Translations under genes and position numbers: made by a program
Shown here: piece after piece, positions 1 to 64,000 of the stretch
Numbering within the stretch: position 1 is the stretch's first letter
Layout of the letters: the number at the start of each line of letters is the position of its first letter
DNA from: Bacteroidales bacterium
Lineage (GTDB): Bacteria; Bacteroidota; Bacteroidia; Bacteroidales; UBA12077
Length of the DNA: 64,000 nucleotides
Direction of reading: 5' to 3'
Assembly: GCA_016342685.1 (NCBI GenBank)
Contig: JAEINU010000004.1
Span: 124,001 to 188,000, forward strand
Notes under the pieces: model-generated
The model's database searches: none
The model's input: only the letters and a program-made list of their open reading frames with translations
What the model was told of the DNA's origin: nothing

Positions 1-103
1 AAATTTTAGCTGAAGTAATTTCCAACTAAATTAATCAATGCTTTTTAAATCTTAGAAGCTAAAAATTTCCTACTTTTAACTATCATTTATATTAGGGGCT
101 GTC

Positions 104-598
104 GTGGAAAAAAATTGGTACGCTTTATATACGAAATCACGTTCAGAAAAAAAAGTTAATCTAGAACTTACGAATAAGGGCATTGAATCCTATCTCCCCT
201 TAGAAAAAAAACTAAAAATTTGGAGCGATCGAAAAAAATGGGTTGATGAACCTTTTATACGATCGTATGTTTTTGTACATATAGAAATTGATGATTTTCA
301 TAATGCCTTAAACACCCCAGGAGTGGTTAGTGTAATTAAATTTGGTGGAAAACCTGCCAAAGTGCAAGATGATCATATAAAGATTATTCAAAAGATACTT
401 TCAAGTAACGAGGAATTCGAAATTAGTACTGAAAGTTTTGAGCAAGGAGAGAAAATTGAAATTACGAGAGGCAGTATGAAAGGTTTTTTTGGAGAAATGG
501 TTCATCACTTAAATAAATATAAGGTTTTGATTCGCATTTCATCAATAAATCAGAACCTATTAATAAGAATAAATCCTTCTTTTTTAAGAAAGGTTTAG
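104..598 (+). CDS. UpxY-type NusG-like transcription antiterminator of capsule locus
   Basis: A 164-residue NusG/RfaH paralogue. The N-terminal NGN domain (about residues 1-100) opens with WYALYTKSRSEKKV, the usual UpxY start, and a KOW-like C-terminal domain follows (about 108-150, ITRGSMKGFFGEM). Proteins of this family (UpxY in Bacteroides) are encoded first in capsule operons and let RNA polymerase read through the long leader of their own locus. Its position just before a Wza-like gene and some 30 kb of polysaccharide genes fits this. The start is GTG; no in-frame ATG lies nearby. The leader it might act on is probably the roughly 410 bases between this gene and the next. The family assignment is firm; that it acts in cis is inferred. 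Confidence 0.88.
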   Translation: MEKNWYALYTKSRSEKKVNLELTNKGIESYLPLEKKLKIWSDRKKWVDEPFIRSYVFVHIEIDDFHNALNTPGVVSVIKFGGKPAKVQDDHIKIIQKILSSNEEFEISTESFEQGEKIEITRGSMKGFFGEMVHHLNKYKVLIRISSINQNLLIRINPSFLRKV

Positions 599-1012
599 TT
601 AATTTTGAATAAATTGCCCTTAACTCAATTGGGGCAGGAACTTTAGGCTTTTTCGGACACTAAAAAATGTGACTGAAGAAGCGGAGCTATGCCAAGTTCA
701 AATGTAAAGTCATGCTGTCCCGATAGCTATAGGAAATCGAAGTATGAATAGTAAAACAAAAAGTTCTCCCTGTCATTTCCTACTTGACAGAAAATCATAC
801 AAAAAAACAATGTCATACTGAACCTGTCGAAGTATGAATAGTAAGAACTAATAATTAACCCTTCGACAAGCTCAGGGTGACAATAAAATTTATTCTTAGA
901 AAAAATCTTATTTTCAATTCTTAAAAAAACAAGAATAAATAAAAAGTAGTAATTTGTTAATTGAAGTATTGTCAATTGGTCATTGTTAATTGAAAACAGT
1001 AAAAACAAAGAA
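599..1012. repeat. Leader/intergenic region with palindromic repeats
   Basis: A stretch of 414 bases without a credible gene. Positions 811-838 and 858-882 carry two copies of the window's palindromic repeat in opposite orientation, with stems CATACT/AGTATG and ACCCT/AGGGT. Around 713-750 is a degraded relative that includes TCCCGATAGCTATAGGA. The part from 600 to 712 is less A+T-rich than its surroundings and may be the leader on which the UpxY-like protein acts. I recognise no ops or JUMPstart sequence there. Reading frames across the repeats (for example 727-1035 on the minus strand) are by-products of the repeat. Confidence 0.6.
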
Positions 1013-1798
1013 ATGAAAGTAAAAATAAAGCACATTATTATAATAGCACTTGCAACTTTTATGCTGGCTTCATGTAATTCTTACGAGAAACTTACATATT
1101 TACAAGATATTGAGGAAACAGGAACATCTTCAGTTTTCGAAAAAAATAAACCAGGATATCAAATACAAGCAGGTGATTTGCTTTATGTTCAGATAATTAC
1201 AGAGAATCAGGAAATCAATCAATTATTTAATCCATTTACTTCACAGGCATCATCCCAAAATTTAAGAGCTGAAAGTATGTTTTACACAAGCTATTTGGTA
1301 AATGATTCAGGTTATATTGAAATGCCTTTATTGGAAGAAATTTTTGTTTCTGGATTAAATATAGATCAGGTGCAAGATTCAATTAAACAAAGAGCATATC
1401 GGTTCTTAAAAAATCCACAAGTGATTGCCAAATTAGCCAGTTTTAAATTTACTGTTTTGGGCGAAGTTAAGGCACCTGGAGTAAAACAAGTTACTGCCAA
1501 TCAGGTTAATATAATGGAAGCATTGGCCTATGGAGGAGATATTTCTTATAATGGAAATCGAAAAAAAATATTGTTATTAAGGCAAAGCGATCAGGGAACA
1601 CAAACCTATCGACTTAATCTTGCTAAAGGAAATATTATCGATTCCGAAATGTATTACATTATGCCAAACGATATTATTTATGTTGAACCATTAAAGTCAA
1701 CTTTGTTTAGAGAACAAGCTTCCGATTATGTTTTTGTAATTAGCGCATTGTCTTCGACATTAACTGCAGTTGCACTAATTCTTAATTTGATGAAATAA
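1013..1798 (+). CDS. Wza-like polysaccharide export lipoprotein
   Basis: A 261-residue outer-membrane export protein of the Wza/OtnA (Poly_export plus SLBB) family. I place the start at the ATG at 1013, not at the TTG at 983, because this gives a clean lipoprotein signal: hydrophobic residues 8-17 and a lipobox LASC with Cys21. The export domain begins near residue 45 (YQIQAGDLLYVQI) and an SLBB-type segment lies near VLGEVKAPGVKQV. The last 25 residues are a hydrophobic helix, as in Wza, where the C-terminal helix spans the outer membrane. With the Wzc-like protein at 6493 it should form the envelope-spanning export channel. It is separated from that gene by repeats and sugar-nucleotide genes. 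Confidence 0.9.
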   Translation: MKVKIKHIIIIALATFMLASCNSYEKLTYLQDIEETGTSSVFEKNKPGYQIQAGDLLYVQIITENQEINQLFNPFTSQASSQNLRAESMFYTSYLVNDSGYIEMPLLEEIFVSGLNIDQVQDSIKQRAYRFLKNPQVIAKLASFKFTVLGEVKAPGVKQVTANQVNIMEALAYGGDISYNGNRKKILLLRQSDQGTQTYRLNLAKGNIIDSEMYYIMPNDIIYVEPLKSTLFREQASDYVFVISALSSTLTAVALILNLMK

Positions 1799-2460
1799 AG
1801 GTGTTAAAAATTTGTTATCCTAAGCTTGTCGAAGGATGGATAGTAAATTTTTAAGAGAAGGAATGGTCATACTTCGACAGGCTCAGTATGACAATAAAAC
1901 ACTAAGTATTTAATATGTTAACAAATGTCTTCACACTTCGACGAGCTAAGTGTGACAAAAAAATTTGCAAGAAATGTCATCCTGAGCCTGTCGAAGGGTG
2001 AACAACAAAACACCAATATATAAATCAGGAAATCATACGTCGATAAACTCAGTATGACAATAAAACACTAAGTATTTAATATATTAACAAATACCTTCAC
2101 ACTTCGACGAGCTAAGTGTGACAAAAAAATTTGCAAGAAATGTCATCCTGAGCCTGTCGAAGGGTGAACAACAAAACACCAATATATAAATCAGGAAATC
2201 ATACTTCGATAAACTCAGTATGACAATAAAACACTAAGTATTTAATATATTAACAAATGTCTTCACACTTCAACGAGCCCAGTGTGACAAAAAAATTTGC
2301 GAGAAATGTCATCCTGAGCCTGTCGAAGGGTGAACAACAAAGCACCAATATATAGATCAGGAAATCATACTTCGATAAACTCAGTATGACAATAAAATAC
2401 TAAGTGTCTAATATGTTAACAAATACCTTCACACTTCGACGAGCTCAGTGTGACAAAAAA
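1799..2460. repeat. Dense palindromic repeat array, left half
   Basis: No gene is seen here. The region is built from short palindromes with cores TCGACAGGCTC or its reverse complement. Two solitary copies lie at 1812-1840 and 1867-1893. A regular array then starts: the sequence CTTCACACTTCGACGAGCT or a close variant begins at 1929, 2095, 2261 and 2427, exactly 166 bases apart. Each unit carries three palindromes: a forward one (stem CACACT/AGTGTG), a reverse one (stem near CATCCT/AGGGTG) and a forward one (stem CATACT/AGTATG). Differences between copies are point changes, some of them within stems. Confidence 0.9.
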
Positions 2461-3001
2461 ATGAAAAATTATTACGTATACATATTACTTTGTTCAGATG
2501 GTTCATATTATACAGGAATTACTAACAGTATCGACAAGCGGATTAAAGAACATAATAACAGTTTAGATAAGAAAAGTTATACCTATAATAGAAGACCAGT
2601 AAAAATTGTATATCAAGAATCTTTTCAAAATCCAAATGATGCAATATTGTGGGAAAAAAGAATAAAAGGTTGGACAAGGAAAAAGAAAGAAGCGCTTATA
2701 AAAAAGGATTTTGAAGAATTAAAAAAATTATCAAATAAAAAGAGTCATACTTCGACAGGCTCAGCATGACAATAAAATACTAAGCATCTAAATATATTAA
2801 CAAATGCCTTCACACTTCGACAGGCTCAGTGTGACAAAAGAATTTGTATAAAATGTCATCCTGAGCCTGTCGAAGGGTGAACAACAAAACACCAATATAT
2901 AAATCAGGAAATCATACTTCGATAAACTCAGTATGACAATAAAACACTAAGTATTTAATATATTACCAAATGTCTTCACACTTCGACAGGCTCAGTGTGA
3001 C
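1929..3001. repeat. 166-bp tandem array interrupted by the GIY-YIG gene
   Basis: Unit starts are at 1929, 2095, 2261, 2427, 2808 and 2974. All neighbouring distances are 166 bases except 2427 to 2808, which is 381. In that long unit the usual spacer and reverse palindrome are replaced by the GIY-YIG nuclease gene at 2461-2769. The sequence on both sides of the gene (TGTGACAAAAAAAT before it, AATAAAATACTAAGCATCT after it) matches the corresponding positions of the short units. The array therefore consists of one nuclease-bearing unit and several nuclease-less units in register. Confidence 0.85.
2461..2769 (+). CDS. Small GIY-YIG endonuclease embedded in palindromic repeats
   Basis: A 102-residue single-domain GIY-YIG nuclease of the UvrC-like/YhbQ-like type. 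The fold's motifs are present: YVYIL at residues 5-9, YYTG at 16-19 with the likely catalytic Tyr17, Arg27 in KRIKEH, and the metal-binding Glu65 in LWEKRIKGW. The ATG at 2461 is chosen over 2404 because homologues start at this point and because the upstream extension is translated repeat. The last residues (HTSTGSA) and the TGA stop are encoded by a palindromic repeat copy (2742-2770), and another copy ends a few bases before the start codon. The gene thus fills the space between two hairpins. It may nick or cut the repeat hairpins and so move them; this is inference, no target is known. Confidence 0.85.
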   Translation: MKNYYVYILLCSDGSYYTGITNSIDKRIKEHNNSLDKKSYTYNRRPVKIVYQESFQNPNDAILWEKRIKGWTRKKKEALIKKDFEELKKLSNKKSHTSTGSA

Positions 3002-3038
3002 AAAAACAACTTTCAACTAGCAACTTTTAACTAAATTT
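2770..3038. repeat. Palindromic repeat array, right half
   Basis: The array continues after the nuclease gene with a complete 166-bp unit (2808-2973) and the first palindrome of another (2974-3001), then stops 37 bases before the APS-kinase gene. The final palindrome has the canonical core TCGACAGGCTC, and its stem is CACACT/AGTGTG. Confidence 0.85.
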
Positions 3039-3758
3039 ATGTTTGTAGAACAAAAAAGAAGATCGATAATTAAAACCATATCCTGGAGATTGTGGGCAAC
3101 GATTACTACCATAGCTCTTGTTTTTCTTTTTGTTGGAGAAGTTAAAATAGCTTTATATATTGGTGCTGTTGAGGTAGTATTAAAAATGATTCTATATTTT
3201 GCACACGAAAGGATTTGGAATAAGATTAAATTTGGTAAAAAAGAGGTGCAGCCTGCTGTTTATTGGTTTACGGGCTTTTCCGGATCAGGAAAAAGCACAT
3301 TGTCAGAGAATTTTGTTAAAATTCTTAAAAAAAAAGGCTTGCGTGTTGAACATTTGGATGGAGATTCTGTCAGAGATATTTTTCCAAAAACAGGATTTTC
3401 AAAGGAAGAAAGAAATAGGCATATAAAAAGAGTTGGATTTTTAGCTAGCAAATTAGAAAAGAATGGTGTATTTGTTATTGCGTCCTTTATATCTCCTTAT
3501 CAAGAAACACGAGATTTTGTTCGGAATTTATGCGATAACTTTGTAGAAGTTCATGTATCTACTCCGATTGAAGTATGTGAAAAAAGAGATGTTAAAGGTT
3601 TGTACAAAAAAGCTCGAAATGGTGAAATTACACAATTTACAGGAATCGATCATCCTTATGAAATTCCTAACAATCCAGAAATTACAATTGATACTACACA
3701 TATGAAAGTGGAAGACTCGGTTAATGAAGTATTAAAATATTTTAATTCAATAAAATAA
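3039..3758 (+). CDS. cysC: DUF2061-adenylylsulfate kinase fusion
   Basis: A 239-residue protein with two parts. Residues 1-66 are a DUF2061 domain with two hydrophobic segments (about 18-33 and 37-54). Residues 72-239 are an APS kinase, with Walker A GFSGSGKST at 79-87, the substrate-binding DGDSVR and the family signature ASFISPYQETR. APS kinase phosphorylates adenylylsulfate to PAPS, the sulfate donor for sulfotransferases. The DUF2061 part would anchor the kinase to the inner membrane. No sulfotransferase or ATP sulfurylase is seen in the window, so a role in sulfating the polymer is suggested only by location. The next gene (gmd) starts directly after the stop codon. Confidence 0.88.
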   Translation: MFVEQKRRSIIKTISWRLWATITTIALVFLFVGEVKIALYIGAVEVVLKMILYFAHERIWNKIKFGKKEVQPAVYWFTGFSGSGKSTLSENFVKILKKKGLRVEHLDGDSVRDIFPKTGFSKEERNRHIKRVGFLASKLEKNGVFVIASFISPYQETRDFVRNLCDNFVEVHVSTPIEVCEKRDVKGLYKKARNGEITQFTGIDHPYEIPNNPEITIDTTHMKVEDSVNEVLKYFNSIK

Positions 3759-4868
3759 ATGAAAAAAGCACTTATAACTGGAGTAACGGGACAAGATGGA
3801 GCTTATCTATCAGAACTTCTTTTAGAAAAAGGATATGAAGTTCATGGTATAAAGCGAAGAAGTTCGTCATTCAATACGGATAGAATAGATCATTTATACC
3901 AAGACCCTCACGAACCAAATAATAAATTTCACTTACATTATGGTGATTTAACCGACTCTACAAATATTATTGGAATTATTCAAAAAGTACAGCCCGACGA
4001 AATTTATAACCTTGCTGCTCAGAGTCATGTACAGGTAAGTTTTGAAACTCCTGAATATACTGCTGATACAGATGGATTAGGAACCTTACGAATTTTAGAT
4101 GCTGTTCGTCTTTTAAACATGAGCGAAAAGACACGTATTTATCAGGCATCCACTTCCGAACTTTATGGTTTAGTACAAGAAGTTCCACAATCAGAAACAA
4201 CTCCTTTTTATCCACGGTCACCTTATGGCGTAGCAAAATTATATGCTTATTGGATAACAAAAAACTACCGAGAAGCTTATAATATGTTTGCCAGCAATGG
4301 AATATTATTTAATCATGAATCTCCAAGGCGTGGAGAAACGTTTGTTACCCGAAAAATAACACGAGCGGTTGCAAGAATAATATTGGGTCTCCAAGATAAA
4401 GTTTACTTAGGCAATCTTTCGGCACAACGTGATTGGGGACATGCAAAAGACTTTGTAAAAGCCATGCACCTAGTACTACAACATGATAAAGCTGATGATT
4501 TTGTTATTGCAACAGGTGTTACAACATCTATTCGGGATTTTTTAAGGTATAGTTTCGAAGAAGCTGGTGTTGAACTTGAATTTTCAGGAGATGGTACAAA
4601 TGAAGTTGCTAAAGTAAAATCATTTAAAAAGGACCTTAAATTAAAAGAAGGTCAGGAAGTTGTGGCGGTCGACCCTAAATATTTTAGACCCACCGAGGTG
4701 GATCTTCTAATTGGGGATCCTTCGAAAGCAATGAAAGAGTTAAACTGGAAACCGGAATATGATCTCAAGGCTTTAATCAAAGAAATGATACAAAGCGATA
4801 TTCGCTTAATGAAAAAAGAAAAATATCTGAAGGACGGTGGTTACAATATCTTAAGTTACAATGAATAA
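3759..4868 (+). CDS. gmd: GDP-mannose 4,6-dehydratase
   Basis: A 369-residue short-chain dehydrogenase/reductase that converts GDP-D-mannose to GDP-4-keto-6-deoxy-D-mannose in the cytoplasm. It shows the NAD(P) motif GVTGQDG (residues 8-14), the catalytic pair Tyr156/Lys160 in SPYGVAKLY, and the GMD-type [16 protein letters not shown] stretch. Length and sequence are those of a normal Gmd. It follows the APS kinase without a gap and overlaps fcl by 8 bases, so the two fucose genes are translationally coupled. Product assignment is firm. Confidence 0.96.
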
Positions 4869-5955
4869 AAACAGCAAAATATATCTGGCAGGACATAATG
4901 GATTAGTTGGTAGCGCCATTTTAAAATCCTTAAAAAATAAAGGCTATAATAATATTATCCTTAGAAATCATTCGGAACTTGATTTAACAAACCAACAAGC
5001 TACAGAAGCTTTTTTTCAACAAGAAAAACCAGAATATGTTATTCTTGCGGCTGCCAAAGTAGGGGGAATAATGGCAAATAATACGTTTCGTGCCGATTTC
5101 ATCTATGAAAACATGATGATTCAGAATAATATTATTCATCAGAGTTATGTAAACGGTGTAAAAAAACTTCTGTTTTTAGGGAGTTCATGTATTTATCCTA
5201 AAAATGCTCCACAGCCCATTAAAGAAGAATATTTGTTAAGTTCAGATCTTGAATATACAAATGAACCTTACGCAATTGCTAAAATTGCAGGTATCAAAAT
5301 GTGCGAAAGTTACAATTTACAATACGGAACAAACTTCATTTCTGTAATGCCAACAAATCTTTATGGCCCAGGTGATAATTACGATTTAAACAAGTCGCAT
5401 GTTTTACCCGCATTAATTCGCAAAATGCATTTAGGAAAACTACTTATGCAAAATAATATTTCTGCAATTGTAGAAGACCTCAAAAGAAGACCCATTAGCG
5501 GTTTAGTTGAAATACAAGCAGATGAAAAAAATATTCTTTCTATTCTGAATAATTTTGGGATTATTAAAAATAGTACGGGTGCTATTGAAATAAAACTGTG
5601 GGGATCAGGCAATCCTTTCCGTGAATTTCTGTATTCTGAAGATATGGCAAAAGCATGTGTTTATTTAATGGAAAATATTGATTTTGCTGATCTAATAAAA
5701 GACCAGGAAAGTGATGAAATAAAAAACACTCACATTAATATTGGAACAGGAACCGATCTGAGCATAAAAGATCTTGCATATCTAATTAAGGATATTGTTG
5801 GCTTTGAAGGAGAATTAAGTTGGGATTTATCAAAACCAGACGGAACACATCAAAAACTTTTAAATGTAGAAAAAATAAACAAACTGGGATGGAGCCCTGA
5901 TTTAAGTTTAGAACAAGGAATACGAGAAACTTATACTCTTTATCAAAAAAAATAA
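4861..5955 (+). CDS. fcl: GDP-L-fucose synthase
   Basis: An epimerase/reductase of 364 residues that turns GDP-4-keto-6-deoxymannose into GDP-L-fucose. It has the dinucleotide motif GHNGLVGSA near the start, the active-site SSCIYP stretch and Tyr137/Lys141 in [10 protein letters not shown]. It is about 45 residues longer than the E. coli enzyme; the extra material lies roughly at residues 195-245 between LGKLLMQNN and IELKLWGSG. Similar long forms occur in Bacteroidota. It overlaps gmd and is followed by a repeat region that ends this sugar-nucleotide module. Confidence 0.95.
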
Positions 5956-6492
5956 AATAACGGACCCCATACTTCGACAAGCTCAGCATGACAAAAAAAA
6001 CAAGAGTAATGTCATGCTGATCAGTGTCATTACTCGCTTCGCTCATGAGAAAAGTTCTGAGTTTATCGAAGGATAGACAACAAGAAATAATAAATCATCA
6101 ATATAAAACATAGACACCACACTTCGATAAACTCAGTGTGACAAAAAAGTCAAAGGAAATGTCATGCTGAGTTTATCGAAGCATGAATAGTAAAAATACA
6201 ATTTAAAAAACAGGGGTCGCTCTACGAGAGCCTCAGAGTGACAAAAAAATACACATTTAACTTTTAAACTTGAACTAATAACTTTCTTATCTTTACATAA
6301 TACCCTTACAAATAGCACATAACAAAAACCATGGAACACAACCAAGCCCATAACAACATATATCAAGAAAAAAACAACACAAGAAAAAAGGCAAAGGATA
6401 AAAGAATAAAGGAAAATACCCATTCAACTTTAAACTTTTAACTTGCCAATTAGTTCGTATAAATTTGACTTTAGGCACCAAACCAACAAAAA
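5956..6492. repeat. Repeat-filled intergenic region before wzc
   Basis: 537 bases without a gene. Palindromic repeats lie at about 5968-5992, 6010-6075 (a reverse copy split by an inserted TCAGTGTCATTACTCGCTTC-type segment), 6117-6142, 6158-6183 and a variant at 6213-6245. The stems again covary (CACACT/AGTGTG, CATGCT/AGCATG). The part from 6250 to 6492 has no repeats and contains a probable promoter for the next gene at 6460-6467. The minus-strand frames here are not genes. Confidence 0.75.
6460..6467 (+). promoter_or_regulatory. Likely -7 element upstream of wzc-like gene
   Basis: TAAATTTG matches the Bacteroidota -7 consensus TAnnTTTG and lies 25 bases before the ATG at 6493. No good -33 TTTG is found at the right distance; CTTG at 6442-6445 is close but too near. 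Hence moderate to low confidence. Confidence 0.4.
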
Positions 6493-8850
6493 ATGAATCC
6501 AGAAAGCCAACATAACAACATCTATCAAGAAGAAAGTATTGATATAAAAAAGTACTTGTTTAAATTTTTAGCCAATTGGTATTGGTTTGCCATTGCTCTT
6601 TCTGTGGCATTAGCTATTGCATATATGGTGAATCGTTATTCGGAACCTACCTATACCATTAGCTCATCCTTAATTATATCTGATAAACAAAGTGATGCAG
6701 CCAGTGTGGAAGCCATTGTAGAACAACTTGGAAGAAGCCGAGTGCGAAGAAAAGCTACTGTAGTTAACGAAATTTCAATTCTTAAGTCTTACAAAATGGC
6801 ACATTTAGCATTGGAAGAATTAGATTTTGGTATTTCATATGTTGGTGTTGGTAAAAGGGAAATTGCAGAAAGCAAGTTATACCATAACTGTCCGTTTATT
6901 GTAATTCCTGACACATCTTTTACCCAAAAAAACAATTATCCGGTTAATATCAAAATCTTATCAAATAAAGAATATCTGTTGGAAATTAACGACCAATTCG
7001 ACATTCATAAAAAATTAAAGTTTGGTCAAGTTTTTAGTTCCGAGATATTCAAATTTAAAGTTAAATTAAGAAATCCTGAGACCTTTGATTTTATGAAAGG
7101 TAATTCCAATAAGTATTTTTTTAAATTTCAAAACTCAAATTCTTTAGCCAATTTATATCGTAACAAATTAAATATTGATGTAAACGACGAAAAAGGATCC
7201 ATCCTAAATCTTAAAATGAATGGATTTGTTCCTGAGAAAATGGCTGCTTATCTTAACAAATTATCTGATGTATATATTCGTTCAGCACTTATCGAAAAAA
7301 ACGAACGTGCAGAAAACACCTTGAACTTTATAGATGATCAACTGAATATTATTGTTAAAGATTTGAACGCTGCAGAAATTCGTTTACAGGATTTTAGAAC
7401 CCAAAACAAGGTAATTAATTTAAGTCAAAAGGGAACGATGTTGTACAATGAATTAACATCCATTCAAAATGATCGTTTTAACTATGATGTGAAAGCAAAA
7501 TATCTTAATTATTTAGAATCCAGTCTTCAAAAATCAGAACAAAATACGAACATTGTTGCACCATCTGTTTTAGGAATTACTGATCCATCTTTACAAAAAC
7601 TTATAGAAAGCTATAATAGTCGATTATCTGAAAAGAATAAATTCAGCCAAGTAGCGCAGGAAGATGCTCCTAATATTATTGTAATACAGAATGAGATTAA
7701 CAAGCTGAAAAAAACATTGGCAGATTTTATAGTGTCTGCCAAAAAAACCAACCAAATTGCATTACAAGCTTTTACTCAAAAACAAGATTTAATTAACCAG
7801 CAAATTTATCAATTGCCAGCTAACGAACGCCAGCAAATTAATATCGAACGCGAGTACAAACTAAATAACGAACTCTATACTTTCTTATTAGAAAAAAGAG
7901 CTGAAGCAGGAATTACCAAAGCTTCCAATGTGGCCGACAATAAAGTACTGGATATTGCACGACCTGAAAATGCAGCTCAACTAACACCAAAACGCTCGCA
8001 AAATTACATGATGGCACTAGTTCTAGGATTGGGTATTCCTGGTGCTATTATTCTCGCTCTGGGTTTTTTGAATACAAAAATTGAAGATAAAAAAGACATT
8101 GAGCGAAGTACTCACATACCCATTATTGGAACCATCGGGCACAACGAAACCCTCAGCGAAATTGCTGTTTATATGGATCCTAAATCCAGTATTGCAGAAT
8201 CGTTCCGGGCATTACGCACCAATTTACAATACATTTTGAGGGAAAAAGATCAAAAAATTGTGATGATTACCTCTACGGTTAGTGGTGAAGGAAAAACATT
8301 TGCAGCAGTCAATTTAGCTTCCATCTTGGCCATGTCGAATAAAAAAGTACTATTGGTTGGACTAGACCTCCGAAAACCCAGCTTACACAAAGTTTTTGAT
8401 TTCCCTAATGAAATTGGAATTAGCACCTTTTTAAGCAATCAAAGCACATACGAATCTATAATTCAGGAAACAAGCATTGAGAATTTATATTTAGCTCCTT
8501 CGGGACCCATCCCTCCCAATCCGGCTGAGCTAATTGAAACCAAGCAAATGCAAGACTTCTTAAATACAGCATCAAAAAAATTCGATTATATTATCATCGA
8601 CACTCCACCACTCGCATTGGTTACAGATGCTTTATTAGTAAGCCAATATGCACATGCTAATATTTTTATGATTCGACAACGCTATAGCAACAAACAAGTA
8701 TTTGAGCTTATTAATAAATTAGAACAGGACCAAAAAATAAGCAAAATGAATATTTTAGTCAACGACTTAAAAATTCCCAAATACTACGGATATAATTACG
8801 GATACAATTATGGTTATGGTTATGGTTATGAATTTAAAAAAGGAAAATAA
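6493..8850 (+). CDS. Wzc-like polysaccharide co-polymerase/tyrosine autokinase
   Basis: A 785-residue inner-membrane protein with N-terminal Wzz domain, long periplasmic coiled-coil region and C-terminal BY-kinase domain. Transmembrane segments are at about 28-46 and 505-525. The kinase domain shows Walker A SGEGKT at 597-602, a Walker A' strand (VGLDLRKP) and Walker B (DYIIIDTPP). The C-terminal tail (about 765-785) is a tyrosine/glycine cluster made of NYGY and GYGY repeats, the usual autophosphorylation tail. The protein controls chain length and polymer export with the Wza-like lipoprotein. Phosphorylation state probably sets activity, as known for Wzc. A likely promoter precedes it, so it starts the main module up to 26472. 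Confidence 0.94.
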   Translation: MNPESQHNNIYQEESIDIKKYLFKFLANWYWFAIALSVALAIAYMVNRYSEPTYTISSSLIISDKQSDAASVEAIVEQLGRSRVRRKATVVNEISILKSYKMAHLALEELDFGISYVGVGKREIAESKLYHNCPFIVIPDTSFTQKNNYPVNIKILSNKEYLLEINDQFDIHKKLKFGQVFSSEIFKFKVKLRNPETFDFMKGNSNKYFFKFQNSNSLANLYRNKLNIDVNDEKGSILNLKMNGFVPEKMAAYLNKLSDVYIRSALIEKNERAENTLNFIDDQLNIIVKDLNAAEIRLQDFRTQNKVINLSQKGTMLYNELTSIQNDRFNYDVKAKYLNYLESSLQKSEQNTNIVAPSVLGITDPSLQKLIESYNSRLSEKNKFSQVAQEDAPNIIVIQNEINKLKKTLADFIVSAKKTNQIALQAFTQKQDLINQQIYQLPANERQQINIEREYKLNNELYTFLLEKRAEAGITKASNVADNKVLDIARPENAAQLTPKRSQNYMMALVLGLGIPGAIILALGFLNTKIEDKKDIERSTHIPIIGTIGHNETLSEIAVYMDPKSSIAESFRALRTNLQYILREKDQKIVMITSTVSGEGKTFAAVNLASILAMSNKKVLLVGLDLRKPSLHKVFDFPNEIGISTFLSNQSTYESIIQETSIENLYLAPSGPIPPNPAELIETKQMQDFLNTASKKFDYIIIDTPPLALVTDALLVSQYAHANIFMIRQRYSNKQVFELINKLEQDQKISKMNILVNDLKIPKYYGYNYGYNYGYGYGYEFKKGK

Positions 8851-8883
8851 TCCAATCTAAACTATGTATATTATAAATCTCAA

Positions 8884-10182
8884 ATGAAAGATTACTATTT
8901 TAATTTAATAGAAAAATTAAAGAATAATCTTTTTTTTCAAAATGTAGCAATAGTTGCAAGTGGTTCCCTGCTTGCTAGGATTATTGGTTTTTTTACTGCC
9001 CCAATAATTACACGCCTTTATTTGCCAGAAGATTATGGTGTACTATCAACTTATGCTGCAATTATTGGAATAATTATAACAATCGCCTCTCTAAGATATG
9101 AAGTAACAATCCCTTTACCAGAAAAAGAAAATAAAGCAATTTCCCTATTAAAACTTAGCTTTTTAATCACCGTTGGATTAAGTGCATTTTTTTCTTTCTT
9201 AATTATACTTTGGGGTGATTTTATTGCACAGCAACTTTCCCTTACCCATGTTAAATCTTTTATATGGGTAATTCCCACTGCGTTTTTTGGAGCAGGTATT
9301 TATAATGCTCTATCGTCTTGGGCTACTAGACATAAATTATTTAAAGTTATAACCAGGACAAATATTTCGCAGTCTTTAGCTTCTAGAGCGGTTAAAATTG
9401 GATTTGGTTTTTTAGGAGTAACACCATTAGGGCTTTTGCTAGGTTTAATAACTGAACAGACTGCTGGTGTATTGCTGTTGTTCAGAAAATTGCTAAATAA
9501 AACACCTGAATTCTTTAAATCTTTTAATCGGAATGAAATTATTGATGTTGCTAAAAAATACAAAAATTTTCCTATTTATCAAAGCTGGTCTCAATTACTA
9601 TTGGGTTTTGGCACTCATTTACCAGTTATAATGATTGCCTCAATTTATGGGATACAAGTGGTCGGTCTTTACGGGTTAGCTCATAGCATGGTAAATATGC
9701 CCATGAGTATACTCGGACAAGCTGTTTCAAAGGTTTATTATGCTGAAATTTCAAGATATGGAAAAAACAACCCTGAGGCTATATATAAATTGACAATTTC
9801 AATAATGAAAAAGCTGTTTTATTTTGCCATTCCACCAATCATAGTCCTTATTCTCTGGGGACCTTGGTTGTTTAGCTTTATATTTGGGGAAAGTTGGTTT
9901 GATGCAGGTTTATATGCAAAAGCACTTTCTTTTATAATATTGTTTCGATTAGTTTCAAGCCCTATAATGCATTGTTTAAATGTTTTAGAAAAACAGAAAG
10001 TGCAACTAATTTTTAATATAGTTCGTGTATTTTTAGTTTTTCTTTTGTTTTTTATTAGCATGAAATTAGGAATTAATTCAACCAGTGCTATTTGGCTTTA
10101 TAGTGTAGCAATGTCTGGTTTTTTCTTTTTTATAATGATTTACATTTTAAGTATGATAAGAGAAAAAAAAGCGTATGAATAA
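8884..10182 (+). CDS. Wzx-like polysaccharide repeat-unit flippase
   Basis: A 432-residue, strongly hydrophobic MATE/MVF-type protein with about 12 predicted membrane helices. The N-terminus (NVAIVASGSLLARIIGFFTA) is typical of the polysaccharide transporter family. It would move undecaprenyl-diphosphate-linked repeat units across the inner membrane before polymerisation by Wzy. It lies 33 bases after the Wzc gene and overlaps the MurA-like gene by 8 bases. Family assignment is firm; the substrate is unknown. Confidence 0.9.
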   Translation: MKDYYFNLIEKLKNNLFFQNVAIVASGSLLARIIGFFTAPIITRLYLPEDYGVLSTYAAIIGIIITIASLRYEVTIPLPEKENKAISLLKLSFLITVGLSAFFSFLIILWGDFIAQQLSLTHVKSFIWVIPTAFFGAGIYNALSSWATRHKLFKVITRTNISQSLASRAVKIGFGFLGVTPLGLLLGLITEQTAGVLLLFRKLLNKTPEFFKSFNRNEIIDVAKKYKNFPIYQSWSQLLLGFGTHLPVIMIASIYGIQVVGLYGLAHSMVNMPMSILGQAVSKVYYAEISRYGKNNPEAIYKLTISIMKKLFYFAIPPIIVLILWGPWLFSFIFGESWFDAGLYAKALSFIILFRLVSSPIMHCLNVLEKQKVQLIFNIVRVFLVFLLFFISMKLGINSTSAIWLYSVAMSGFFFFIMIYILSMIREKKAYE

Positions 10183-11431
10183 CAAATATATTATTGCAAA
10201 TCAATCTAATAAATTAAGCGGTTCAGTAAAATTGAGTGGTGCTAAAAATAGCGCTCTAAAATTACTAACTGCCTCTATTTTGACGGATGAATCTATTGAA
10301 TTGTATAATTGCCCGAATAGTTTATTGGATATGCAAGTGCATATTGCAATGTTAAATAAAATGGGTAAAACCTGCACAAAAGAAAAGAATTATTTAAAAA
10401 TAGAAGAGAAAAAAAATTTACTTACCGAACTGTTATGGGACGAACGTTCAATAAGAAACACATTGCTTATACTAGGGGCTTTGACAGCAAGATTCGGAAA
10501 AGGAAAAGTTCCATTACCCGGAGGATGTAAAATTGGCGAGCGAAAATACGATCTGCATATTATGCTGCTTGAACAAATGGGTGCAAAAGTTTGGGAAGAA
10601 GAAGGATATTTATGTGCTGAAATTGACGGACCCTTAAAAGGAACAGATATACATTTGCCTATTCGTTCCACAGGAGCTACAGAAAATGCAATTATTTGTG
10701 GCACTTTGGCAGTAGGGAAAACAACAATATGGAATCCACATATCCGTCCTGAAATTATCGATCTTATACACATGTTGCAAAATATGGGTGCTAAAATAAA
10801 AGTTTTTGGACAAAAATGCATTGAAATAGTAGGTGTTAAAAATTTAAAAGGAACCCAACACACAGTGATTCCAGATAATATGGAAGCCATTACCTGGGCA
10901 ATTGCTTCGGTTATAACTAATGGAGACATTGAAATCGAAAACTTTCCATTTGGTGATTTAGAAGTTCCATTAACTTTTTTAAGAGAAAGTGGCATGAAGT
11001 ATTACCGTGGAAAGCATTCCTTAATTGTTAGAGGTGGAAATCCTTATCCAATAGAGATAAGTACCGGACCATATCCAGGAATAAACTCTGACATGCAACC
11101 CCTTTTTGCTGTATACGGGGCAATAGCAAAAGGAGAGTCAAAAATTATTGATTTAAGATTCCCTGGTAGATATAATTATATGAATGAGCTTGCAAAAATG
11201 GGGGTAAATTATAAAACGGAGGGAGATCTATTAAAGATTAATGGAGGTAATAAATTAAATGGAGCCAATGTTAAAGCCTTGGATTTACGTGCCGGAATGG
11301 CGCTAGTATTAGCAGGGCTCACTGCAGAAGGAGAAACAATTATTGAAAATGCCTGGCAAATAGAACGTGGTTATGAAAACCTGGATTTAAAATTAAAAAA
11401 ATTAGGAGTACTAACCTTTAAAAAAGTATAA
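10175..11431 (+). CDS. MurA paralogue: UDP-sugar enolpyruvyl transferase in a capsule locus
   Basis: A 418-residue EPSP-synthase-fold enzyme related to MurA, which transfers enolpyruvate from PEP to UDP-GlcNAc. MurA's key residues can be matched: Lys24-Asn25 (SGAKNSALK), catalytic Cys118 in PLPGGCKIGERKYDLH, the catalytic Asp in NSDMQ, and the Arg in DLRAGMALVLAG. It diverges from housekeeping MurA where that enzyme has FENRF (here RFPGRYNY). It overlaps the flippase gene and is followed by a MurB-like gene, so the two probably make a 3-O-lactyl (muramic-type) UDP-sugar for the polymer. It could be a duplicate cell-wall enzyme, but its operon position argues for a capsule role. Confidence 0.85.
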   Translation: MNNKYIIANQSNKLSGSVKLSGAKNSALKLLTASILTDESIELYNCPNSLLDMQVHIAMLNKMGKTCTKEKNYLKIEEKKNLLTELLWDERSIRNTLLILGALTARFGKGKVPLPGGCKIGERKYDLHIMLLEQMGAKVWEEEGYLCAEIDGPLKGTDIHLPIRSTGATENAIICGTLAVGKTTIWNPHIRPEIIDLIHMLQNMGAKIKVFGQKCIEIVGVKNLKGTQHTVIPDNMEAITWAIASVITNGDIEIENFPFGDLEVPLTFLRESGMKYYRGKHSLIVRGGNPYPIEISTGPYPGINSDMQPLFAVYGAIAKGESKIIDLRFPGRYNYMNELAKMGVNYKTEGDLLKINGGNKLNGANVKALDLRAGMALVLAGLTAEGETIIENAWQIERGYENLDLKLKKLGVLTFKKV

Positions 11432-11457
11432 TAACCCTTTTTAATATCTTTAAATAA

Positions 11458-12315
11458 ATGCAAGTCCTTAACAACTTTGATCTTACAGATTATAATGCAT
11501 ATCAATTAAAAGCCCAGTGCACCGTGGCTTATTTTCCTGATACAGAAAATGATCTTATCAAGATATTTAGTGAAAATACACAAGCCAAAAAAATATTACT
11601 TGGAGGAGGCAATAATATTATTTTGTCAAAAGCTTATTATGATGAACAGTTTATCATTTTTAATAATTGCTTTAATAAGGTAGAAATAAACAATACGGAA
11701 ATTATAGCTCAAGCTGGAGCTACAACATTACAGATAAACAATGTTGCTTTAGAAAACGAACTTACCGGATTTGAAATATTTTACGATATTCCTAGCTCAA
11801 TTGGGGGAGCAGTTGTAATGAATGCAGGAACTAAGGTAAAAGAGATAAAAGATATTTTAGAAAAAGTCCGTTATATTGATTTGCAGGATATGCAAATCAA
11901 AGAACTATTAAACAAAGATATAGGATTTGAATATCGCAATAGTTTTTTTCAAAAACATAGAGATAAGGTTGTATTAAAAGCATGGTTTAAGCTGAAACAG
12001 GGTAATTATAACACTATTAAAAAAATTATGGAAAATGAAAAAAATACACGCTGGGATAAACAACCCCGAAATTTTCCCAACTGTGGAAGTGTATTTAAAA
12101 GACCCAAAGGACATTATGTTGGACAAATGATAGAAGAATTAGGATTAAAAGGTTTTAGCATTGGAGGTGCAAAAATTTCTGAAAAGCATGCCGGTTTTAT
12201 TATTAACTATAATAATGCAACAGGTAAAGATATTCTTGATCTTATAGGTTTTATACAAAAAAAAGTTAAGAATGTATATAATGTGGATTTAGAAATAGAA
12301 CAACGCGTTATCTAA
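11458..12315 (+). CDS. MurB paralogue: enolpyruvyl-UDP-sugar reductase in a capsule locus
   Basis: A 285-residue FAD enzyme of the MurB family, which reduces the enolpyruvyl group to lactyl with NADPH. FAD-binding motifs LLGGGNNIIL (about 47-56) and DIPSSIGGAVVMNAG (110-124) are present, as are the active-site Tyr159-Arg160 (IGFEYRNS) and the proton-donor Ser211 (NCGSVFKRP). It is of compact type-II length, near 285 residues. It follows the MurA paralogue by 26 bases. The pair is complete enough to be active. Which UDP-sugar they use cannot be read from the sequence. A 93-base gap follows. Confidence 0.87.
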   Translation: MQVLNNFDLTDYNAYQLKAQCTVAYFPDTENDLIKIFSENTQAKKILLGGGNNIILSKAYYDEQFIIFNNCFNKVEINNTEIIAQAGATTLQINNVALENELTGFEIFYDIPSSIGGAVVMNAGTKVKEIKDILEKVRYIDLQDMQIKELLNKDIGFEYRNSFFQKHRDKVVLKAWFKLKQGNYNTIKKIMENEKNTRWDKQPRNFPNCGSVFKRPKGHYVGQMIEELGLKGFSIGGAKISEKHAGFIINYNNATGKDILDLIGFIQKKVKNVYNVDLEIEQRVI

Positions 12316-12408
12316 CTAAATTTACAATCTAATTAATTCTTCACATCTGTAGTTGACTAATTAGTAAACTATATAAATAATAACATTGGAGACATAAAAA
12401 AACATTAA

Positions 12409-13482
12409 ATGAATATCCTTTTTATTTTTGGTCAAAAATTAAAACTTGGCGGACACTTCAAATCAGCAAAAGCATTTGCCTTGGAGCTAGTAGATAGAGG
12501 TCATAATGTGTTCATATTAATTAATAAAGATAAAGGACAAAATATATTTGATTCTGAAAACATTAAAATAATTAACCTTAGAAAATTCATTTCCGTCCCT
12601 GAAAATAGTTATATAAACAAGTTATCTCAACTATTACAAATATTTCTTATAATAATAAAATATAAAATTAATATTATACATAGTCAAGACAGAAAGAATT
12701 ATAAGCTTGGTTATTACATATCATCTATTTTAAAAAGAAAGTTTTTTTTAACACAGGCAGGAGGAGAATTTAAGTTTATAAAACGATCAACAAAAACTAA
12801 ACTTATTGTGTATAGCAAAGAATTAGTGCTTGGATATAAAAAAATAAAGAAAGAAAATAATATATTCCTTATATCAGAAAGAATAAATACCAATATTTAT
12901 TTTCCTCTTAAAAGAGAAAAAGAAATAGATTTTTTATTCCTAATTCGTTTCGATAATGACAAAATAAAATGGATAAATTCATTTCAGATTTTTATTAAAC
13001 ACGTTGAAAAGTTAACATCATATACCTTCAATTTTACCATTGCTGGTAATGGAAATTATAAAGAATATTATTTTAATCAACTTAAAGAAATTCAAAAGAA
13101 CTCAAAGAACCTAAAATTTAATTTATTAAATGAAATTATTGATGAAAATAAATTAAGAGAAATTATTAATTTATCTAATTATATTTGTGGAAACGGTCGC
13201 TTATTAATGGAAGGCATGGCCTGTGGAATACCCGCCATTATAATGGGAGAAAACAATGAGTGGGATATTATAAATCAAAATAACATTGAAATCATAAGTT
13301 ATTACAACTTTTCGGGTAGACATTTTCGTTATAATAATCCTATAAACCAATCTCTACTTTTAGATTCAATAAATAACAATAAGCTTAAAAATGAATTGTC
13401 TGCTTTTTCATATGATTATGTGAAACAAAACCTTTGTTTTAAAACAGGAGTTAATAAACTGTTAGAGCTATATAAAAATTAA
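12409..13482 (+). CDS. Glycosyltransferase, GT4-like
   Basis: A 357-residue GT-B glycosyltransferase. The N-terminal half begins MNILFIFGQKLKLGGHFKSA, the nucleotide-sugar half carries CGNGRLLMEGMACGIPAII, equivalent to the EX7E region of GT4 enzymes. It would add one sugar to the lipid-linked repeat unit on the cytoplasmic face of the membrane. Donor and acceptor are unknown. This gene and the next are strongly A+T-rich, more so than gmd or murA; this is common for acquired glycosyltransferase genes. Confidence 0.78.
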   Translation: MNILFIFGQKLKLGGHFKSAKAFALELVDRGHNVFILINKDKGQNIFDSENIKIINLRKFISVPENSYINKLSQLLQIFLIIIKYKINIIHSQDRKNYKLGYYISSILKRKFFLTQAGGEFKFIKRSTKTKLIVYSKELVLGYKKIKKENNIFLISERINTNIYFPLKREKEIDFLFLIRFDNDKIKWINSFQIFIKHVEKLTSYTFNFTIAGNGNYKEYYFNQLKEIQKNSKNLKFNLLNEIIDENKLREIINLSNYICGNGRLLMEGMACGIPAIIMGENNEWDIINQNNIEIISYYNFSGRHFRYNNPINQSLLLDSINNNKLKNELSAFSYDYVKQNLCFKTGVNKLLELYKN

Positions 13483-13485
13483 ACT

Positions 13486-14040
13486 ATGTTTAAGCACCTA
13501 TTTTTTAATTTAAAGATCGATTATTTTATTTCAAAACAAAAAAAATTGTCTTTGAAAAAGATTATCAAACTTTACATATTTAATCTTTCATACAGAGTTG
13601 TTTGTCTTCATAGAATTTCTTTTGATCTAATAAATAAGCAAAAATATTTTTCTGTTATATTAGGCAAATTAATAAAAACAAAGATTGCTAAACATTATTC
13701 AGTTGAATTAAACCCTATTAATAAAATTGGATACGGTCTTATACTACCTCATCCCTATAATATAATAGTTGGATATGGCAGTACCATAGGAAAAAATGCA
13801 ACATTGTACAATGGGGTTACATTAGGCGCTAAAAATATGTTAAAGTTTGATAAAAATAAAATTCTCGAAAATCGTTATCCCACTATAGAAAATAATGTAA
13901 TAGTTTTTTCAGGGGCTAAATTAATTGGAAATATAAAAATTGGAAAAAACTCAATTATTGGTGCTAATTCTGTAGTATTGTCTTCCTTTAATGAAAACTC
14001 GGTTATTATTGGCATACCGGCTAAAAACCTAAAAAAATAG
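13486..14040 (+). CDS. Serine-acetyltransferase-like hexapeptide acyltransferase
   Basis: A 184-residue left-handed beta-helix acyltransferase. Hexapeptide repeats run from about residue 85 to the end (IGYGLILPHPYNIIVGYGST, then NNVIVFSGAKLIG and IGKNSIIGANSVV). The His in LPHPYN is the likely catalytic base, and the end (IIGIPAKNLKK) is the usual closing strand of this family. It resembles CysE, and likely O-acetylates a sugar in the polymer or its precursor. It sits 3 bases after the GT gene. The substrate is not known. Confidence 0.82.
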   Translation: MFKHLFFNLKIDYFISKQKKLSLKKIIKLYIFNLSYRVVCLHRISFDLINKQKYFSVILGKLIKTKIAKHYSVELNPINKIGYGLILPHPYNIIVGYGSTIGKNATLYNGVTLGAKNMLKFDKNKILENRYPTIENNVIVFSGAKLIGNIKIGKNSIIGANSVVLSSFNENSVIIGIPAKNLKK

Positions 14041-14147
14041 AAACTAAATCAATCTTTTATAGTTATAAAAATAATAAGAAAGATTATTTACTTTTCTATT
14101 TTCTTTTTATTTTACCAATAACTTTATGGTCTTCCTTTCGAAGAGAG

Positions 14148-15281
14148 GTGTTTTACATTCAATTTTTAGTTGCACTTATACTTGTCATTAAACAAAGGGA
14201 GTTATTTATGCCCTATTGGCTCAGAGTATTTTCTCTTTGGTTTATAATTATGTTGTTGCAGGCCTTTAATTGGAGTCGCTTTAATTTGGAAAGTTTTATG
14301 GGTCAACTCATGTTTATTACTTATCCTTTTTTATTGGTTCAAATATTTAAAGAAAAAACTTTTCGTTATTTTTCCAACATCGTAGTTTTTTTTACTATTA
14401 TTAGTTTTTTCCTATTTATTCCTTCATTCATATCTAAGGAAATACATCAGATTATCTTTAGTTTTGGTAAAACTTTAGGTTTAGATGTCTTTCATCCATG
14501 GAAAACTTCATTCTTAATATATACCTGCGAACCTTTATTTACAGGAGAAATCCTTAGAAATGCATCCATGTTTTCAGAACCTGGGAATTATGCCTGCCAT
14601 ATAGGTTTGGCCTTAAGTTTTAATTTATTCTATTACAACAATTTATTTACAAAAAAGAACTTGATTCTTATACTTGGCATGTTAACAACCTTTTCGACAG
14701 CTGGTTATATTATTTTATATTTTATTATCGCATATTATTATTTTATATTACACAAAACAAAAGATCTTAAAACGATTTTTCTTTTTATAATTTTTGCTTT
14801 TGCCATAGTCTACTCTTTTACCAAATTGGAGTTTATGTCAGAAAAAATAGAAAATTATTACGAACGAGAAGAAAATACTGATGAAAAAGTTAAGGGTCGT
14901 TTTGGAGCTGCAATAAAAAATCTTCAGGAAATTAAAGAACACCCAATAATTGGCCGGGGCTTGCTTATTCAAACTCGTTTTGATGGAGAGGATGAGTGGA
15001 AAAAGGGAGAAAAACCATGGCAAAATCTTAATTCCTGGACCAATTATTTAGTACAGTTAGGTATTCCTGGCTTTATATTATTTATGATTTGGTACATTAA
15101 TTCTATTAAAAAATTTGTTGAAAAGGAAAATAAATCTATAAAATTCGTTTTTCTAATTTTTGGTTCAATATTTATAGGTTTATCATCACAAGCAATATTA
15201 GTAACTCCACCATTTTTGAGTATATTATACCTTGGATACTACTATAAAATAAACCAATCTTCATTTCATATTTTAAAATGA
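14148..15281 (+). CDS. Wzy-like O-antigen/capsule polymerase (N-terminus uncertain)
   Basis: A membrane protein of at least 377 residues with about 10 hydrophobic segments and a soluble loop (about 225-290) holding GRFGAAIKNLQEIKEHPIIG and a later NSWTNYLVQLGIPG; these are signatures of the Wzy_C/O-antigen ligase family. It would polymerise repeat units in the periplasm. The first possible standard start is GTG at 14148, which cuts the first membrane helix. The same frame is open back to 14025 and codes for YLLFYFLFILPITLW just upstream, so the true protein probably starts earlier, at an ATA or ATT codon, or its ATG has been lost. It ends in an ATGA overlap with the next gene. Confidence 0.82.
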   Translation: MFYIQFLVALILVIKQRELFMPYWLRVFSLWFIIMLLQAFNWSRFNLESFMGQLMFITYPFLLVQIFKEKTFRYFSNIVVFFTIISFFLFIPSFISKEIHQIIFSFGKTLGLDVFHPWKTSFLIYTCEPLFTGEILRNASMFSEPGNYACHIGLALSFNLFYYNNLFTKKNLILILGMLTTFSTAGYIILYFIIAYYYFILHKTKDLKTIFLFIIFAFAIVYSFTKLEFMSEKIENYYEREENTDEKVKGRFGAAIKNLQEIKEHPIIGRGLLIQTRFDGEDEWKKGEKPWQNLNSWTNYLVQLGIPGFILFMIWYINSIKKFVEKENKSIKFVFLIFGSIFIGLSSQAILVTPPFLSILYLGYYYKINQSSFHILK

Positions 15282-16453
15282 AAAAAATAAAAATTGCACT
15301 ATTAGGGTCTTTTCCTATATATCCCTATCGAAATAAAATTAAATTTTGGAATAACCGAAAAAATTTAGTAACCAGTTGGAATTATAATTTAGCTTATGCT
15401 CTAGCAAAAAACCCAGAGCTAGAGGTTCATTTTTTTTGTAATGCATCTTTATGGAAAACAGAAATTTATACAGACAAGGACCTGCATATTCACTTTATTG
15501 GACACCCTCCTCGTCTAGATATTCTTAATCGCTTAAGCTTCATGCAATTTAGCAATTTTCAAATTCAACGACTGCTTAACAAATTAAAACCAGATCTGGT
15601 GCACGGTATTGGAACCGACCATGAATATGCCTACATTGCAGTAAAATCAGGCTACCCAAATGTTGTTACCGTGCATGGTGTTATGAAACAAATAGTGGAA
15701 AAATATAACTCGCCATGGTATTCTTCTTTCTCTTTATTTGCAATATTTGAATCATTAGCCATACAAAAAACTAAACATATTATTTCAATTAATCCTTATG
15801 TTTCTGAGCAATTTGATTATTTCAAAGGTCAGTTTCATCAAATTGAAAATTCAATTTCCGCTGATTTCTTTTCTATTCCATCAAAAGAAGAATATGATTT
15901 GTGCTTTATTGGCATGTATAATAAAGGTAAAAGATTACTAAATGTAATAAGTGCGCTCCAAATATTAAGAACCAATCATCCTGACATCAAATTAAAAATT
16001 ATTGGAAATCCCCTAGATTTGGTTTATGACCAAGAAATTAAAAAATTTATTCAAAATAATAATCTTGAGCATAATGTGAAGTTTTTAGGTCAACTCGAAC
16101 AAAAGGAAGTTGCAACCTTGCTGGCACAATCTAAAATGTTAGTTGTTCCATCAATCCAGGAAACTGCACCCATGGTTATTGCCGAAGCCATGGCTTTAGG
16201 CAAAGCTATTGTAGCAACTAATGTTGGTGGTATAAAATATATGGTACAAGATGGAATAACTGGCTTTGTTATTCCTCCTGATAATATTCATGCCATTGTT
16301 GAAAAGGTAAATCTGCTCTTATTAAACAAAAATCTACGTTTAAACATGGGTAAAAATGCAAAAGAGTTGGCCCAGAAAACATATCACCCCGATATTGTAG
16401 CAAAAAAAACATATCAAGTTTATAAAAACATTTTGTCACAAAAAGAAGTTTGA
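15278..16453 (+). CDS. Glycosyltransferase family 4
   Basis: A 391-residue GT-B enzyme of family GT4. The C-terminal domain shows the EX7E motif in QETAPMVIAEAMALGKAI, followed by TNVGGIKYMVQDGITGFV, the nucleotide-sugar binding region. The N-terminal domain begins KIALLGSFPIYPYRNKI and has a TVHGVMKQ segment. It should be a retaining glycosyltransferase for repeat-unit assembly in the cytoplasm. It overlaps the polymerase (ATGA) and the next gene (TTGA), so all three are translationally coupled. Confidence 0.9.
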   Translation: MKKIKIALLGSFPIYPYRNKIKFWNNRKNLVTSWNYNLAYALAKNPELEVHFFCNASLWKTEIYTDKDLHIHFIGHPPRLDILNRLSFMQFSNFQIQRLLNKLKPDLVHGIGTDHEYAYIAVKSGYPNVVTVHGVMKQIVEKYNSPWYSSFSLFAIFESLAIQKTKHIISINPYVSEQFDYFKGQFHQIENSISADFFSIPSKEEYDLCFIGMYNKGKRLLNVISALQILRTNHPDIKLKIIGNPLDLVYDQEIKKFIQNNNLEHNVKFLGQLEQKEVATLLAQSKMLVVPSIQETAPMVIAEAMALGKAIVATNVGGIKYMVQDGITGFVIPPDNIHAIVEKVNLLLLNKNLRLNMGKNAKELAQKTYHPDIVAKKTYQVYKNILSQKEV

Positions 16454-17580
16454 AAAAATTCATTTTTATATTAGATGCATTAAAAGCCAATCAACTTGGT
16501 CTTATTCAATTGAATATGTCGGAAAAAGTACATGCTGTGAATGTAATCCCCCCATTTTCTTTTGAACCAGATGCGAGCTATTTATGTGGTCTTCATCCGG
16601 AAGAAAGCAATGCTGGATTAAAATACTGGAAAACCAAAAATGTTAATAATAGCAAGATATTCCATCTTTTACAGATCCTTCCAAACAGACCACGAATAGT
16701 AAGAAAAATCATCAATAAAATTCTTAAGAAAACACCCCTGCCCTCTTTAAAAAAATACAAAAATAATTATGCTTGCATTCCTTTTAAAATGTTAAAATAT
16801 TTTGAATTATCGAACGAATCTGAACTATTTCAAAAAAGCTCCGGTTCCATGCCATCAACTATATTTGACAGTATACAGGGAGATTATTGTTATATGGGAG
16901 TACCTTATACATCGGGACAATTGGATTATATAAAGACCAACTTAACACAAGATAAACTCAAACAATACAATACCTTTTTTATATACATAAGCGATTTAGA
17001 CAACACTGGGCATAAATACGGAGGAATCTCAGCTGAATATGATACTAAGCTTACAGAAATTATACATTATATCAAATCCGTTGTTACTTCATTTGATAAA
17101 GAAGAACAGGTTAACTACATCATTTTTGGTGATCATGGTATGGTTAATGTAAAAAAATACATTAACCTTGAACGGATTCTAAAAAAACTACCTCTTCAAA
17201 TAGAAAAAGACTATATATATTTTTTGGACTCTACTATGGCACGCTTTTGGTTTTACAACGAAAAAGCAGAAAAACTCATTTATCATGCTTTAGCAGAATT
17301 GGAAGGTGGTAGCTGGATCAACGATGAAGATAAAACACAATATAAAATAAGATACAATCACAATAAGTTTGGCGATGCAATTTGGTGGGTAAACGATGAA
17401 AGCATAATCAGTCCCAATTTTTGGCAATGCGAAAAAAAAATAAAAGGAATGCATGGATATAGAAAGAACGTAAATGAAAATCACACCTGTGTTATTTCAA
17501 ATCAAAAACTTTACAATTCAACGGATACTATTGAAATGATAGAGCTTAATCAGATTCTTGAAACATTTCTTAAAAATTAA
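16450..17580 (+). CDS. Alkaline-phosphatase-superfamily (type I phosphodiesterase-like) protein
   Basis: A 376-residue protein with the metal-binding motifs of the nucleotide pyrophosphatase/phosphodiesterase branch: SDLDNTGHKYG, FGDHGM and MHGYR, in the usual order. The nucleophile region should be EPDASYLCGLHPEESN near residue 35-50. There is no signal peptide or membrane segment, so it seems cytoplasmic, unlike most phosphodiesterases of this family. The start is TTG, overlapping the previous stop by four bases. Its role in a glycan locus is unknown; cleavage or transfer of a phosphate ester on a precursor is possible. The next gene is 3 bases away and is also poorly known. Confidence 0.72.
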   Translation: MKKFIFILDALKANQLGLIQLNMSEKVHAVNVIPPFSFEPDASYLCGLHPEESNAGLKYWKTKNVNNSKIFHLLQILPNRPRIVRKIINKILKKTPLPSLKKYKNNYACIPFKMLKYFELSNESELFQKSSGSMPSTIFDSIQGDYCYMGVPYTSGQLDYIKTNLTQDKLKQYNTFFIYISDLDNTGHKYGGISAEYDTKLTEIIHYIKSVVTSFDKEEQVNYIIFGDHGMVNVKKYINLERILKKLPLQIEKDYIYFLDSTMARFWFYNEKAEKLIYHALAELEGGSWINDEDKTQYKIRYNHNKFGDAIWWVNDESIISPNFWQCEKKIKGMHGYRKNVNENHTCVISNQKLYNSTDTIEMIELNQILETFLKN

Positions 17581-17583
17581 CTC

Positions 17584-18696
17584 ATGGGAATTTATACAAT
17601 ATATGATAATACAGAAATTGATAATCAAATAGATTTCTTTTTAAACGTTATTATTGAAAAAATATTTACAGTCATAAACCCTAATGAAATTAAATCTATT
17701 GTTTTATGCGGTGGATTTGGCAGAGGCGAAGGAAGTGTGTTTTTTAATAATGAGCAAGTCCAACCCATTAACGATTTCGACATTACAATATTCCCTCGTA
17801 AGAATTTGAACATTTTTAAATTAAGATATTCTGAACAATTAGAAAGCGTTGCTCAAGAATTAGTTAATATAATTCCTATAAAGCAAATTGATCTTGGAAT
17901 TGGTGATCAGAGAAAATTTATAATTCGCACATTAAGACCATTCTTTACTATAAATGCTTTTGAATTTATTCATGGTCATCGTGTACTATTTGGAAAATCA
18001 AATATCCATAATTTAAAATACTTTTATAAATCACATAAAATTCCAATTGCAGAAGGAGTAAAATATCTATATACCCGAGGGAGTGGTTTGCTTATTCCAT
18101 TATTAGATACTTACCAAAATAGTAGTTTAATTAATAACCTGAATACATATATCGAAATTAATAAAGCTAGACTTGCAATTGGTGATAGTTATTTAATTCG
18201 TTATAGAAAATATCACTTTTCGTACCAAAAAAGAATTGAAATAGCAAAAAAAATAAACTTTAATCAATTAGAAAACGGAAATACATTTAAGCAAATGTAC
18301 TTAAATGCGTTAGAATGGAAGCTAACACCAACTAGTATATCTGAAATTAATTTGGAAATAGAATTAAAATCAACTATAGAACATTTCTTAAACTATGCAT
18401 TATGGTATGAGTCTGAGAGAATAAAAAAATATTTTCATAGTACCAATGAATACATTCGTTATAAATTAGACATCTCTAATCATTCCAAATCGGAACGAAA
18501 ACTATACGATCTAAGTAAAGGTTTATATTTATTAAGTATCTTTTTTAATGAAAATAATTATAGTGATTCTTTAAATGAAAAACTATTTTCTATTCACAAA
18601 AACGATCCTATCAAGCATAATTTAGAATATCTCACAAAAAAATATCTAAAGGAATTTCATCCTGGAGGAATTGTTAAACAGTTAATCACTTCATAA
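17584..18696 (+). CDS. Nucleotidyltransferase-like protein of unknown function
   Basis: A 370-residue protein without a clear family name. Near residue 42 it has CGGFGRGEGS followed by INDFDITIF, which fits the GG(S/F)GR ... DxD signature of the Pol-beta-type nucleotidyltransferase fold. The remaining 250 residues look helical and have no motif I can name. It may transfer a nucleotidyl or related group to a sugar-1-phosphate or to a protein, but this is a guess. It lies between an AP-superfamily gene and a glycosyltransferase with tight spacing, so it belongs to the polysaccharide operon. Confidence 0.6.
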   Translation: MGIYTIYDNTEIDNQIDFFLNVIIEKIFTVINPNEIKSIVLCGGFGRGEGSVFFNNEQVQPINDFDITIFPRKNLNIFKLRYSEQLESVAQELVNIIPIKQIDLGIGDQRKFIIRTLRPFFTINAFEFIHGHRVLFGKSNIHNLKYFYKSHKIPIAEGVKYLYTRGSGLLIPLLDTYQNSSLINNLNTYIEINKARLAIGDSYLIRYRKYHFSYQKRIEIAKKINFNQLENGNTFKQMYLNALEWKLTPTSISEINLEIELKSTIEHFLNYALWYESERIKKYFHSTNEYIRYKLDISNHSKSERKLYDLSKGLYLLSIFFNENNYSDSLNEKLFSIHKNDPIKHNLEYLTKKYLKEFHPGGIVKQLITS

Positions 18697-18706
18697 TACA
18701 CATATA

Positions 18707-19804
18707 TTGAAAAATAAAATTTTATTTCTTTTAAAAACGCCTCCTCCAATAACTGGAGCAACTTTAATGAATAAAAGAGTTTGTGTAAGCAAATATCTTA
18801 ATCACGAACATGATATTCACACCATTGAAATTAGCTATAATAAAACCGTTTCTGGTTTTGGAAAACTTAATCCTTTGAAGGCTATTAAATTTATCAAAAT
18901 TTTATTTTCTCTTATTTATCAGTTACTAAGATATAGACCCCATCTGGTCTATTTTCAAATTTCTCCCACAGGAATATCCTTCTTAAGAGATACAATCTTT
19001 GTTATCCTTATTAAACTATTCCGAATAAAACTAGCCTTTCACTTAAGAGGCAAAGGGATAAAAAATAAAATTAAAAACAATTCAATTCTAAGAAATTATT
19101 ATAAATGGATTTTTAAAAATATTTCTGTAATTTGTTTGTCTGAGTTACTTACTTATGATATTGCTGATATTTTTACCGGAACCCCTTTCGTTGTTTACAA
19201 TGGTATGCCAGAATTCAATTTCATTTGTGAAAAAAAAACCGAAAAGAAAGTTAATATTTTATATCTGTCTAACCTTATAAAAGAAAAAGGCGTATTAGAT
19301 TATATAGACACACTATCTATTTTAAATACAAAAGGATTTGATTTTACTGGAACAATCGTTGGTGAGGAATCAGACATTACAAAAGAATATTTATTACATT
19401 ATATAAGTAAAAAAGGACTTTCAAATAGAATTGTTTACCGTGGATCAAAATATAATGATGATAAATTCAAAGAATATTGTACTGCCGATATTTTTTTGTT
19501 TCCTACATATTATTCAGTAGAGGCTTTTCCTGGCGTTGTTTTAGAAGCTATGCAATTTGGTTTACCGGTAATTGCAACGAATGAGGCCTCAATTCCAATC
19601 ATTATTGATGATAATAAGACCGGTTTTTTAGTTGACCCTAAAAGTCCAAGCCAAATTGCAGAAAAACTGGAAATGTTAATTAACAATCCAAATTTACGAA
19701 AAGAAATGGGTGAACGTGGTAAAGAAAAGTTTTTTAAGAATTTCACCTTTGAAATTTTTGAAAAAAATCTTTCTTCAACATTTGACAAAATACTAAAAAA
19801 ATAG
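18707..19804 (+). CDS. Glycosyltransferase family 4
   Basis: A 365-residue GT4-type enzyme. It starts KNKILFLLKTPPPITGATLM, with the glycine-rich N-terminal loop, and the C-terminal EX7E region reads SVEAFPGVVLEAMQFGLPVI followed by TGFLVDPKSPSQIAEKL. The start is TTG at 18707, chosen because the first strand of the Rossmann fold begins there. Ten bases separate it from the previous stop. It likely transfers a sugar to the lipid-linked repeat unit; the specificity is unknown. Confidence 0.88.
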   Translation: MKNKILFLLKTPPPITGATLMNKRVCVSKYLNHEHDIHTIEISYNKTVSGFGKLNPLKAIKFIKILFSLIYQLLRYRPHLVYFQISPTGISFLRDTIFVILIKLFRIKLAFHLRGKGIKNKIKNNSILRNYYKWIFKNISVICLSELLTYDIADIFTGTPFVVYNGMPEFNFICEKKTEKKVNILYLSNLIKEKGVLDYIDTLSILNTKGFDFTGTIVGEESDITKEYLLHYISKKGLSNRIVYRGSKYNDDKFKEYCTADIFLFPTYYSVEAFPGVVLEAMQFGLPVIATNEASIPIIIDDNKTGFLVDPKSPSQIAEKLEMLINNPNLRKEMGERGKEKFFKNFTFEIFEKNLSSTFDKILKK

Positions 19805-19806
19805 AA

Positions 19807-20613
19807 ATGAAATTTTCCGTAATCACTGCAAATTTAAACATGCTGCCATATCTTAAAAAATGTCATGCTTCAATCATGGATCAGAATGTCGATGTTGAGC
19901 ATATAATTGTTGATGGGGGCTCAACGGATGGCTCAGTAGAATGGATAAAAGATAATCCAAACATAATTTCAATTATTGGCAAAGATAAAAGTATGTATGA
20001 TGCCATTAATAAGGGTTTTGATATTGCCAAAGGAGAGTATATTTCCTTTTTAAATGCTGATGAACAATTACTTCCTAAGAGTCTAAAAAAAGCAACTAAT
20101 TTATTTGATAAATATTTAAACTATGACTTTATTTATGGAAATAGAATTGTAATTGATCATCAAAACAAATTTCTTAAAGTAAAAAAATCTTTACCTTTTA
20201 ACAGAAACATTATAATCTACTCACATTTTTATATCTCAAGTTGTTCAACTTTTTTTCGAAGATCGGTACTTGACAGTAAACTTCGTTTTAATGATAAACT
20301 TATTTCAGTTGGAGATGCCGACTTTTTTATAAATGCAATGAATAAAGGCTTCTCATCTAAATATATTAATGAATCTTTTGCAACTTTTATGTTTACGGGT
20401 GATAATTTGAGTTATTCTGATAAAGCTAAAATTGAAAGAAGAAAATGGCAAAAAGAAACCGCTTCTGGCAATATTCTTAAATTGTTATTCTATAAATTAT
20501 TCGCTTATACGTTGAAACTATTTTCTGGCTATTATATTCCTTCTAAAATAAAACTATTTAAAATATATATTAATAATTTAGCAACTCGTGAAGTTGTTTA
20601 TACTAAAAAATGA
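19807..20613 (+). CDS. Glycosyltransferase family 2 (GT-A fold)
   Basis: A 268-residue GT2 enzyme. It shows the nucleotide-binding IIVDGGSTDGSVEW, the helix SMYDAINKGFDIAKGEYI and the metal-binding FLNADEQ at the DxD position. It resembles WcaA/WcaE-type inverting transferases in colanic-acid-like clusters. The gene starts 2 bases after the previous one and overlaps the next by 4 bases (ATGA), so it is translationally coupled to the asparagine-synthase-like gene. Confidence 0.9.
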   Translation: MKFSVITANLNMLPYLKKCHASIMDQNVDVEHIIVDGGSTDGSVEWIKDNPNIISIIGKDKSMYDAINKGFDIAKGEYISFLNADEQLLPKSLKKATNLFDKYLNYDFIYGNRIVIDHQNKFLKVKKSLPFNRNIIIYSHFYISSCSTFFRRSVLDSKLRFNDKLISVGDADFFINAMNKGFSSKYINESFATFMFTGDNLSYSDKAKIERRKWQKETASGNILKLLFYKLFAYTLKLFSGYYIPSKIKLFKIYINNLATREVVYTKK

Positions 20614-22265
20614 GTAGCTATTATTCATTAAAATATAATAAAAATAACGCTACAATTGAGTGGCTATTGGAACCTACAAACCACAAAAATTTTCGCGTCA
20701 TTGAAAATGAAACCTTTTTTATCTTCTGTGAAGGAAATATTTTCAATTATAACTTAATAGATACTTCAGATCAAATAAAGTTAACCAATGAATTAAAAAA
20801 TAACATTAACTATTTAGAAGGAGACTTCTCTTTATTTGTATATGATAAAAGAGATAAATCTTTAATTATAACTAACGATTTAACAGCATCGAAAAAAATA
20901 TTCTTTTATAACTCTTTAGAATACTTACAATTTTCTAATAGCATTTATTTGTGTATACCTCAGAATTGGACATTAAATAAATCAGGGCTTGCTCAGTATT
21001 TAGCCAATGGGTTTACATTTTCAGGGAATACTCTTATCGAAGAAATATCAAATTTACAATATGCTACTCTTTTGAAAGTTGCACATTACTCTTTATCTAA
21101 AGATCAATATTGGAAATATACTATTAAAAGTGTGGACAAGCGTCCTTCAGTAGCTGATTATAAGAAATTCGATCAATTATTTACTGCTGCAATTAAAAAG
21201 AGAATAAAAGGGCAAGATATAATTTCATTAAGCGGTGGATTTGAATCCACTTCAATTGCCTTAAAACTGAGTCAATCTAAGCCTTATTTAGAGTCGTTCT
21301 CATATTATGGAGAACTATCTGATATGTTTGATAAAAAAGCGGTTATTCAACAAAACAAACATTTAAAAATATCGAATCACTTTTTTAAAATAAAACGAAA
21401 AAAATCTAAATCATTCTTTTTATTAAACTCATTATTAGGAATGGGTGTTTCAAATATATGCAGAGAATTAGAAGTCATCATTGAATTAAAAAAAACATAT
21501 AAAGAATATAATATCTTTTTCGGTGAAGAAACCTTTGGTATTAATAAAAATAAAAAAAACATCACTGATAATCTGCGACTATTAAATGGTGAGAAGTTAT
21601 CTAAACACTACAAAAAATACATAAATACTAAGATAATTGATCAAATATCCTCTTTATTAAATAATGATATCCTTTCGCATATTAACAATAACAAAAGCGA
21701 AGAAAAAAACAAAATAGATGAATTATACTACGAAATTCAAACTACGAATAAATTCACTAATTGGAGATACTTTTTTTGGGAACATTTTTTCTCAGCTTCA
21801 AATCCTTTATTAGACAATAGTCTAATTCAATTCACATCTAAATTATCTCCCCTACAGCGTGATGATAAAAAATTTTTCGTTGATTATAATCATTTTGTAA
21901 ATAAAGAATTTTATTCAAAAACAAAAAGAGCTGGATCAAAAGGATATTTAGAAAAAATTGAAGGATTCATTGAATTAATTATTACTAAAATTAGTCAGAA
22001 AAATAATTCTTTTCTTACAGTACCAACTAAATTAAGGATGATTCTAACTGAAACGAAAAATCTCTTTAATTATGTAATAAGTTTACTACTGTCTTCAATA
22101 AATTCACGTTTTTCTACTAAAAGTTATATCCCGGAAATAACAAAGTATAACAGAGTTGTCCTATTAAATACCACAATTGAATTATTTAATAAAACGGCTG
22201 AGATAAAAGACGTTAAATCGCGCAGTACACTCATTGAAAAATTAATCTCCCAAAACATTAATTAA
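20610..22265 (+). CDS. Asparagine-synthase-like amidotransferase/ligase
   Basis: A 551-residue AsnB-type protein. The N-terminal half resembles the Ntn glutaminase domain but begins MSSYY, so the essential Cys2 is missing and glutamine hydrolysis in cis is unlikely. The second half has the PP-loop at residues 208-213 as SGGFES, where SGG(L/V/M)DS is usual; the Asp is replaced by Glu. Such enzymes in O-antigen loci amidate uronic acids or join amino groups to carboxylates. It overlaps the GT2 gene and precedes an ATP-grasp gene by 8 bases; the two may act in one decoration step. Family assignment is good, activity uncertain. Confidence 0.78.
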   Translation: MSSYYSLKYNKNNATIEWLLEPTNHKNFRVIENETFFIFCEGNIFNYNLIDTSDQIKLTNELKNNINYLEGDFSLFVYDKRDKSLIITNDLTASKKIFFYNSLEYLQFSNSIYLCIPQNWTLNKSGLAQYLANGFTFSGNTLIEEISNLQYATLLKVAHYSLSKDQYWKYTIKSVDKRPSVADYKKFDQLFTAAIKKRIKGQDIISLSGGFESTSIALKLSQSKPYLESFSYYGELSDMFDKKAVIQQNKHLKISNHFFKIKRKKSKSFFLLNSLLGMGVSNICRELEVIIELKKTYKEYNIFFGEETFGINKNKKNITDNLRLLNGEKLSKHYKKYINTKIIDQISSLLNNDILSHINNNKSEEKNKIDELYYEIQTTNKFTNWRYFFWEHFFSASNPLLDNSLIQFTSKLSPLQRDDKKFFVDYNHFVNKEFYSKTKRAGSKGYLEKIEGFIELIITKISQKNNSFLTVPTKLRMILTETKNLFNYVISLLLSSINSRFSTKSYIPEITKYNRVVLLNTTIELFNKTAEIKDVKSRSTLIEKLISQNIN

Positions 22266-22273
22266 ATTCCATT

Positions 22274-23422
22274 ATGAATAACAATAATAAACCTGGAGTA
22301 ATTGTTATAGGCGGGCATGTTCAAGGATTAGGTATAATCAGAGTATTCGGTAAAAACAATATACCTGTTATTTTATTAGATGATACCAAACATAACATTG
22401 GACGATATTCAAGATATTTAGAAAAATTTTTTTTTACTCCAAAAAATCAAATATTAGACCAACTACTAATTTTAAAAAAAGAGAACTGTTTTCAGAATTG
22501 GTTAATTCTTCCGACAAACGACTTTCAAGTAAAAATATTAAGTCAAAATTTTAAAGAGCTTTCAGGATATTTTAAAATTTCAACAGCTCCTTGGGATATT
22601 GTAATAAAATGTTACAATAAAATTAACACCTATAAAATTGCAAAATCGTTAGAAATTGATATCCCGGATACTTTTTTTCCTAAAGATAAGGCGGAGCTTA
22701 AAAACATAGAAATTGAATTCCCATGTATTATTAAACCGGCAGTAATGCACACTTTTCATGAAAAAACAAAAAAGAAAGTTCTTATTTGTAAAAACAAAGA
22801 AGAACTAGCTGTCAATTATGATAGAGCATTGCATTTAATCCCTAGAGATGAAATAATTATACAAGAAATTATTAAAGGTTCAAGTTATAACCAATATTCT
22901 GCCTGTTTTCTTTATACAAAGAATAAAATTATTAATTGCATTACGGTCCGTCGAAAAAGACAACACCCTATAGACTTTGGAAATGCTACGACATATGCAG
23001 AAACCGTTGAAATTACAGAATTAAAAGAAAAAGGAGAAAAACTTTTAAATTCTATTAATTACAATGGCATTTGTGAAATAGAATTTAAATATGATGACCA
23101 TGATAAAAAATATAAGTTTTTGGAAATTAACCCTAGAACCTGGAAATGGCATTATATTTCTGAAGCCGCTAAGGTTCCTTTTTTGTTGAATTTATATAAG
23201 TTACACAATAATCTAAATCTAGAAATAACAGAAACTTGGCAAGAATCTGCTTGGACTCATATACTAACCGATGTATTTATAAGATTTCTTCACTTTATAA
23301 AAAGACAAAAAACTAAGAAAGAAATTCGTTCCAACAAGATTTATGCTGTTTGGGATACTAAAGATTTAAAACCATTTATAATGGAAAAACTACTATTAGT
23401 CTATTTAATTATTAAAAGATAA
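22274..23422 (+). CDS. ATP-grasp carboxylate-amine ligase-like protein
   Basis: A 382-residue protein with a pre-ATP-grasp Rossmann start (VIVIGGHVQGLGIIRVFG) and an ATP-grasp core: CIIKPAVMH, IIQEIIKGSSYNQYS, and the Mg-binding segment CEIEFKYDD ... FLEINPRTWKW. It resembles ligases that join an amino acid to a carboxylate (for example D-aspartate ligase types). Beside the AsnB-like gene it suggests amino-acid or amide decoration of an acidic sugar, possibly the lactyl group made by the MurA/MurB pair. That link is inference. Confidence 0.8.
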   Translation: MNNNNKPGVIVIGGHVQGLGIIRVFGKNNIPVILLDDTKHNIGRYSRYLEKFFFTPKNQILDQLLILKKENCFQNWLILPTNDFQVKILSQNFKELSGYFKISTAPWDIVIKCYNKINTYKIAKSLEIDIPDTFFPKDKAELKNIEIEFPCIIKPAVMHTFHEKTKKKVLICKNKEELAVNYDRALHLIPRDEIIIQEIIKGSSYNQYSACFLYTKNKIINCITVRRKRQHPIDFGNATTYAETVEITELKEKGEKLLNSINYNGICEIEFKYDDHDKKYKFLEINPRTWKWHYISEAAKVPFLLNLYKLHNNLNLEITETWQESAWTHILTDVFIRFLHFIKRQKTKKEIRSNKIYAVWDTKDLKPFIMEKLLLVYLIIKR

Positions 23423-23426
23423 CCTT

Positions 23427-24230
23427 ATGATAGAATTCTTACTATTGATAGAAACAGTAATAATAAGTACAATAATGTACTTATATCTGATTCATAAAAC
23501 CAAAATAAATAAAAAGTTTTTATTTATTGATAACATAATTGTAATTACTTTTTCATTTGCATTAACTTTTATTTTGTATTTATCGACTAAATTCAATTAT
23601 TCAGTCTTATATTTTCTTATTGCAGGATTGCTGGTAATTACAGATGGATTCGCACTTACAATGATTCGCTTTTGGAGAACTCCAAATCGCAAGTTAAAGG
23701 CTAAGGAAAATGAATTAATTTCTCCTGCAGATGGAAATATCATTTATATTAAAAGAATAGAAAAAGGTGAAACACCTATCTCCATAAAAAATGGTTTAAG
23801 TATTACACTGAACGAATTAACAAAAACTACTCTTTTAAATAGTCCTTGTTGGTTGATTGGAATTAATATGACTCCTTTTGACGTTCATAAAAATTGTTCT
23901 CCAATAGAAGGAGAAGTTATATTAAATGAACATTTTGACGGAAAGTTTCTTTCATTAAAGAATACTGATGCGCTAACTCAAAATGAAAGACAGACAATTG
24001 TTATTAAAAATAATGTTTCTAAAATCGGAATTGTTCAAACAGCTTCTCGATTAGTTAGAAGGATAGATAGCTATGTTAAGAAGGGTGACATCATAAAAAA
24101 GGGAGAATGGTATGGAATGATCCGATTCGGAAGTCAGGTTGATTTAATCATCCCTATTGATTATACCGTTAATGTAAATTTGAAGCAACAGGTTTATGCA
24201 GTAAAAACCATTATTGCTTTTAAAAATTAA
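23427..24230 (+). CDS. Phosphatidylserine decarboxylase family protein in the capsule locus
   Basis: A 267-residue homologue of the phosphatidylserine decarboxylase proenzyme. Self-cleavage at Gly235-Ser236 in RFGSQVD would form the pyruvoyl group; the short FGSQ form resembles the A-type proenzymes rather than the LGST of E. coli Psd. The other triad members fit Asp102 (SPADG) and His154 (DVHKN). The N-terminal 90 residues hold about three hydrophobic helices, so it is a membrane protein. Whether it makes phosphatidylethanolamine or acts on a serine-phosphate group of a lipid-linked glycan is open. It lies 4 bases from both neighbours. Confidence 0.87.
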   Translation: MIEFLLLIETVIISTIMYLYLIHKTKINKKFLFIDNIIVITFSFALTFILYLSTKFNYSVLYFLIAGLLVITDGFALTMIRFWRTPNRKLKAKENELISPADGNIIYIKRIEKGETPISIKNGLSITLNELTKTTLLNSPCWLIGINMTPFDVHKNCSPIEGEVILNEHFDGKFLSLKNTDALTQNERQTIVIKNNVSKIGIVQTASRLVRRIDSYVKKGDIIKKGEWYGMIRFGSQVDLIIPIDYTVNVNLKQQVYAVKTIIAFKN

Positions 24231-24234
24231 CTTT

Positions 24235-24987
24235 ATGACCTTATCGAAGTTTGATATATTGGGTGTTAAATTCAATTTAATAAATGAAAAAGAAGTAATT
24301 GAGCTTCTTTTAAATTATGATTACAAAAATAAAAATTACATTTGCTTTCCATCAACAGATACAATTACATTAGCTGAAAAGAACAATACTTTACAGCAAA
24401 TACTTAACAATTCTTTTTTAACTTTAATAGATGGCAAATTCACCGAACTAATTGCGCGGTACAAGGGAAAAAATGCAAAGGTAACTTCTGCTTTTAATAT
24501 TTTAGACACTTTATTACAATCAAATTTATCTCATTTCTTTTATGGCCTCAGTGAAGAAGATATAATTATTTTAAAAGCAAAACTTAAAGAAAAGTATCCC
24601 GAAGCCAGAATCTTGGGATTTAAGTCTCCTCCCTTCTTATCTCTCAATGAAATAAAAGATAATATATCAGTTCAATCAGATTTTGAATTTATTAATTCAT
24701 TGAAACCTGATTTAATTTGGTTGGGGATAAGCACTCCTAAGCAAGATTATATGGCACACTATAACTTACAAAACATTGATCAAGGGTTATTTGTTTGTAT
24801 TGGTGCTGTATTTTTATACATGGCGGATTTAGTAAACCCTGGTCCAAGTTGGGTAAAGAAACTTGGGATAAAATGGTTGTATAGATTAATCCAAGAACCC
24901 AAAAGACTTTGGAAACATACACTTTTAACTTCTTTTGATTTTATAAAGTTAATAATAAAAGAAACTTTCAAGAAAAAGAAATCTTAA
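24235..24987 (+). CDS. WecG/TagA/CpsF family glycosyltransferase (GT26)
   Basis: A 250-residue GT26 enzyme. The family pattern is complete: FPSTDTITLAEKN, DGKFTELIARY, HFFYGLSEEDI, WLGISTPKQDYMA and the C-terminal WLYRLIQEPKRLWKH. Members transfer N-acetylmannosamine(-uronate) to undecaprenyl-diphosphate-GlcNAc. The ATG at 24235 is chosen over the TTG at 24214, since the latter overlaps psd and adds unrelated residues. It would add the second sugar of the repeat unit, following the initiating transferase encoded at 28477. Confidence 0.9.
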   Translation: MTLSKFDILGVKFNLINEKEVIELLLNYDYKNKNYICFPSTDTITLAEKNNTLQQILNNSFLTLIDGKFTELIARYKGKNAKVTSAFNILDTLLQSNLSHFFYGLSEEDIIILKAKLKEKYPEARILGFKSPPFLSLNEIKDNISVQSDFEFINSLKPDLIWLGISTPKQDYMAHYNLQNIDQGLFVCIGAVFLYMADLVNPGPSWVKKLGIKWLYRLIQEPKRLWKHTLLTSFDFIKLIIKETFKKKKS

Positions 24988-24995
24988 ATCTAAAT

Positions 24996-25043
24996 ATGAT
25001 GAAAAATATCTTGAAATTATTCATAATGCTATTAATTAAATGA
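24996..25043 (+). CDS. Possible 15-residue leader ORF before udk
   Basis: A tiny frame MMKNILKLFIMLLIK whose TGA overlaps the ATG of the uridine kinase gene (ATGA). The overlap would allow translational coupling, and the peptide is hydrophobic with basic ends. It may equally be a remnant of a deleted gene or chance; codon statistics cannot decide at this length. Confidence 0.2.
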   Translation: MMKNILKLFIMLLIK

Positions 25044-25654
25044 AACCAATAATAATAGGAATTGCAGGAGGAACCGGATCCGGTAAAACAACTATTGTTG
25101 ATATTATACAACAACAAATAGGAGAAAAAATTACCTTATTAAAACAGGATTCCTATTATAAAGACTTTTCGCATTTATCAGCTGCAAAACGAGATAAAAT
25201 AAATTTTGACCACCCAAGTGCTTTCGATACCAAATTATTTATTGAGCACATTAACTCTTTAAAATCGAATATTTTTGTTCAGGCTCCTACATATGATTAT
25301 ATTACACATACACGTACAAAAAAAACAATTAAAAAGGTTCCAAACAAAATCATTATTGTAGAAGGAATTCTAATTTTTGAAAATGCAAAAGTTCGTAATC
25401 TTTTAGATATTAAAATTTATGTAGATACAGATGCAGATTTACGCATATTAAGAAGAATTACACGCGACATCAAAGAACGTGGGCGTAATTTAACTTCTAT
25501 TGTAAATCAATATTATGAAACTGTTCGCCCTATGCATATTAAATTTGTTGAACCCAGCAAACGTTTTGCCGATGTTATAGTTCCCGAAGGAGGAGAAAAT
25601 AAAATTGCCATAAATATGATTCTTTCTCAAATTCAAAATATTCTTAAATTTTAA
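25040..25654 (+). CDS. udk: Uridine kinase
   Basis: A 204-residue P-loop kinase that phosphorylates uridine and cytidine in nucleotide salvage. Walker A is GGTGSGKTT at 10-18; KQDSYYKDF, FDHPSAFD and the lid segment RRITRDIKERGR are all characteristic of Udk. Length equals the usual 205-210 residues. A salvage gene in a capsule operon could raise the supply of UDP-sugars, but it may simply be the chromosomal gene at the flank of an older insertion point. It lies 2 bases before the next gene. Confidence 0.95.
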   Translation: MKPIIIGIAGGTGSGKTTIVDIIQQQIGEKITLLKQDSYYKDFSHLSAAKRDKINFDHPSAFDTKLFIEHINSLKSNIFVQAPTYDYITHTRTKKTIKKVPNKIIIVEGILIFENAKVRNLLDIKIYVDTDADLRILRRITRDIKERGRNLTSIVNQYYETVRPMHIKFVEPSKRFADVIVPEGGENKIAINMILSQIQNILKF

Positions 25655-25656
25655 GA

Positions 25657-26472
25657 ATGGATTTCACTCTCAAAACATACAAATCTTTATTAAATGCTCT
25701 TGTAAAACAAGAGTACACTTTCCAAACCTTTCAGCAGTTTATAGAAAATCCTGAAAAAAAATCTATAATACTGCGACACGATGTAGATAAAAACCCCGAA
25801 AATTCTTTACGCTTTGCCAAAATACAACACGAATTAGGCATTAAAGGGAGTTATTATTTTAGGATTGTACCGCAAAGTTTTAACATAGAAATAATTGAAA
25901 AGATTGCAAGTCTTGGACATGAAATTGGATATCATTACGAAGATGTAGATTTTGCTTCGCAAAATCACAAGATAAAAGATAAAAGTCAAAAGTCAAAAGA
26001 AGAATTTGAAAAGGAACTTGCCGCCAAAGCAATTGAGTCATTTGAAAAACACCTTCAAGAATTACGAAAATATTATCCTGTAAAAACTATTTGTATGCAT
26101 GGTAGTCCGCTATCTAAATACGACAATAAGTTGCTTTGGAAATATTATAATTATAAAGATTATGGAATTATTGGTGAACCCTATTTTGATGTAGATTTCT
26201 CGAAAGTACTTTATTTAACTGATACTGGAAGAAGATGGGATGGAGATCGAGTTAGCATACGCGATAAAGTAAAAAGTAAAAAGATAAAAGATAAAAGTTT
26301 TAGAAAGACAACAGATATAATAAGTGCCGCTGAAAAAGGGGAACTACCTAATCAAATTATGTTTACTTTTCATCCTCAGCGCTGGACAGATAATTCAACG
26401 GCTTGGACTAAAGAATTGGTTTGGCAGAATACTAAGAACATAATAAAGTTCTTTCTAAATAGAATAAGATAA
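25657..26472 (+). CDS. NodB-like polysaccharide deacetylase family protein
   Basis: A 271-residue protein with the metal-binding start of the NodB fold: ILRHDVDKNP (His41-Asp42, Asp44) and later GHEIGYHYEDVDF, CMHGSPLSKYD and a C-terminal FTFHPQRW. Such enzymes remove N-acetyl groups from sugars; this subgroup is often found in capsule loci without a known substrate. There is no signal peptide, so it would act in the cytoplasm. The last 37 codons and more than 200 bases downstream of the gene occur again at 27779-28105, on the other side of the dinD-like gene. Confidence 0.82.
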   Translation: MDFTLKTYKSLLNALVKQEYTFQTFQQFIENPEKKSIILRHDVDKNPENSLRFAKIQHELGIKGSYYFRIVPQSFNIEIIEKIASLGHEIGYHYEDVDFASQNHKIKDKSQKSKEEFEKELAAKAIESFEKHLQELRKYYPVKTICMHGSPLSKYDNKLLWKYYNYKDYGIIGEPYFDVDFSKVLYLTDTGRRWDGDRVSIRDKVKSKKIKDKSFRKTTDIISAAEKGELPNQIMFTFHPQRWTDNSTAWTKELVWQNTKNIIKFFLNRIR

Positions 26473-26705
26473 AGTTTTACACAAAAACCACTTCGACGGG
26501 CTCAGTGTGACAATAAAGTACTTTTTGAATAAAGTTAGGTAGTCATACTTCGACAAGCTCAGCATGACAAAAGAGATTTCCGATCGATGTCGGAAATGAC
26601 AAGGTGAAATAGATCCCAAATTATTGATAGGAATAACAAATAACTGTCGCACTTCGACAGGCTCAGTGTGACTAGTGTCAATATGCAGGGATGAGTCATC
26701 CTTCG
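26357..26705. repeat. Direct repeat, left copy: deacetylase tail plus downstream repeats
   Basis: The last 37 codons of the deacetylase gene (from ATG at 26359) and the following noncoding region match 27777-28105 closely. Identical stretches include the end of the gene, CACTTCGACGGGCTCAGTG, and GATCCCAAATTATTGATAGG with following bases. This copy contains a hairpin at about 26540-26570 that the right copy lacks. Confidence 0.85.
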
Positions 26706-26913
26706 ACAAGCTCAGCATGACAAAAAGAGATTTCCGATCGATGTCGGAAATGACAAGATGAAAAAGATCCCCCTATGAAACTAGGGAACTTTTATTCCCG
26801 TTGGTCATGAAAATAGTTCTCACGAACAACGAGAGTAATGACAGTATACGTTTTTTAGCAGTAGAATATAATATTTTAATAATAAACTTAGCTCCTTAAA
26901 ACAAAAGCAGAAA
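26473..26913. repeat. Repeat-rich intergenic region before dinD-like gene
   Basis: 441 bases without a gene. Palindromes of the TCGACAGGCTC type lie near 26488-26512, 26541-26568, 26647-26672 and 26696-26722. A second palindrome type, TTTCCGATCGATGTCGGAAA, occurs twice, at about 26576-26596 and 26729-26749. A third type (AGTTCTCACGAAC ... GAGAGTAATGAC) lies at 26813-26842. The last 70 bases are A+T-rich and probably hold the promoter of the next gene, though no clear TAnnTTTG is seen. Confidence 0.75.
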
Positions 26914-27753
26914 ATGAAAACGGAAATAGTAAAATCTTTAGCTATTAACTTTGAAGATCATTCACAAACTACTGAAAATGGAATAGAGTTCTGGTTTGCA
27001 AGAGATATTCAACATTTGTTAGGCTATTCAGAATGGAGAAATTTCCAAAAAGTAATTGTAAATGCAAAAACTTCCTGTGAGGCAACAGAAAATGAAATTT
27101 TAAACCATTTTGTTAGCGTCAACAAAATGGTTCAATTAGGTTCTGGAAGTGAAAGAGAAATAGATGATATCATGCTAACAAGATATGCATGTTATCTTAT
27201 TGCTCAAAATGGAGATCCTAGAAAAGAACAAATTGCATTTGCTCAAAACTATTTTGCTTTACAAACAAGAAAGTTCGAAGTAATTGAACAAAGAATAAAA
27301 GATTGGGAAAGGCTTCAAGCAAGACAAAAATTGACCCTTTCAGAAAAAGAATTATCTGAATTAATTTATGAACGAACAGGAAATGATAAAAATTTTGGTA
27401 TAATTCGAAGTAAAGGCGATCAAGCTTTATTTGGAAAATCAACGCAACAAATGAAAAATGCTTTAGGTGTACCTAAAGGTAGAGCTCTTGCAGATTTTCT
27501 TCCAACAATTACAATTAAAGCTAAAGACTTTGCTACTGAAATAACCGTTTTTAATACAAAAGAAAAAAATCTAAGACAAGAACGCCAAATATCTGCTGAA
27601 CACATCACAAATAATAGGTCTGTAAGAAAGATTCTTTTAGAAAGAGGAATAAAACCTGAAGAATTACCTCCTGAAGAAGATATTAAAAAATTAGAAAGAA
27701 AGGTGAATTCAGAAAGCAATAAATTAGGAAAAAATCCTGACAAACTTAAATAA
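26914..27753 (+). CDS. dinD: DinD-like DNA-damage-inducible protein (Bro-N domain)
   Basis: A 279-residue homologue of E. coli DinD. The N-terminal BRO-N-like domain shows FWFARDIQHLLGYSEWRNF and LTRYACYLIAQNGDPRKEQI, both typical of DinD, and the C-terminal part matches (RGIKPEELPPEEDIKKLE). E. coli DinD is SOS-induced and inhibits RecA-mediated strand exchange. It has no link to glycans and lies between two direct copies of the deacetylase tail, so it looks like an inserted passenger gene. I see no LexA site I can name. Family assignment is strong, local function unknown. Confidence 0.88.
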   Translation: MKTEIVKSLAINFEDHSQTTENGIEFWFARDIQHLLGYSEWRNFQKVIVNAKTSCEATENEILNHFVSVNKMVQLGSGSEREIDDIMLTRYACYLIAQNGDPRKEQIAFAQNYFALQTRKFEVIEQRIKDWERLQARQKLTLSEKELSELIYERTGNDKNFGIIRSKGDQALFGKSTQQMKNALGVPKGRALADFLPTITIKAKDFATEITVFNTKEKNLRQERQISAEHITNNRSVRKILLERGIKPEELPPEEDIKKLERKVNSESNKLGKNPDKLK

Positions 27754-27776
27754 TTACATCTGGCCACCCAACTAAA

Positions 27777-28105
27777 TCATGTTTACTTTTCATCCTCAAC
27801 GCTGGACTGATAATTCAATTGCTTGGGCAAAAGAATTGGTTTGGCAGAATACTAAGAACATAATAAAGTTCTTTCTAAATAGAATAAGATAAAGTTTTAC
27901 ACAAAAACCACTTCGACGGGCTCAGTGTGACAATAAACTACTTTTTAAATAAAATTAGAAAATAATACTCACAGAATAGATCTCCTTTCAAGCCGGAGAT
28001 GACAAGGTGAAATAGATCCCAAATTATTGATAGGAATAACAAATAACTGTCGCACTTCGACAGGCTCAGTGTGACAAGTGTCAATATGCAGGGATGAGTT
28101 ATACT
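27777..28105. repeat. Direct repeat, right copy
   Basis: Matches 26357-26705 over the deacetylase tail and the following noncoding DNA. Compared with the left copy, one TCGACAAGCTC hairpin is absent and the TTTCCGATCGATGTCGGAAA hairpin is replaced by CTCCTTTCAAGCCGGAG, while the flanking sequence (ATGACAAGGTGAAATAGATC) is the same. The copies have also diverged by point changes in the coding part. Confidence 0.85.
27779..27892 (+). pseudogene. Duplicated 3' end of the polysaccharide deacetylase gene
   Basis: A 37-codon fragment starting MFTFHPQRWTDN and ending FFLNRIR, then TAA. It differs from the intact gene's end at two positions (Thr to Ile and Thr to Ala). There is no upstream part of the gene. 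The fragment marks the right edge of the dinD insertion and has probably no function as a protein. Confidence 0.8.
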
Positions 28106-28476
28106 TCGATAATGTTTCGACAAGCTCAACATGACAATATTAATAACATTATAAATTCAAAATGATCATACTTCGACAAGCTCAGCATGACAAAACAATC
28201 CACAATAAACCGTTCTTAAAAACAATTAATTGTCACACTGTCCCGATAATTATCGGGATATAGGAGAAACGTCATCCTGAGCCTGTCGAAGGATATACAG
28301 CAAAAAAACAATAATCATCAATAATAAAAATTGCATGGTCATACTTCGAGAGCCTCAGCATGACATTATTAATAACATTATAAATTCAAAACAATCATAC
28401 TTCGACAAGCTCAGCATGACATTACTCAGCAAGACAAAACCCAAGCAGCTTTTAACCTGAAAATCTAAACTTATTC

Positions 28477-30015
28477 ATGAAAATTCGCTCTATCTTTATT
28501 ACAATTCTTTTTGATATTCTGGCATTAATAGCTTCTGCCCTATTTATTCTTTGGCTAAAACCTGGTCAGGCAGAGCCATACATTTCAAATTACTTAATTC
28601 CATTCATCTGGTTTACTTCTATTTGGATTATCATTTCTTTTATCTCCAGAAAATATTCTGCTTCTGAAAGGTTAAAGTTATCGCGTGCTGTTTTTTATAT
28701 TATTCTTATTAATTTACTAATTACCGGATTGGTGGTTATTATCATGTTTATTTTACGCTCATTGTATTTCTCACGATTTGTTTTATTTGGAACTATTATT
28801 CTTGTTACTCTTATTGAATGCTTTTTTGCTTTTTGCGATTATTTTATCTACAATGCCAATAAAGGAGAAGATTCTTCTAAAGTTTTTGAAGCTTATCAAA
28901 GAGTGGTTGGAAGAGAAATAACTGATCCAAAATCAGAAGTCTTTCCACCAGAAATAACTTTTGACCCAGTACCAGAAAATATTAAAGAAACCATAATTGA
29001 AGAATCAAACGAAGAAGTTTTTCAGTTTTTATCGGAAAATATCGATTTAAATATTCCAAACTATTCGCTTCTTTCCACTGCCACCCAGTTTAATGTTGAT
29101 AAACTTCCGGAGAAAACATACCTGAAAATTGTAAACCTAAAACGCATTAACGATATTCGGTATATTAATAAATTCTTTGAATCTGTTAATCGTAAATTAA
29201 TTGATGGTGGTTTCTTTATTGGATGTGGAGAGACAAAAGATCAACGTAAAAAGAGAATATTAAAAAAATATCCTATCGTATTAAATCGAATTTATTACTT
29301 TTTTGATTTTATTGTAAAACGTGTTTTCCCAAAGTTTAACATCACGAAACAAATTTATTTCTTTCTTACTCGTGGCGAAAATCGTGTTGTTTCCAAGGCC
29401 GAAACATTAGGTAGATTGTATTCTTGTGGCTTTCGAATAATTAATGAAAAAAATATAAGAGGACAATTATACTTTGTTGCCCGCAAGAATAGAAAACCTT
29501 TTTACGATATGGAACCAACTTACGGACCATTGGTAAAATTAAATAGGGTAGGTAAAAATGGTAAAATCATTCATGTATATAAACTTCGAACCATGCATCC
29601 TTACGCTGAATATTTGCAGGAATATATATATGATAAATCTGCTTTACAAGAAGGAGGTAAATTTAAAGATGATTTTAGAATTACGACTCTTGGCAAATTC
29701 TTTCGTAAATTCTGGATTGATGAGCTACCTATGCTAATAAATTTTATTCGCGGTGAGATGAAAATTATAGGTGTTCGTCCGTTAAGCAAACACTATTTTA
29801 GTTTATACTCTACTGAACTGCAGGAGAAGAGAACAAAGTCAAAACCTGGGCTCATCCCTCCTTTTTATGTTGATATGCCCAAAACATTGGATGAAATTCA
29901 AGCATCAGAAATGAAATATCTTATTGCACAAGAAAAGCATCCTTTCCTAACTGATTGGAAATATTTTTGGAAAGCTGTGTGGAATATTCTTTTTCGGAGG
30001 GCAAGAAGTGCTTAA
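28477..30015 (+). CDS. Initiating sugar-phosphate transferase (WbaP/WcaJ-like) with inserted domain
   Basis: A 512-residue membrane protein. About four hydrophobic helices occupy residues 5-125. The C-terminal part (about 350-500) is a bacterial sugar transferase domain with KLRTM at 369-373, DELP at 415-418 and GVRPLS shortly after; these enzymes attach a sugar-1-phosphate to undecaprenyl phosphate and start the repeat unit. Between them, residues 180-340 form a soluble domain that I do not recognise, with a methyltransferase-like tail (VNLKRINDIRYINKFF ... GGFFIG). The gene stands alone between two repeat regions. A part of its 3' end (near 29821-29890) is copied twice downstream. Confidence 0.85.
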   Translation: MKIRSIFITILFDILALIASALFILWLKPGQAEPYISNYLIPFIWFTSIWIIISFISRKYSASERLKLSRAVFYIILINLLITGLVVIIMFILRSLYFSRFVLFGTIILVTLIECFFAFCDYFIYNANKGEDSSKVFEAYQRVVGREITDPKSEVFPPEITFDPVPENIKETIIEESNEEVFQFLSENIDLNIPNYSLLSTATQFNVDKLPEKTYLKIVNLKRINDIRYINKFFESVNRKLIDGGFFIGCGETKDQRKKRILKKYPIVLNRIYYFFDFIVKRVFPKFNITKQIYFFLTRGENRVVSKAETLGRLYSCGFRIINEKNIRGQLYFVARKNRKPFYDMEPTYGPLVKLNRVGKNGKIIHVYKLRTMHPYAEYLQEYIYDKSALQEGGKFKDDFRITTLGKFFRKFWIDELPMLINFIRGEMKIIGVRPLSKHYFSLYSTELQEKRTKSKPGLIPPFYVDMPKTLDEIQASEMKYLIAQEKHPFLTDWKYFWKAVWNILFRRARSA

Positions 30016-30186
30016 GAGAAACTAAGAAAAGAAGACAATGTGAATAAGATTAGAAATTTCAATGTCATACTGAGCTTGTCGAAGTATGAAAAGGAAATTA
30101 GAATAGATGTGCACACTTCGACAGGCTCAGTGTGACAAGAAAAAGTTATCTGATGAGCTGGAGAGACAAAAAGTAAGCAGTTTTTT

Positions 30187-30273
30187 ATTCTATACTCAAA
30201 GAAATTACGAGAAAAAAACAAAGTCAAAACCTGGGCTCATCCCTCCTTTCTATGTTGATATGCCCAAAATATT
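30187..30273 (+). pseudogene. Fragment of the sugar transferase gene, copy 1
   Basis: About 65-80 bases similar to positions 29810-29885 of the sugar transferase gene, including GTCAAAACCTGGGCTCATCC and TATGTTGATATGCCCAAAA. Homology stops where a reverse palindrome begins (ATTGTCATCCTGAGCTTGTC). It cannot encode a functional product. Confidence 0.75.
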
Positions 30274-30419
30274 GTCATCCTGAGCTTGTCGAAGGGTGAA
30301 GGGTGTTGAAAAGATAGTCGCACTTCGACAGTGCTTCGTCAGGCTCAGCATGACATTACTCAGTGTGACAAGAAAAAGTTATCTGATTAGATGGAGAGAC
30401 AAAAAATAAGCAGTATTTT

Positions 30420-30505
30420 ATTCTATACTCAAAGGAATTACAAGAAAAAATAAAGTCAAAACCTAGGCTCATCCTTCCTTTCTATGTTGATATGCCCAAA
30501 ATATT
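30420..30505 (+). pseudogene. Fragment of the sugar transferase gene, copy 2
   Basis: A second copy of the fragment, part of the 233-base tandem unit, with a few further changes (ACCTAGGCTCATCCTTCC). As in copy 1, similarity ends at a palindromic repeat. Confidence 0.75.
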
Positions 30506-30745
30506 GTCATCCTGAGCTTGTCGAAGGGTGAAGGGTGTTATTTAGTAATGAAAAAAGATGGTCGCACTTCGACAGGCTCAGTGTGACAAAAAATAGATTT
30601 CCGCATCAAGTGCGGAATGACAAAAGGAATAAAAAATAAAAGGAAATATACACACTTCGACAGGCTCAGTGTGACAAGACAGAGTTCTCTGATTGCTGGA
30701 AATACAATAAGCAAGACTTAAGAAATTCGTAAAAAGATAAAGACT

Positions 30746-32380
30746 ATGAACTATAAACTTTGGATTATTGAACTGTTAATATTAAGCCTATTATTTACTG
30801 TAAAAGTTAAAGGGCAAGAAGTATACTACCATACTTCAAATCAAGATGTTTACGAGTTTTTAGATGAGTTTGCCAACCTCGGCGTTATTGATATTAACAC
30901 AACTGTTAAACCGTACTCAAGAATATTTATCGCTAACAAATTAAAGGAAATTAGAGAAAGCAATTATTCCCTTAATAAACGCCAACAAGGTGAATTAGAT
31001 TTTTACTTAAAAGATTTTAATAAAGAACTAATACCCACTTACAATCGAAAAAATAAAGAATTCGACAAACGTTTTGATATTCTGAATTATAAAGATTCTC
31101 TGTTTTCATTTTCTGTTAATGGTATTTTAGGTGGAGAATATTTCATGAACGACAGTGGTAGTTTTTATCATAGATGGGGAGGTGCTGAAGCACATGCTTA
31201 TATTGGAAATCATTGGGGGTTTTATGCTAATTTAAGAGATAATCACGAAAGTGAAATAATGAATAATGAAGATTATTTAACTCAAAGAATGGGTACAAAC
31301 TATAAGCTTGATGGGACAGGTGGAGATTATAGCGAAATGCGTGGTGGACTAACTTATTCTTGGAATTGGGGTAGCTTAGGAATTGTGAAAGACCATTTCC
31401 AATGGGGTAATAATTACAATGGCGCCAATATTTTTAGTGGACGAACACCTTCTTTTGCCCATATTAAATTAAATATAAAACCTGTAAAATGGTTTGAGTT
31501 TAACTGGGTGCATGGTTGGTTAGTTTCCGAAGTTATCGATAGTGCAGGAAGTATGACATTTACGAATGCTTATGGAACCGATCAACGGGATATGATGTTC
31601 GATAAATACCTTGCTGCAAACTTATTTACTTTTGAACCATTCAGGAGCTTTTATATTTCATTAGGTAACTCCTTGATATATAGTTCAAATGGTCCTGAAC
31701 TGCAATATCTGATTCCTGTAATGTTCTACAAATCTGTGGATCATACTTATAACTCTACAGATCAAGCGGGAAGAAATGTAGGTCAGAATTCGCAAATGTT
31801 TTTTGATATTAGCTCACGAAATATTAAAAAAGTGCACCTTTCTGCGACCCTATTTGTCGATGAACTTTCTACAAGTCGTTTTACGAATGATACTTTATGG
31901 AACTTCTGGAGCATAAAAGGAAGTGTGCGTATATCTGATTTAATCCCAAATACTTTTATTACAGCCGAATACACCAAATCGATGCCATTAACATACAAAC
32001 ACAATATTCCAACAACTACATTTGAAAGTAATGGCTATAATTTGGGACATTATTTAATGGATAACTCGCAAGAAATTTATTTGTCCTTAGTATTTAAACC
32101 ATATAAAACGCTATCGTTTAAACTTGCCTACTTGTATGCTAAAAAAGGAAAGGACTATGACGATTTAGGCGGTTCGCGTCTTGGAAATCCATTTATGGAT
32201 ACTGTTGAGTGGGAAAACACTTCAATATCCTTTAAAACAAGCTATCAAATAATTAACGATGGTTACCTCTTTCTGAATTATCTATATAGCAATACTTCAG
32301 GCGATCAGAACAAATACACCTCCCCCATGTTCCACGGGAAACAGAATACAATCTCGTTTGGGATGAATTTTGGATTTTAA
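30746..32380 (+). CDS. wzi: Capsule assembly protein Wzi family (outer membrane)
   Basis: A 544-residue protein with a signal peptide (about residues 1-23, ending VKGQ) and a long beta-barrel-like region of alternating aromatic and polar residues that ends in a C-terminal Phe (SFGMNFGF). The N-terminal part (VYEFLDEFANLGVIDINT, then RIFIANKLKEI) is typical of the Wzi family. E. coli Wzi is a lectin-like barrel that anchors capsule to the outer membrane. Here it closes the polysaccharide locus. It stands as its own unit between repeat regions. Confidence 0.88.
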   Translation: MNYKLWIIELLILSLLFTVKVKGQEVYYHTSNQDVYEFLDEFANLGVIDINTTVKPYSRIFIANKLKEIRESNYSLNKRQQGELDFYLKDFNKELIPTYNRKNKEFDKRFDILNYKDSLFSFSVNGILGGEYFMNDSGSFYHRWGGAEAHAYIGNHWGFYANLRDNHESEIMNNEDYLTQRMGTNYKLDGTGGDYSEMRGGLTYSWNWGSLGIVKDHFQWGNNYNGANIFSGRTPSFAHIKLNIKPVKWFEFNWVHGWLVSEVIDSAGSMTFTNAYGTDQRDMMFDKYLAANLFTFEPFRSFYISLGNSLIYSSNGPELQYLIPVMFYKSVDHTYNSTDQAGRNVGQNSQMFFDISSRNIKKVHLSATLFVDELSTSRFTNDTLWNFWSIKGSVRISDLIPNTFITAEYTKSMPLTYKHNIPTTTFESNGYNLGHYLMDNSQEIYLSLVFKPYKTLSFKLAYLYAKKGKDYDDLGGSRLGNPFMDTVEWENTSISFKTSYQIINDGYLFLNYLYSNTSGDQNKYTSPMFHGKQNTISFGMNFGF

Positions 32381-32858
32381 TTAATCAGTAATTAGTTTTA
32401 TATGTCATACTTCGACAGGCTCAGTATGAATAAAACCTATTAAACACACTTCGATAATGCTTCGTCTGGCTCAGCAGACATTGCTCAGTGTGACAAAAAG
32501 TAGATTTCCGATCAAGTCGGAAATGACAAAAAAATATATGGTTAAAAAATTATTGTCACACTGAGCTTGTCGAAGTGTGAATCGTGTAGATATTTGGTTA
32601 AGTCATACTTCGATAAACTCAGCATGACAATACACGCTTTAGATTTCCAAACATATCAAAAAGATCTCCAATCAAGTTGAAGATGACATAATTCCTTTTG
32701 TCATTCCCGTGAAAACGGGAATCTTATAAAAAACACTAAAAACAAATCTCCAATCAAGTTGGAGATGACAAAGAGTAATGCTTTTGTCATACTTCGACAA
32801 GCTCAGCATGACAGTATTTTTTTTCATCCCTTCAACCCTTCTCCTTTTCACATTTTCT
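32381..32858. repeat. Repeat-rich region ending the capsule locus
   Basis: 478 bases without a gene. Palindromes of the TCGACAGGCTC family are at about 32404-32428, 32445-32494 (nested), 32553-32579 (reverse), 32603-32628 and 32787-32813. The second hairpin family appears as GATTTCCGATCAAGTCGGAA (32504-32523), as CTCCAATCAAGTTG(G/A)AGATG variants near 32662 and 32746, and as TCATTCCCGTGAAAACGGGA near 32700. The repeats stop abruptly at about 32815. Confidence 0.75.
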
Positions 32859-33449
32859 CTAACTCACTCTCTCTCCTTTATATACTTTCTCAACTAAATT
32901 CTCAATAATATTTTTTTTCTCTTCCTTGCTCAACGAAGTACTTTCTGTAATATAAATGTGATCTAAAACTTCCATTCCGCAAAATTCAAACACTCCCCTA
33001 TCTTGCGTAACTTTCAAGCCTTCAAAAATATTTGATTTTTTTAATGATTCCTCATCCATCCCTGCCGAAGTAATTAATCGCACTTTCTTTCTTTTCAACA
33101 TTCCTTCCGGACCATTCGGAGTAATCTTAAATGCAAATCCGTTGGTAAAAACCCGATCGATATAACCTTTTAGAATTGCAGGAAAAGCATTCCACCACAA
33201 AGGATATATAACAGTTAACTCATTGGCCCACTCTATATAATTCTGTTCAACTGCAATATCAGGACAAGTTTTACCATCCTTATTATATTTCAACTCCTCA
33301 AAATCAAGTATAGGTCTAAATTTTATTTTATAAAGGTCTCGGACTTTTACTTTATCACCCCTATCCTCGAACTCCTTTATTAAAGTGTTTTTTATTGTAT
33401 AGTTAAAACTATCTTTTCTGGGATGTGCTATTATTATTAATTGATTCAT
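32859..33449 (-). CDS. NAD(P)H quinone oxidoreductase-like flavoprotein
   Basis: A 196-residue flavodoxin-fold protein of the NQO1/MdaB/KefF family. It starts NQLIIIAHPRKDSFNYTI, the FMN/FAD phosphate-binding loop, and carries YPLWWNAFPAILKGYIDRVF, the characteristic FMN-ring-binding segment. Such enzymes reduce quinones or other electrophiles by two electrons with NAD(P)H. It is divergent from a TetR gene and an efflux operon 288 bases away, so it could belong to the same stress response; that is suggested by position only. Confidence 0.9.
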   Translation of the reverse strand: MNQLIIIAHPRKDSFNYTIKNTLIKEFEDRGDKVKVRDLYKIKFRPILDFEELKYNKDGKTCPDIAVEQNYIEWANELTVIYPLWWNAFPAILKGYIDRVFTNGFAFKITPNGPEGMLKRKKVRLITSAGMDEESLKKSNIFEGLKVTQDRGVFEFCGMEVLDHIYITESTSLSKEEKKNIIENLVEKVYKGERVS

Positions 33450-33701
33450 GCATCTATTTTTATTGATTTTTAAGACAATCTATTTCTTAAATTGTTCATA
33501 GTTTCAAATACAGCTTGATTCCCTTAAATTTCTTACACATAACTTAAAAAACGTATTCGTCGGAAACTATTTGCACGTTTTTTGTGCAGAATGTTCCTTC
33601 TATTAAAATTTCTGATTAAACTTTTAAGCTTATTTTAATTCTAATGAACATTTTTTATGTAATCTGGTTTATGATAAACTTGGGAAACTTTTATAGTTAT
33701 T

Positions 33702-33733
33702 TTTGTTTCCATAGTTTTATTAATCTAAATTTG
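33702..33733 (+). promoter_or_regulatory. Possible promoter of the TetR-efflux operon
   Basis: TTTG at 33702-33705 and TAAATTTG at 33726-33733 are 20 bases apart, as in the Bacteroidota -33/-7 pair. The ATG follows only 4 bases later, so the transcript would be almost leaderless. This makes the assignment doubtful. Confidence 0.35.
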
Positions 33734-33737
33734 TTAA

Positions 33738-34367
33738 ATGAATAAAGAATTAGAAAACATATTACTCAAGGTTTCAGAACTTTATCAAAAATATGGTATA
33801 AAGAGTGTAACAATGGACGATGTTGCCAGGGAATTAGGAATATCGAAAAAGACGCTATACATACATGTCGAAAATAAAAATGATTTAGTATCTAAAGTGC
33901 TTGAATTTACTTTGCTTGAACGAAATTGTACCATTGAAAAAATTATTAATAAGAAATTAAATGCAATTGAAGAATTACTTGAAGTTGGAATACAAATAGT
34001 AAAAACTATTAAGGAATATAATCCATCGACCGAGTATGATTTAAAAAAATATTATCCTGAGTTATTCAAAAATCTGCATAATTTCAGAAAAGAGAAAATG
34101 TACAAATCCATTTTAAATAACATACAAAATGGTAAAGATGAGGGTTTGTTTCGGGAAGATTTGGATAATGAAATTATTGCAAAAGTACAAGTCAGTAGAT
34201 TTATTAGTATGAATACGAATGACTTTTTTAATGCAGATGAAGTTCTTCAACCTAAAAACATTTTAGAGCTTTTTATATATCACATTCGAGGAATTGCTAA
34301 TAAAAAAGGACTGGAAGTCCTCGAACAAACATTAAACAAAATTAATATACAAGAATATTTACAATAA
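33738..34367 (+). CDS. TetR/AcrR family transcriptional regulator
   Basis: A 209-residue TetR-family protein. The N-terminal helix-turn-helix is clear (SVTMDDVARELGISKKTLYI, about residues 25-44, followed by HVENKNDLV). The C-terminal ligand domain is variable and unassigned. It is the first gene of a TolC-adaptor-RND operon (15 bases to the next gene) and likely represses it until a toxic compound binds. I found no clear palindromic operator in the 288-base divergent region. Confidence 0.92.
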   Translation: MNKELENILLKVSELYQKYGIKSVTMDDVARELGISKKTLYIHVENKNDLVSKVLEFTLLERNCTIEKIINKKLNAIEELLEVGIQIVKTIKEYNPSTEYDLKKYYPELFKNLHNFRKEKMYKSILNNIQNGKDEGLFREDLDNEIIAKVQVSRFISMNTNDFFNADEVLQPKNILELFIYHIRGIANKKGLEVLEQTLNKINIQEYLQ

Positions 34368-34382
34368 ACATCAGATAAGAAA

Positions 34383-35780
34383 ATGAAACACATGTTTTTA
34401 TTAAAAACTATTTTACTGATAACACTACCCTACTTTGTTTTTGCGCAAACGGATAGTACTTTATCTTTAAATTTAAAAGATGCCCAAACATATGCTATAG
34501 AAAACAATCTGGGCCTTGAAAACTCAAGATTAGATATAGAAGCAGCAGAAAAAAAAGTTTGGGAAACCACTGCTATTGGATTACCCCAAGTTAGTGGTAA
34601 AGTAGATTATCAATATATTCCTGGTAATATACCTACAGCAAATTTCGGCGCAGATAGTACAACAATGTTACTGTACAACTACATTTTATCTTCTTTATCA
34701 TCAGAGGGATATAGTCCTTCGCAAGAATTAGAAGATAAACTCAATACTCCTGCGGAACCTTTTACTTTAGGTACTAAAAATAGTACTACTTATGGTATTA
34801 CGGTATCGCAATTGGTTTTTAGTGGCGAATATATTGTTGGTTTACAAGCTTCTAAAACCTATTTACAGATTTCTAAATTAAATCATGAAAAACAAGAACT
34901 TGATTTAAGAGCTAATGTATTAAATAGCTATATATCCATTTTAATATTAGAAGATAATCTTAGTATTATTAACTCTTCACTAAATAATATAGAATCGCTT
35001 GTTAACGAAACAAAGAAAATGAATGAGCAAGGATTTCTTGAATCAACGGATGTTGATCAACTTCAAATTTCATTAAATACATTAACAAACTCTAGAAATA
35101 CGGTTCAACGACAAATTGATATTTCTTATATGTTATTCAAGATATTATTAGGCACAGATTTAGAAACTAAATTGGTTCTAAATCAGGATATGAATTCAAT
35201 TTACGATGAAATTGTTGGGAAATCTGTAAATGAAGGTTTTGACATGGCCAATAATGTAGATTACAAAATGTTAGATAATCAGGTTAAAATATCTGAATTA
35301 TCACTAAAACGAGAAAAAACGAAGTATCTCCCAACAATTTCTGCATTTTATAATTATCAGGATAAAACAAATAAAGCAGCTTTTGATTTTACTATAAAAC
35401 ATATCATTGGAGTTGGATTAAATATGCCCATTTTTTCCAGTTTTCAAAGAAATGCTATTGTTCAGCAAGCAAAAATAGAATATCAAAAATCATTAAATAA
35501 TCAGATATTACTTGAAAAGAATTTAACAACTCAAGCTCAGCAATTAAGATTTAATTATCAAAGTGCAATCGAGAAATACAATGTAACACAACAGAATGTT
35601 GATTTATCGAAAAATGTATTTGATAACACAACGCAAAAGTACAAACAAGGAATGGTTTCAAGTATGGATTTAACGCAAGCAAACAATACATATTTACAAT
35701 CGCAATCGGATAATACAAACGCATTGTTTGAATTATTTCAAACTAAAATCAAATTAGAAAAAATATTAAACGAATTATAA
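34383..35780 (+). CDS. TolC-like outer-membrane efflux protein
   Basis: A 465-residue outer-membrane factor with a signal peptide ending VFAQ (about residue 20-22) and the long helical repeats of the OEP family. It begins with LNLKDAQTYAIENNLGLENS, the usual first OEP helix, and the second half repeats the pattern (YKQGMVSSMDLTQANNTYL). It forms the outer-membrane tunnel for the pump encoded downstream. It lies between the TetR and adaptor genes with gaps of 15 and 4 bases. Confidence 0.93.
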   Translation: MKHMFLLKTILLITLPYFVFAQTDSTLSLNLKDAQTYAIENNLGLENSRLDIEAAEKKVWETTAIGLPQVSGKVDYQYIPGNIPTANFGADSTTMLLYNYILSSLSSEGYSPSQELEDKLNTPAEPFTLGTKNSTTYGITVSQLVFSGEYIVGLQASKTYLQISKLNHEKQELDLRANVLNSYISILILEDNLSIINSSLNNIESLVNETKKMNEQGFLESTDVDQLQISLNTLTNSRNTVQRQIDISYMLFKILLGTDLETKLVLNQDMNSIYDEIVGKSVNEGFDMANNVDYKMLDNQVKISELSLKREKTKYLPTISAFYNYQDKTNKAAFDFTIKHIIGVGLNMPIFSSFQRNAIVQQAKIEYQKSLNNQILLEKNLTTQAQQLRFNYQSAIEKYNVTQQNVDLSKNVFDNTTQKYKQGMVSSMDLTQANNTYLQSQSDNTNALFELFQTKIKLEKILNEL

Positions 35781-35850
35781 TACAATGGCCAAGAAAAATA
35801 TAGAGACATTCGAGAGCACTATTTCAACAAAAGGCAAAAAAATAAAACTT

Positions 35851-37095
35851 ATGAGAAAGATATTAATATTTATGATGATTGCTGTATTGGCAGCATGCAG
35901 TCAACCAGCAGGAAATGAGAATTTAGCTGAACTTACTGCTAAACGCGATTCATTGCAAAGTGAAGAATTTAACATTGAAAAACAACTAAATTTAATCGAT
36001 GCACAAATTGCAGAACTCGATTCAAGCATTAATCCCGATGATATTAAAATTATTAAGCAAATAGCTTTACAGAAAAATAAGATTGTTGGAGTTGAAGCTA
36101 AAATTAAGACATTAGAAAACAATATGACTGCACGTGATCTAAGCATACTTATTCCGGTTGCAGTTAAAGAGATTCAAAATGAGTTATTTAACCACTATAT
36201 AATTACTTATGGTGAAGTAAAAGCTAAAAATTATGCAATGATTAGTCCTGAAATGAATGGTAGAATTGAGAAAATCTACGTTTCAGAAGGCGACAGAGTT
36301 AAAAAAGGTCAATTGCTTGTTTCGCTTAATACCGATGCTATTGATAAACAAATTAAAGGTGTTAAAAGTGGATTAGATCTTGCAACCAAAACATACCATA
36401 AACTGGATACACTTTGGAGTCAGAATATTGGATCAGAGATTGACTATTTATCTGCAAAAAACAATAAAGAATCGTTGGAGTCGCAATTTGCTGCACTTCA
36501 GGCACAAAAAAGAATGTCTCAAATTGCAGCACCATTCGATGGTATTGTTGATCAGATTTTCCCTAAAGAAGGTGAAATTGCAGGTCCTGGGTTTCCAGTC
36601 ATCGAATTTGTAAATCTTCAAAAACTTACCATTACCGCAGATGTTTCTGAAGCATACATCGATATTATTAAAAAAGGACAAATTGTTGAGCTTAGCTATT
36701 CTTCATTGCCTAATTACATTAAAAAGACTCCTATTAAAAGAGTTTCTAAAATAATTGCTTCGGCTAGTAGAACATTCGAAATTGAAATGGAAGTTGAGAA
36801 TCCAAATGAAAGAGTTAAACCAAATATTGTATCAACAATTAAAATTAACGATTTTTCATCTGATAAAGCATTTATTATTCCCTCTTTAGCTGTTCGTAAA
36901 GACATCACAGGTAATTATGTTTATGTTGTAAATAAAGAAAATAACAAGAACGTTGTAGCCAAAAAATATGTAACAACAGGATTATCTTTCGACGAAAATA
37001 CAATGATTACTAAAGGTCTTAAAATTAACGACAAAGTAGTTGTAAAAGGATATCATTTAGTAAGTTCTGGAGTTCAGGTAAATGTTGTTAAATAA
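35851..37095 (+). CDS. RND efflux periplasmic adaptor lipoprotein
   Basis: A 414-residue membrane-fusion protein. I choose the ATG at 35851 because it gives a lipoprotein signal with lipobox LAAC (Cys16); the ATG at 35785 adds 22 polar residues before it. A coiled-coil segment (about 25-90) precedes the main fold, then come the lipoyl-like half (MNGRIEKIYVSEGDRVKKGQ) and its partner (AAPFDGIVDQIFPKEGEIAG), and beta-barrel and membrane-proximal domains. It links the inner-membrane RND pump to the TolC-like channel. The coiled coil before the first lipoyl half is an unusual N-terminal addition. Confidence 0.9.
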   Translation: MRKILIFMMIAVLAACSQPAGNENLAELTAKRDSLQSEEFNIEKQLNLIDAQIAELDSSINPDDIKIIKQIALQKNKIVGVEAKIKTLENNMTARDLSILIPVAVKEIQNELFNHYIITYGEVKAKNYAMISPEMNGRIEKIYVSEGDRVKKGQLLVSLNTDAIDKQIKGVKSGLDLATKTYHKLDTLWSQNIGSEIDYLSAKNNKESLESQFAALQAQKRMSQIAAPFDGIVDQIFPKEGEIAGPGFPVIEFVNLQKLTITADVSEAYIDIIKKGQIVELSYSSLPNYIKKTPIKRVSKIIASASRTFEIEMEVENPNERVKPNIVSTIKINDFSSDKAFIIPSLAVRKDITGNYVYVVNKENNKNVVAKKYVTTGLSFDENTMITKGLKINDKVVVKGYHLVSSGVQVNVVK

Positions 37096-37109
37096 AGAAA
37101 TTATTTAAA

Positions 37110-40100
37110 ATGAAAGAATTATCAGAAAAAATTGTAAGAGACTTTAAATTAACGACTCTTGCACTTAAAAATAAAAATACGGTTTACCTGCTTACCCTCA
37201 TTCTTTTATTTTTTGGGGTGTATTCGTACCAGCATCTACCTAAAGAATTGTATCCCGAAATTGTTTGGCCACAAATTATGGTTCAATCAATTTATCCGGG
37301 TAACTCTCCAGAGGATATTGAAAATCTTGTTACTCGTCCCTTAGAAAAAGAACTTGAAAACGTTCGTGGACTGAAAGAAATAACTTCTGTTTCAGCTCAA
37401 GATGCTTCCATGATTTTTGTTGAGTTTAATACAGATGTGGATCTTGAAGATGCTTTACGAAGAGTAAAGGATGGTGTTGATGCTGCAAAAACAGAATTAC
37501 CACCCGAAGGACAAGAATTTCCAGGACCTAATGCGTTTGATATAGATTTCTCGGAATTTGCTATTATAAACATTAACCTTTCGGGCGATTACAGTATCGA
37601 GGAATTAAAATACTATGCCGAAGAATTGCAAGACGATTTTGAAAGTATTCCTGAGGTTTCGAAAGCTTTAATTGAAGGTGTTAACGATCGTGAAATAAAG
37701 GTTAATGTTGATTTATTAAAACTAGAAGCACTAGAAATTTCATTTTTTGAAATTACGAATGCCATCCGAGATGAAAATGTTTCTATGTCGGGTGGTGAAA
37801 TTCTATTGGGAAAAACACGACGAAGTATTAGAACAGTTGGTGAATTTGAATCTATTAAAGAGCTTGAAAACATCATTATAAAGAGCGAGAATGGAAAAAA
37901 TGTTTATTTAAAAGATGTTGCTGAAGTAATTGATGGTTTTACCGAACCTAAAAGTTTTGCTCGTTTAAATAAAGAAGCAGTTGTATCTATTCAAATTGTT
38001 AAAAAAGGTGGCGAAAACTTATTATCAACTACCGATGAAATATATGCTAAACTAGACGAGGCAAAGAATAATAATACTTTACCTAAAAATCTGGAAATTT
38101 CTATTACCAACGATCAGAGCGAAATGGTAAAGATGCAGTTAAGCAATTTGGAAAACAGTATGATTATGGGTGTAATATTCGTAATTGTTGTGTTGTTTTT
38201 CTTCTTGGGAACACGTAATGCTCTGTTTGTAGGTTTAGCTATACCCATGTCGATGTTTATATCCTTTGTTGTTATTGGTGCCATCGATTTTCGTATTAAT
38301 ATGATTGTACTCTTCTCGTTAATTCTGGCACTTGGAATGCTCGTTGATAATGCCATTGTGGTGGTAGAAAATATTCACCGTTTTATTGATAATGGTTATT
38401 CGCCGTGGATTGCGGCTAAAGAAGCTGTCGGTGAAATTGCTATTCCAATTATTGCATCAACGGCAACTACCCTTGCGGCATTCTTTCCATTGGTATTTTG
38501 GGAAGGAATTATGGGAGAATTCATGAAATACATGCCTATTACTCTAATAATAGTGCTCACCTCTTCCCTATTTGTTGCATTGGTAATTATTCCAGTTGTT
38601 GCAGCCACTTTTATTAAAGAAAAAGATCCTAATGGTAATGGTAAAAAAGTTTTCAAACGAAGACGTGCATTATTAGGAGCAACGGGATTAATCGTTGTTG
38701 GTGGATTATTGTTACTAACTGGAAAAAGAATATTTCCTAACATTCTTATTCTATTTGGAATCATTGGATTATTGCATGTTGGATTCTTACGCAGAATGGA
38801 ATCGTGGTTTCAAGATATTTTTCTTGTTAAACTCGAACGTATATACAGTCGTGCATTAAACTATGCATTAAAAGGTAAAAATCTATTGAAATTCTTTTTC
38901 GGAACAATGGCCTTGTTGGTACTTACAATAATGCTGTTCTTTATGAGAATGCCTGATATTGTTCTATTTCCTGATGCTGATCCCAACTACATAAATGTAG
39001 TTGCTGCATTACCTATCGGAACAGATATTACCGGAACAAACGATTTTGTTCACGATTTAGAAGATGATATCATGGAGTATCTATCCCCTTACAAAAACGA
39101 AGAAGGCGAGCCCGTTGTAGAATCTATTCTAACAACCGTTGGAAAAGGAGATCCAATGGATTTCTCAGGCGGAGAAAAGCCAAATGAAGCCATTTTAACG
39201 ATTAGTTTTATTGATTTTGAATTCAGGGGCAGTGAAAACAATACGGCTGAAATTATGCGCAAATTAAGCTCATTTATTACAGGCCGATATCCAGGAGTAG
39301 AACTAGAGGTTTCGAAAGATGAAGGAGGACCTCCAACAGGAAAACCAATTAATCTGGAAATTATCGGTCAGGAATTTGATCAACTGGTGTATTTAGCCGA
39401 TACAATTAAAACTTACCTTGACCTTCAGAAAATTGATGGTATTGAAGGTTTAAAGATGAACATAAGTACACAAAATCCTGAAATATTAATACATATAGAT
39501 CGGGATAAAGCTCAGCGTTACGGTTTAACTACTAACAAGATTGCATACACCTTACGACAATCACTATTTGGTGATGAAGTGTCTGATTTTAAGGTTGGTG
39601 AAGATGAATATCCAATCTTAGTCCGCCTAAAAGACGAATACAGATATAATTTACCTGTAATGATGAATATGAAAATACCTGTTTCCGGTGATGGACCACC
39701 AGCGTATATACCTCTTTCGGCAGTTGCCGATTTCGAATATTCAACAACATTTAGTTCTATTCGTCGTAAAGATTTAGATCGCGTAATAACTTTATATTCA
39801 AATGTAATTGAAGGTTATAATGCGAACACAATAAATGTTCAGCTCGCTTCTTTGATGGAAGAATTTGAAATGCCACCATCATACCGATACGAATTTACGG
39901 GAGAACAGCAAGAGCAAGACGAATCAACTGCCTTTTTAGGTAATGCCTTATTAATTGCACTTGCTTTAATCATGTTAATTCTTGTAACCCAGTTTAATTC
40001 GATAATTAGAACCTTAATAATACTTACAAGTGTATTGTTTAGTACAATTGGAGTATTTGGCGGTTTATGGACATTCCAAATGGATTTTGTGATTATAATG

Positions 40101-40577
40101 ACTGGTATTGGTATTATATCGCTTGCTGGAATTGTGGTGAATAATGCAATTGTTCTGGTCGATTATATAGAATTACTAAAAGCCAGAAAACGTGAAGAAC
40201 TTGGATTAACAGATGCTGATTATTTACCAGTAGATGCAGCAACAGAATGTATTATTGCTGCTGGAAAAACAAGACTTCGTCCGGTTTTATTAACTGCAAT
40301 AACTACTATTTTAGGATTATTTCCATTAGCTATTGGTTTAAACTTTGATTTTCAGGGATTATTTGAACGTTACGATCCTAACATGTACTTTGGTGGTGAT
40401 ATGGTTGCCTTTTGGGGGCCAATGTCATGGACTGTAATTTTTGGATTAACATTCTCTACATTCCTAACATTAGTTATTGTACCTGTTATGTATCGTATGA
40501 CAGTAATAGCACAAAAGAAAATTCTTAATTTTATGGGAGAACGAAAACCTGCAATTGTAAAGAATACAGATAAATAG
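37110..40577 (+). CDS. RND family efflux transporter, inner-membrane subunit
   Basis: A 1155-residue AcrB/MdtB-type transporter, slightly longer than the usual 1030-1050. It opens with the first membrane helix followed by HLPKELYPEIVWPQIMVQ and YPGNSPEDIENLVTRPLE, the standard RND start. The proton-relay helix 4 contains LGMLVDNAIVVVENI, and GIVVNNAIVLVDYIELL marks the matching helix 10. Two large periplasmic loops are present. An extra hydrophobic section near residues 510-560 explains part of the length. It probably exports a hydrophobic toxin or bile-like compound. The operon ends here with a hairpin terminator. Confidence 0.94.
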   Translation: MKELSEKIVRDFKLTTLALKNKNTVYLLTLILLFFGVYSYQHLPKELYPEIVWPQIMVQSIYPGNSPEDIENLVTRPLEKELENVRGLKEITSVSAQDASMIFVEFNTDVDLEDALRRVKDGVDAAKTELPPEGQEFPGPNAFDIDFSEFAIININLSGDYSIEELKYYAEELQDDFESIPEVSKALIEGVNDREIKVNVDLLKLEALEISFFEITNAIRDENVSMSGGEILLGKTRRSIRTVGEFESIKELENIIIKSENGKNVYLKDVAEVIDGFTEPKSFARLNKEAVVSIQIVKKGGENLLSTTDEIYAKLDEAKNNNTLPKNLEISITNDQSEMVKMQLSNLENSMIMGVIFVIVVLFFFLGTRNALFVGLAIPMSMFISFVVIGAIDFRINMIVLFSLILALGMLVDNAIVVVENIHRFIDNGYSPWIAAKEAVGEIAIPIIASTATTLAAFFPLVFWEGIMGEFMKYMPITLIIVLTSSLFVALVIIPVVAATFIKEKDPNGNGKKVFKRRRALLGATGLIVVGGLLLLTGKRIFPNILILFGIIGLLHVGFLRRMESWFQDIFLVKLERIYSRALNYALKGKNLLKFFFGTMALLVLTIMLFFMRMPDIVLFPDADPNYINVVAALPIGTDITGTNDFVHDLEDDIMEYLSPYKNEEGEPVVESILTTVGKGDPMDFSGGEKPNEAILTISFIDFEFRGSENNTAEIMRKLSSFITGRYPGVELEVSKDEGGPPTGKPINLEIIGQEFDQLVYLADTIKTYLDLQKIDGIEGLKMNISTQNPEILIHIDRDKAQRYGLTTNKIAYTLRQSLFGDEVSDFKVGEDEYPILVRLKDEYRYNLPVMMNMKIPVSGDGPPAYIPLSAVADFEYSTTFSSIRRKDLDRVITLYSNVIEGYNANTINVQLASLMEEFEMPPSYRYEFTGEQQEQDESTAFLGNALLIALALIMLILVTQFNSIIRTLIILTSVLFSTIGVFGGLWTFQMDFVIIMTGIGIISLAGIVVNNAIVLVDYIELLKARKREELGLTDADYLPVDAATECIIAAGKTRLRPVLLTAITTILGLFPLAIGLNFDFQGLFERYDPNMYFGGDMVAFWGPMSWTVIFGLTFSTFLTLVIVPVMYRMTVIAQKKILNFMGERKPAIVKNTDK

Positions 40578-40598
40578 AAAAATAAATCATTACATTTT

Positions 40599-40636
40599 AA
40601 AAGCTGTACAACCAATTTGTACAGCTTTTCTTTTTT
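40599..40636 (+). terminator. Rho-independent terminator of the efflux operon
   Basis: Arms AAAAGCTGTACA (40599-40610) and TGTACAGCTTTT (40618-40629) pair perfectly over 12 bases with a 7-base loop, and the T-rich CTTTTTT follows. It lies 22 bases after the RND stop codon. Confidence 0.88.
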
Positions 40637-40681
40637 AATAATTGACATTAGACTATTTCTTCAGTATTTTTATATTTATCT

Positions 40682-40689
40682 TACATTTG
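40682..40689 (+). promoter_or_regulatory. Likely -7 element of the hybrid kinase gene
   Basis: TACATTTG matches TAnnTTTG and lies 29 bases before the ATG at 40719, downstream of the efflux terminator. No TTTG is found at the -33 distance. Confidence 0.4.
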
Positions 40690-40718
40690 GGGAGTTATTT
40701 ACATTTTATTATTGAACC

Positions 40719-43517
40719 ATGGCAATAAAGACTTCATATGAAGACTTGCAAAAAAAAGTACGCGAATTAGAAACTGAGCTTGAAGAAATTAAATCTGAAA
40801 AATCAAATTCTAATAACGACTCCAATAATATATTTTATAAAATCTGCGAACACTCGAAAAACGCAATTGCTTTATTCGTAACTCCAAATAATGGGCGATC
40901 TTTTAACATTAAGTATTTTAATAAGAAAGCCATCGAAATTGAAAATATTAACTACAATTTAGTTGTAGGCCAAGATATTGAGATTGTATTTCCTACAATC
41001 CGTGAATCGGGATTTTTAAAAACATTGCAATCAGTTTATAAAACAAATAGTCCAGAAGAGTTTCCCTATGTTTTATTCTCCTCAAAAAAAATTGCACAGT
41101 GGAAACACAATTATATTTATAAGCTTTCGGAAAATGAGTTGGTTTGTATCTATTTCGATATTACCAAAGAAAAAATTAAGGACTCAGAATTAAAAGAACA
41201 TCAAGATAAGCTTCAATTAGCAATGAAAGCGGCAAGCTATTTTGCTTTTGAAGTAGATTTTCCTAAGAAAGAAATTAATGCCGTTTCAGAATTATATCGT
41301 TCACTGGGATATTCCGAAAAAGAAATCGTTGAGCTAATGAGGTCGAGCGGCAGCTTGATTGATAAAGATGATTTTCAAAAATCAGAAGATATTATTTCAA
41401 AAATCACTCCAAATACCGACACTTCTTTTAACTCCGAAATTCGGATAAAAAACAAAAAAGATAAATGGTTGTGGTTTAAATTATCTGGAAAAATTGTTGA
41501 ATTTTCTTCTAATAACGAACCTATAAGAATTCTGGGTTTAATAAAGAATATCCAAGAAGAAAAAGAAATACAGATTAAATTAACCGAGAGTGAAAACAGG
41601 CTAAAACTTACTATGGAAAGTGCCAATCAAGCTTTAATTGATTGGAATATTAAGGAAGATAACATCTATTTTAGTCCTGAATGGTTTACTATGCTTGGGT
41701 ATAATCCCAAGGATCAAATAATTAATTATGACTTTACAGTTAAAATTTCTCATCCCGATGATGTTCCTTCGGCTATTTTAAAACTTGAGTCGCACATTAA
41801 GGGAGAAACTGAATTGTTCGATTCGGAGGTTCGTATGAAAACTAAATCGGGAAAATGGAAATGGATTTTAACACATGGGAAAATTGTAGAAAGAGACTCC
41901 AACGGTTCTCCGTTAAGAGCTTTGGGAATACAAACGGATATTTCTAATATTAAAATTGCCGAACAAAAACGAATCGAAAGTGAAGCTAATTTCAGGCAAT
42001 TGTCAGAAAATATAAATGATGCTTTTTGGTTAAGATCCATTGATAATAAAGTAATTTATGCCAACCCTGCTTGTTACAAAATAGTAGGGGATAACCTTAA
42101 CGAAATTTTCGAAGATTTTGAGGTTTATCGAAACTGGATCCATCCAGAAGACAGAGAATTTATTACCCAGTTAAGGAAAAAAAATCTGAAAAATCCTGAT
42201 AAAGTACATTTTTATGAGCATCGAATTATTCAAGCAAATGGAAAAATAAAATGGCTGTGGATTAGAACCTTTCCTGTTTACAACCAAAAAGGAGAACTCT
42301 ACCGAAGAGCCGGCATTGCGAGTGATGTAACCGAACAAAAAAAGTTACTAGCCGATTTATTAAATGCCAAGGAAAAAGCCGAAGAAAGTGATCAGCTAAA
42401 ATCAGCATTTTTAGCCAATATGTCGCATGAAATTCGCACTCCGATGAATGGAATTCTCGGTTTTGCAGAATTACTAAAAGACAGAGATATAACGGAAGAA
42501 GAAAAAGGCAATTATCTGAAAATAATTGATTCTAATGGAACACAACTCCTAACGCTAATCAACGACATTATAGATGTATCAAAAATAGAAGTTGGACAAC
42601 TATCTTTCCATAAAACAAATTCTGAAATACGACCAGTACTTAACGAAATTCATTACTTCTTTATTCAGGAACAAAAACGATTTAAAAACCAAAACGTAAG
42701 ATTAGAACTACATGTTCCTCAAAATTTAAACGACATAATATATACAGATATATCGCGATTACAACAAGTACTTAACAATCTAATTAGTAATGCAATAAAA
42801 TTTACTGAAAAGGGAATTATTAAACTTGGTTACGATATAGTTCGTATTGATAATAAACCTTATTTTCAATTCTATGTATCTGATACAGGAATAGGAATTT
42901 CTGAATCGATGAAAGCATTTATTTTTGAACGCTTTGGTCAGATTCAACAACAAAAATACAGTAATCAGCATGGTACAGGTTTAGGTCTGGCCATTTCTAA
43001 AGGTCTCATTGACTTGCTTGGTGGAAAAATCTGGTGTGAATCCACCCCAGGTGAGGGTTCTACGTTCTATTTTACAATACCCTTCAGCAATTCTGATACA
43101 ACTAAAAATTATAACTCTGATTTTAATAAAAACGCTATGAATACAAATTGGAAGAATGTTGAAATATTAATTGTTGAAGACGATGAGGACAATTTGGAAT
43201 TCTTAAAACGTCTTTTAATAAAACAAGGCGCCAATGTTGTACTTGCACGTACAGGTGAAGAAGCGGTTCGGCATGTTGCTAATAATGATAAAATCAAACT
43301 TGTTTTAATGGATATAAGATTACCTGACATTGACGGGTTTGAAGCAACGCAGAAAATAAAGGCTTTTAAGCCTGATTTACCAATAATTGCACAAACCGCC
43401 TATGCAATGTATAACGATCGGGAAATATGTTTACAAAACGGCTGTGATGATTATATATCAAAGCCTTTGGATAAAAATATTTTATTTGAAAAAATTAATA
43501 GTTACATTTACCCTTAA
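40719..43517 (+). CDS. Multi-PAS hybrid sensor histidine kinase with receiver domain
   Basis: A 932-residue soluble kinase. A short N-terminal coiled coil is followed by about four PAS-type domains (starting near residues 45, 165, 290 and 425; the second to fourth are PAS_3-like with IKNKKDKWLWFKLSG-type ends). Then come HisKA with His570 in NMSHEIRTPMNG, HATPase (SNAIKFTEKG, GLGLAISKGLI) and a C-terminal receiver with Asp865 in LVLMDIRLPD. There is no transmembrane segment, so it senses a cytoplasmic signal. As a hybrid kinase it needs a separate phosphotransfer protein or acts through its own receiver. A likely promoter lies just upstream. Confidence 0.93.
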   Translation: MAIKTSYEDLQKKVRELETELEEIKSEKSNSNNDSNNIFYKICEHSKNAIALFVTPNNGRSFNIKYFNKKAIEIENINYNLVVGQDIEIVFPTIRESGFLKTLQSVYKTNSPEEFPYVLFSSKKIAQWKHNYIYKLSENELVCIYFDITKEKIKDSELKEHQDKLQLAMKAASYFAFEVDFPKKEINAVSELYRSLGYSEKEIVELMRSSGSLIDKDDFQKSEDIISKITPNTDTSFNSEIRIKNKKDKWLWFKLSGKIVEFSSNNEPIRILGLIKNIQEEKEIQIKLTESENRLKLTMESANQALIDWNIKEDNIYFSPEWFTMLGYNPKDQIINYDFTVKISHPDDVPSAILKLESHIKGETELFDSEVRMKTKSGKWKWILTHGKIVERDSNGSPLRALGIQTDISNIKIAEQKRIESEANFRQLSENINDAFWLRSIDNKVIYANPACYKIVGDNLNEIFEDFEVYRNWIHPEDREFITQLRKKNLKNPDKVHFYEHRIIQANGKIKWLWIRTFPVYNQKGELYRRAGIASDVTEQKKLLADLLNAKEKAEESDQLKSAFLANMSHEIRTPMNGILGFAELLKDRDITEEEKGNYLKIIDSNGTQLLTLINDIIDVSKIEVGQLSFHKTNSEIRPVLNEIHYFFIQEQKRFKNQNVRLELHVPQNLNDIIYTDISRLQQVLNNLISNAIKFTEKGIIKLGYDIVRIDNKPYFQFYVSDTGIGISESMKAFIFERFGQIQQQKYSNQHGTGLGLAISKGLIDLLGGKIWCESTPGEGSTFYFTIPFSNSDTTKNYNSDFNKNAMNTNWKNVEILIVEDDEDNLEFLKRLLIKQGANVVLARTGEEAVRHVANNDKIKLVLMDIRLPDIDGFEATQKIKAFKPDLPIIAQTAYAMYNDREICLQNGCDDYISKPLDKNILFEKINSYIYP

Positions 43518-43527
43518 AACTAATACT

Positions 43528-43857
43528 ATGCAAAAGTCTCTTATAATTGGGTTATTATCTTCGTTATTATTGGTTGTTTTTGCTTTAAAAAACAATGCAA
43601 ATGTTGAATTAGATTTTATTATTGGTAAACCTATAAACGGCTCATTATCATTAATATTACTGATTACAATTATTATAGGTATTTTTTTTGGTTTACTATT
43701 ATCCTATCCTACTTTTAAAAAATATAAAAAGAAAATTGCTGATAATTCTTCGGAAATAACAAAACTGACTAATATTTTAGATGAGTATAAAAATAGGGCA
43801 AGCGGCAGTAAAACTGAAGAAAAAATTGAAAGCAAAGAGGAAAAGACCGAAGAATAA
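43528..43857 (+). CDS. LapA-domain (DUF1049) membrane protein
   Basis: A 109-residue protein starting at the ATG at 43528, ten bases after the kinase gene; a longer frame from 43387 overlaps the kinase and is not credible. Two membrane helices (about 4-20 and 35-58) are separated by NNANVELDFIIGKPINGSLS, the usual LapA pattern, and a charged coiled-coil tail follows (residues 65-109, rich in Lys and Glu). The E. coli relative works with LapB in LPS assembly control; that role is not certain here. Confidence 0.8.
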   Translation: MQKSLIIGLLSSLLLVVFALKNNANVELDFIIGKPINGSLSLILLITIIIGIFFGLLLSYPTFKKYKKKIADNSSEITKLTNILDEYKNRASGSKTEEKIESKEEKTEE

Positions 43858-43860
43858 AAT

Positions 43861-44271
43861 CTATTTATTTCTAAAACGCGTTTTATCTAAATCATAACCT
43901 CTATCAACCCACGATTCAAGGCCACGATTAAGACTGTATATATTTTTATATTTTAATTCGCTACACAGAATAAGTGAAGCTGTTTCGCTTCTATATCCAT
44001 CGGAGCAATATACTAATATAGTGGCATTTACATCTAAATTATTACAGAATGAAACAAGCGTTTCTTTATCAGGAATAGAAACAGCTCCCGGAATTCGCGA
44101 TCTTTTATATTCTTTTAAAATCCGAACATCAATCACAACTGTATTGTCCTGATATAATTTAAGATTAAAATCGTCGGCACTTAACAATTTGAAACAATCA
44201 GTTTGATTTTTTTGACTAAAATTCGAACCAATTGCGAAAAGTATTGTAAATAATAAAGATATCGTTCTCAT
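43861..44271 (-). CDS. Rhodanese-like periplasmic protein
   Basis: A 136-residue single-domain rhodanese. A signal peptide (residues 1-19) precedes the domain, whose parts are VVIDVRILKEYKRSRIPGAV and the active-site Cys89 in VYCSDGYRS. Such proteins carry a persulfide sulfur or serve in redox or sulfur transfer. The gene converges on the LapA-like gene with a gap of 3 bases. Its substrate is unknown. Confidence 0.88.
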   Translation of the reverse strand: MRTISLLFTILFAIGSNFSQKNQTDCFKLLSADDFNLKLYQDNTVVIDVRILKEYKRSRIPGAVSIPDKETLVSFCNNLDVNATILVYCSDGYRSETASLILCSELKYKNIYSLNRGLESWVDRGYDLDKTRFRNK

Positions 44272-44364
44272 AATAACGCATTAACAATCGGTACAAATTT
44301 AGTGTATTAATTCAATATTAAATCTAGTATTCTTAATTTTACATAAAATCAAAACTTTGTCTTT

Positions 44365-45645
44365 ATGAAAATAGGTATAATTATTGGCCGAATAGGGGGC
44401 GTCGATGGTGTTGCGCTAGAGACAGAAAAGTGGATTGAAGTTTTTCTTAAAATGGGTCATGAAATTTTTACTATTTCTGGTCAGTTCGAAGGAAGAAAAA
44501 TTGATTGCATGCACGAAACTCGCGTACAAGAAATGTCATTTTTTTCACCTGAAAGTTATTGGGAACAAAAAAAGGCATTTTTTCATCCAGATTTTAATCA
44601 GGATGAGTTACTTGAGCATGTTTATTTATATGCCAATGTTATTGAGGATAAGATAACAGCATGGGTGACAGAACATAAAATCGACATCCTATTATCGGAA
44701 AATGCCTCGGCATTACCATCACATATATCCTTAGGATTAGCTATTAAACAGGCCGCAGAAAAACTTGGAATACCTATTATTACTCACGATCACGATTTTG
44801 CATGGGAGAGGGGAAACCGATATGTTTCGCCACATCCTCGTATAAATGAAATTGTAAACGAAATTTTCCCCTTACGCTTGCCTAATAGTTTTCATGCTGT
44901 TATTAACTCGCATGCTCAAACAACTATTAAAGAGAGATTTAACCGTGATTCCGTTAACGTTCCGAACGTGATGGATTTTGATATACCATATGCCCAAATT
45001 AATAATCATAATAAAGATTTAAGAAAAGACCTTGGTTTAAATGGCAATGATGTTCTTTTATTTCAGATTACTCGTATTGTGCAACGAAAAGGTATTGAGG
45101 CTGCAATAAATCTTATTGATAAACTGAATAATAAAAAAATTAAATTAATTATTACAGGTAATTATGCCGATGATGCAGGAAGCATTTATTATATGCAACT
45201 AGTTGATTTAATTCATGAGCTTCAATTAAGCAAACAAGTCCATTTTGCCTATCACAGCTTCTCTACAAAAGGACAATCGGCTTCGAATGGAGAAAAGGCT
45301 TATTCTTTATCGGATGCTTATGCTCATGCGCGAGCATGTACATATTTTAGTACCTATGAAGGATTTGGAAATGCTTTCGTTGAATCGGTACTTGCCAAGC
45401 GTCCTATATTCGTAAACAACTATAAGCCTGTTTATTGGCCTGATATTGGCAGTAAGGGTTTTGAAGCTGTCATGCTTGAAGGTAATTTAATTACTGATAA
45501 AGCTTTAAGCGAAATTGAAAATGTAATATTCGATGATAAATTAAATAAAGAAGTTGCCGAACATAATTTTGCCCTTGGCAAAAAATATTTTTCTTATAAA
45601 ACATTAGAAGAGAAACTAACAGAACTTATTATGCTTACTACTTGA
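44365..45645 (+). CDS. Glycosyltransferase family 4, paralogue of the N-terminal half of the 1384-residue fusion
   Basis: A 426-residue GT-B enzyme starting KIGIIIGRIGGVDGVALETE. The C-terminal domain has RIVQRKGIEAAINLIDKL, ARACTYFSTYEGFGNAFVES (the EX7E region) and KRPIFVNNYKPVYWPDIG. A segment HDHDFAWERGNRYVSP matches NNHDFYWEGGNREIDK in the large protein encoded at 50181-54335, so both belong to one GT subfamily. Acceptor and donor are unknown. It overlaps the 3' end of the convergent receiver gene by 8 bases. Confidence 0.87.
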   Translation: MKIGIIIGRIGGVDGVALETEKWIEVFLKMGHEIFTISGQFEGRKIDCMHETRVQEMSFFSPESYWEQKKAFFHPDFNQDELLEHVYLYANVIEDKITAWVTEHKIDILLSENASALPSHISLGLAIKQAAEKLGIPIITHDHDFAWERGNRYVSPHPRINEIVNEIFPLRLPNSFHAVINSHAQTTIKERFNRDSVNVPNVMDFDIPYAQINNHNKDLRKDLGLNGNDVLLFQITRIVQRKGIEAAINLIDKLNNKKIKLIITGNYADDAGSIYYMQLVDLIHELQLSKQVHFAYHSFSTKGQSASNGEKAYSLSDAYAHARACTYFSTYEGFGNAFVESVLAKRPIFVNNYKPVYWPDIGSKGFEAVMLEGNLITDKALSEIENVIFDDKLNKEVAEHNFALGKKYFSYKTLEEKLTELIMLTT

Positions 45646-46000
45646 TTTCTAGTGCATTTGAAACTGTTTCTGTTGTAATTTCTTCTTTTATTATATAATT
45701 ACGTGCTCCTGCTTCGAGCATGCTTTTTATGTCTTCAAACTCGGAGTGGAATGAAATGGCAATGACCTTAATATTTCTATACTGATCGACAATTTTTTTA
45801 GTAGCCTCAATGCCATCCATTACCGGCATTTGCTTATCCATAAATACAAAATCGACTGATTCTTTTTGAATAATTTCAAGACATTCTTTTCCATTTCCTG
45901 CTTCGTATAAGGCTTTTATCTTTTCCTTAAAATTTTCTATTAAAAGAAACCTAAAAGCTTCTCTAAACTCCTTATTATCATCAACAATAATTATCTTCAT
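45638..46000 (-). CDS. Receiver-only response regulator
   Basis: A 120-residue CheY-type receiver of the NarL/FixJ lineage. Acidic residues Asp7-Asp8, the phosphoacceptor Asp55 in FMDKQMPVMDG and Lys105 in NYIIKEE are in place. The protein stops just after the last helix (NALEIK), with no helix-turn-helix output domain. It is the last gene of a minus-strand operon, 8 bases after the histidine kinase, so the two should be partners. It may act by protein contacts, or its output domain has been lost. Confidence 0.9.
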   Translation of the reverse strand: MKIIIVDDNKEFREAFRFLLIENFKEKIKALYEAGNGKECLEIIQKESVDFVFMDKQMPVMDGIEATKKIVDQYRNIKVIAISFHSEFEDIKSMLEAGARNYIIKEEITTETVSNALEIK

Positions 46001-46008
46001 TATTTGAT

Positions 46009-49000
46009 CTATTTTCTTATGTTAATTCCGCTAAATAACTCAAAACCAAACCCATTTACTTTGTTTTCATAAAACTTATAACGGCCATTTATAGATTTTA
46101 TTCTATTAATGATATTATATAAACCCATTCCTTTTACCTTTGAATTATTAATAATTTCATTATCTAAACCCATTCCATTATCTTCATAAACTAAAACAAG
46201 TTCTTTGTTAATAAAGTTTAATTTTAAATCAATATTAGTTGCTTTTGCATGCTTTATCGAATTATTAATTAACTCTTTTACAATTCTATAATAAGCAATT
46301 TCGTATTTAATACCAAAACGATCGTTGCCCAGATTCGTTTCAAAATTTATGGCGATTAACTCTTGTGTATTATTTATAAAAGATTTTATCGCTGTATTTA
46401 AACCATATTTATTTAATAAATACGGACTTAGTGCATTCGAAACTTCGCGTACATTATTAATAGACTCAATAATAAGGGATTGTAATTTTGTTTTTAAAAA
46501 GTCTTGTTTAATAGAATCGCTAGAGTTATTTAATGATTCTATATACATTTTTAAACTCGATAATAAAGGACCAATATCATCGTGAATATCGCTTGCTAAA
46601 CGCTGTCTTTCCTTTTCTTCAGTTTCAACAATAGCATCGTAAATACGTTGTTCAATCTGTTTTCTTTCTGTAATATCACGGACAATAGATTGCATATATT
46701 TAGTTCCATCAATTAAAAAGGGAATTAGGCTTACTTCTGCAAAAAAAGGAGTCCTATCTTTTCTGCAATGTAACCACTCAAAAATTTTCTTTTCTCCATT
46801 TGCCACATGATCTATTAACTCTTGTGACTTTTCAGTTGATTTTGATCCATCTGGTTGATATTCAGGACTAAAATCATCTGATGTTTTTGTTAAAATTTCA
46901 CTTTTGTTTTTTGCTCCAAACATCTTTACTGTTTGAATATTACAATCTATAAAACCATCTTGATTAGTTATAAATATTGCATCTTGAGAATTTTCAAAAA
47001 GTAAACGGAATTTTTCTTCTGATTTTCTTAGTTCTATTTCTGCTTTCTTAATATCCGTTAAATCAACTGACTGCACAATTACGTTGGAAACTTTTCCCGA
47101 GCTATCTAAAACTGGTGTTAAAGTTGTATTTATAATTTTATGCGTTGCGTTTTTAACTACCACATGATCAACAGATCCAAAATCGTAATCAAGCATAAAA
47201 CTTACTATTTCAGCCTTTTCAAAAACTTTTCTAACCTCAGGCATAAAGCCTGCCTTTTCTATAACAACATCATTAAAAAGATTATATTTTCCGATAACCT
47301 CTTCGTTTGTTGCACCAAAAAATTTTAAACATGCCGAATTTGCTCTGAGGGCTGTTCCGTTTACGTCTGATATCCACATGCTTAACGCAGAGCTTTCAAT
47401 AATACTATCCAGAAAATTTGTTCTTTCTTTTAATTCCTCCTCAGCTTTTTTTCTCTCTGTAATATCGCTAACAACACCAATTATTGACACAATTTTATTT
47501 TTAGATCTTTGAAATTCCTTCTCTCTTCCATAAAACCATCGCCAATTGCCATGTACATCTTTTAATCTATACTCAAATTCTTTAATATACTCTTTATGCC
47601 AGTCGTGAATTTTATTTTCGTAATCATTGAATAAATCTTGGTCATCCGGATGAATTATTTCTTCTAATAATTTCATGCTTGCTTCAGGATTTTCCTGCTC
47701 ATTATAGCCCAAGATTTTATAAAAATTTTTATTTATATATATATTATTTTCTTTTGCCACATCATATATATAAATAATATCGGGTGTTTGCTCTGTAATT
47801 TGTTCTATAAATTGTTGATTTTCTTTTATCTTCTCTTGACTTATTTTCTTTTCAGTTATATCTTCGACCAATCCTATACCTGAAATTACATTCTTATTAC
47901 TATCATATATAGCTTTAAATAAACTTCTTACATAAGTTGATTTAGTCGCTGTTGCAGATGAATACCAATCCTCAAAATAACTTTCTCCTTTTTGTAAAGA
48001 TTTTTTTAACGTTCTAACCATCTTTTTATTATTGATATCTAAGAACATATTTAAACCTATAATTTGTTCTCTAGTTGAACCAATAATTTCTACAAACTGA
48101 TTATTGCAGTCGGTAATTACACCTTTGGTATCGTAATGAAGAATACCCAGAGGTGAACTAAAAAAAATGCTTTTATACTTTTCTTCGCTTGTTTTTAAGG
48201 CTATTTCTGCTTCCTTTCGCTTTGATATATCTCTAAAAAGAGCTTGCATTCTTCCATCATCAAGAATTTTTGTATTCATTTCGATTTGCAGTAAAGTACT
48301 GTCTTTACGAACGATATTTCTTTCTCTTATAACCGTATCTCCCTTACTAATAAGGTCATACCTTAATGGTTTAGAATCTAATTCATCGTTTCCAAATAAT
48401 ATGCTTATATTTTTTCCTAATAATTCCTTTAAACTGTATCCCGAAAGCTTTACCATGCTTTCATTTGCTTCGACAATTTCTCCGGTTTTAACTCCAACGA
48501 GAATTCCATCAGCTGCTTGCTCAAATAAACTACTGAATCTTTTTTCGCTATCTATTAAGTCTCTTTCATACTCCTTACGTTTAGAAATATCTCTCCAAAC
48601 AGTAAAAAGCATATCTTTTCCTTTATAAGGGATGCGAGTAAGTGCAACATCCATACATATTTCTCTACCAGCTTTGTTTAAATGAATCCACTCAAAACGG
48701 TTATAGCCATTGGAATAGGTAAGATCCATCATTTCCTGAGCTTTGGAAAAAGAATTTTTCCCATCTGGTTGGTACTCTGGTGATAACTTCGAAGGGTGGA
48801 TGTTTGTAATTTCTTCTGGGGAACTTAATCCAAGAATGTCGGCAGTTGCTTTATTGCATTCGACAAAATTATATCCATCAATAATTAGTATTGGGTCGTG
48901 CGACTTCTCAAATAATAGGCGAAACTTTTCCTCACTTAATTTTAATTCCTCGATTCTCTTTTCGTCAAGATTTTCAATTTTCTTTTCTAATTCCAAAATT

Positions 49001-49038
49001 CTTTTTCTCGACTTATCCAATTCACCTTTATTTGTCAT
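46009..49038 (-). CDS. Six-PAS sensor histidine kinase, HisKA_3 (NarX/DesK) type
   Basis: A 1009-residue soluble kinase. An N-terminal coiled coil is followed by six PAS domains, whose starts are marked by phrases such as LKLSEEKFRLLFEKS, LIDSEKRFSSLFEQA, LKTSEEKYKSIFFS and LRKSEEKFRLLFENS. The first and sixth are nearly the same (SPEYQPDG in both), a recent internal duplication. The C-terminus has HisKA_3 (DIHDDIGPLLSSLK, His as phosphosite) and HATPase_c. It has no membrane segment. It shares an operon with a receiver protein and, upstream, hemW and a glycosyltransferase fusion. Confidence 0.93.
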   Translation of the reverse strand: MTNKGELDKSRKRILELEKKIENLDEKRIEELKLSEEKFRLLFEKSHDPILIIDGYNFVECNKATADILGLSSPEEITNIHPSKLSPEYQPDGKNSFSKAQEMMDLTYSNGYNRFEWIHLNKAGREICMDVALTRIPYKGKDMLFTVWRDISKRKEYERDLIDSEKRFSSLFEQAADGILVGVKTGEIVEANESMVKLSGYSLKELLGKNISILFGNDELDSKPLRYDLISKGDTVIRERNIVRKDSTLLQIEMNTKILDDGRMQALFRDISKRKEAEIALKTSEEKYKSIFFSSPLGILHYDTKGVITDCNNQFVEIIGSTREQIIGLNMFLDINNKKMVRTLKKSLQKGESYFEDWYSSATATKSTYVRSLFKAIYDSNKNVISGIGLVEDITEKKISQEKIKENQQFIEQITEQTPDIIYIYDVAKENNIYINKNFYKILGYNEQENPEASMKLLEEIIHPDDQDLFNDYENKIHDWHKEYIKEFEYRLKDVHGNWRWFYGREKEFQRSKNKIVSIIGVVSDITERKKAEEELKERTNFLDSIIESSALSMWISDVNGTALRANSACLKFFGATNEEVIGKYNLFNDVVIEKAGFMPEVRKVFEKAEIVSFMLDYDFGSVDHVVVKNATHKIINTTLTPVLDSSGKVSNVIVQSVDLTDIKKAEIELRKSEEKFRLLFENSQDAIFITNQDGFIDCNIQTVKMFGAKNKSEILTKTSDDFSPEYQPDGSKSTEKSQELIDHVANGEKKIFEWLHCRKDRTPFFAEVSLIPFLIDGTKYMQSIVRDITERKQIEQRIYDAIVETEEKERQRLASDIHDDIGPLLSSLKMYIESLNNSSDSIKQDFLKTKLQSLIIESINNVREVSNALSPYLLNKYGLNTAIKSFINNTQELIAINFETNLGNDRFGIKYEIAYYRIVKELINNSIKHAKATNIDLKLNFINKELVLVYEDNGMGLDNEIINNSKVKGMGLYNIINRIKSINGRYKFYENKVNGFGFELFSGINIRK

Positions 49039-49047
49039 ACCAAAATT

Positions 49048-50175
49048 CTATTCGTGTAAAAAATCTTGTAGAATATTATCCGAAATAAAAATTCCCTTTT
49101 CGGTTAAGGTAAAATTAGAATTTGATTCTTTCATAAGATTTTGATCAATATACTTTTTTGTTTTGCTTAAAAAATATGTTTCAAGGTCTTTTCCAAAATC
49201 CTTTTTAAGCTTTTCGGTATTTAATCCCCACATTGTTCTGAGTGAAGTTATAAGAAAATCATTAAATTTCTCGATTTTCGTTAAATATTCGATTTCGTAT
49301 GGTATTTTTCCTTGCGATATTGCGTCCATATACTTACGCAGGTTTTGAATATTCCATTGTCGTGAGGTTAAATTGTACGAATGTGCAGAAGGGCCTAATC
49401 CTAAATACTTTACACCCATCCAATAATTTGTATTATGCAATGAAATAAAACCATATAGCGCAAAATTGGAAATTTCGTAGTGCATAAATCCTTTTTGCTC
49501 GGTTATCCTCTTTAGAATTTTAAACTGACTTAAACTTTCATCTTCGGTGGGAAGATTTAATTTATTACTCTGATAATATTTATTAAATAAAGTGTTTGGT
49601 TCAATTGTTAAATGATAAGCCGAAATGTGCTGGACGTTTAATTTTAATGCCTTTTCAATATTTTCCTCCCACATTGAAATCGTTAAATCGGGTAAACCAT
49701 AAATTAAGTCTATGCTAATATTATCAAATCCACTTTCTTGAGCATCTCCAATCGCTTTAATAGATTCTTTTACAGTATGTTTTCTTTTCATTAATTGCAA
49801 ATCAGTTTCTATAAATGATTGCAAACCAACACTCAATCTATTTATTCCTATTTCTTTTAATGCCCTTAAATATTTTACGGACAAATTATCGGGATTAGCT
49901 TCAAGTGTGATTTCGATTTCATTTTCTAAATCGAAATTTTGAATTAGTTTATCGAGTATAACTTGCAATTGTTTTGGAGATAAAAGGGAAGGGGTACCTC
50001 CTCCAAAATAGATGGTTTTTATTTTCTCTTTTGTTAAAAAGTTTCTTTGCAATTCAATCTCTTTGCATAAAGCATTAACGTACTCTTCAATTAACTTATC
50101 GTTAACAATTGAGTAAAAATCGCAATATGCGCATTTCTGTTTACAAAATGGTATGTGTAAATATATTCCAGCCAA
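49048..50175 (-). CDS. hemW: HemW (radical SAM heme chaperone-like)
   Basis: A 375-residue radical SAM protein. The CxxxCxxC cluster motif is at Cys11, Cys15 and Cys18 (HIPFCKQKCAYCDF), followed by YFGGGTPSLL and the GLPDLT segment of the HemN/HemW family. Its length is that of HemW, not of the longer HemN, and residues specific for coproporphyrinogen oxidase are absent, so a heme-trafficking role is likelier than oxidase. It sits 5 bases after the large fusion gene and 9 bases before the kinase gene. Confidence 0.93.
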   Translation of the reverse strand: MAGIYLHIPFCKQKCAYCDFYSIVNDKLIEEYVNALCKEIELQRNFLTKEKIKTIYFGGGTPSLLSPKQLQVILDKLIQNFDLENEIEITLEANPDNLSVKYLRALKEIGINRLSVGLQSFIETDLQLMKRKHTVKESIKAIGDAQESGFDNISIDLIYGLPDLTISMWEENIEKALKLNVQHISAYHLTIEPNTLFNKYYQSNKLNLPTEDESLSQFKILKRITEQKGFMHYEISNFALYGFISLHNTNYWMGVKYLGLGPSAHSYNLTSRQWNIQNLRKYMDAISQGKIPYEIEYLTKIEKFNDFLITSLRTMWGLNTEKLKKDFGKDLETYFLSKTKKYIDQNLMKESNSNFTLTEKGIFISDNILQDFLHE

Positions 50176-50180
50176 TTTTT

Positions 50181-53100
50181 CTATTTTTTTATATACCCCA
50201 TTATTACGTTAGAAACGGCTCTAGGTTCGGGTGGAAGCGAAAAAATATTACTTTCATATTTACTATTATAAGGCGAAATATTTAATGTTTGTCCGTTTAC
50301 CACTAAAGTACTACTACCACCGGGGTCGAAGCCCATTGCTTGCTTAACACCAAATTTCAATAAAATTTCTGCCATATCATTGTGAGTAGCTCCAACCGAC
50401 TCTCTAATTCGTCCGTTAATGGTTAGAACAATTAAATTTCCTTTTTGATCAATTCCTGCTGCAATTTTTGGTCCTCGCATATCAATAAAATCCAAGCGTG
50501 CCGCTTGAGTACTAATTGACTTTTGAGTTTTCCATCCTTCGATCTCCATATCCAAAACTATCTTTCCGTCATCTATTAGTAATGGTCCAGCTTCAACCGC
50601 ATAGTTTATATCATCAAATCCTGAAAGCTCGATATCCAATTCGTCGTTAACTTTCCAGTCTTCGGGCATTAAAAACCTTGCAATAACAAGTGTTAAACCA
50701 ACGGGCACCAAATTTATTACTTTGTTTTTTTCGGCATAAATTATCTCCTTAATCACATTCCCTGCTAAACGAATAACAACGTGATTTTGCGTAAAAATCT
50801 CCTTATCAGTATACATCAAATCAAAGTAAGAATTCTGATTTTTTTTGACGTCTGCATTATACTGATTTTGAGGAAACTCTATTCGTTTTGTTCCACGTGA
50901 AACACTTATTCCCATTGAAGAATTTACTCTTTTGAGCTCAATTTTGTTATCTCCAAAAATTATTGCTGGTTTATTAAACAATGGTGGAGATACAACCCTA
51001 CCTTTTGATATTAATAAACCAAGAGGCGAACCAATAAATGACTCCGACAAACCCAGTTTACCAACCAGTTCGGCATTTAATATATAACCACCATTCCATG
51101 CAATTTTAATTTCTTTATTACTTTCATTTATAAAATCTGTAACTCTTTTAGGTGTATTTGTAGTATGCGCTTCGAATCCCCATTCAAATTGTTGACTTTT
51201 TTTTGTTCGTGCAATAATTCCACTCCAAGGCATTCCATCTGAATACACTCCACTCACATTTTCATAAGAAACACTTTCTTTTTCCATTTTGGAGTTTAAA
51301 ATATCGCTTACAACCTTATTAATCGGGGACATTTTTGTTTGTGCATCCTTTTTAAGAGTCTCATAAAGCTTTTCTTCGCCTATTAATTCGAGTGCCTTTT
51401 TAAAATTTTCTCCCTTCAAAATATTATCAAAATCTTTTGCTGTTTGAACAGGAGTAGGGTAAGCTAATGTTGCACGTATTCCTGCTGGCACAAATTGTAT
51501 ATAACCACTACTAATTGGTATTCCTAAAATTGATTCTGTTATTTCATCCTCGACTTTTCCAATGTGGAATCTATCTATATCAACAATATCTGTCATTATT
51601 GCTGAATCTTTCCTGTTTGTTATGAGAATACCGTTTTCGCTTTTTATACTCTTTAATACTGATAATGCCTTAGTCCCAATCTGATTAAAATGAATTCCAA
51701 CACACAACTGCTCTGTTTCTATTATCTGAACTATATTGTATTTAAGAAGTAATAATAATTCTTCATCATGTCCATTCTCAATATAATCAATAATACTCTT
51801 ACTATTATAATTTTCTAAGTTCGGTATTTTACTTACGAAAATATAAATTGGAGAAATATAACTTACATTCTGAACAATAATTTCTTCCGTTAATTCTTCT
51901 GTAATTTCCATTTCTAAACGTGAACGTACCGATTGTAAGGCAAAAAACTCCAATTCATTTTTAATATATTTTCCCGGAAAATACGCGATTGGTATATTTG
52001 CTTGCAACTTATTAACCAACATTTTTCTATCGTCAATTCCCAAGTAAGTACTAGATGTTAATTGCGATAGGGCTAGGTCAAAATCAGTAAAAAAATGTGC
52101 ACTTTTATTAATTTTCAATTCACGCTTTGGTTTAAGAATTTGTTGAAATAATAAATTTATTAATCCCGTTAGCTCTTGTATTGTAAAATCTTGATATGGA
52201 TAGTAATTTCTATTTCGGTATCTGTATGGGAAAGAATGATCATGTCGTATTTTTTCTTCTGAATTTCTGTATAGAAAAATTGAATCAACCGAATTTAAAA
52301 ATCTGATCACCGATTTTTTAGGAAGTACTGTTCTGTATTTTTCTAATAAAACATTTGCATATTTGAAAGCCATGCCCTTAAACAGCTGTTCCTCGACTCT
52401 AAAAAAACTTGGATCTATCAGTGATTTTAACAATATCATAAATCTCATTCTGCCGAATCCAGGTAGATACTCTCTATTTTCAGTATTCAAAATCTCTCTT
52501 AAATCCTTGTTTGTATAATTACACAATTCTTTATATTCTAAAATTGATCTTTTAACCAAATTAACTGAACGTCTATTAGATTTTAATTGACGATATATAA
52601 TATAACATATATTGTCGATATTGTTTTTTAAGGAATCTAAACTATAGCGTGTTTCAACAACCCTGAGATTATGTTCAATTTCATCAGAAAATTTATGAGG
52701 ATAAAAGACTCTTTCAATAATAGCCTTTACATGTTTTTTAGTAATATTTTTGCCGTCAAACTCAATAACTTTTAGTCTTTCCGAATGAGGAAGATGTTCG
52801 CCAATCACCTCAGAATATACATTTTCTGGATAATATCTACTACAAAATATTGGTGTTCCACAAGCTGTTGCTTCAATAATTGGTAAACCTCGCCCTTCAG
52901 TTTTACTCGGTAATAATATTAAGGAAGCAATGTTGTACAATTCAGGGATACCAACGGGATTATCAAATTGAGATTTAAAATTTGATTTATCGATTTCGCT
53001 AAATAGAAATGCAAGAAAAACTTTATTCCGTACTTCCTTATCAATAGAATCTAATAATTCTTTAAACTTTAATATTAATCTTTGAAAATATTTATAGTGC

Positions 53101-54335
53101 CCGGCAGCAATTGGACCTGTTATAATTATTGTTAATTTTAAATGTTTTGTTTCACTAAATCGTTTATAAAAATCGCAATCTAAGAATAGTTTTTTTACTA
53201 GATCAAAACCTATTTCTATTCTTTTACGTGAAATAATTCTTGTTGGTTGAAGAAATACAATATTTTCATTTAGAAATTTTTCAAGCGGTTTTGTTTTTCT
53301 CGCACCAACCAAAATAGGTTTTGGGTTTTCTTCTGAAACTAAATCTGATTCAATTACATCTTTTGCAGAATAAGATATTAATGTATCGGAATATCGACTT
53401 AGTATTTTTTCAAATTGATAAAAAGTATTAATTTTCTTTCTTTTTGATCTATTTTGATATTGGCTTGTATCAATTGCAGTTCCTATTTCTGTAACATTTG
53501 TGGGATTATGCCCATTTTTTTCAATTAAATGATTTGATTGTTGTTTATTGATATTAACGTTTATCCATATTCTTGACTGCCATGGAAATAAAACTTCTAT
53601 AATTGAGAAAAATTCTCCAATATGCGAATTAGTAAAAAAGAAATCTCTTGGCCCATCAGTAATATTTCTATTTTGTTTATCAATTTCTCTATTTCCACCT
53701 TCCCAGTAAAAATCATGATTGTTATTTATAACGGGAACTTTTAGTAATTCGGATAATAATACACAAGCTAAACTTAAAGATACATTACCTGGATTTGAAC
53801 AGACATTTATTAAATATAATAGACCAATACTATTTTCGACTATATAACTCCCTAGACTTTCAACTATTTCTAATGTTTGTTTCCAAAACTTACCAATTAA
53901 ATTATTATACTCTTTACTTCCTCTATGTAATTTAGTAAAAAAGAAATCTTGATATAAATCCCAATCATTAAATGCTTGGATAATTGGTAATTCAAAAGTT
54001 TGTATAAAACCAGGAATTAGTTTTTCTGCTTCAGGATAAAATTTACCGCTGATATAATGAATTTTTGAACCTTGAAATTTCTTATTAAATATTTTGGCAT
54101 ATTTCTCAGCTTCTATACTTACTCCATCTATTGCATACTGATATGTAACAAAAGCCATATTTTCATTACACATGTTTTTCTTAAAATCTTCATATGTTCC
54201 AAAAAATCTCTTCTGTGGGGTTTTCCGATTTTCTCGTATTCTATCTAAATACAATCCTAAATCGAACCAAGTACAAATATTTTCACTTTCTAACTGCTTT
54301 ATTAAAGTATTAATTACTTTATTTGAATTTTTCAT
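50181..54335 (-). CDS. Giant fusion: glycosyltransferase plus phosphodiester glycosidase (NAGPA-like)
   Basis: A 1384-residue protein with three parts. Residues 1-560 are a GT-B glycosyltransferase (NNHDFYWEGGNREIDK, LLPSKTEGRGLPIIEATACG near 475-490). Residues 560-1030 have no family I recognise. Residues 1035-1384 match the phosphodiester glycosidase domain (NAGPA family: IAWNGGYILNAEL, KIAAGIDQKGNLIVLTINGR, MGFDPGGSSTLVVNG near 1342, SNVIMGYIKK end). NAGPA uncovers mannose-6-phosphate in animals; bacterial members are secreted or cytoplasmic hydrolases. There is no signal peptide, so it is probably cytoplasmic. It leads the operon to hemW, kinase and receiver. The twin GT is at 44365. Confidence 0.8.
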   Translation of the reverse strand: MKNSNKVINTLIKQLESENICTWFDLGLYLDRIRENRKTPQKRFFGTYEDFKKNMCNENMAFVTYQYAIDGVSIEAEKYAKIFNKKFQGSKIHYISGKFYPEAEKLIPGFIQTFELPIIQAFNDWDLYQDFFFTKLHRGSKEYNNLIGKFWKQTLEIVESLGSYIVENSIGLLYLINVCSNPGNVSLSLACVLLSELLKVPVINNNHDFYWEGGNREIDKQNRNITDGPRDFFFTNSHIGEFFSIIEVLFPWQSRIWINVNINKQQSNHLIEKNGHNPTNVTEIGTAIDTSQYQNRSKRKKINTFYQFEKILSRYSDTLISYSAKDVIESDLVSEENPKPILVGARKTKPLEKFLNENIVFLQPTRIISRKRIEIGFDLVKKLFLDCDFYKRFSETKHLKLTIIITGPIAAGHYKYFQRLILKFKELLDSIDKEVRNKVFLAFLFSEIDKSNFKSQFDNPVGIPELYNIASLILLPSKTEGRGLPIIEATACGTPIFCSRYYPENVYSEVIGEHLPHSERLKVIEFDGKNITKKHVKAIIERVFYPHKFSDEIEHNLRVVETRYSLDSLKNNIDNICYIIYRQLKSNRRSVNLVKRSILEYKELCNYTNKDLREILNTENREYLPGFGRMRFMILLKSLIDPSFFRVEEQLFKGMAFKYANVLLEKYRTVLPKKSVIRFLNSVDSIFLYRNSEEKIRHDHSFPYRYRNRNYYPYQDFTIQELTGLINLLFQQILKPKRELKINKSAHFFTDFDLALSQLTSSTYLGIDDRKMLVNKLQANIPIAYFPGKYIKNELEFFALQSVRSRLEMEITEELTEEIIVQNVSYISPIYIFVSKIPNLENYNSKSIIDYIENGHDEELLLLLKYNIVQIIETEQLCVGIHFNQIGTKALSVLKSIKSENGILITNRKDSAIMTDIVDIDRFHIGKVEDEITESILGIPISSGYIQFVPAGIRATLAYPTPVQTAKDFDNILKGENFKKALELIGEEKLYETLKKDAQTKMSPINKVVSDILNSKMEKESVSYENVSGVYSDGMPWSGIIARTKKSQQFEWGFEAHTTNTPKRVTDFINESNKEIKIAWNGGYILNAELVGKLGLSESFIGSPLGLLISKGRVVSPPLFNKPAIIFGDNKIELKRVNSSMGISVSRGTKRIEFPQNQYNADVKKNQNSYFDLMYTDKEIFTQNHVVIRLAGNVIKEIIYAEKNKVINLVPVGLTLVIARFLMPEDWKVNDELDIELSGFDDINYAVEAGPLLIDDGKIVLDMEIEGWKTQKSISTQAARLDFIDMRGPKIAAGIDQKGNLIVLTINGRIRESVGATHNDMAEILLKFGVKQAMGFDPGGSSTLVVNGQTLNISPYNSKYESNIFSLPPEPRAVSNVIMGYIKK

Positions 54336-54370
54336 AGTAAAAAAATTAACGTTTTTTAAGTTATGAAAAA

Positions 54371-54392
54371 AAACATTAACATAGTAATGTTT
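54371..54392. promoter_or_regulatory. Inverted repeat with TTAACATAGT motif upstream of the fusion operon
   Basis: Arms AAACATTA and TAATGTTT flank ACATAG. The core TTAACATAGT (54376-54385) recurs in two other divergent regions of the window. It lies 36 bases before the fusion start (minus) and 33 bases before the VanZ-like gene (plus). It could be a shared operator; on the minus strand the hairpin is followed by T8 and may instead terminate leftward transcription. Confidence 0.4.
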
Positions 54393-54424
54393 TAATTTTA
54401 ACTTTCACTCATTTAAATAAGTAT

Positions 54425-54811
54425 ATGAAATTATTAAAATACTGGAAACCAATAATTGTAGCTCTTATAATATTTTATGGAAGTGTGACATCAAGTGAAA
54501 ATCTAAATAAGGTTTCTTTTATTCAAATTAAACACCTTGATAAAATAGTACATTTAATTTTCTATTTTTCTTTCACCTTAACAATATTAACTTCTCTATT
54601 CAAATACTCCACTCTGAAAAGAAAAAAACAGTTTCTACTAGCAATTACAATTTCGGTTTGCTATGGTCTACTAATGGAATTTATTCAGTATTATTTTACT
54701 GAAACAAGAATGGCTGAAATTTTAGATATATTTTTTAATATCGGTGGTTGTTTACTTGGTGTATTAACTTTTAACCTCCTGAAAAATACTAAGCTTGTAA
54801 GATTTTTATAA
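54425..54811 (+). CDS. VanZ-like membrane protein
   Basis: A 128-residue protein with four hydrophobic segments (about 7-23, 40-60, 70-90 and 98-118) and the VanZ signature HLDKIVHLIFYFSFT plus YGLLMEFIQYYF. The family is named for a teicoplanin resistance gene, but its role in Bacteroidota is unknown. It is encoded singly and its 3' end overlaps the convergent Rrf2 gene by 6 bases. Confidence 0.85.
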   Translation: MKLLKYWKPIIVALIIFYGSVTSSENLNKVSFIQIKHLDKIVHLIFYFSFTLTILTSLFKYSTLKRKKQFLLAITISVCYGLLMEFIQYYFTETRMAEILDIFFNIGGCLLGVLTFNLLKNTKLVRFL

Positions 54812-55252
54812 ACCTATTTTTCCTCCTGAAGATTTTATTTCTGTAGCTAGATTTTCTATAGTCTCAGTTTTAAATAAACTTTTTAACTGATTACTAATAG
54901 GTAAATATTTATCGTGGATAGGACATTGTAAATCGTTATGAGCGCGAGAAGAACAAGTACTTAATCCTATTAAACAATCCTCAAAAAGCAGTGTTCCATC
55001 TATCACTTCGATAATATCAAATAAAGAAATTTCTGATGCAGGACGTGAAAGTAAAAAACCACCATGTGGTCCCTTAGTTGAAATTAATAAATTGCATTTA
55101 GCGAGCTTTAATAAAATTTTTCCTAAAAATGGTGTTGGTAGATTAAGTTCCTGGGATATTTCCTTTATACCTATTTTTCTTTCTTCAACTAGGTTATTTA
55201 AAGCAATATAAATTATTGATCTTATTCCGTATTTACAAGAGTTCGATAACAT
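54806..55252 (-). CDS. Rrf2 family transcriptional regulator
   Basis: A 148-residue Rrf2/IscR-type regulator. The winged helix is at the N-terminus (GIKEISQELNLPTPFLGKIL, then KGPHGGFLLSRPASEISL). Three cysteines at 93, 100 and 110 lie where IscR binds its [2Fe-2S] cluster (92, 98, 104), with wider spacing, so an Fe-S or redox sensor is possible. It follows rpiB by 10 bases and probably shares its transcript. Targets are not known; the repeated TTAACATAGT motif in the neighbourhood is one candidate. Confidence 0.9.
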   Translation of the reverse strand: MLSNSCKYGIRSIIYIALNNLVEERKIGIKEISQELNLPTPFLGKILLKLAKCNLLISTKGPHGGFLLSRPASEISLFDIIEVIDGTLLFEDCLIGLSTCSSRAHNDLQCPIHDKYLPISNQLKSLFKTETIENLATEIKSSGGKIGL

Positions 55253-55262
55253 ATAGTATTAT

Positions 55263-55703
55263 TTAAATAATTGGAATTTTATTTACTCTTCGTAAATGTC
55301 TTCCACCTTCGAATTCTGTGTTAAGAAAAATATCAATAATTTTCTTTGCTAAATCATATTCTACATATCTTGCTGGTATAGAACAAATATTTGCATCGTT
55401 ATGTAATCTAGCTAATTCAGAAATTTCTTCGGTCCAACATAAAGCTGCACGAACACCCTGATGCTTATTAGCTGTCATATTAATCCCATTACCACTTCCA
55501 CATAAGGTAATACCATAAATGTGCTCTTTATTTTCTATAGATAAAGCTAATGGGTGAGCAAAATCAGGATAGTCGGCACTTTCTTCAGAATGTGTTCCAT
55601 AATCAGTAACACTGTATCCTTGTTTTTCGAGTTCTATCTTTAATTTTTCTTTTAAACGATATCCTGCATGATCACATGCAATTCCTAAAGATTTTTTATT
55701 CAT
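55263..55703 (-). CDS. rpiB: Ribose 5-phosphate isomerase B
   Basis: A 146-residue RpiB that interconverts ribose 5-phosphate and ribulose 5-phosphate in the pentose phosphate pathway. The N-terminal IACDHAGYRLKE and the active-site Cys68 in LCGSGNGINM are standard, as are the HND and RHLRRV segments that bind phosphate. Length is typical. It is the first gene of a two-gene minus-strand unit with the Rrf2 regulator. Confidence 0.95.
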   Translation of the reverse strand: MNKKSLGIACDHAGYRLKEKLKIELEKQGYSVTDYGTHSEESADYPDFAHPLALSIENKEHIYGITLCGSGNGINMTANKHQGVRAALCWTEEISELARLHNDANICSIPARYVEYDLAKKIIDIFLNTEFEGGRHLRRVNKIPII

Positions 55704-55885
55704 AACTTAATGTAAAAGATTTAGAAAATATTAAGAAATCCAATATTCAAATTTAATGATTTTATTCAAAATTTAGATTAATCTCCAATTTATTAACAAT
55801 ATTTTATTAAATACTTGAATTATTGACTATAATTACCATTTAAATGAATTATCGTTTTAATTAAACTGCGTTATTTCATTAATAG

Positions 55886-55898
55886 TTAACATAGTAAT
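55886..55898. promoter_or_regulatory. TTAACATAGTAAT motif between rpiB and nadA
   Basis: Second copy of the motif also found at 54376 and 61246. It shares 13 bases (TTAACATAGTAAT) with the 54376 copy. Possible operator for a local regulator (Rrf2 or Crp/Fnr); not demonstrated. Confidence 0.3.
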
Positions 55899-56075
55899 CT
55901 GATTTGTTAATAAATGAATAAATTGTTAATTACTTCACTATCTGATGTTCATTTATTGTTAATTAAAGTCAATAAGTATTAAAAACTTTTCCTTGCATTA
56001 TTAAACATACTAATCTATATATACAATTTTAGTTAAAATCAAAAATATTTTTTTAGTTTTAACACTCAAAAATTG

Positions 56076-56203
56076 AACAATGTTTCAACAGTTATTGTGT
56101 ACTAAAAGGAAAGAAAATTATTAATAGACACTACAATTAACAGTGTGTTAATAAAAGTTGGATAGTATTAATTATCAAAACAAAGACCTATTGAAACATT
56201 GTT
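56076..56203. other. Nested inverted repeats upstream of nadA
   Basis: The outer arms AACAATGTTTCAA (56076-56088) and TTGAAACATTGTT (56191-56203) are perfect 13-base complements 102 bases apart. Inside lies a second pair: TTATTA/TAATAA and ACACT/AGTGT (56118-56154) around a 9-base loop. It could be an operator pair or a structured RNA leader. The -7-like element at 56225 lies downstream, which favours a DNA site. Confidence 0.45.
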
Positions 56204-56224
56204 TATAAAGCTTTAAAATCTTTA

Positions 56225-56232
56225 TAAATTTG
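56225..56232 (+). promoter_or_regulatory. Possible -7 element of nadA
   Basis: TAAATTTG fits TAnnTTTG. ATTG at 56198-56201 is the nearest -33-like element but is 23 bases away. It would leave a leader of roughly 95 bases before the ATG at 56335. Confidence 0.3.
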
Positions 56233-56334
56233 TAAAAAGCAAGTATTCTGTACATTTTTTAACAACAGTATTAACAGGATATTATTATTATTATAATAGA
56301 TAATTAAATTAAATAATATATATAATATATAAAT

Positions 56335-57333
56335 ATGAGTGTTGAAAACAATCTTATTTCATCGGGTTTTGTAAATAAGAAAATAGACGAAAATATTAAT
56401 GTTATTGAGGAAATCAATAAACTAAAGAAAGAAAAGAATGCTATTGTACTGGCTCATTATTATCAAACTGGTGATATTCAAGATATAGCAGATTTTGTTG
56501 GTGATAGTTTAGCATTATCTCAAAAAGCTGCAGAAACTAATGCAGATATTATTTTATTTGCTGGAGTTCATTTTATGGCAGAAACTGCTAAGATTTTAGC
56601 TCCTACAAGCAAAGTACTCATTCCTGATTTAAACGCAGGATGTTCTTTAGCGGATTCTTGTCCACCAGATGAATTTAAAAAATTTATTGATGAGCACCCA
56701 GATCATCTTGTGATTTCGTATGTAAATACAACTGCAGAAATAAAAACAATGACGGATATTTGCTGTACTTCTACAAATGCTCTAAAAATTGTTGAATCAT
56801 TGCCAAAAGAACAAAAAATTATATTTGCACCTGATAGAAATTTGGGTGGTTATATTAAAAGAATTACTGGCAGAGAAAATATGGTTATTTGGAATGGAGC
56901 ATGTCATGTTCATGAAGAATTTTCTTTAGAAGCAATTTTAGATCTTAAAAAAGAGTTTCCTAATGCTAAAATAATATCTCATCCAGAATGTGAAAAACCT
57001 GTTCAGTTAGTTTCTGATTTTGTAGGTTCTACCGCAGCCTTATTAAAATTTGCAAGAGAAGATGATTCAAAAGAATATATTGTTGCAACGGAATCAGGAA
57101 TTTTACATCAAATGAAAAAACAAAATGCTAATAAAGTTTATATTGCTGCTCCACCAAAAGATTCTACCTGTGGATGTAACGATTGTAATTTTATGAAATT
57201 GATAACAGTAAATAAAATTTATAATACTTTAAAATACGAAACACCTGAGGTTATTTTAAGTGATGAAGTAATTTCAAAGGCACGTAAATCAATTGATACA
57301 ATGTTAGATATTTCGAAAAAATATAATTTGTAA
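56335..57333 (+). CDS. nadA: Quinolinate synthase A
   Basis: A 332-residue NadA that condenses iminoaspartate with dihydroxyacetone phosphate to quinolinate in NAD synthesis. Cluster cysteines are present: Cys103 (NAGCSLADSC), Cys190 (WNGACHVH) and the group CGCNDC at 279-284. Substrate-binding segments such as AHYYQTGDIQDIADFVGDS and HPECEKPV are intact. No nadB or nadC is next to it. A terminator follows the gene. Confidence 0.96.
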   Translation: MSVENNLISSGFVNKKIDENINVIEEINKLKKEKNAIVLAHYYQTGDIQDIADFVGDSLALSQKAAETNADIILFAGVHFMAETAKILAPTSKVLIPDLNAGCSLADSCPPDEFKKFIDEHPDHLVISYVNTTAEIKTMTDICCTSTNALKIVESLPKEQKIIFAPDRNLGGYIKRITGRENMVIWNGACHVHEEFSLEAILDLKKEFPNAKIISHPECEKPVQLVSDFVGSTAALLKFAREDDSKEYIVATESGILHQMKKQNANKVYIAAPPKDSTCGCNDCNFMKLITVNKIYNTLKYETPEVILSDEVISKARKSIDTMLDISKKYNL

Positions 57334-57356
57334 ATCAATTTTTATGAAAAAGTTAG

Positions 57357-57383
57357 AGCAGGGAAAATCTCCCTGCTTTTTTT
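57357..57383 (+). terminator. Rho-independent terminator of nadA
   Basis: Arms AGCAGGGA (57357-57364) and TCCCTGCT (57370-57377) pair around a 5-base loop, followed by a run of T to 57383. It lies 24 bases after the nadA stop codon. Confidence 0.9.
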
Positions 57384-57414
57384 GTATATTTAGATAATTA
57401 CAATTTTTAATATC

Positions 57415-58959
57415 GTGAAAAAATCAATCTTACTTATCGTATTCCTTTTTACAAGTCAATTTCTAATCGCACAATCTGATAGTTTAAAGTCAAAGCTAGT
57501 TTATAAACAATTTAGATATAATAATGGAACTATTGCAAGTGAAGGATTTTTAAAAGATAATAAACCTAATGGATTTTGGAAATCTTATTATCCTACAGGA
57601 ATTTTAAAATCAGAGGGAAAATGGAAAAATGACAAATTAGACAGTATTTGGATTTTTTATAATCAGTTGGGTAATATTACTGAAAAGATAAATTATTACC
57701 TAGGGAAGAAAAATGGTTATCATTTTAAATATTTTACTTCAGAAAATAATAATGAAAATATTTATTCAAAGGAATTATATGTTGATGGGAAACGAAATGA
57801 TAAATCTTTTTATTATTATGAAACAGGAAGTGTAAAAAAGGTAATTCCTTATTTAAATAACAAAAAGCAAGGAATTGGATTTGAATATGATATTGAAGGA
57901 AAAGTTATTTCAATTATTAGATATCGTAAAGGTGAAATTATTGTTACGGAAAATATAAATCGATTCAATAATATAAATCAGAAAACAGGAATTTGGAAAG
58001 ATTTCTATAGTAATGGAATATTAAAAGAGGAAAAAAAATATCATAACGATAAGTTAGATGGTTATTACAAAATTTATAGCAAAACAGGAGAACTTTTAGA
58101 AGCAATTAAATATATAAATGGAGAGGTTGATGTAAAGTCAAAAGAATTTGATTCAGATATTGAAATTAGAGAAGATTATGATAAAAATCAAAATTTACTT
58201 TTTCAAGGAAGTTATAAAAAAAATATTCCCATTGGCATTCATAGATTTTATAAAAATGAAAAAGTAGTTAATTCAAAGACCTATAATATTTTTGGTGATT
58301 TGATTTCTGAAGGTATCGTTTTAAAAAATGGTCGTAAAGAAGGAGAATGGATAAATTTTTATAGAAGCAATAAAAAAAGATCTACAGGAAAATATTTTAA
58401 AGGGAAAAAAAATGGAAAATGGATTTATTTCTATGAAAATGGAAAAGTTCAACAAGTAGGAACTTATGCGAATGGAAAATTAACAGGAGTGTGGAAATGG
58501 TATTATAATTCTGGAGATTTGTTAAAAGAGGAATTTTACATTTATGGTCAGGCTGATGGAGAATCCATAGAATATACAGTTTTAGGAAATATTATTACAA
58601 AAGGAAATTATATTGAAGGTTTAAAAGAGGGAGAATGGTCATATGAAATCGGTGATCAAAAAATGACTGGTAGATATGTAATGGATCAAAAAGACGGAAT
58701 TTGGAAAAGTTATTATTTAGAAGAAGGAATATTAAGTTTCGAAGGTAAATATATACAGGGCAATCCTGATGGCAAACATACCTATTTTTTCAATAATGGA
58801 AGCGTAAAGGAAGAAAGACATTACAAAGATGGAGAGAAGGTTAAATCGTGGTCTAAATGCGATAAAAGTGGCAAGCTTATATTTATTATACAATACCGAA
58901 ATGGAAGTGAATATAAAATTAATGGAATTAAGATCAATTTGAATAAAGAGCAGGATTAG
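57415..58959 (+). CDS. MORN-variant (YwqK-like) repeat protein, secreted
   Basis: A 514-residue protein with a signal peptide (residues 1-20, ending LIAQ) and about fifteen to twenty MORN_2-type repeats of the form G-x-W-x-Y-Y-x-x-G, for example NGFWKSYYPTGILKSEG, KNGKWIYFYENGKVQQVG and LTGVWKWYYNSGDLLKEE. Such repeats form beta-hairpin solenoids; many Bacteroidota encode them and their function is mostly unknown. The start is GTG. It is likely periplasmic or surface-exposed. The YwqK name 'antitoxin' should not be transferred, as no partner toxin gene is adjacent. Confidence 0.87.
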   Translation: MKKSILLIVFLFTSQFLIAQSDSLKSKLVYKQFRYNNGTIASEGFLKDNKPNGFWKSYYPTGILKSEGKWKNDKLDSIWIFYNQLGNITEKINYYLGKKNGYHFKYFTSENNNENIYSKELYVDGKRNDKSFYYYETGSVKKVIPYLNNKKQGIGFEYDIEGKVISIIRYRKGEIIVTENINRFNNINQKTGIWKDFYSNGILKEEKKYHNDKLDGYYKIYSKTGELLEAIKYINGEVDVKSKEFDSDIEIREDYDKNQNLLFQGSYKKNIPIGIHRFYKNEKVVNSKTYNIFGDLISEGIVLKNGRKEGEWINFYRSNKKRSTGKYFKGKKNGKWIYFYENGKVQQVGTYANGKLTGVWKWYYNSGDLLKEEFYIYGQADGESIEYTVLGNIITKGNYIEGLKEGEWSYEIGDQKMTGRYVMDQKDGIWKSYYLEEGILSFEGKYIQGNPDGKHTYFFNNGSVKEERHYKDGEKVKSWSKCDKSGKLIFIIQYRNGSEYKINGIKINLNKEQD

Positions 58960-58969
58960 TTTTATTAAA

Positions 58970-58998
58970 TTTGATGAAAATTATTTCTTATAATTTTG
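58970..58998 (+). promoter_or_regulatory. Promoter of ruvB
   Basis: TTTG at 58970-58973 and TAATTTTG at 58991-58998 are 17 bases apart and fit the Bacteroidota -33/-7 consensus. The ATG of ruvB is 39 bases downstream. Confidence 0.5.
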
Positions 58999-59036
58999 AT
59001 TTAATACCTTTAAAATAAAGTAATTAATTAATTTGA

Positions 59037-60062
59037 ATGGAAGATTTTGATATAAGAGAAGAGTTTTCGGAAAGAGAAAATGAGGTAGAATTTGAAAAAA
59101 AATTACGTCCTTTAAATTTCAGTGATTTTAAGGGGCAGTTAAAAGTAACAGATAATCTCAAAATTTTCGTTCAAGCAGCAAAAATGCGTGGTGAATCTTT
59201 AGATCACGTTTTATTGCATGGACCTCCAGGATTAGGAAAAACAACTTTGGCAAATATAATTGCAAACGAATTGGGTGTGAATCTTAAACTTACTTCTGGT
59301 CCTGTTTTAGATAAACCAGGCGATTTAGCAGGTTTATTAACAAATTTGGAAGAGGGTGACGTTTTGTTTATTGATGAGATTCACCGCCTAAGTCCCGTTG
59401 TTGAAGAGTATTTATATTCAGCAATGGAAGATTATCGAATTGATATTATGATAGATAAAGGTCCAAGTGCGCGATCTGTTCAAATAGAATTAAATCCTTT
59501 TACCTTAATTGGTGCTACAACCAGATCTGGTTTATTAACAAGTCCATTACGCGCACGTTTTGGTATAAGTTTACACTTGGAATATTATGATTTTAAAGTA
59601 CTTACTTCAATTATAAAGCGTTCGTCGAGTATATTGGATGTGCCTATAAATGAAAATGCGGCAGTAGAAATTGCCTCGCGATCACGTGGAACACCGCGTA
59701 TTGCAAATGCACTTTTGCGTCGTGTACGTGACTTTGCGCAGGTAAAAGGAAATGGAAGTATCGATATTGAAATTTCTCGCTATGCTTTGAATGCCTTAAA
59801 TATAGATAAGCATGGTTTAGACGAAATGGATAATAGAATTCTTTTAACTATTATTGATAAATTCAAAGGAGGACCGGTTGGAATTACAACCATTGCAACA
59901 GCAATTGGCGAAGATAGCGGAACGATTGAAGAAGTTTACGAACCGTTTTTAATAAAAGAAGGATACATAAAAAGAACTCCTAGAGGAAGAGAAGCAACTG
60001 AAAATGCTTACATACATTTAAATCGAGTTAGAGAATCTGGAGATCAGTCCAGTTTGTTTTAA
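59037..60062 (+). CDS. ruvB: Holliday junction ATP-dependent helicase RuvB
   Basis: A 341-residue AAA+ motor that drives branch migration of Holliday junctions with RuvA. It shows Walker [10 protein letters not shown] (62-70), Walker [11 protein letters not shown], sensor ATTRSG and RuvB-specific [20 protein letters not shown] with the C-terminal winged helix ([16 protein letters not shown]). Length is typical. ruvA and ruvC are not adjacent. A cupin gene follows after 12 bases. Confidence 0.97.
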
Positions 60063-60074
60063 AATTTTTCTAGG

Positions 60075-60434
60075 ATGAATGTAAAAGACAAGTTCAACGA
60101 AGTATCAGAATATTTTTCACCAAAAGTAATTGGTGAAGTGAATGATGTTTTTGTAAAGATTGCAAAAATTAAAGGAGAAAAAGTACCTTGGCATAATCAT
60201 CAAAACGAAGATGAATTATTTTATGTTCTTGAAGGAAGCCTTCTCTTTGAAATTGAAGGTGAGCAAAGTTTTACCTTAAATGAGGGAGATATGTATATTG
60301 TGAAAAAAGGAATAAATCATAGAGTTTCTTCTGTTCATGAATGTAAGCTTATGCTGATTGAAAACAAAACGACAGCTCATACTGGAAAAGTAAAATCAGA
60401 AATTACGAAAGATATTTCTGATCAATTAAAATAA
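60075..60434 (+). CDS. Small cupin-domain protein
   Basis: A 119-residue single cupin. The metal-binding histidines and glutamate are in PWHNHQNEDELFYVLEGSL, and the second motif is EGDMYIVKKGINHRV. Small cupins of this type bind metal and are often mannose-6-phosphate isomerase-like or stress proteins; the substrate is unknown. It is co-directional with ruvB at 12 bases and ends at a bidirectional terminator. Confidence 0.87.
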   Translation: MNVKDKFNEVSEYFSPKVIGEVNDVFVKIAKIKGEKVPWHNHQNEDELFYVLEGSLLFEIEGEQSFTLNEGDMYIVKKGINHRVSSVHECKLMLIENKTTAHTGKVKSEITKDISDQLK

Positions 60435-60464
60435 AAAAAGCTCCTGAAATTTCAGGAGCTTTTT
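60433..60464. terminator. Bidirectional terminator between cupin and Crp/Fnr genes
   Basis: A perfect 10-base stem GCTCCTGAAA/TTTCAGGAGC (60440-60459) is flanked by an A-run on the left and TTTTT on the right. It therefore has a T-tail on both strands and serves both convergent genes. Confidence 0.9.
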
Positions 60465-60482
60465 CTTATATCATAAATTAGA

Positions 60483-61190
60483 TTAATTAAATGCATTTGA
60501 AATTTTTTCCAATCGTTTAATATCTAAAAGTTTTATTCTTCTGCCATTTAAATCTATTAATTTATCGTGTTTAAATTCCGATAAAAGTCTGATTACAGAT
60601 TCTGTTGCGGTTCCAACAATATTTGCAAGTTCTTCTCTAGTTAAAGAAATTTGCAAAACACTATCCTGATCTAAATCAAAAATATCCTTTAGATTTAAGA
60701 GAACTTCAGCTAATCGTTCACGAACGGTTTTTTGTGCAATGTCGGTAATAAAAGAATTTGCTTCGCCTAATTCTTTGCATGTTTGCTGCATCATGGCCAT
60801 TGAAAAATTACCATTTGTTTTTACTAAGCTAATTAAAGTTTCGCCAGGAATAAAACAAAGAATGGCATCGTCGATAACTTTAGCTGATGAACATGCGAGT
60901 TCGTTACTTAAAATTGAGCGATAGCCAATAACATCGCCTCTTTTTGCAAACGCAATAATTTGTTCACGACCATCAATTCCGGTTTTAAAAATTTTTAAAA
61001 CTCCTGAGTTAATGCAATAAAAACCATTGGTTCGGCTTCCTTCATGATAAATTATACTACCCCGTTTGAACGAATTACATACTTTTTCGTTATCTACTTT
61101 TGAATGTTCTTCTGGTGCTAAATGTTTAAAAATGGAATCAAAATCATTCAAACAATTTTCACAAGAAGGTATATGATCACGATTTTTCAT
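60483..61190 (-). CDS. Crp/Fnr family transcriptional regulator
   Basis: A 235-residue regulator. The start at 61190 (MKNRDHIPSCENC) is preferred to 61217, since it begins with the cysteine-containing segment found in Bacteroidota relatives. The cyclic-nucleotide-binding fold (GSIIYHEGSRTNGFYCINSG, then KRGDVIGYRSIL) is followed by the HTH (TREELANIVGTATESVIRLLSEF). Cys10 and Cys13 near the N-terminus recall Fnr-type oxygen sensors, but only two are close together. A palindrome with TTAACATAGTTAA lies at its likely transcription start. Confidence 0.92.
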   Translation of the reverse strand: MKNRDHIPSCENCLNDFDSIFKHLAPEEHSKVDNEKVCNSFKRGSIIYHEGSRTNGFYCINSGVLKIFKTGIDGREQIIAFAKRGDVIGYRSILSNELACSSAKVIDDAILCFIPGETLISLVKTNGNFSMAMMQQTCKELGEANSFITDIAQKTVRERLAEVLLNLKDIFDLDQDSVLQISLTREELANIVGTATESVIRLLSEFKHDKLIDLNGRRIKLLDIKRLEKISNAFN

Positions 61191-61240
61191 GTTACTTATA
61201 ATACTAATAAAGTACAATTGCGTTTAAGTCATAATAATTT

Positions 61241-61258
61241 AACTATTAACATAGTTAA
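61241..61258. promoter_or_regulatory. Palindrome TTAACATAGTTAA between Crp/Fnr and osmC genes
   Basis: TTAAC-ATA-GTTAA (61246-61258) is a perfect 5-3-5 palindrome inside AACTATTAACATAGTT, which is itself a 6-4-6 palindrome. It lies about 7-15 bases from the -7 box of the regulator's minus-strand promoter, so autoregulation is plausible. Confidence 0.45.
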
Positions 61259-61261
61259 ACA

Positions 61262-61291
61262 CAAAATTAAGTTTTTTGTTTTATAAACAAT
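61262..61291 (-). promoter_or_regulatory. Likely promoter of the Crp/Fnr gene
   Basis: On the minus strand 61269-61262 reads TAATTTTG, matching TAnnTTTG, and ATTG (61291-61288) lies 18 bases upstream at the -33 position. The transcript would start near 61255, with a 65-base leader. Confidence 0.4.
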
Positions 61292-61293
61292 AA

Positions 61294-61323
61294 TTTGCAA
61301 TATACAATTTAAAAGTATATTTG
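61294..61323 (+). promoter_or_regulatory. Promoter of osmC
   Basis: TTTG at 61294-61297 and TATATTTG at 61316-61323 are 18 bases apart, a good fit to the Bacteroidota consensus. The ATG lies 30 bases after the -7 box. Confidence 0.55.
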
Positions 61324-61352
61324 TAAAAGAATAAATATTAAAATATATAGAT

Positions 61353-61775
61353 ATGAAGACATCACTAAATGTTAACTGGAAAAGCGGAATGGCTTTCGAA
61401 AGTGAAATTAACGGGCACAAAATTACCATTGATGCAATGGAGGATAACGGTGGAAATGATCTTGGACCACGACCAAAAGCATTAATGCTTCTGTCTTTAG
61501 CAGGTTGCACAGGAATGGATGTAGTGTCGATTCTAAAAAAAATGAGAGTTGAATTAGATGATTTTGCTATTGAAGTTGAAGCAGATCTTACAGAGGAACA
61601 CCCAAAACAGTATAACAAAATGAATGTTATTTATAAATTTTGGGGTAAAGATTTACCTATGGATAAAATCGAAAAGGCTGTAAGCTTATCAGATGAAAGA
61701 TATTGTGGAGTAAGTGCAGTTTATAAAAAAGCTATGGAAATGACTCACGAGATAAGAGTTAATCCGGAAAGATAA
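61353..61775 (+). CDS. OsmC/Ohr family thiol peroxidase-like protein
   Basis: A 140-residue OsmC-fold protein. The two reactive cysteines are Cys52 (LAGCTGMDVVSIL) and Cys118 (DERYCGVSAV), as in OsmC and Ohr enzymes that reduce organic hydroperoxides with a dithiol donor. Length and spacing are normal. It is divergent from the Crp/Fnr regulator, with both promoters in a 160-base region. A single pair of palindromic repeats follows the gene. Confidence 0.92.
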   Translation: MKTSLNVNWKSGMAFESEINGHKITIDAMEDNGGNDLGPRPKALMLLSLAGCTGMDVVSILKKMRVELDDFAIEVEADLTEEHPKQYNKMNVIYKFWGKDLPMDKIEKAVSLSDERYCGVSAVYKKAMEMTHEIRVNPER

Positions 61776-61892
61776 ATTAGATTGTCATATTGAGCTTGTC
61801 GAAATATGTCTTTATCAGTTGATAAATTCTTCGACAAGCTCAGAATGACTTAATTATATTGATTAATTACTCACTAATATTTTTGAGTAAGT
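61776..61892. repeat. Isolated pair of palindromic repeats
   Basis: A reverse copy (about 61783-61808, stem CATATT/AATATG) and a forward copy (about 61828-61850, TTCGACAAGCTCAGAATGA) lie 20 bases apart between osmC and pheS. This is the only occurrence of the repeat outside the capsule locus in this window. The pair resembles one unit of the larger arrays. Confidence 0.8.
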
Positions 61893-62912
61893 TTAAAGTG
61901 CCGATTTAAATTGATCTAAAAATCGCACATCATTCTCGAAATAGAGGCGAAGATCTTTAACACCATATTTTAACATTGTTATTCGTTCTATTCCCATACC
62001 AAAAGCAAAACCGGTATATTTTTTACTATCAATACCACAACTTTCCAAAACATTAGGATCAACCATTCCGCATCCTAAAATTTCTAACCAGCCCGTATAT
62101 TTACAAACATTACAACCTTTTCCGCCACAAATATTACAAGCTACATCCATTTCTGCCGAAGGCTCTGTAAATGGAAAATACGATGGGCGTAATCTTATTT
62201 TGGTTTGTTCACCAAACATTTCTTTTGCGAAATACAATAAGGTTTGTTTTAAATCAGCAAAAGAAACATTTTCGTCAATGTATAAACCTTCAACCTGATG
62301 AAAAATACAATGAGCTCTTGCACTAATTGCTTCGTTACGAAAAACTCTTCCTGGAGAAATTGTGCGAATTGGAGGTTTTGAATTCTCCATAACACGAACT
62401 TGTACAGATGAAGTGTGGGTTCTTAATAAAATATCAGGATGCATTTCAATAAAAAAAGTATCTTGCATATCTCTTGCAGGATGTTCTTCTGGAAAGTTTA
62501 GTGCAGAAAAAACATGCCAATCATCTTCAATTTCTGGTCCTTCAGAAATAGTAAAACCTAATCGTTTAAAAATATCAATAATTTCATTTCTTACAATCGA
62601 TATTGGATGGCGTGTTCCAAGTTTTATTGGATCGCCTGGTGCCGACATATCGATTCCAGAATTCGATTCTGATTTATCTTCGAGAGAATCTTTTAATGAA
62701 TTTATCTTATCGAGTAGAGTAACTTTTAGCTCGTTTAGTTTTTGTCCAACATTCTTTTTGTTTTCACGTGGAACGTTTTTAAACTCCGAGAAAAGATCAT
62801 TCACCAATCCCTTTTTCCCCATATACTTTATTCGAAATGTTTCTATCTCGTCTAAAGATGTTGCAACAAACTCTTTTGCTTCTTCTAAATATTGATTAAT
62901 CTTTTCTATCAT
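61893..62912 (-). CDS. pheS: Phenylalanyl-tRNA synthetase alpha subunit
   Basis: A 339-residue PheS of the class II aminoacyl-tRNA synthetases. The N-terminal coiled coil is followed by motif 2 (TISPGRVFRNEAISARAHC, FHQVEGLYID) and motif 3 (FAFGMGIERITMLKYG). The zinc-like cysteine cluster CNICGGKGCNVCKYTGW is usual for this family. pheT is not in the window. The cyclophilin gene ends 16 bases upstream of the start, so both may be co-transcribed. Confidence 0.97.
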   Translation of the reverse strand: MIEKINQYLEEAKEFVATSLDEIETFRIKYMGKKGLVNDLFSEFKNVPRENKKNVGQKLNELKVTLLDKINSLKDSLEDKSESNSGIDMSAPGDPIKLGTRHPISIVRNEIIDIFKRLGFTISEGPEIEDDWHVFSALNFPEEHPARDMQDTFFIEMHPDILLRTHTSSVQVRVMENSKPPIRTISPGRVFRNEAISARAHCIFHQVEGLYIDENVSFADLKQTLLYFAKEMFGEQTKIRLRPSYFPFTEPSAEMDVACNICGGKGCNVCKYTGWLEILGCGMVDPNVLESCGIDSKKYTGFAFGMGIERITMLKYGVKDLRLYFENDVRFLDQFKSAL

Positions 62913-62928
62913 GACTATAAGTAACTTA

Positions 62929-63741
62929 TTATATTTTTTTGATTTTCATTTTAATATCCGAAACAGGTCGATCGTTTTTGTCGGTTTCCGCAGCAGCTAT
63001 TTTATCAATTATTTCTAATCCTTCAATTATTTCACCAAAAACAGTATAAGCATTATCTAAATGCGGCGTTCCACCAATTGTTTGATAAACTTTTAATTTG
63101 TCTTCTGGAATTTTGTAATATCCACCTTGGTTAAATTCTTCTTCAGCCTTTTTTCGTGCGTTAGGAAGTATAATTTGATAATCGATTGTTCCTCCGGTAT
63201 TGTACGCTTCGTTTTTAGCTTCATCAACAAATTTTGTAATTAATTTGTTTAAACGTCCGGCATTAATGCGATCTTCAACTTTCTTAACATCTTCGTTGGT
63301 TAATACTATACCCTGAACAATGTAAAATTGAGATCCCGCAGAACGCATTTCCGGATTAACATTATCGCCTTCACGTGCAGCAGCAATAACTCCTTTTTTA
63401 TGGAAAATTCCTTCTACAAATTCGGCAGGAATTGTGTAACCCGGGCCACCTTCTCCTAGCTTTTTTCCTGGTTTTGCATCACGAGAATTTGGATCGCCAC
63501 CTTGAATCATAAAACCATCTATAACTCTATGAAAAAGTAAATCATTAAAATACCCTTGCTCAATTAATTTTATAAAATTTTCTTTATGTAATGGAGTTTC
63601 ATCATATAATTTGAAAATCATATCGCCATAGACAGTTTCGATTTTATAAAGCTGATCATCAGTTTTCTTTTTAGATTGATCTATCTGACAAGAAAATACA
63701 ATGAATGAGAATACCAATGAGATTAAAATTACTTTTTTCAT
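62929..63741 (-). CDS. Cyclophilin-type peptidyl-prolyl isomerase lipoprotein
   Basis: A 270-residue PPIase with a lipoprotein signal and lipobox VFSC (Cys18). Cyclophilin motifs are FHRVIDGFMIQGGDP, GSQFYIVQG and DNAYTVFGEIIEGL. An insertion of about 65 residues (roughly 145-215) separates the FYIVQG strand from the final part of the domain, as seen in other Bacteroidota cyclophilins. It acts on envelope proteins, probably in the periplasm. It lies upstream of pheS on the minus strand. Confidence 0.92.
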   Translation of the reverse strand: MKKVILISLVFSFIVFSCQIDQSKKKTDDQLYKIETVYGDMIFKLYDETPLHKENFIKLIEQGYFNDLLFHRVIDGFMIQGGDPNSRDAKPGKKLGEGGPGYTIPAEFVEGIFHKKGVIAAAREGDNVNPEMRSAGSQFYIVQGIVLTNEDVKKVEDRINAGRLNKLITKFVDEAKNEAYNTGGTIDYQIILPNARKKAEEEFNQGGYYKIPEDKLKVYQTIGGTPHLDNAYTVFGEIIEGLEIIDKIAAAETDKNDRPVSDIKMKIKKI

Positions 63742-63916
63742 ATGAGTATAAATTTAAATTAAGCAACAAAAATAGAAACAATTACGAATTAATCGAAATA
63801 CTCTTAAGTTTATTTCTTCTTTGTAAGCTGTTAATAGATATAATTATAAATATTATGATAATATAAATAAGAAGTTTTACTTTGTAATTGGTATATAATA
63901 TAATTTAGAAAAGGAT

Positions 63917-64000
63917 TTGAGTCAGATAAAAAAACTAGCAGGACAGACTGTTGTGTATGGTTTAAGTACTATGTTGGGAAGGTTTTTAAACTATCTTCTT
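63917..64000 (+). CDS. Polysaccharide flippase family protein, 5' end (partial)
   Basis: The first 28 codons of a gene that runs off the window. The peptide SQIKKLAGQTVVYGLSTMLG followed by RFLNYLL is the standard N-terminus of Bacteroidota oligosaccharide flippases (Wzx/MVF superfamily), with the first amphipathic segment and first membrane helix. The start is TTG at 63917. A second polysaccharide locus may begin here. Confidence 0.75.
   Translation, partial: MSQIKKLAGQTVVYGLSTMLGRFLNYLL

Follow-up and report, generated by a model that had tools for sequence, protein, structure and literature searches.

The window, the whole stretch of 64,000 nucleotides analysed here, carries at 2461..2769 on the + strand the gene of a small GIY-YIG nuclease. 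The ORF is intact in the window ORF list (ATG 2461 to TGA 2767-2769) and encodes 102 aa, which the ORF, Pfam and homologues together resolve into a UPF0213/Slx1-like domain followed by a palindrome-encoded tail, HTSTGSA. GIY-YIG (PF01541, E 3.1e-18) was the sole domain found by a Pfam scan of this protein. An in-frame GTG at 2404 offers an alternative ORF of 121 aa; homologues favour the ATG at 2461. On both sides of the gene lies a palindrome in R orientation, on the − strand, identified in the sequence and by palindrome scan. The 5′ palindrome (2429..2455) ends 5 bp ahead of the ATG. The 3′ palindrome (2745..2771), also seen among the repeats, encodes the last seven codons (H-T-S-T-G-S-A) and the TGA, confirming the original prediction that the stop codon falls within a repeat.

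The gene had been predicted to sit inside its own palindromic unit of a 166-bp array, and TRF, the ORFs and the repeats agree with each element of that description. We observe 3.6 copies of a 166-bp R-F-R unit by TRF at 1867..2462 (94% matches), and the register resumes at 2746-3009 with 79% identity. A normal unit has three palindromes with the core order R, 31 bp, F, 41 bp, R. In the last unit, with cores at 2434 and 2750, the gene stands in place of the spacer and the F palindrome, which bears out the predicted replacement from the core coordinates themselves. Repeats and palindrome scan show an FR pair (1813..1893) at the start of the array. Beyond the gene they show an RF doublet with 31 bp between cores, made of an R palindrome (2810..2836, − strand) and an F palindrome (2854..2881, + strand), and two further R palindromes (2911..3002, − strand) that end the array.

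The palindrome scan located similar features in several other parts of the window. These are an FR pair between the NusG-like and Wza-like genes (811..882), a cluster that includes an RF doublet at 6122-6181 (5967..6240), clusters at 26485..28420, a cluster at 30065..30675 in which TRF finds a 233-bp tandem duplication (30126-30588), a cluster at 32405..32810, and an FR pair at 61785..61850. The nuclease array and further palindromes are contained in an exopolysaccharide-type gene order at 104-5955, whose genes encode a NusG-like protein, a Wza-like lipoprotein, an APS kinase fused to DUF2061, and nucleotide-sugar enzymes.

The 14-mer palindrome core TTCGACARGCTCAG occurs 125 times in the window's own 4.77-Mb genome and 0 times in a reversed control, an abundance that is far beyond chance. 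Using a 120-bp rule on the window and 56 stretches picked from 100 listed among the 125 pattern places, we found 146 palindromes forming 33 doublets, 26 singles and 13 larger clusters. Within these own-genome stretches, neighbouring palindromes are inverted relative to each other in 57 of 74 pairs. The gap of RF pairs is 31-32 bp in 14 of 34 cases, three of which come from the window's tandem array. In an alignment of 18 RF doublets, conservation ends about three bases beyond the doublet. A preference of doublets for larger inverted repeats or terminators was considered and rejected, as their own flank pairs are no more complementary than swapped ones and 34 of 300 shuffles score as high. Strong folding was also rejected: single palindromes fold weakly, and a 440-nt region folds no better than its shuffles.

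Tagged hairpins around a family of small GIY-YIG nucleases

Profile search of the PDB matches the window protein to UPF0213 BH0048 (1zg2, E 1.8e-19), and a sequence match was also found to a second UPF0213 structure, 1ywl. An AlphaFold model of the nuclease has a pLDDT of 90.3. Foldseek places this model nearest to UPF0213 (E 4e-6 and 2e-4) and then to Slx1 (E 0.006 and up, probability 1.00), the latter matches being Slx1-Slx4 structures (6seh and 7cq4 among the Slx1 entries), some with branched DNA. The protein thus resembles UPF0213 and non-eukaryotic Slx1-like GIY-YIG proteins in both sequence and fold. Y7, Y17, R27, H31 and E65 are invariant across 26 relatives, as are W71 and K75-K76; we take the invariant Tyr, Arg and Glu to be the catalytic residues of the GIY-YIG fold. 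The window clade differs from UPF0213 in a clade-specific conserved segment, KGW(S/T)RxKK, and in its palindromic surroundings; UPF0213 proteins of solved structure are not known to be linked to repeats. An NCBIfam search with the window protein found no family. Long open frames continue from the nuclease domain in L048/L134 (G029; 435 aa) and L085 (G109; 999 aa), and may represent gene fusions or read-through ORFs.

Of 296 genomes from the phylum, 179 gave a nuclease match in a protein search. The palindromes that flank the relatives differ in sequence and share one plan: stem, GAG, loop, CGA, stem. The flanks were therefore scored for tagged hairpins of any sequence, meaning a GAG(2-45 nt)CGA motif enclosed by a perfectly paired 4-bp stem close to the gene. 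When the strand folds, the GAG/CGA tag would give the stem two neighbouring G-A mismatches. Among the best 80 of at least 548 relatives, a tagged hairpin lies upstream in 71, downstream in 68 and on both sides in 62, compared with 15 of 728 control windows taken from these loci; the flanks were read to ~250 bp upstream and 310 bp downstream and the control windows span 250 bp, giving the flanks a slightly larger target, and some loci are cut by contig ends. The remaining 18 of these 80 have no tagged hairpin on one side or more. A concern raised with the original prediction, that homologues might mostly be free of flanking palindromes, is thus answered in the negative. The window is repeat-rich in several places, as would be expected if intergenic palindromes were simply common and the nuclease merely happened to lie in a repeat-rich stretch; the comparison of flanks with control windows refutes such a coincidence.

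A separate set of 81 homologues was scored in the same way. This set includes the window's own gene and some genomes more than once, and shares at least one locus with the set of 80 (L207 = L132). Tagged hairpins are present on both sides in 19/23, 12/19, 11/20 and 7/19 loci from the nearest to the farthest tier, with 2-4% in control windows. When the tag was replaced by seven non-equivalent scrambled tags, with 5-bp stems, the 81 homologues yielded one both-sided locus in total. The usual order is F, gene, R, which holds for 68 of 129 loci by a 3-bp-stem rule. The 3′ tagged hairpin starts ahead of the nuclease stop in 30 of 127 homologues, although a few cases (L069, for instance) appear to be fortuitous. 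Tails of the form STSS or STGS are found in 11 of the 30. The strict tail search misses the 3′ palindrome of the window's gene, which has a mismatch in its stem. These observations define a family of small UPF0213/Slx1-like GIY-YIG nucleases that lie in nests of imperfect palindromes with the inner tag 5′-GAG...CGA-3′.

Most of the 80 relatives are Bacteroidota. Both-sided loci also occur on contigs assigned to Ignavibacteriota, Nitrospinota, Chloroflexota, Vulcanimicrobiota, Cloacimonadota and Delongiibacteriota, and one-sided hairpins on contigs assigned to Nitrospirota and Planctomycetota; all of these are MAG contigs, so misbinning is possible. Matches were found in 22 plasmid records and 23 phage records, all at <60% identity. 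The palindromes near some other GIY-YIG genes (L264, L259, L261, L262 and L270) differ in their inner pattern (GCGAGGAACGAAGC; TTTCGACGAAGGAGAAA), and these may be further sister families. Additionally, distant GIY-YIG genes (E ~1e-13 to 1e-6) are located in or beside tRNA genes at L283-L287 and L292 (G236, G132) and at L272, L276, L278 and L279. In G236 and G132 these form tandem arrays of similar genes ~306-450 bp apart, with a partial tRNA sequence repeated in the units read.

Palindrome type follows the nuclease clade

We grouped the palindromes by loop into type A (CYTGT-like), type B (CGNAGT-like) and type C (TG...AT, long), and were able to assign a type to 112 of 129 nucleases. On the nuclease tree, built quickly under LG+G4 from short proteins and poorly supported at many nodes, loop type changes 20 times, compared with 39-54 changes in 200 shuffles. 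Palindrome loop type therefore follows the nuclease clade, and both stems and loops differ between lineages. The flanking palindrome is of the genome's commoner type in all 25 typed genomes (25 of the 40 with a close nuclease, 15 being left out as mixed or untyped), a result less telling than it seems, since any gene that lies among repeats would have its own genome's type around it.

At the genome level we counted palindromes with two exact patterns, P1 and P2, which miss other palindrome types, and called genomes with 10 or more rich. The fraction of rich genomes falls with the strength of the best nuclease match, from 31/40 at E<=1e-20 to 6/21 at 1e-20 to 1e-15, 18/118 at 1e-15 to 1e-5, and 6/117 with no match. 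For all 296 genomes, the close-nuclease class compares with 30/256 among all others (Fisher 2e-17), and the association persists when stratified by family (OR 7.8, CMH p 5e-5; 100 of the 296 genomes, 12 families typed by hand). The repeats are thus not equally abundant in genomes lacking the nuclease; equal abundance would have counted against the original prediction.

Thirty of the 296 genomes are palindrome-rich without a close nuclease, G109 and G170 falling just short of the cut-off. A profile search of 20 such genomes found family members in 15 and no family member in G002, G277, G192, G279 and G128, which have 16-169 palindromes and contain only long GIY-YIG ORFs (460-671 aa, UvrC-like by length). 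At 30 loci from the 15 genomes, tagged hairpins lie on both sides in three only (G274, G137, G271) and on one side in three. Rich genomes without a bracketed nuclease indicate that palindromes can outlive the nuclease or spread without it. One of them, G002, is a single contig with 169 palindromes that has no nuclease of the family and no Y1 match; it offers a natural case in which to ask whether palindromes persist after loss or have another mobiliser.

Such genomes also fit the main rival reading, in which another enzyme, such as a DDE transposase that works on terminal inverted repeats, spreads the palindromes, and the nuclease is a homing-type passenger that uses them as landing or cleavage sites. 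The dependence of loop type on the nuclease tree argues against a passenger, as does the placement of the gene: it lies between whole palindromes, most often in the F, gene, R order given above, and we saw no single target split by it.

In another reading, the palindromes would be ordinary REPs of a RAYT (Y1/HUH transposase) and the GIY-YIG gene incidental. The window's own genome does contain two near-identical Y1 (RAYT-like) genes, at C9:199448-199690 and C9:246989-247231 (L357, L358), each with a window-type palindrome nearby, and these are the only Y1 loci with a downstream tagged hairpin. However, a different palindrome (GCACAAGCG..CGCTTGCGC) is closer to both genes. L357 and L358 are each flanked on both sides by a palindrome of their own, GCACAAGCGAGACGCTTGCGC, and constitute a separate REP-RAYT system in the same genome. 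Across 32 Y1/RAYT-type loci (30 from the phylum search and the two own-genome genes; L362 has 110 bp upstream only), a tagged hairpin was found upstream in 0, downstream in 2, the own-genome pair, and on both sides in 0. Four rich genomes with a close nuclease, G029, G218, G084 and G234 (132, 54, 40 and 19 palindromes), have no Y1 match at E 1e-4. We therefore rejected RAYT ownership of the palindromes, which is largely refuted and to which we attach very little probability.

Presence and absence of the gene and of a doublet unit

A search of the window's own genome at E <= 1 found one intact nuclease and one remnant. In the remnant ~30 N-terminal codons run straight into a palindrome, and palindromes lie on both sides. 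In the nusG-wza region of the window's genus, G384 has a C-terminal remnant with a palindrome in the interval that holds the 811..882 pair in the window, and G382 has an N-terminal remnant. Nine other congener stretches of this region (L403-L411) have no nuclease; G379 has one elsewhere (L413). G154 carries tandem nuclease copies, which we tried as a guide to the element ends and set aside as they lie 908 bp apart in a messy repeat array.

Several Flavobacterium species and other relatives often keep the nuclease gene at one locus. At an intergenic Flavobacterium site, some species have the nuclease with palindromes, and in twelve loci read the site is 27-120 bp long and, by eye, without such palindromes. 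The junctions of occupied and empty alleles are too diverged to show a split target. G021 combines an empty site of this type with a broken nuclease copy elsewhere in its genome. Seven of the empty sites (L228-L231, L233, L235, L238) hold a different short inverted repeat (AACCTGACAGGTTT..AAACCTGTCAGGTT-like) in the nuclease's place. The original prediction likened this layout to an autonomous element and its nuclease-less derivatives. Truncated remnants fit the derivatives; autonomy fares less well, with the gene kept at one locus in several Flavobacterium species.

Retention at one locus across species, together with a fold nearest to UPF0213 and then to the branched-DNA nuclease Slx1, is also what a domesticated host function would give. 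A structure-specific nuclease could trim or resolve palindrome hairpins or cruciforms, in repair or at transcript ends, with no role in their spread. However, the patchy distribution within a genus, the broken copies and remnants, and the tandem copies of G154 look selfish rather than housekeeping, and a host gene need not be bracketed by its own substrates. We regard a host function as improbable.

Insertion boundaries were sought from orthologous locus pairs, nearly all of which were too diverged between genes to be of use. In one relative, G210, a unit occurs as four dispersed copies, with both orientations represented, and their alignment spans both palindromes, the spacer and a right-hand segment. 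We compared one locus of this unit in stretches from 30 genomes. The site is occupied in G210 and five congeners (one 97% identical), and uninterrupted in nine congeners (L427-L434, L442), which show a 4-9 bp T-rich overlap; because a T-tract underlies this overlap, the precise length of the duplication is uncertain. L435 and L436 are also without the insert, and 13 of the 30 are unreadable across the site. The doublet is therefore present or absent as a unit at this site. The insert is ~165-175 bp long, extends past the doublet, and has by eye imperfect terminal inverted repeats, TIR TATCCCTTT... Two doublets flank G210's own nuclease, with stems that match those of the mobile unit and an identical gap of 43-44 bp.

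The extent beyond the doublet, the imperfect TIRs and the T-rich overlap would also suit a MITE mobilised by an ordinary transposase. The TIR-like ends and the overlap of this unit, along with the rich genomes lacking a bracketed nuclease, keep the homing-type passenger viable. That reading is also consistent with the Flavobacterium site, which holds the nuclease gene in some species and not in others, and with GIY-YIG being a known homing-endonuclease fold (PMC1564403). However, stems and spacing of the doublets beside the G210 gene agree with those of the mobile unit. We judge the passenger reading unlikely, though it deserves more weight than any other alternative to a single system.

A candidate GIY-YIG system and its relation to known systems

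The association of nuclease and palindromes, their co-variation, and the presence or absence of a doublet unit lead us to view the gene and the palindromes as one system, a GIY-YIG counterpart of REPIN-RAYT, with slightly better than even confidence. In the simplest account, an Slx1-like nuclease acting on the tagged hairpin would drive dispersal of the doublets, as RAYTs are thought to do for REPINs. The nuclease may recognise the tagged hairpin in single-stranded DNA or in a cruciform and nick it, and the doublet would then be copied or joined into new AT-rich sites. Doublets without a gene could be its targets in trans, and copies of the gene enclosed by palindromes its targets in cis; the C-terminal tail and stop codon encoded by the palindrome would be by-products of such packing.

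A broader proposal, which we put forward tentatively as somewhat short of an even chance, is that these loci represent a widespread and unnamed class of mobile DNA. A nuclease of ~100 aa would alone mobilise tagged hairpin doublets and co-diverge with them, in Bacteroidota and possibly, as judged from MAG contigs, in eight more phyla. GIY-YIG would then act as a 'transposase' by itself, and the REPIN-RAYT lifestyle would have been invented here independently. In the open-access literature, preprints being outside the scope, we found no description of a link between bacterial GIY-YIG genes and dispersed palindromes, and none of six 13-14-letter forms of the palindrome.

Short-palindrome families are common in bacterial genomes and many are without a known enzyme. 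For one large palindrome superfamily there is now a candidate enzyme, together with a recognition tag (GAG/CGA) and insertions for which empty sites exist. How these repeats spread can thus be tested directly, using a single 100-residue protein and short oligonucleotides. The system also accounts for the recurrent palindrome-encoded C-terminal tails. If the nuclease is the mobiliser, GIY-YIG would join the HUH, DDE, tyrosine and serine enzymes in dispersing DNA without reverse transcription or introns.

Several known systems share some of these features. The G210 unit resembles MITEs in being a short non-coding unit with TIR-like ends and empty sites with a short T-rich overlap; it differs in that the G210 nuclease lies between doublets built in the same way. 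Penelope-like retroelements, according to PMC1564403, combine a GIY-YIG nuclease with RT in a dispersing element, whereas the 102-aa window protein has no reverse transcriptase domain. GIY-YIG homing endonucleases (I-TevI type, free-standing) have the same catalytic domain and a similarly selfish-looking, patchy distribution. In contrast, a Pfam scan of the window protein finds the GIY-YIG domain only, dispersed multi-copy palindromes flank its gene, and no single allelic target was seen. By its PF01541 domain and invariant Tyr, Arg and Glu positions, the protein belongs to the GIY-YIG superfamily.

The closest likeness is to REP/REPIN-RAYT (TnpA-REP, Y1 HUH transposase). The system is not a member, because the defining Y1/HUH enzyme is absent: the window gene is GIY-YIG, and the Y1 loci examined have no tagged palindromes on both sides. 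The conserved tag also differs: it is GAG...CGA and lies inside the hairpin, and the left arm often has a conserved GTCA; REPINs are characterised by GTAG or CGTC at the foot of the palindrome. Apart from the enzyme and the tag, the two are alike in organisation, as anticipated by the prediction of a REP/RAYT-like pair with a GIY-YIG enzyme. Bertels and Rainey (PMC3116915) applied their REPIN doublet criteria with 400 bp; the doublet organisation of the window's genome resembles these criteria, with a singlet:doublet ratio below 2 (26 singles to 33 doublets by the 120-bp rule). Both systems have dispersed imperfect tagged palindromes in inverted doublets of preferred spacing. In both, the enzyme gene is flanked by palindromes, here on both sides in 62 of the best 80 of at least 548 relatives, and is often kept at one locus, and the type of repeat co-varies with the enzyme.
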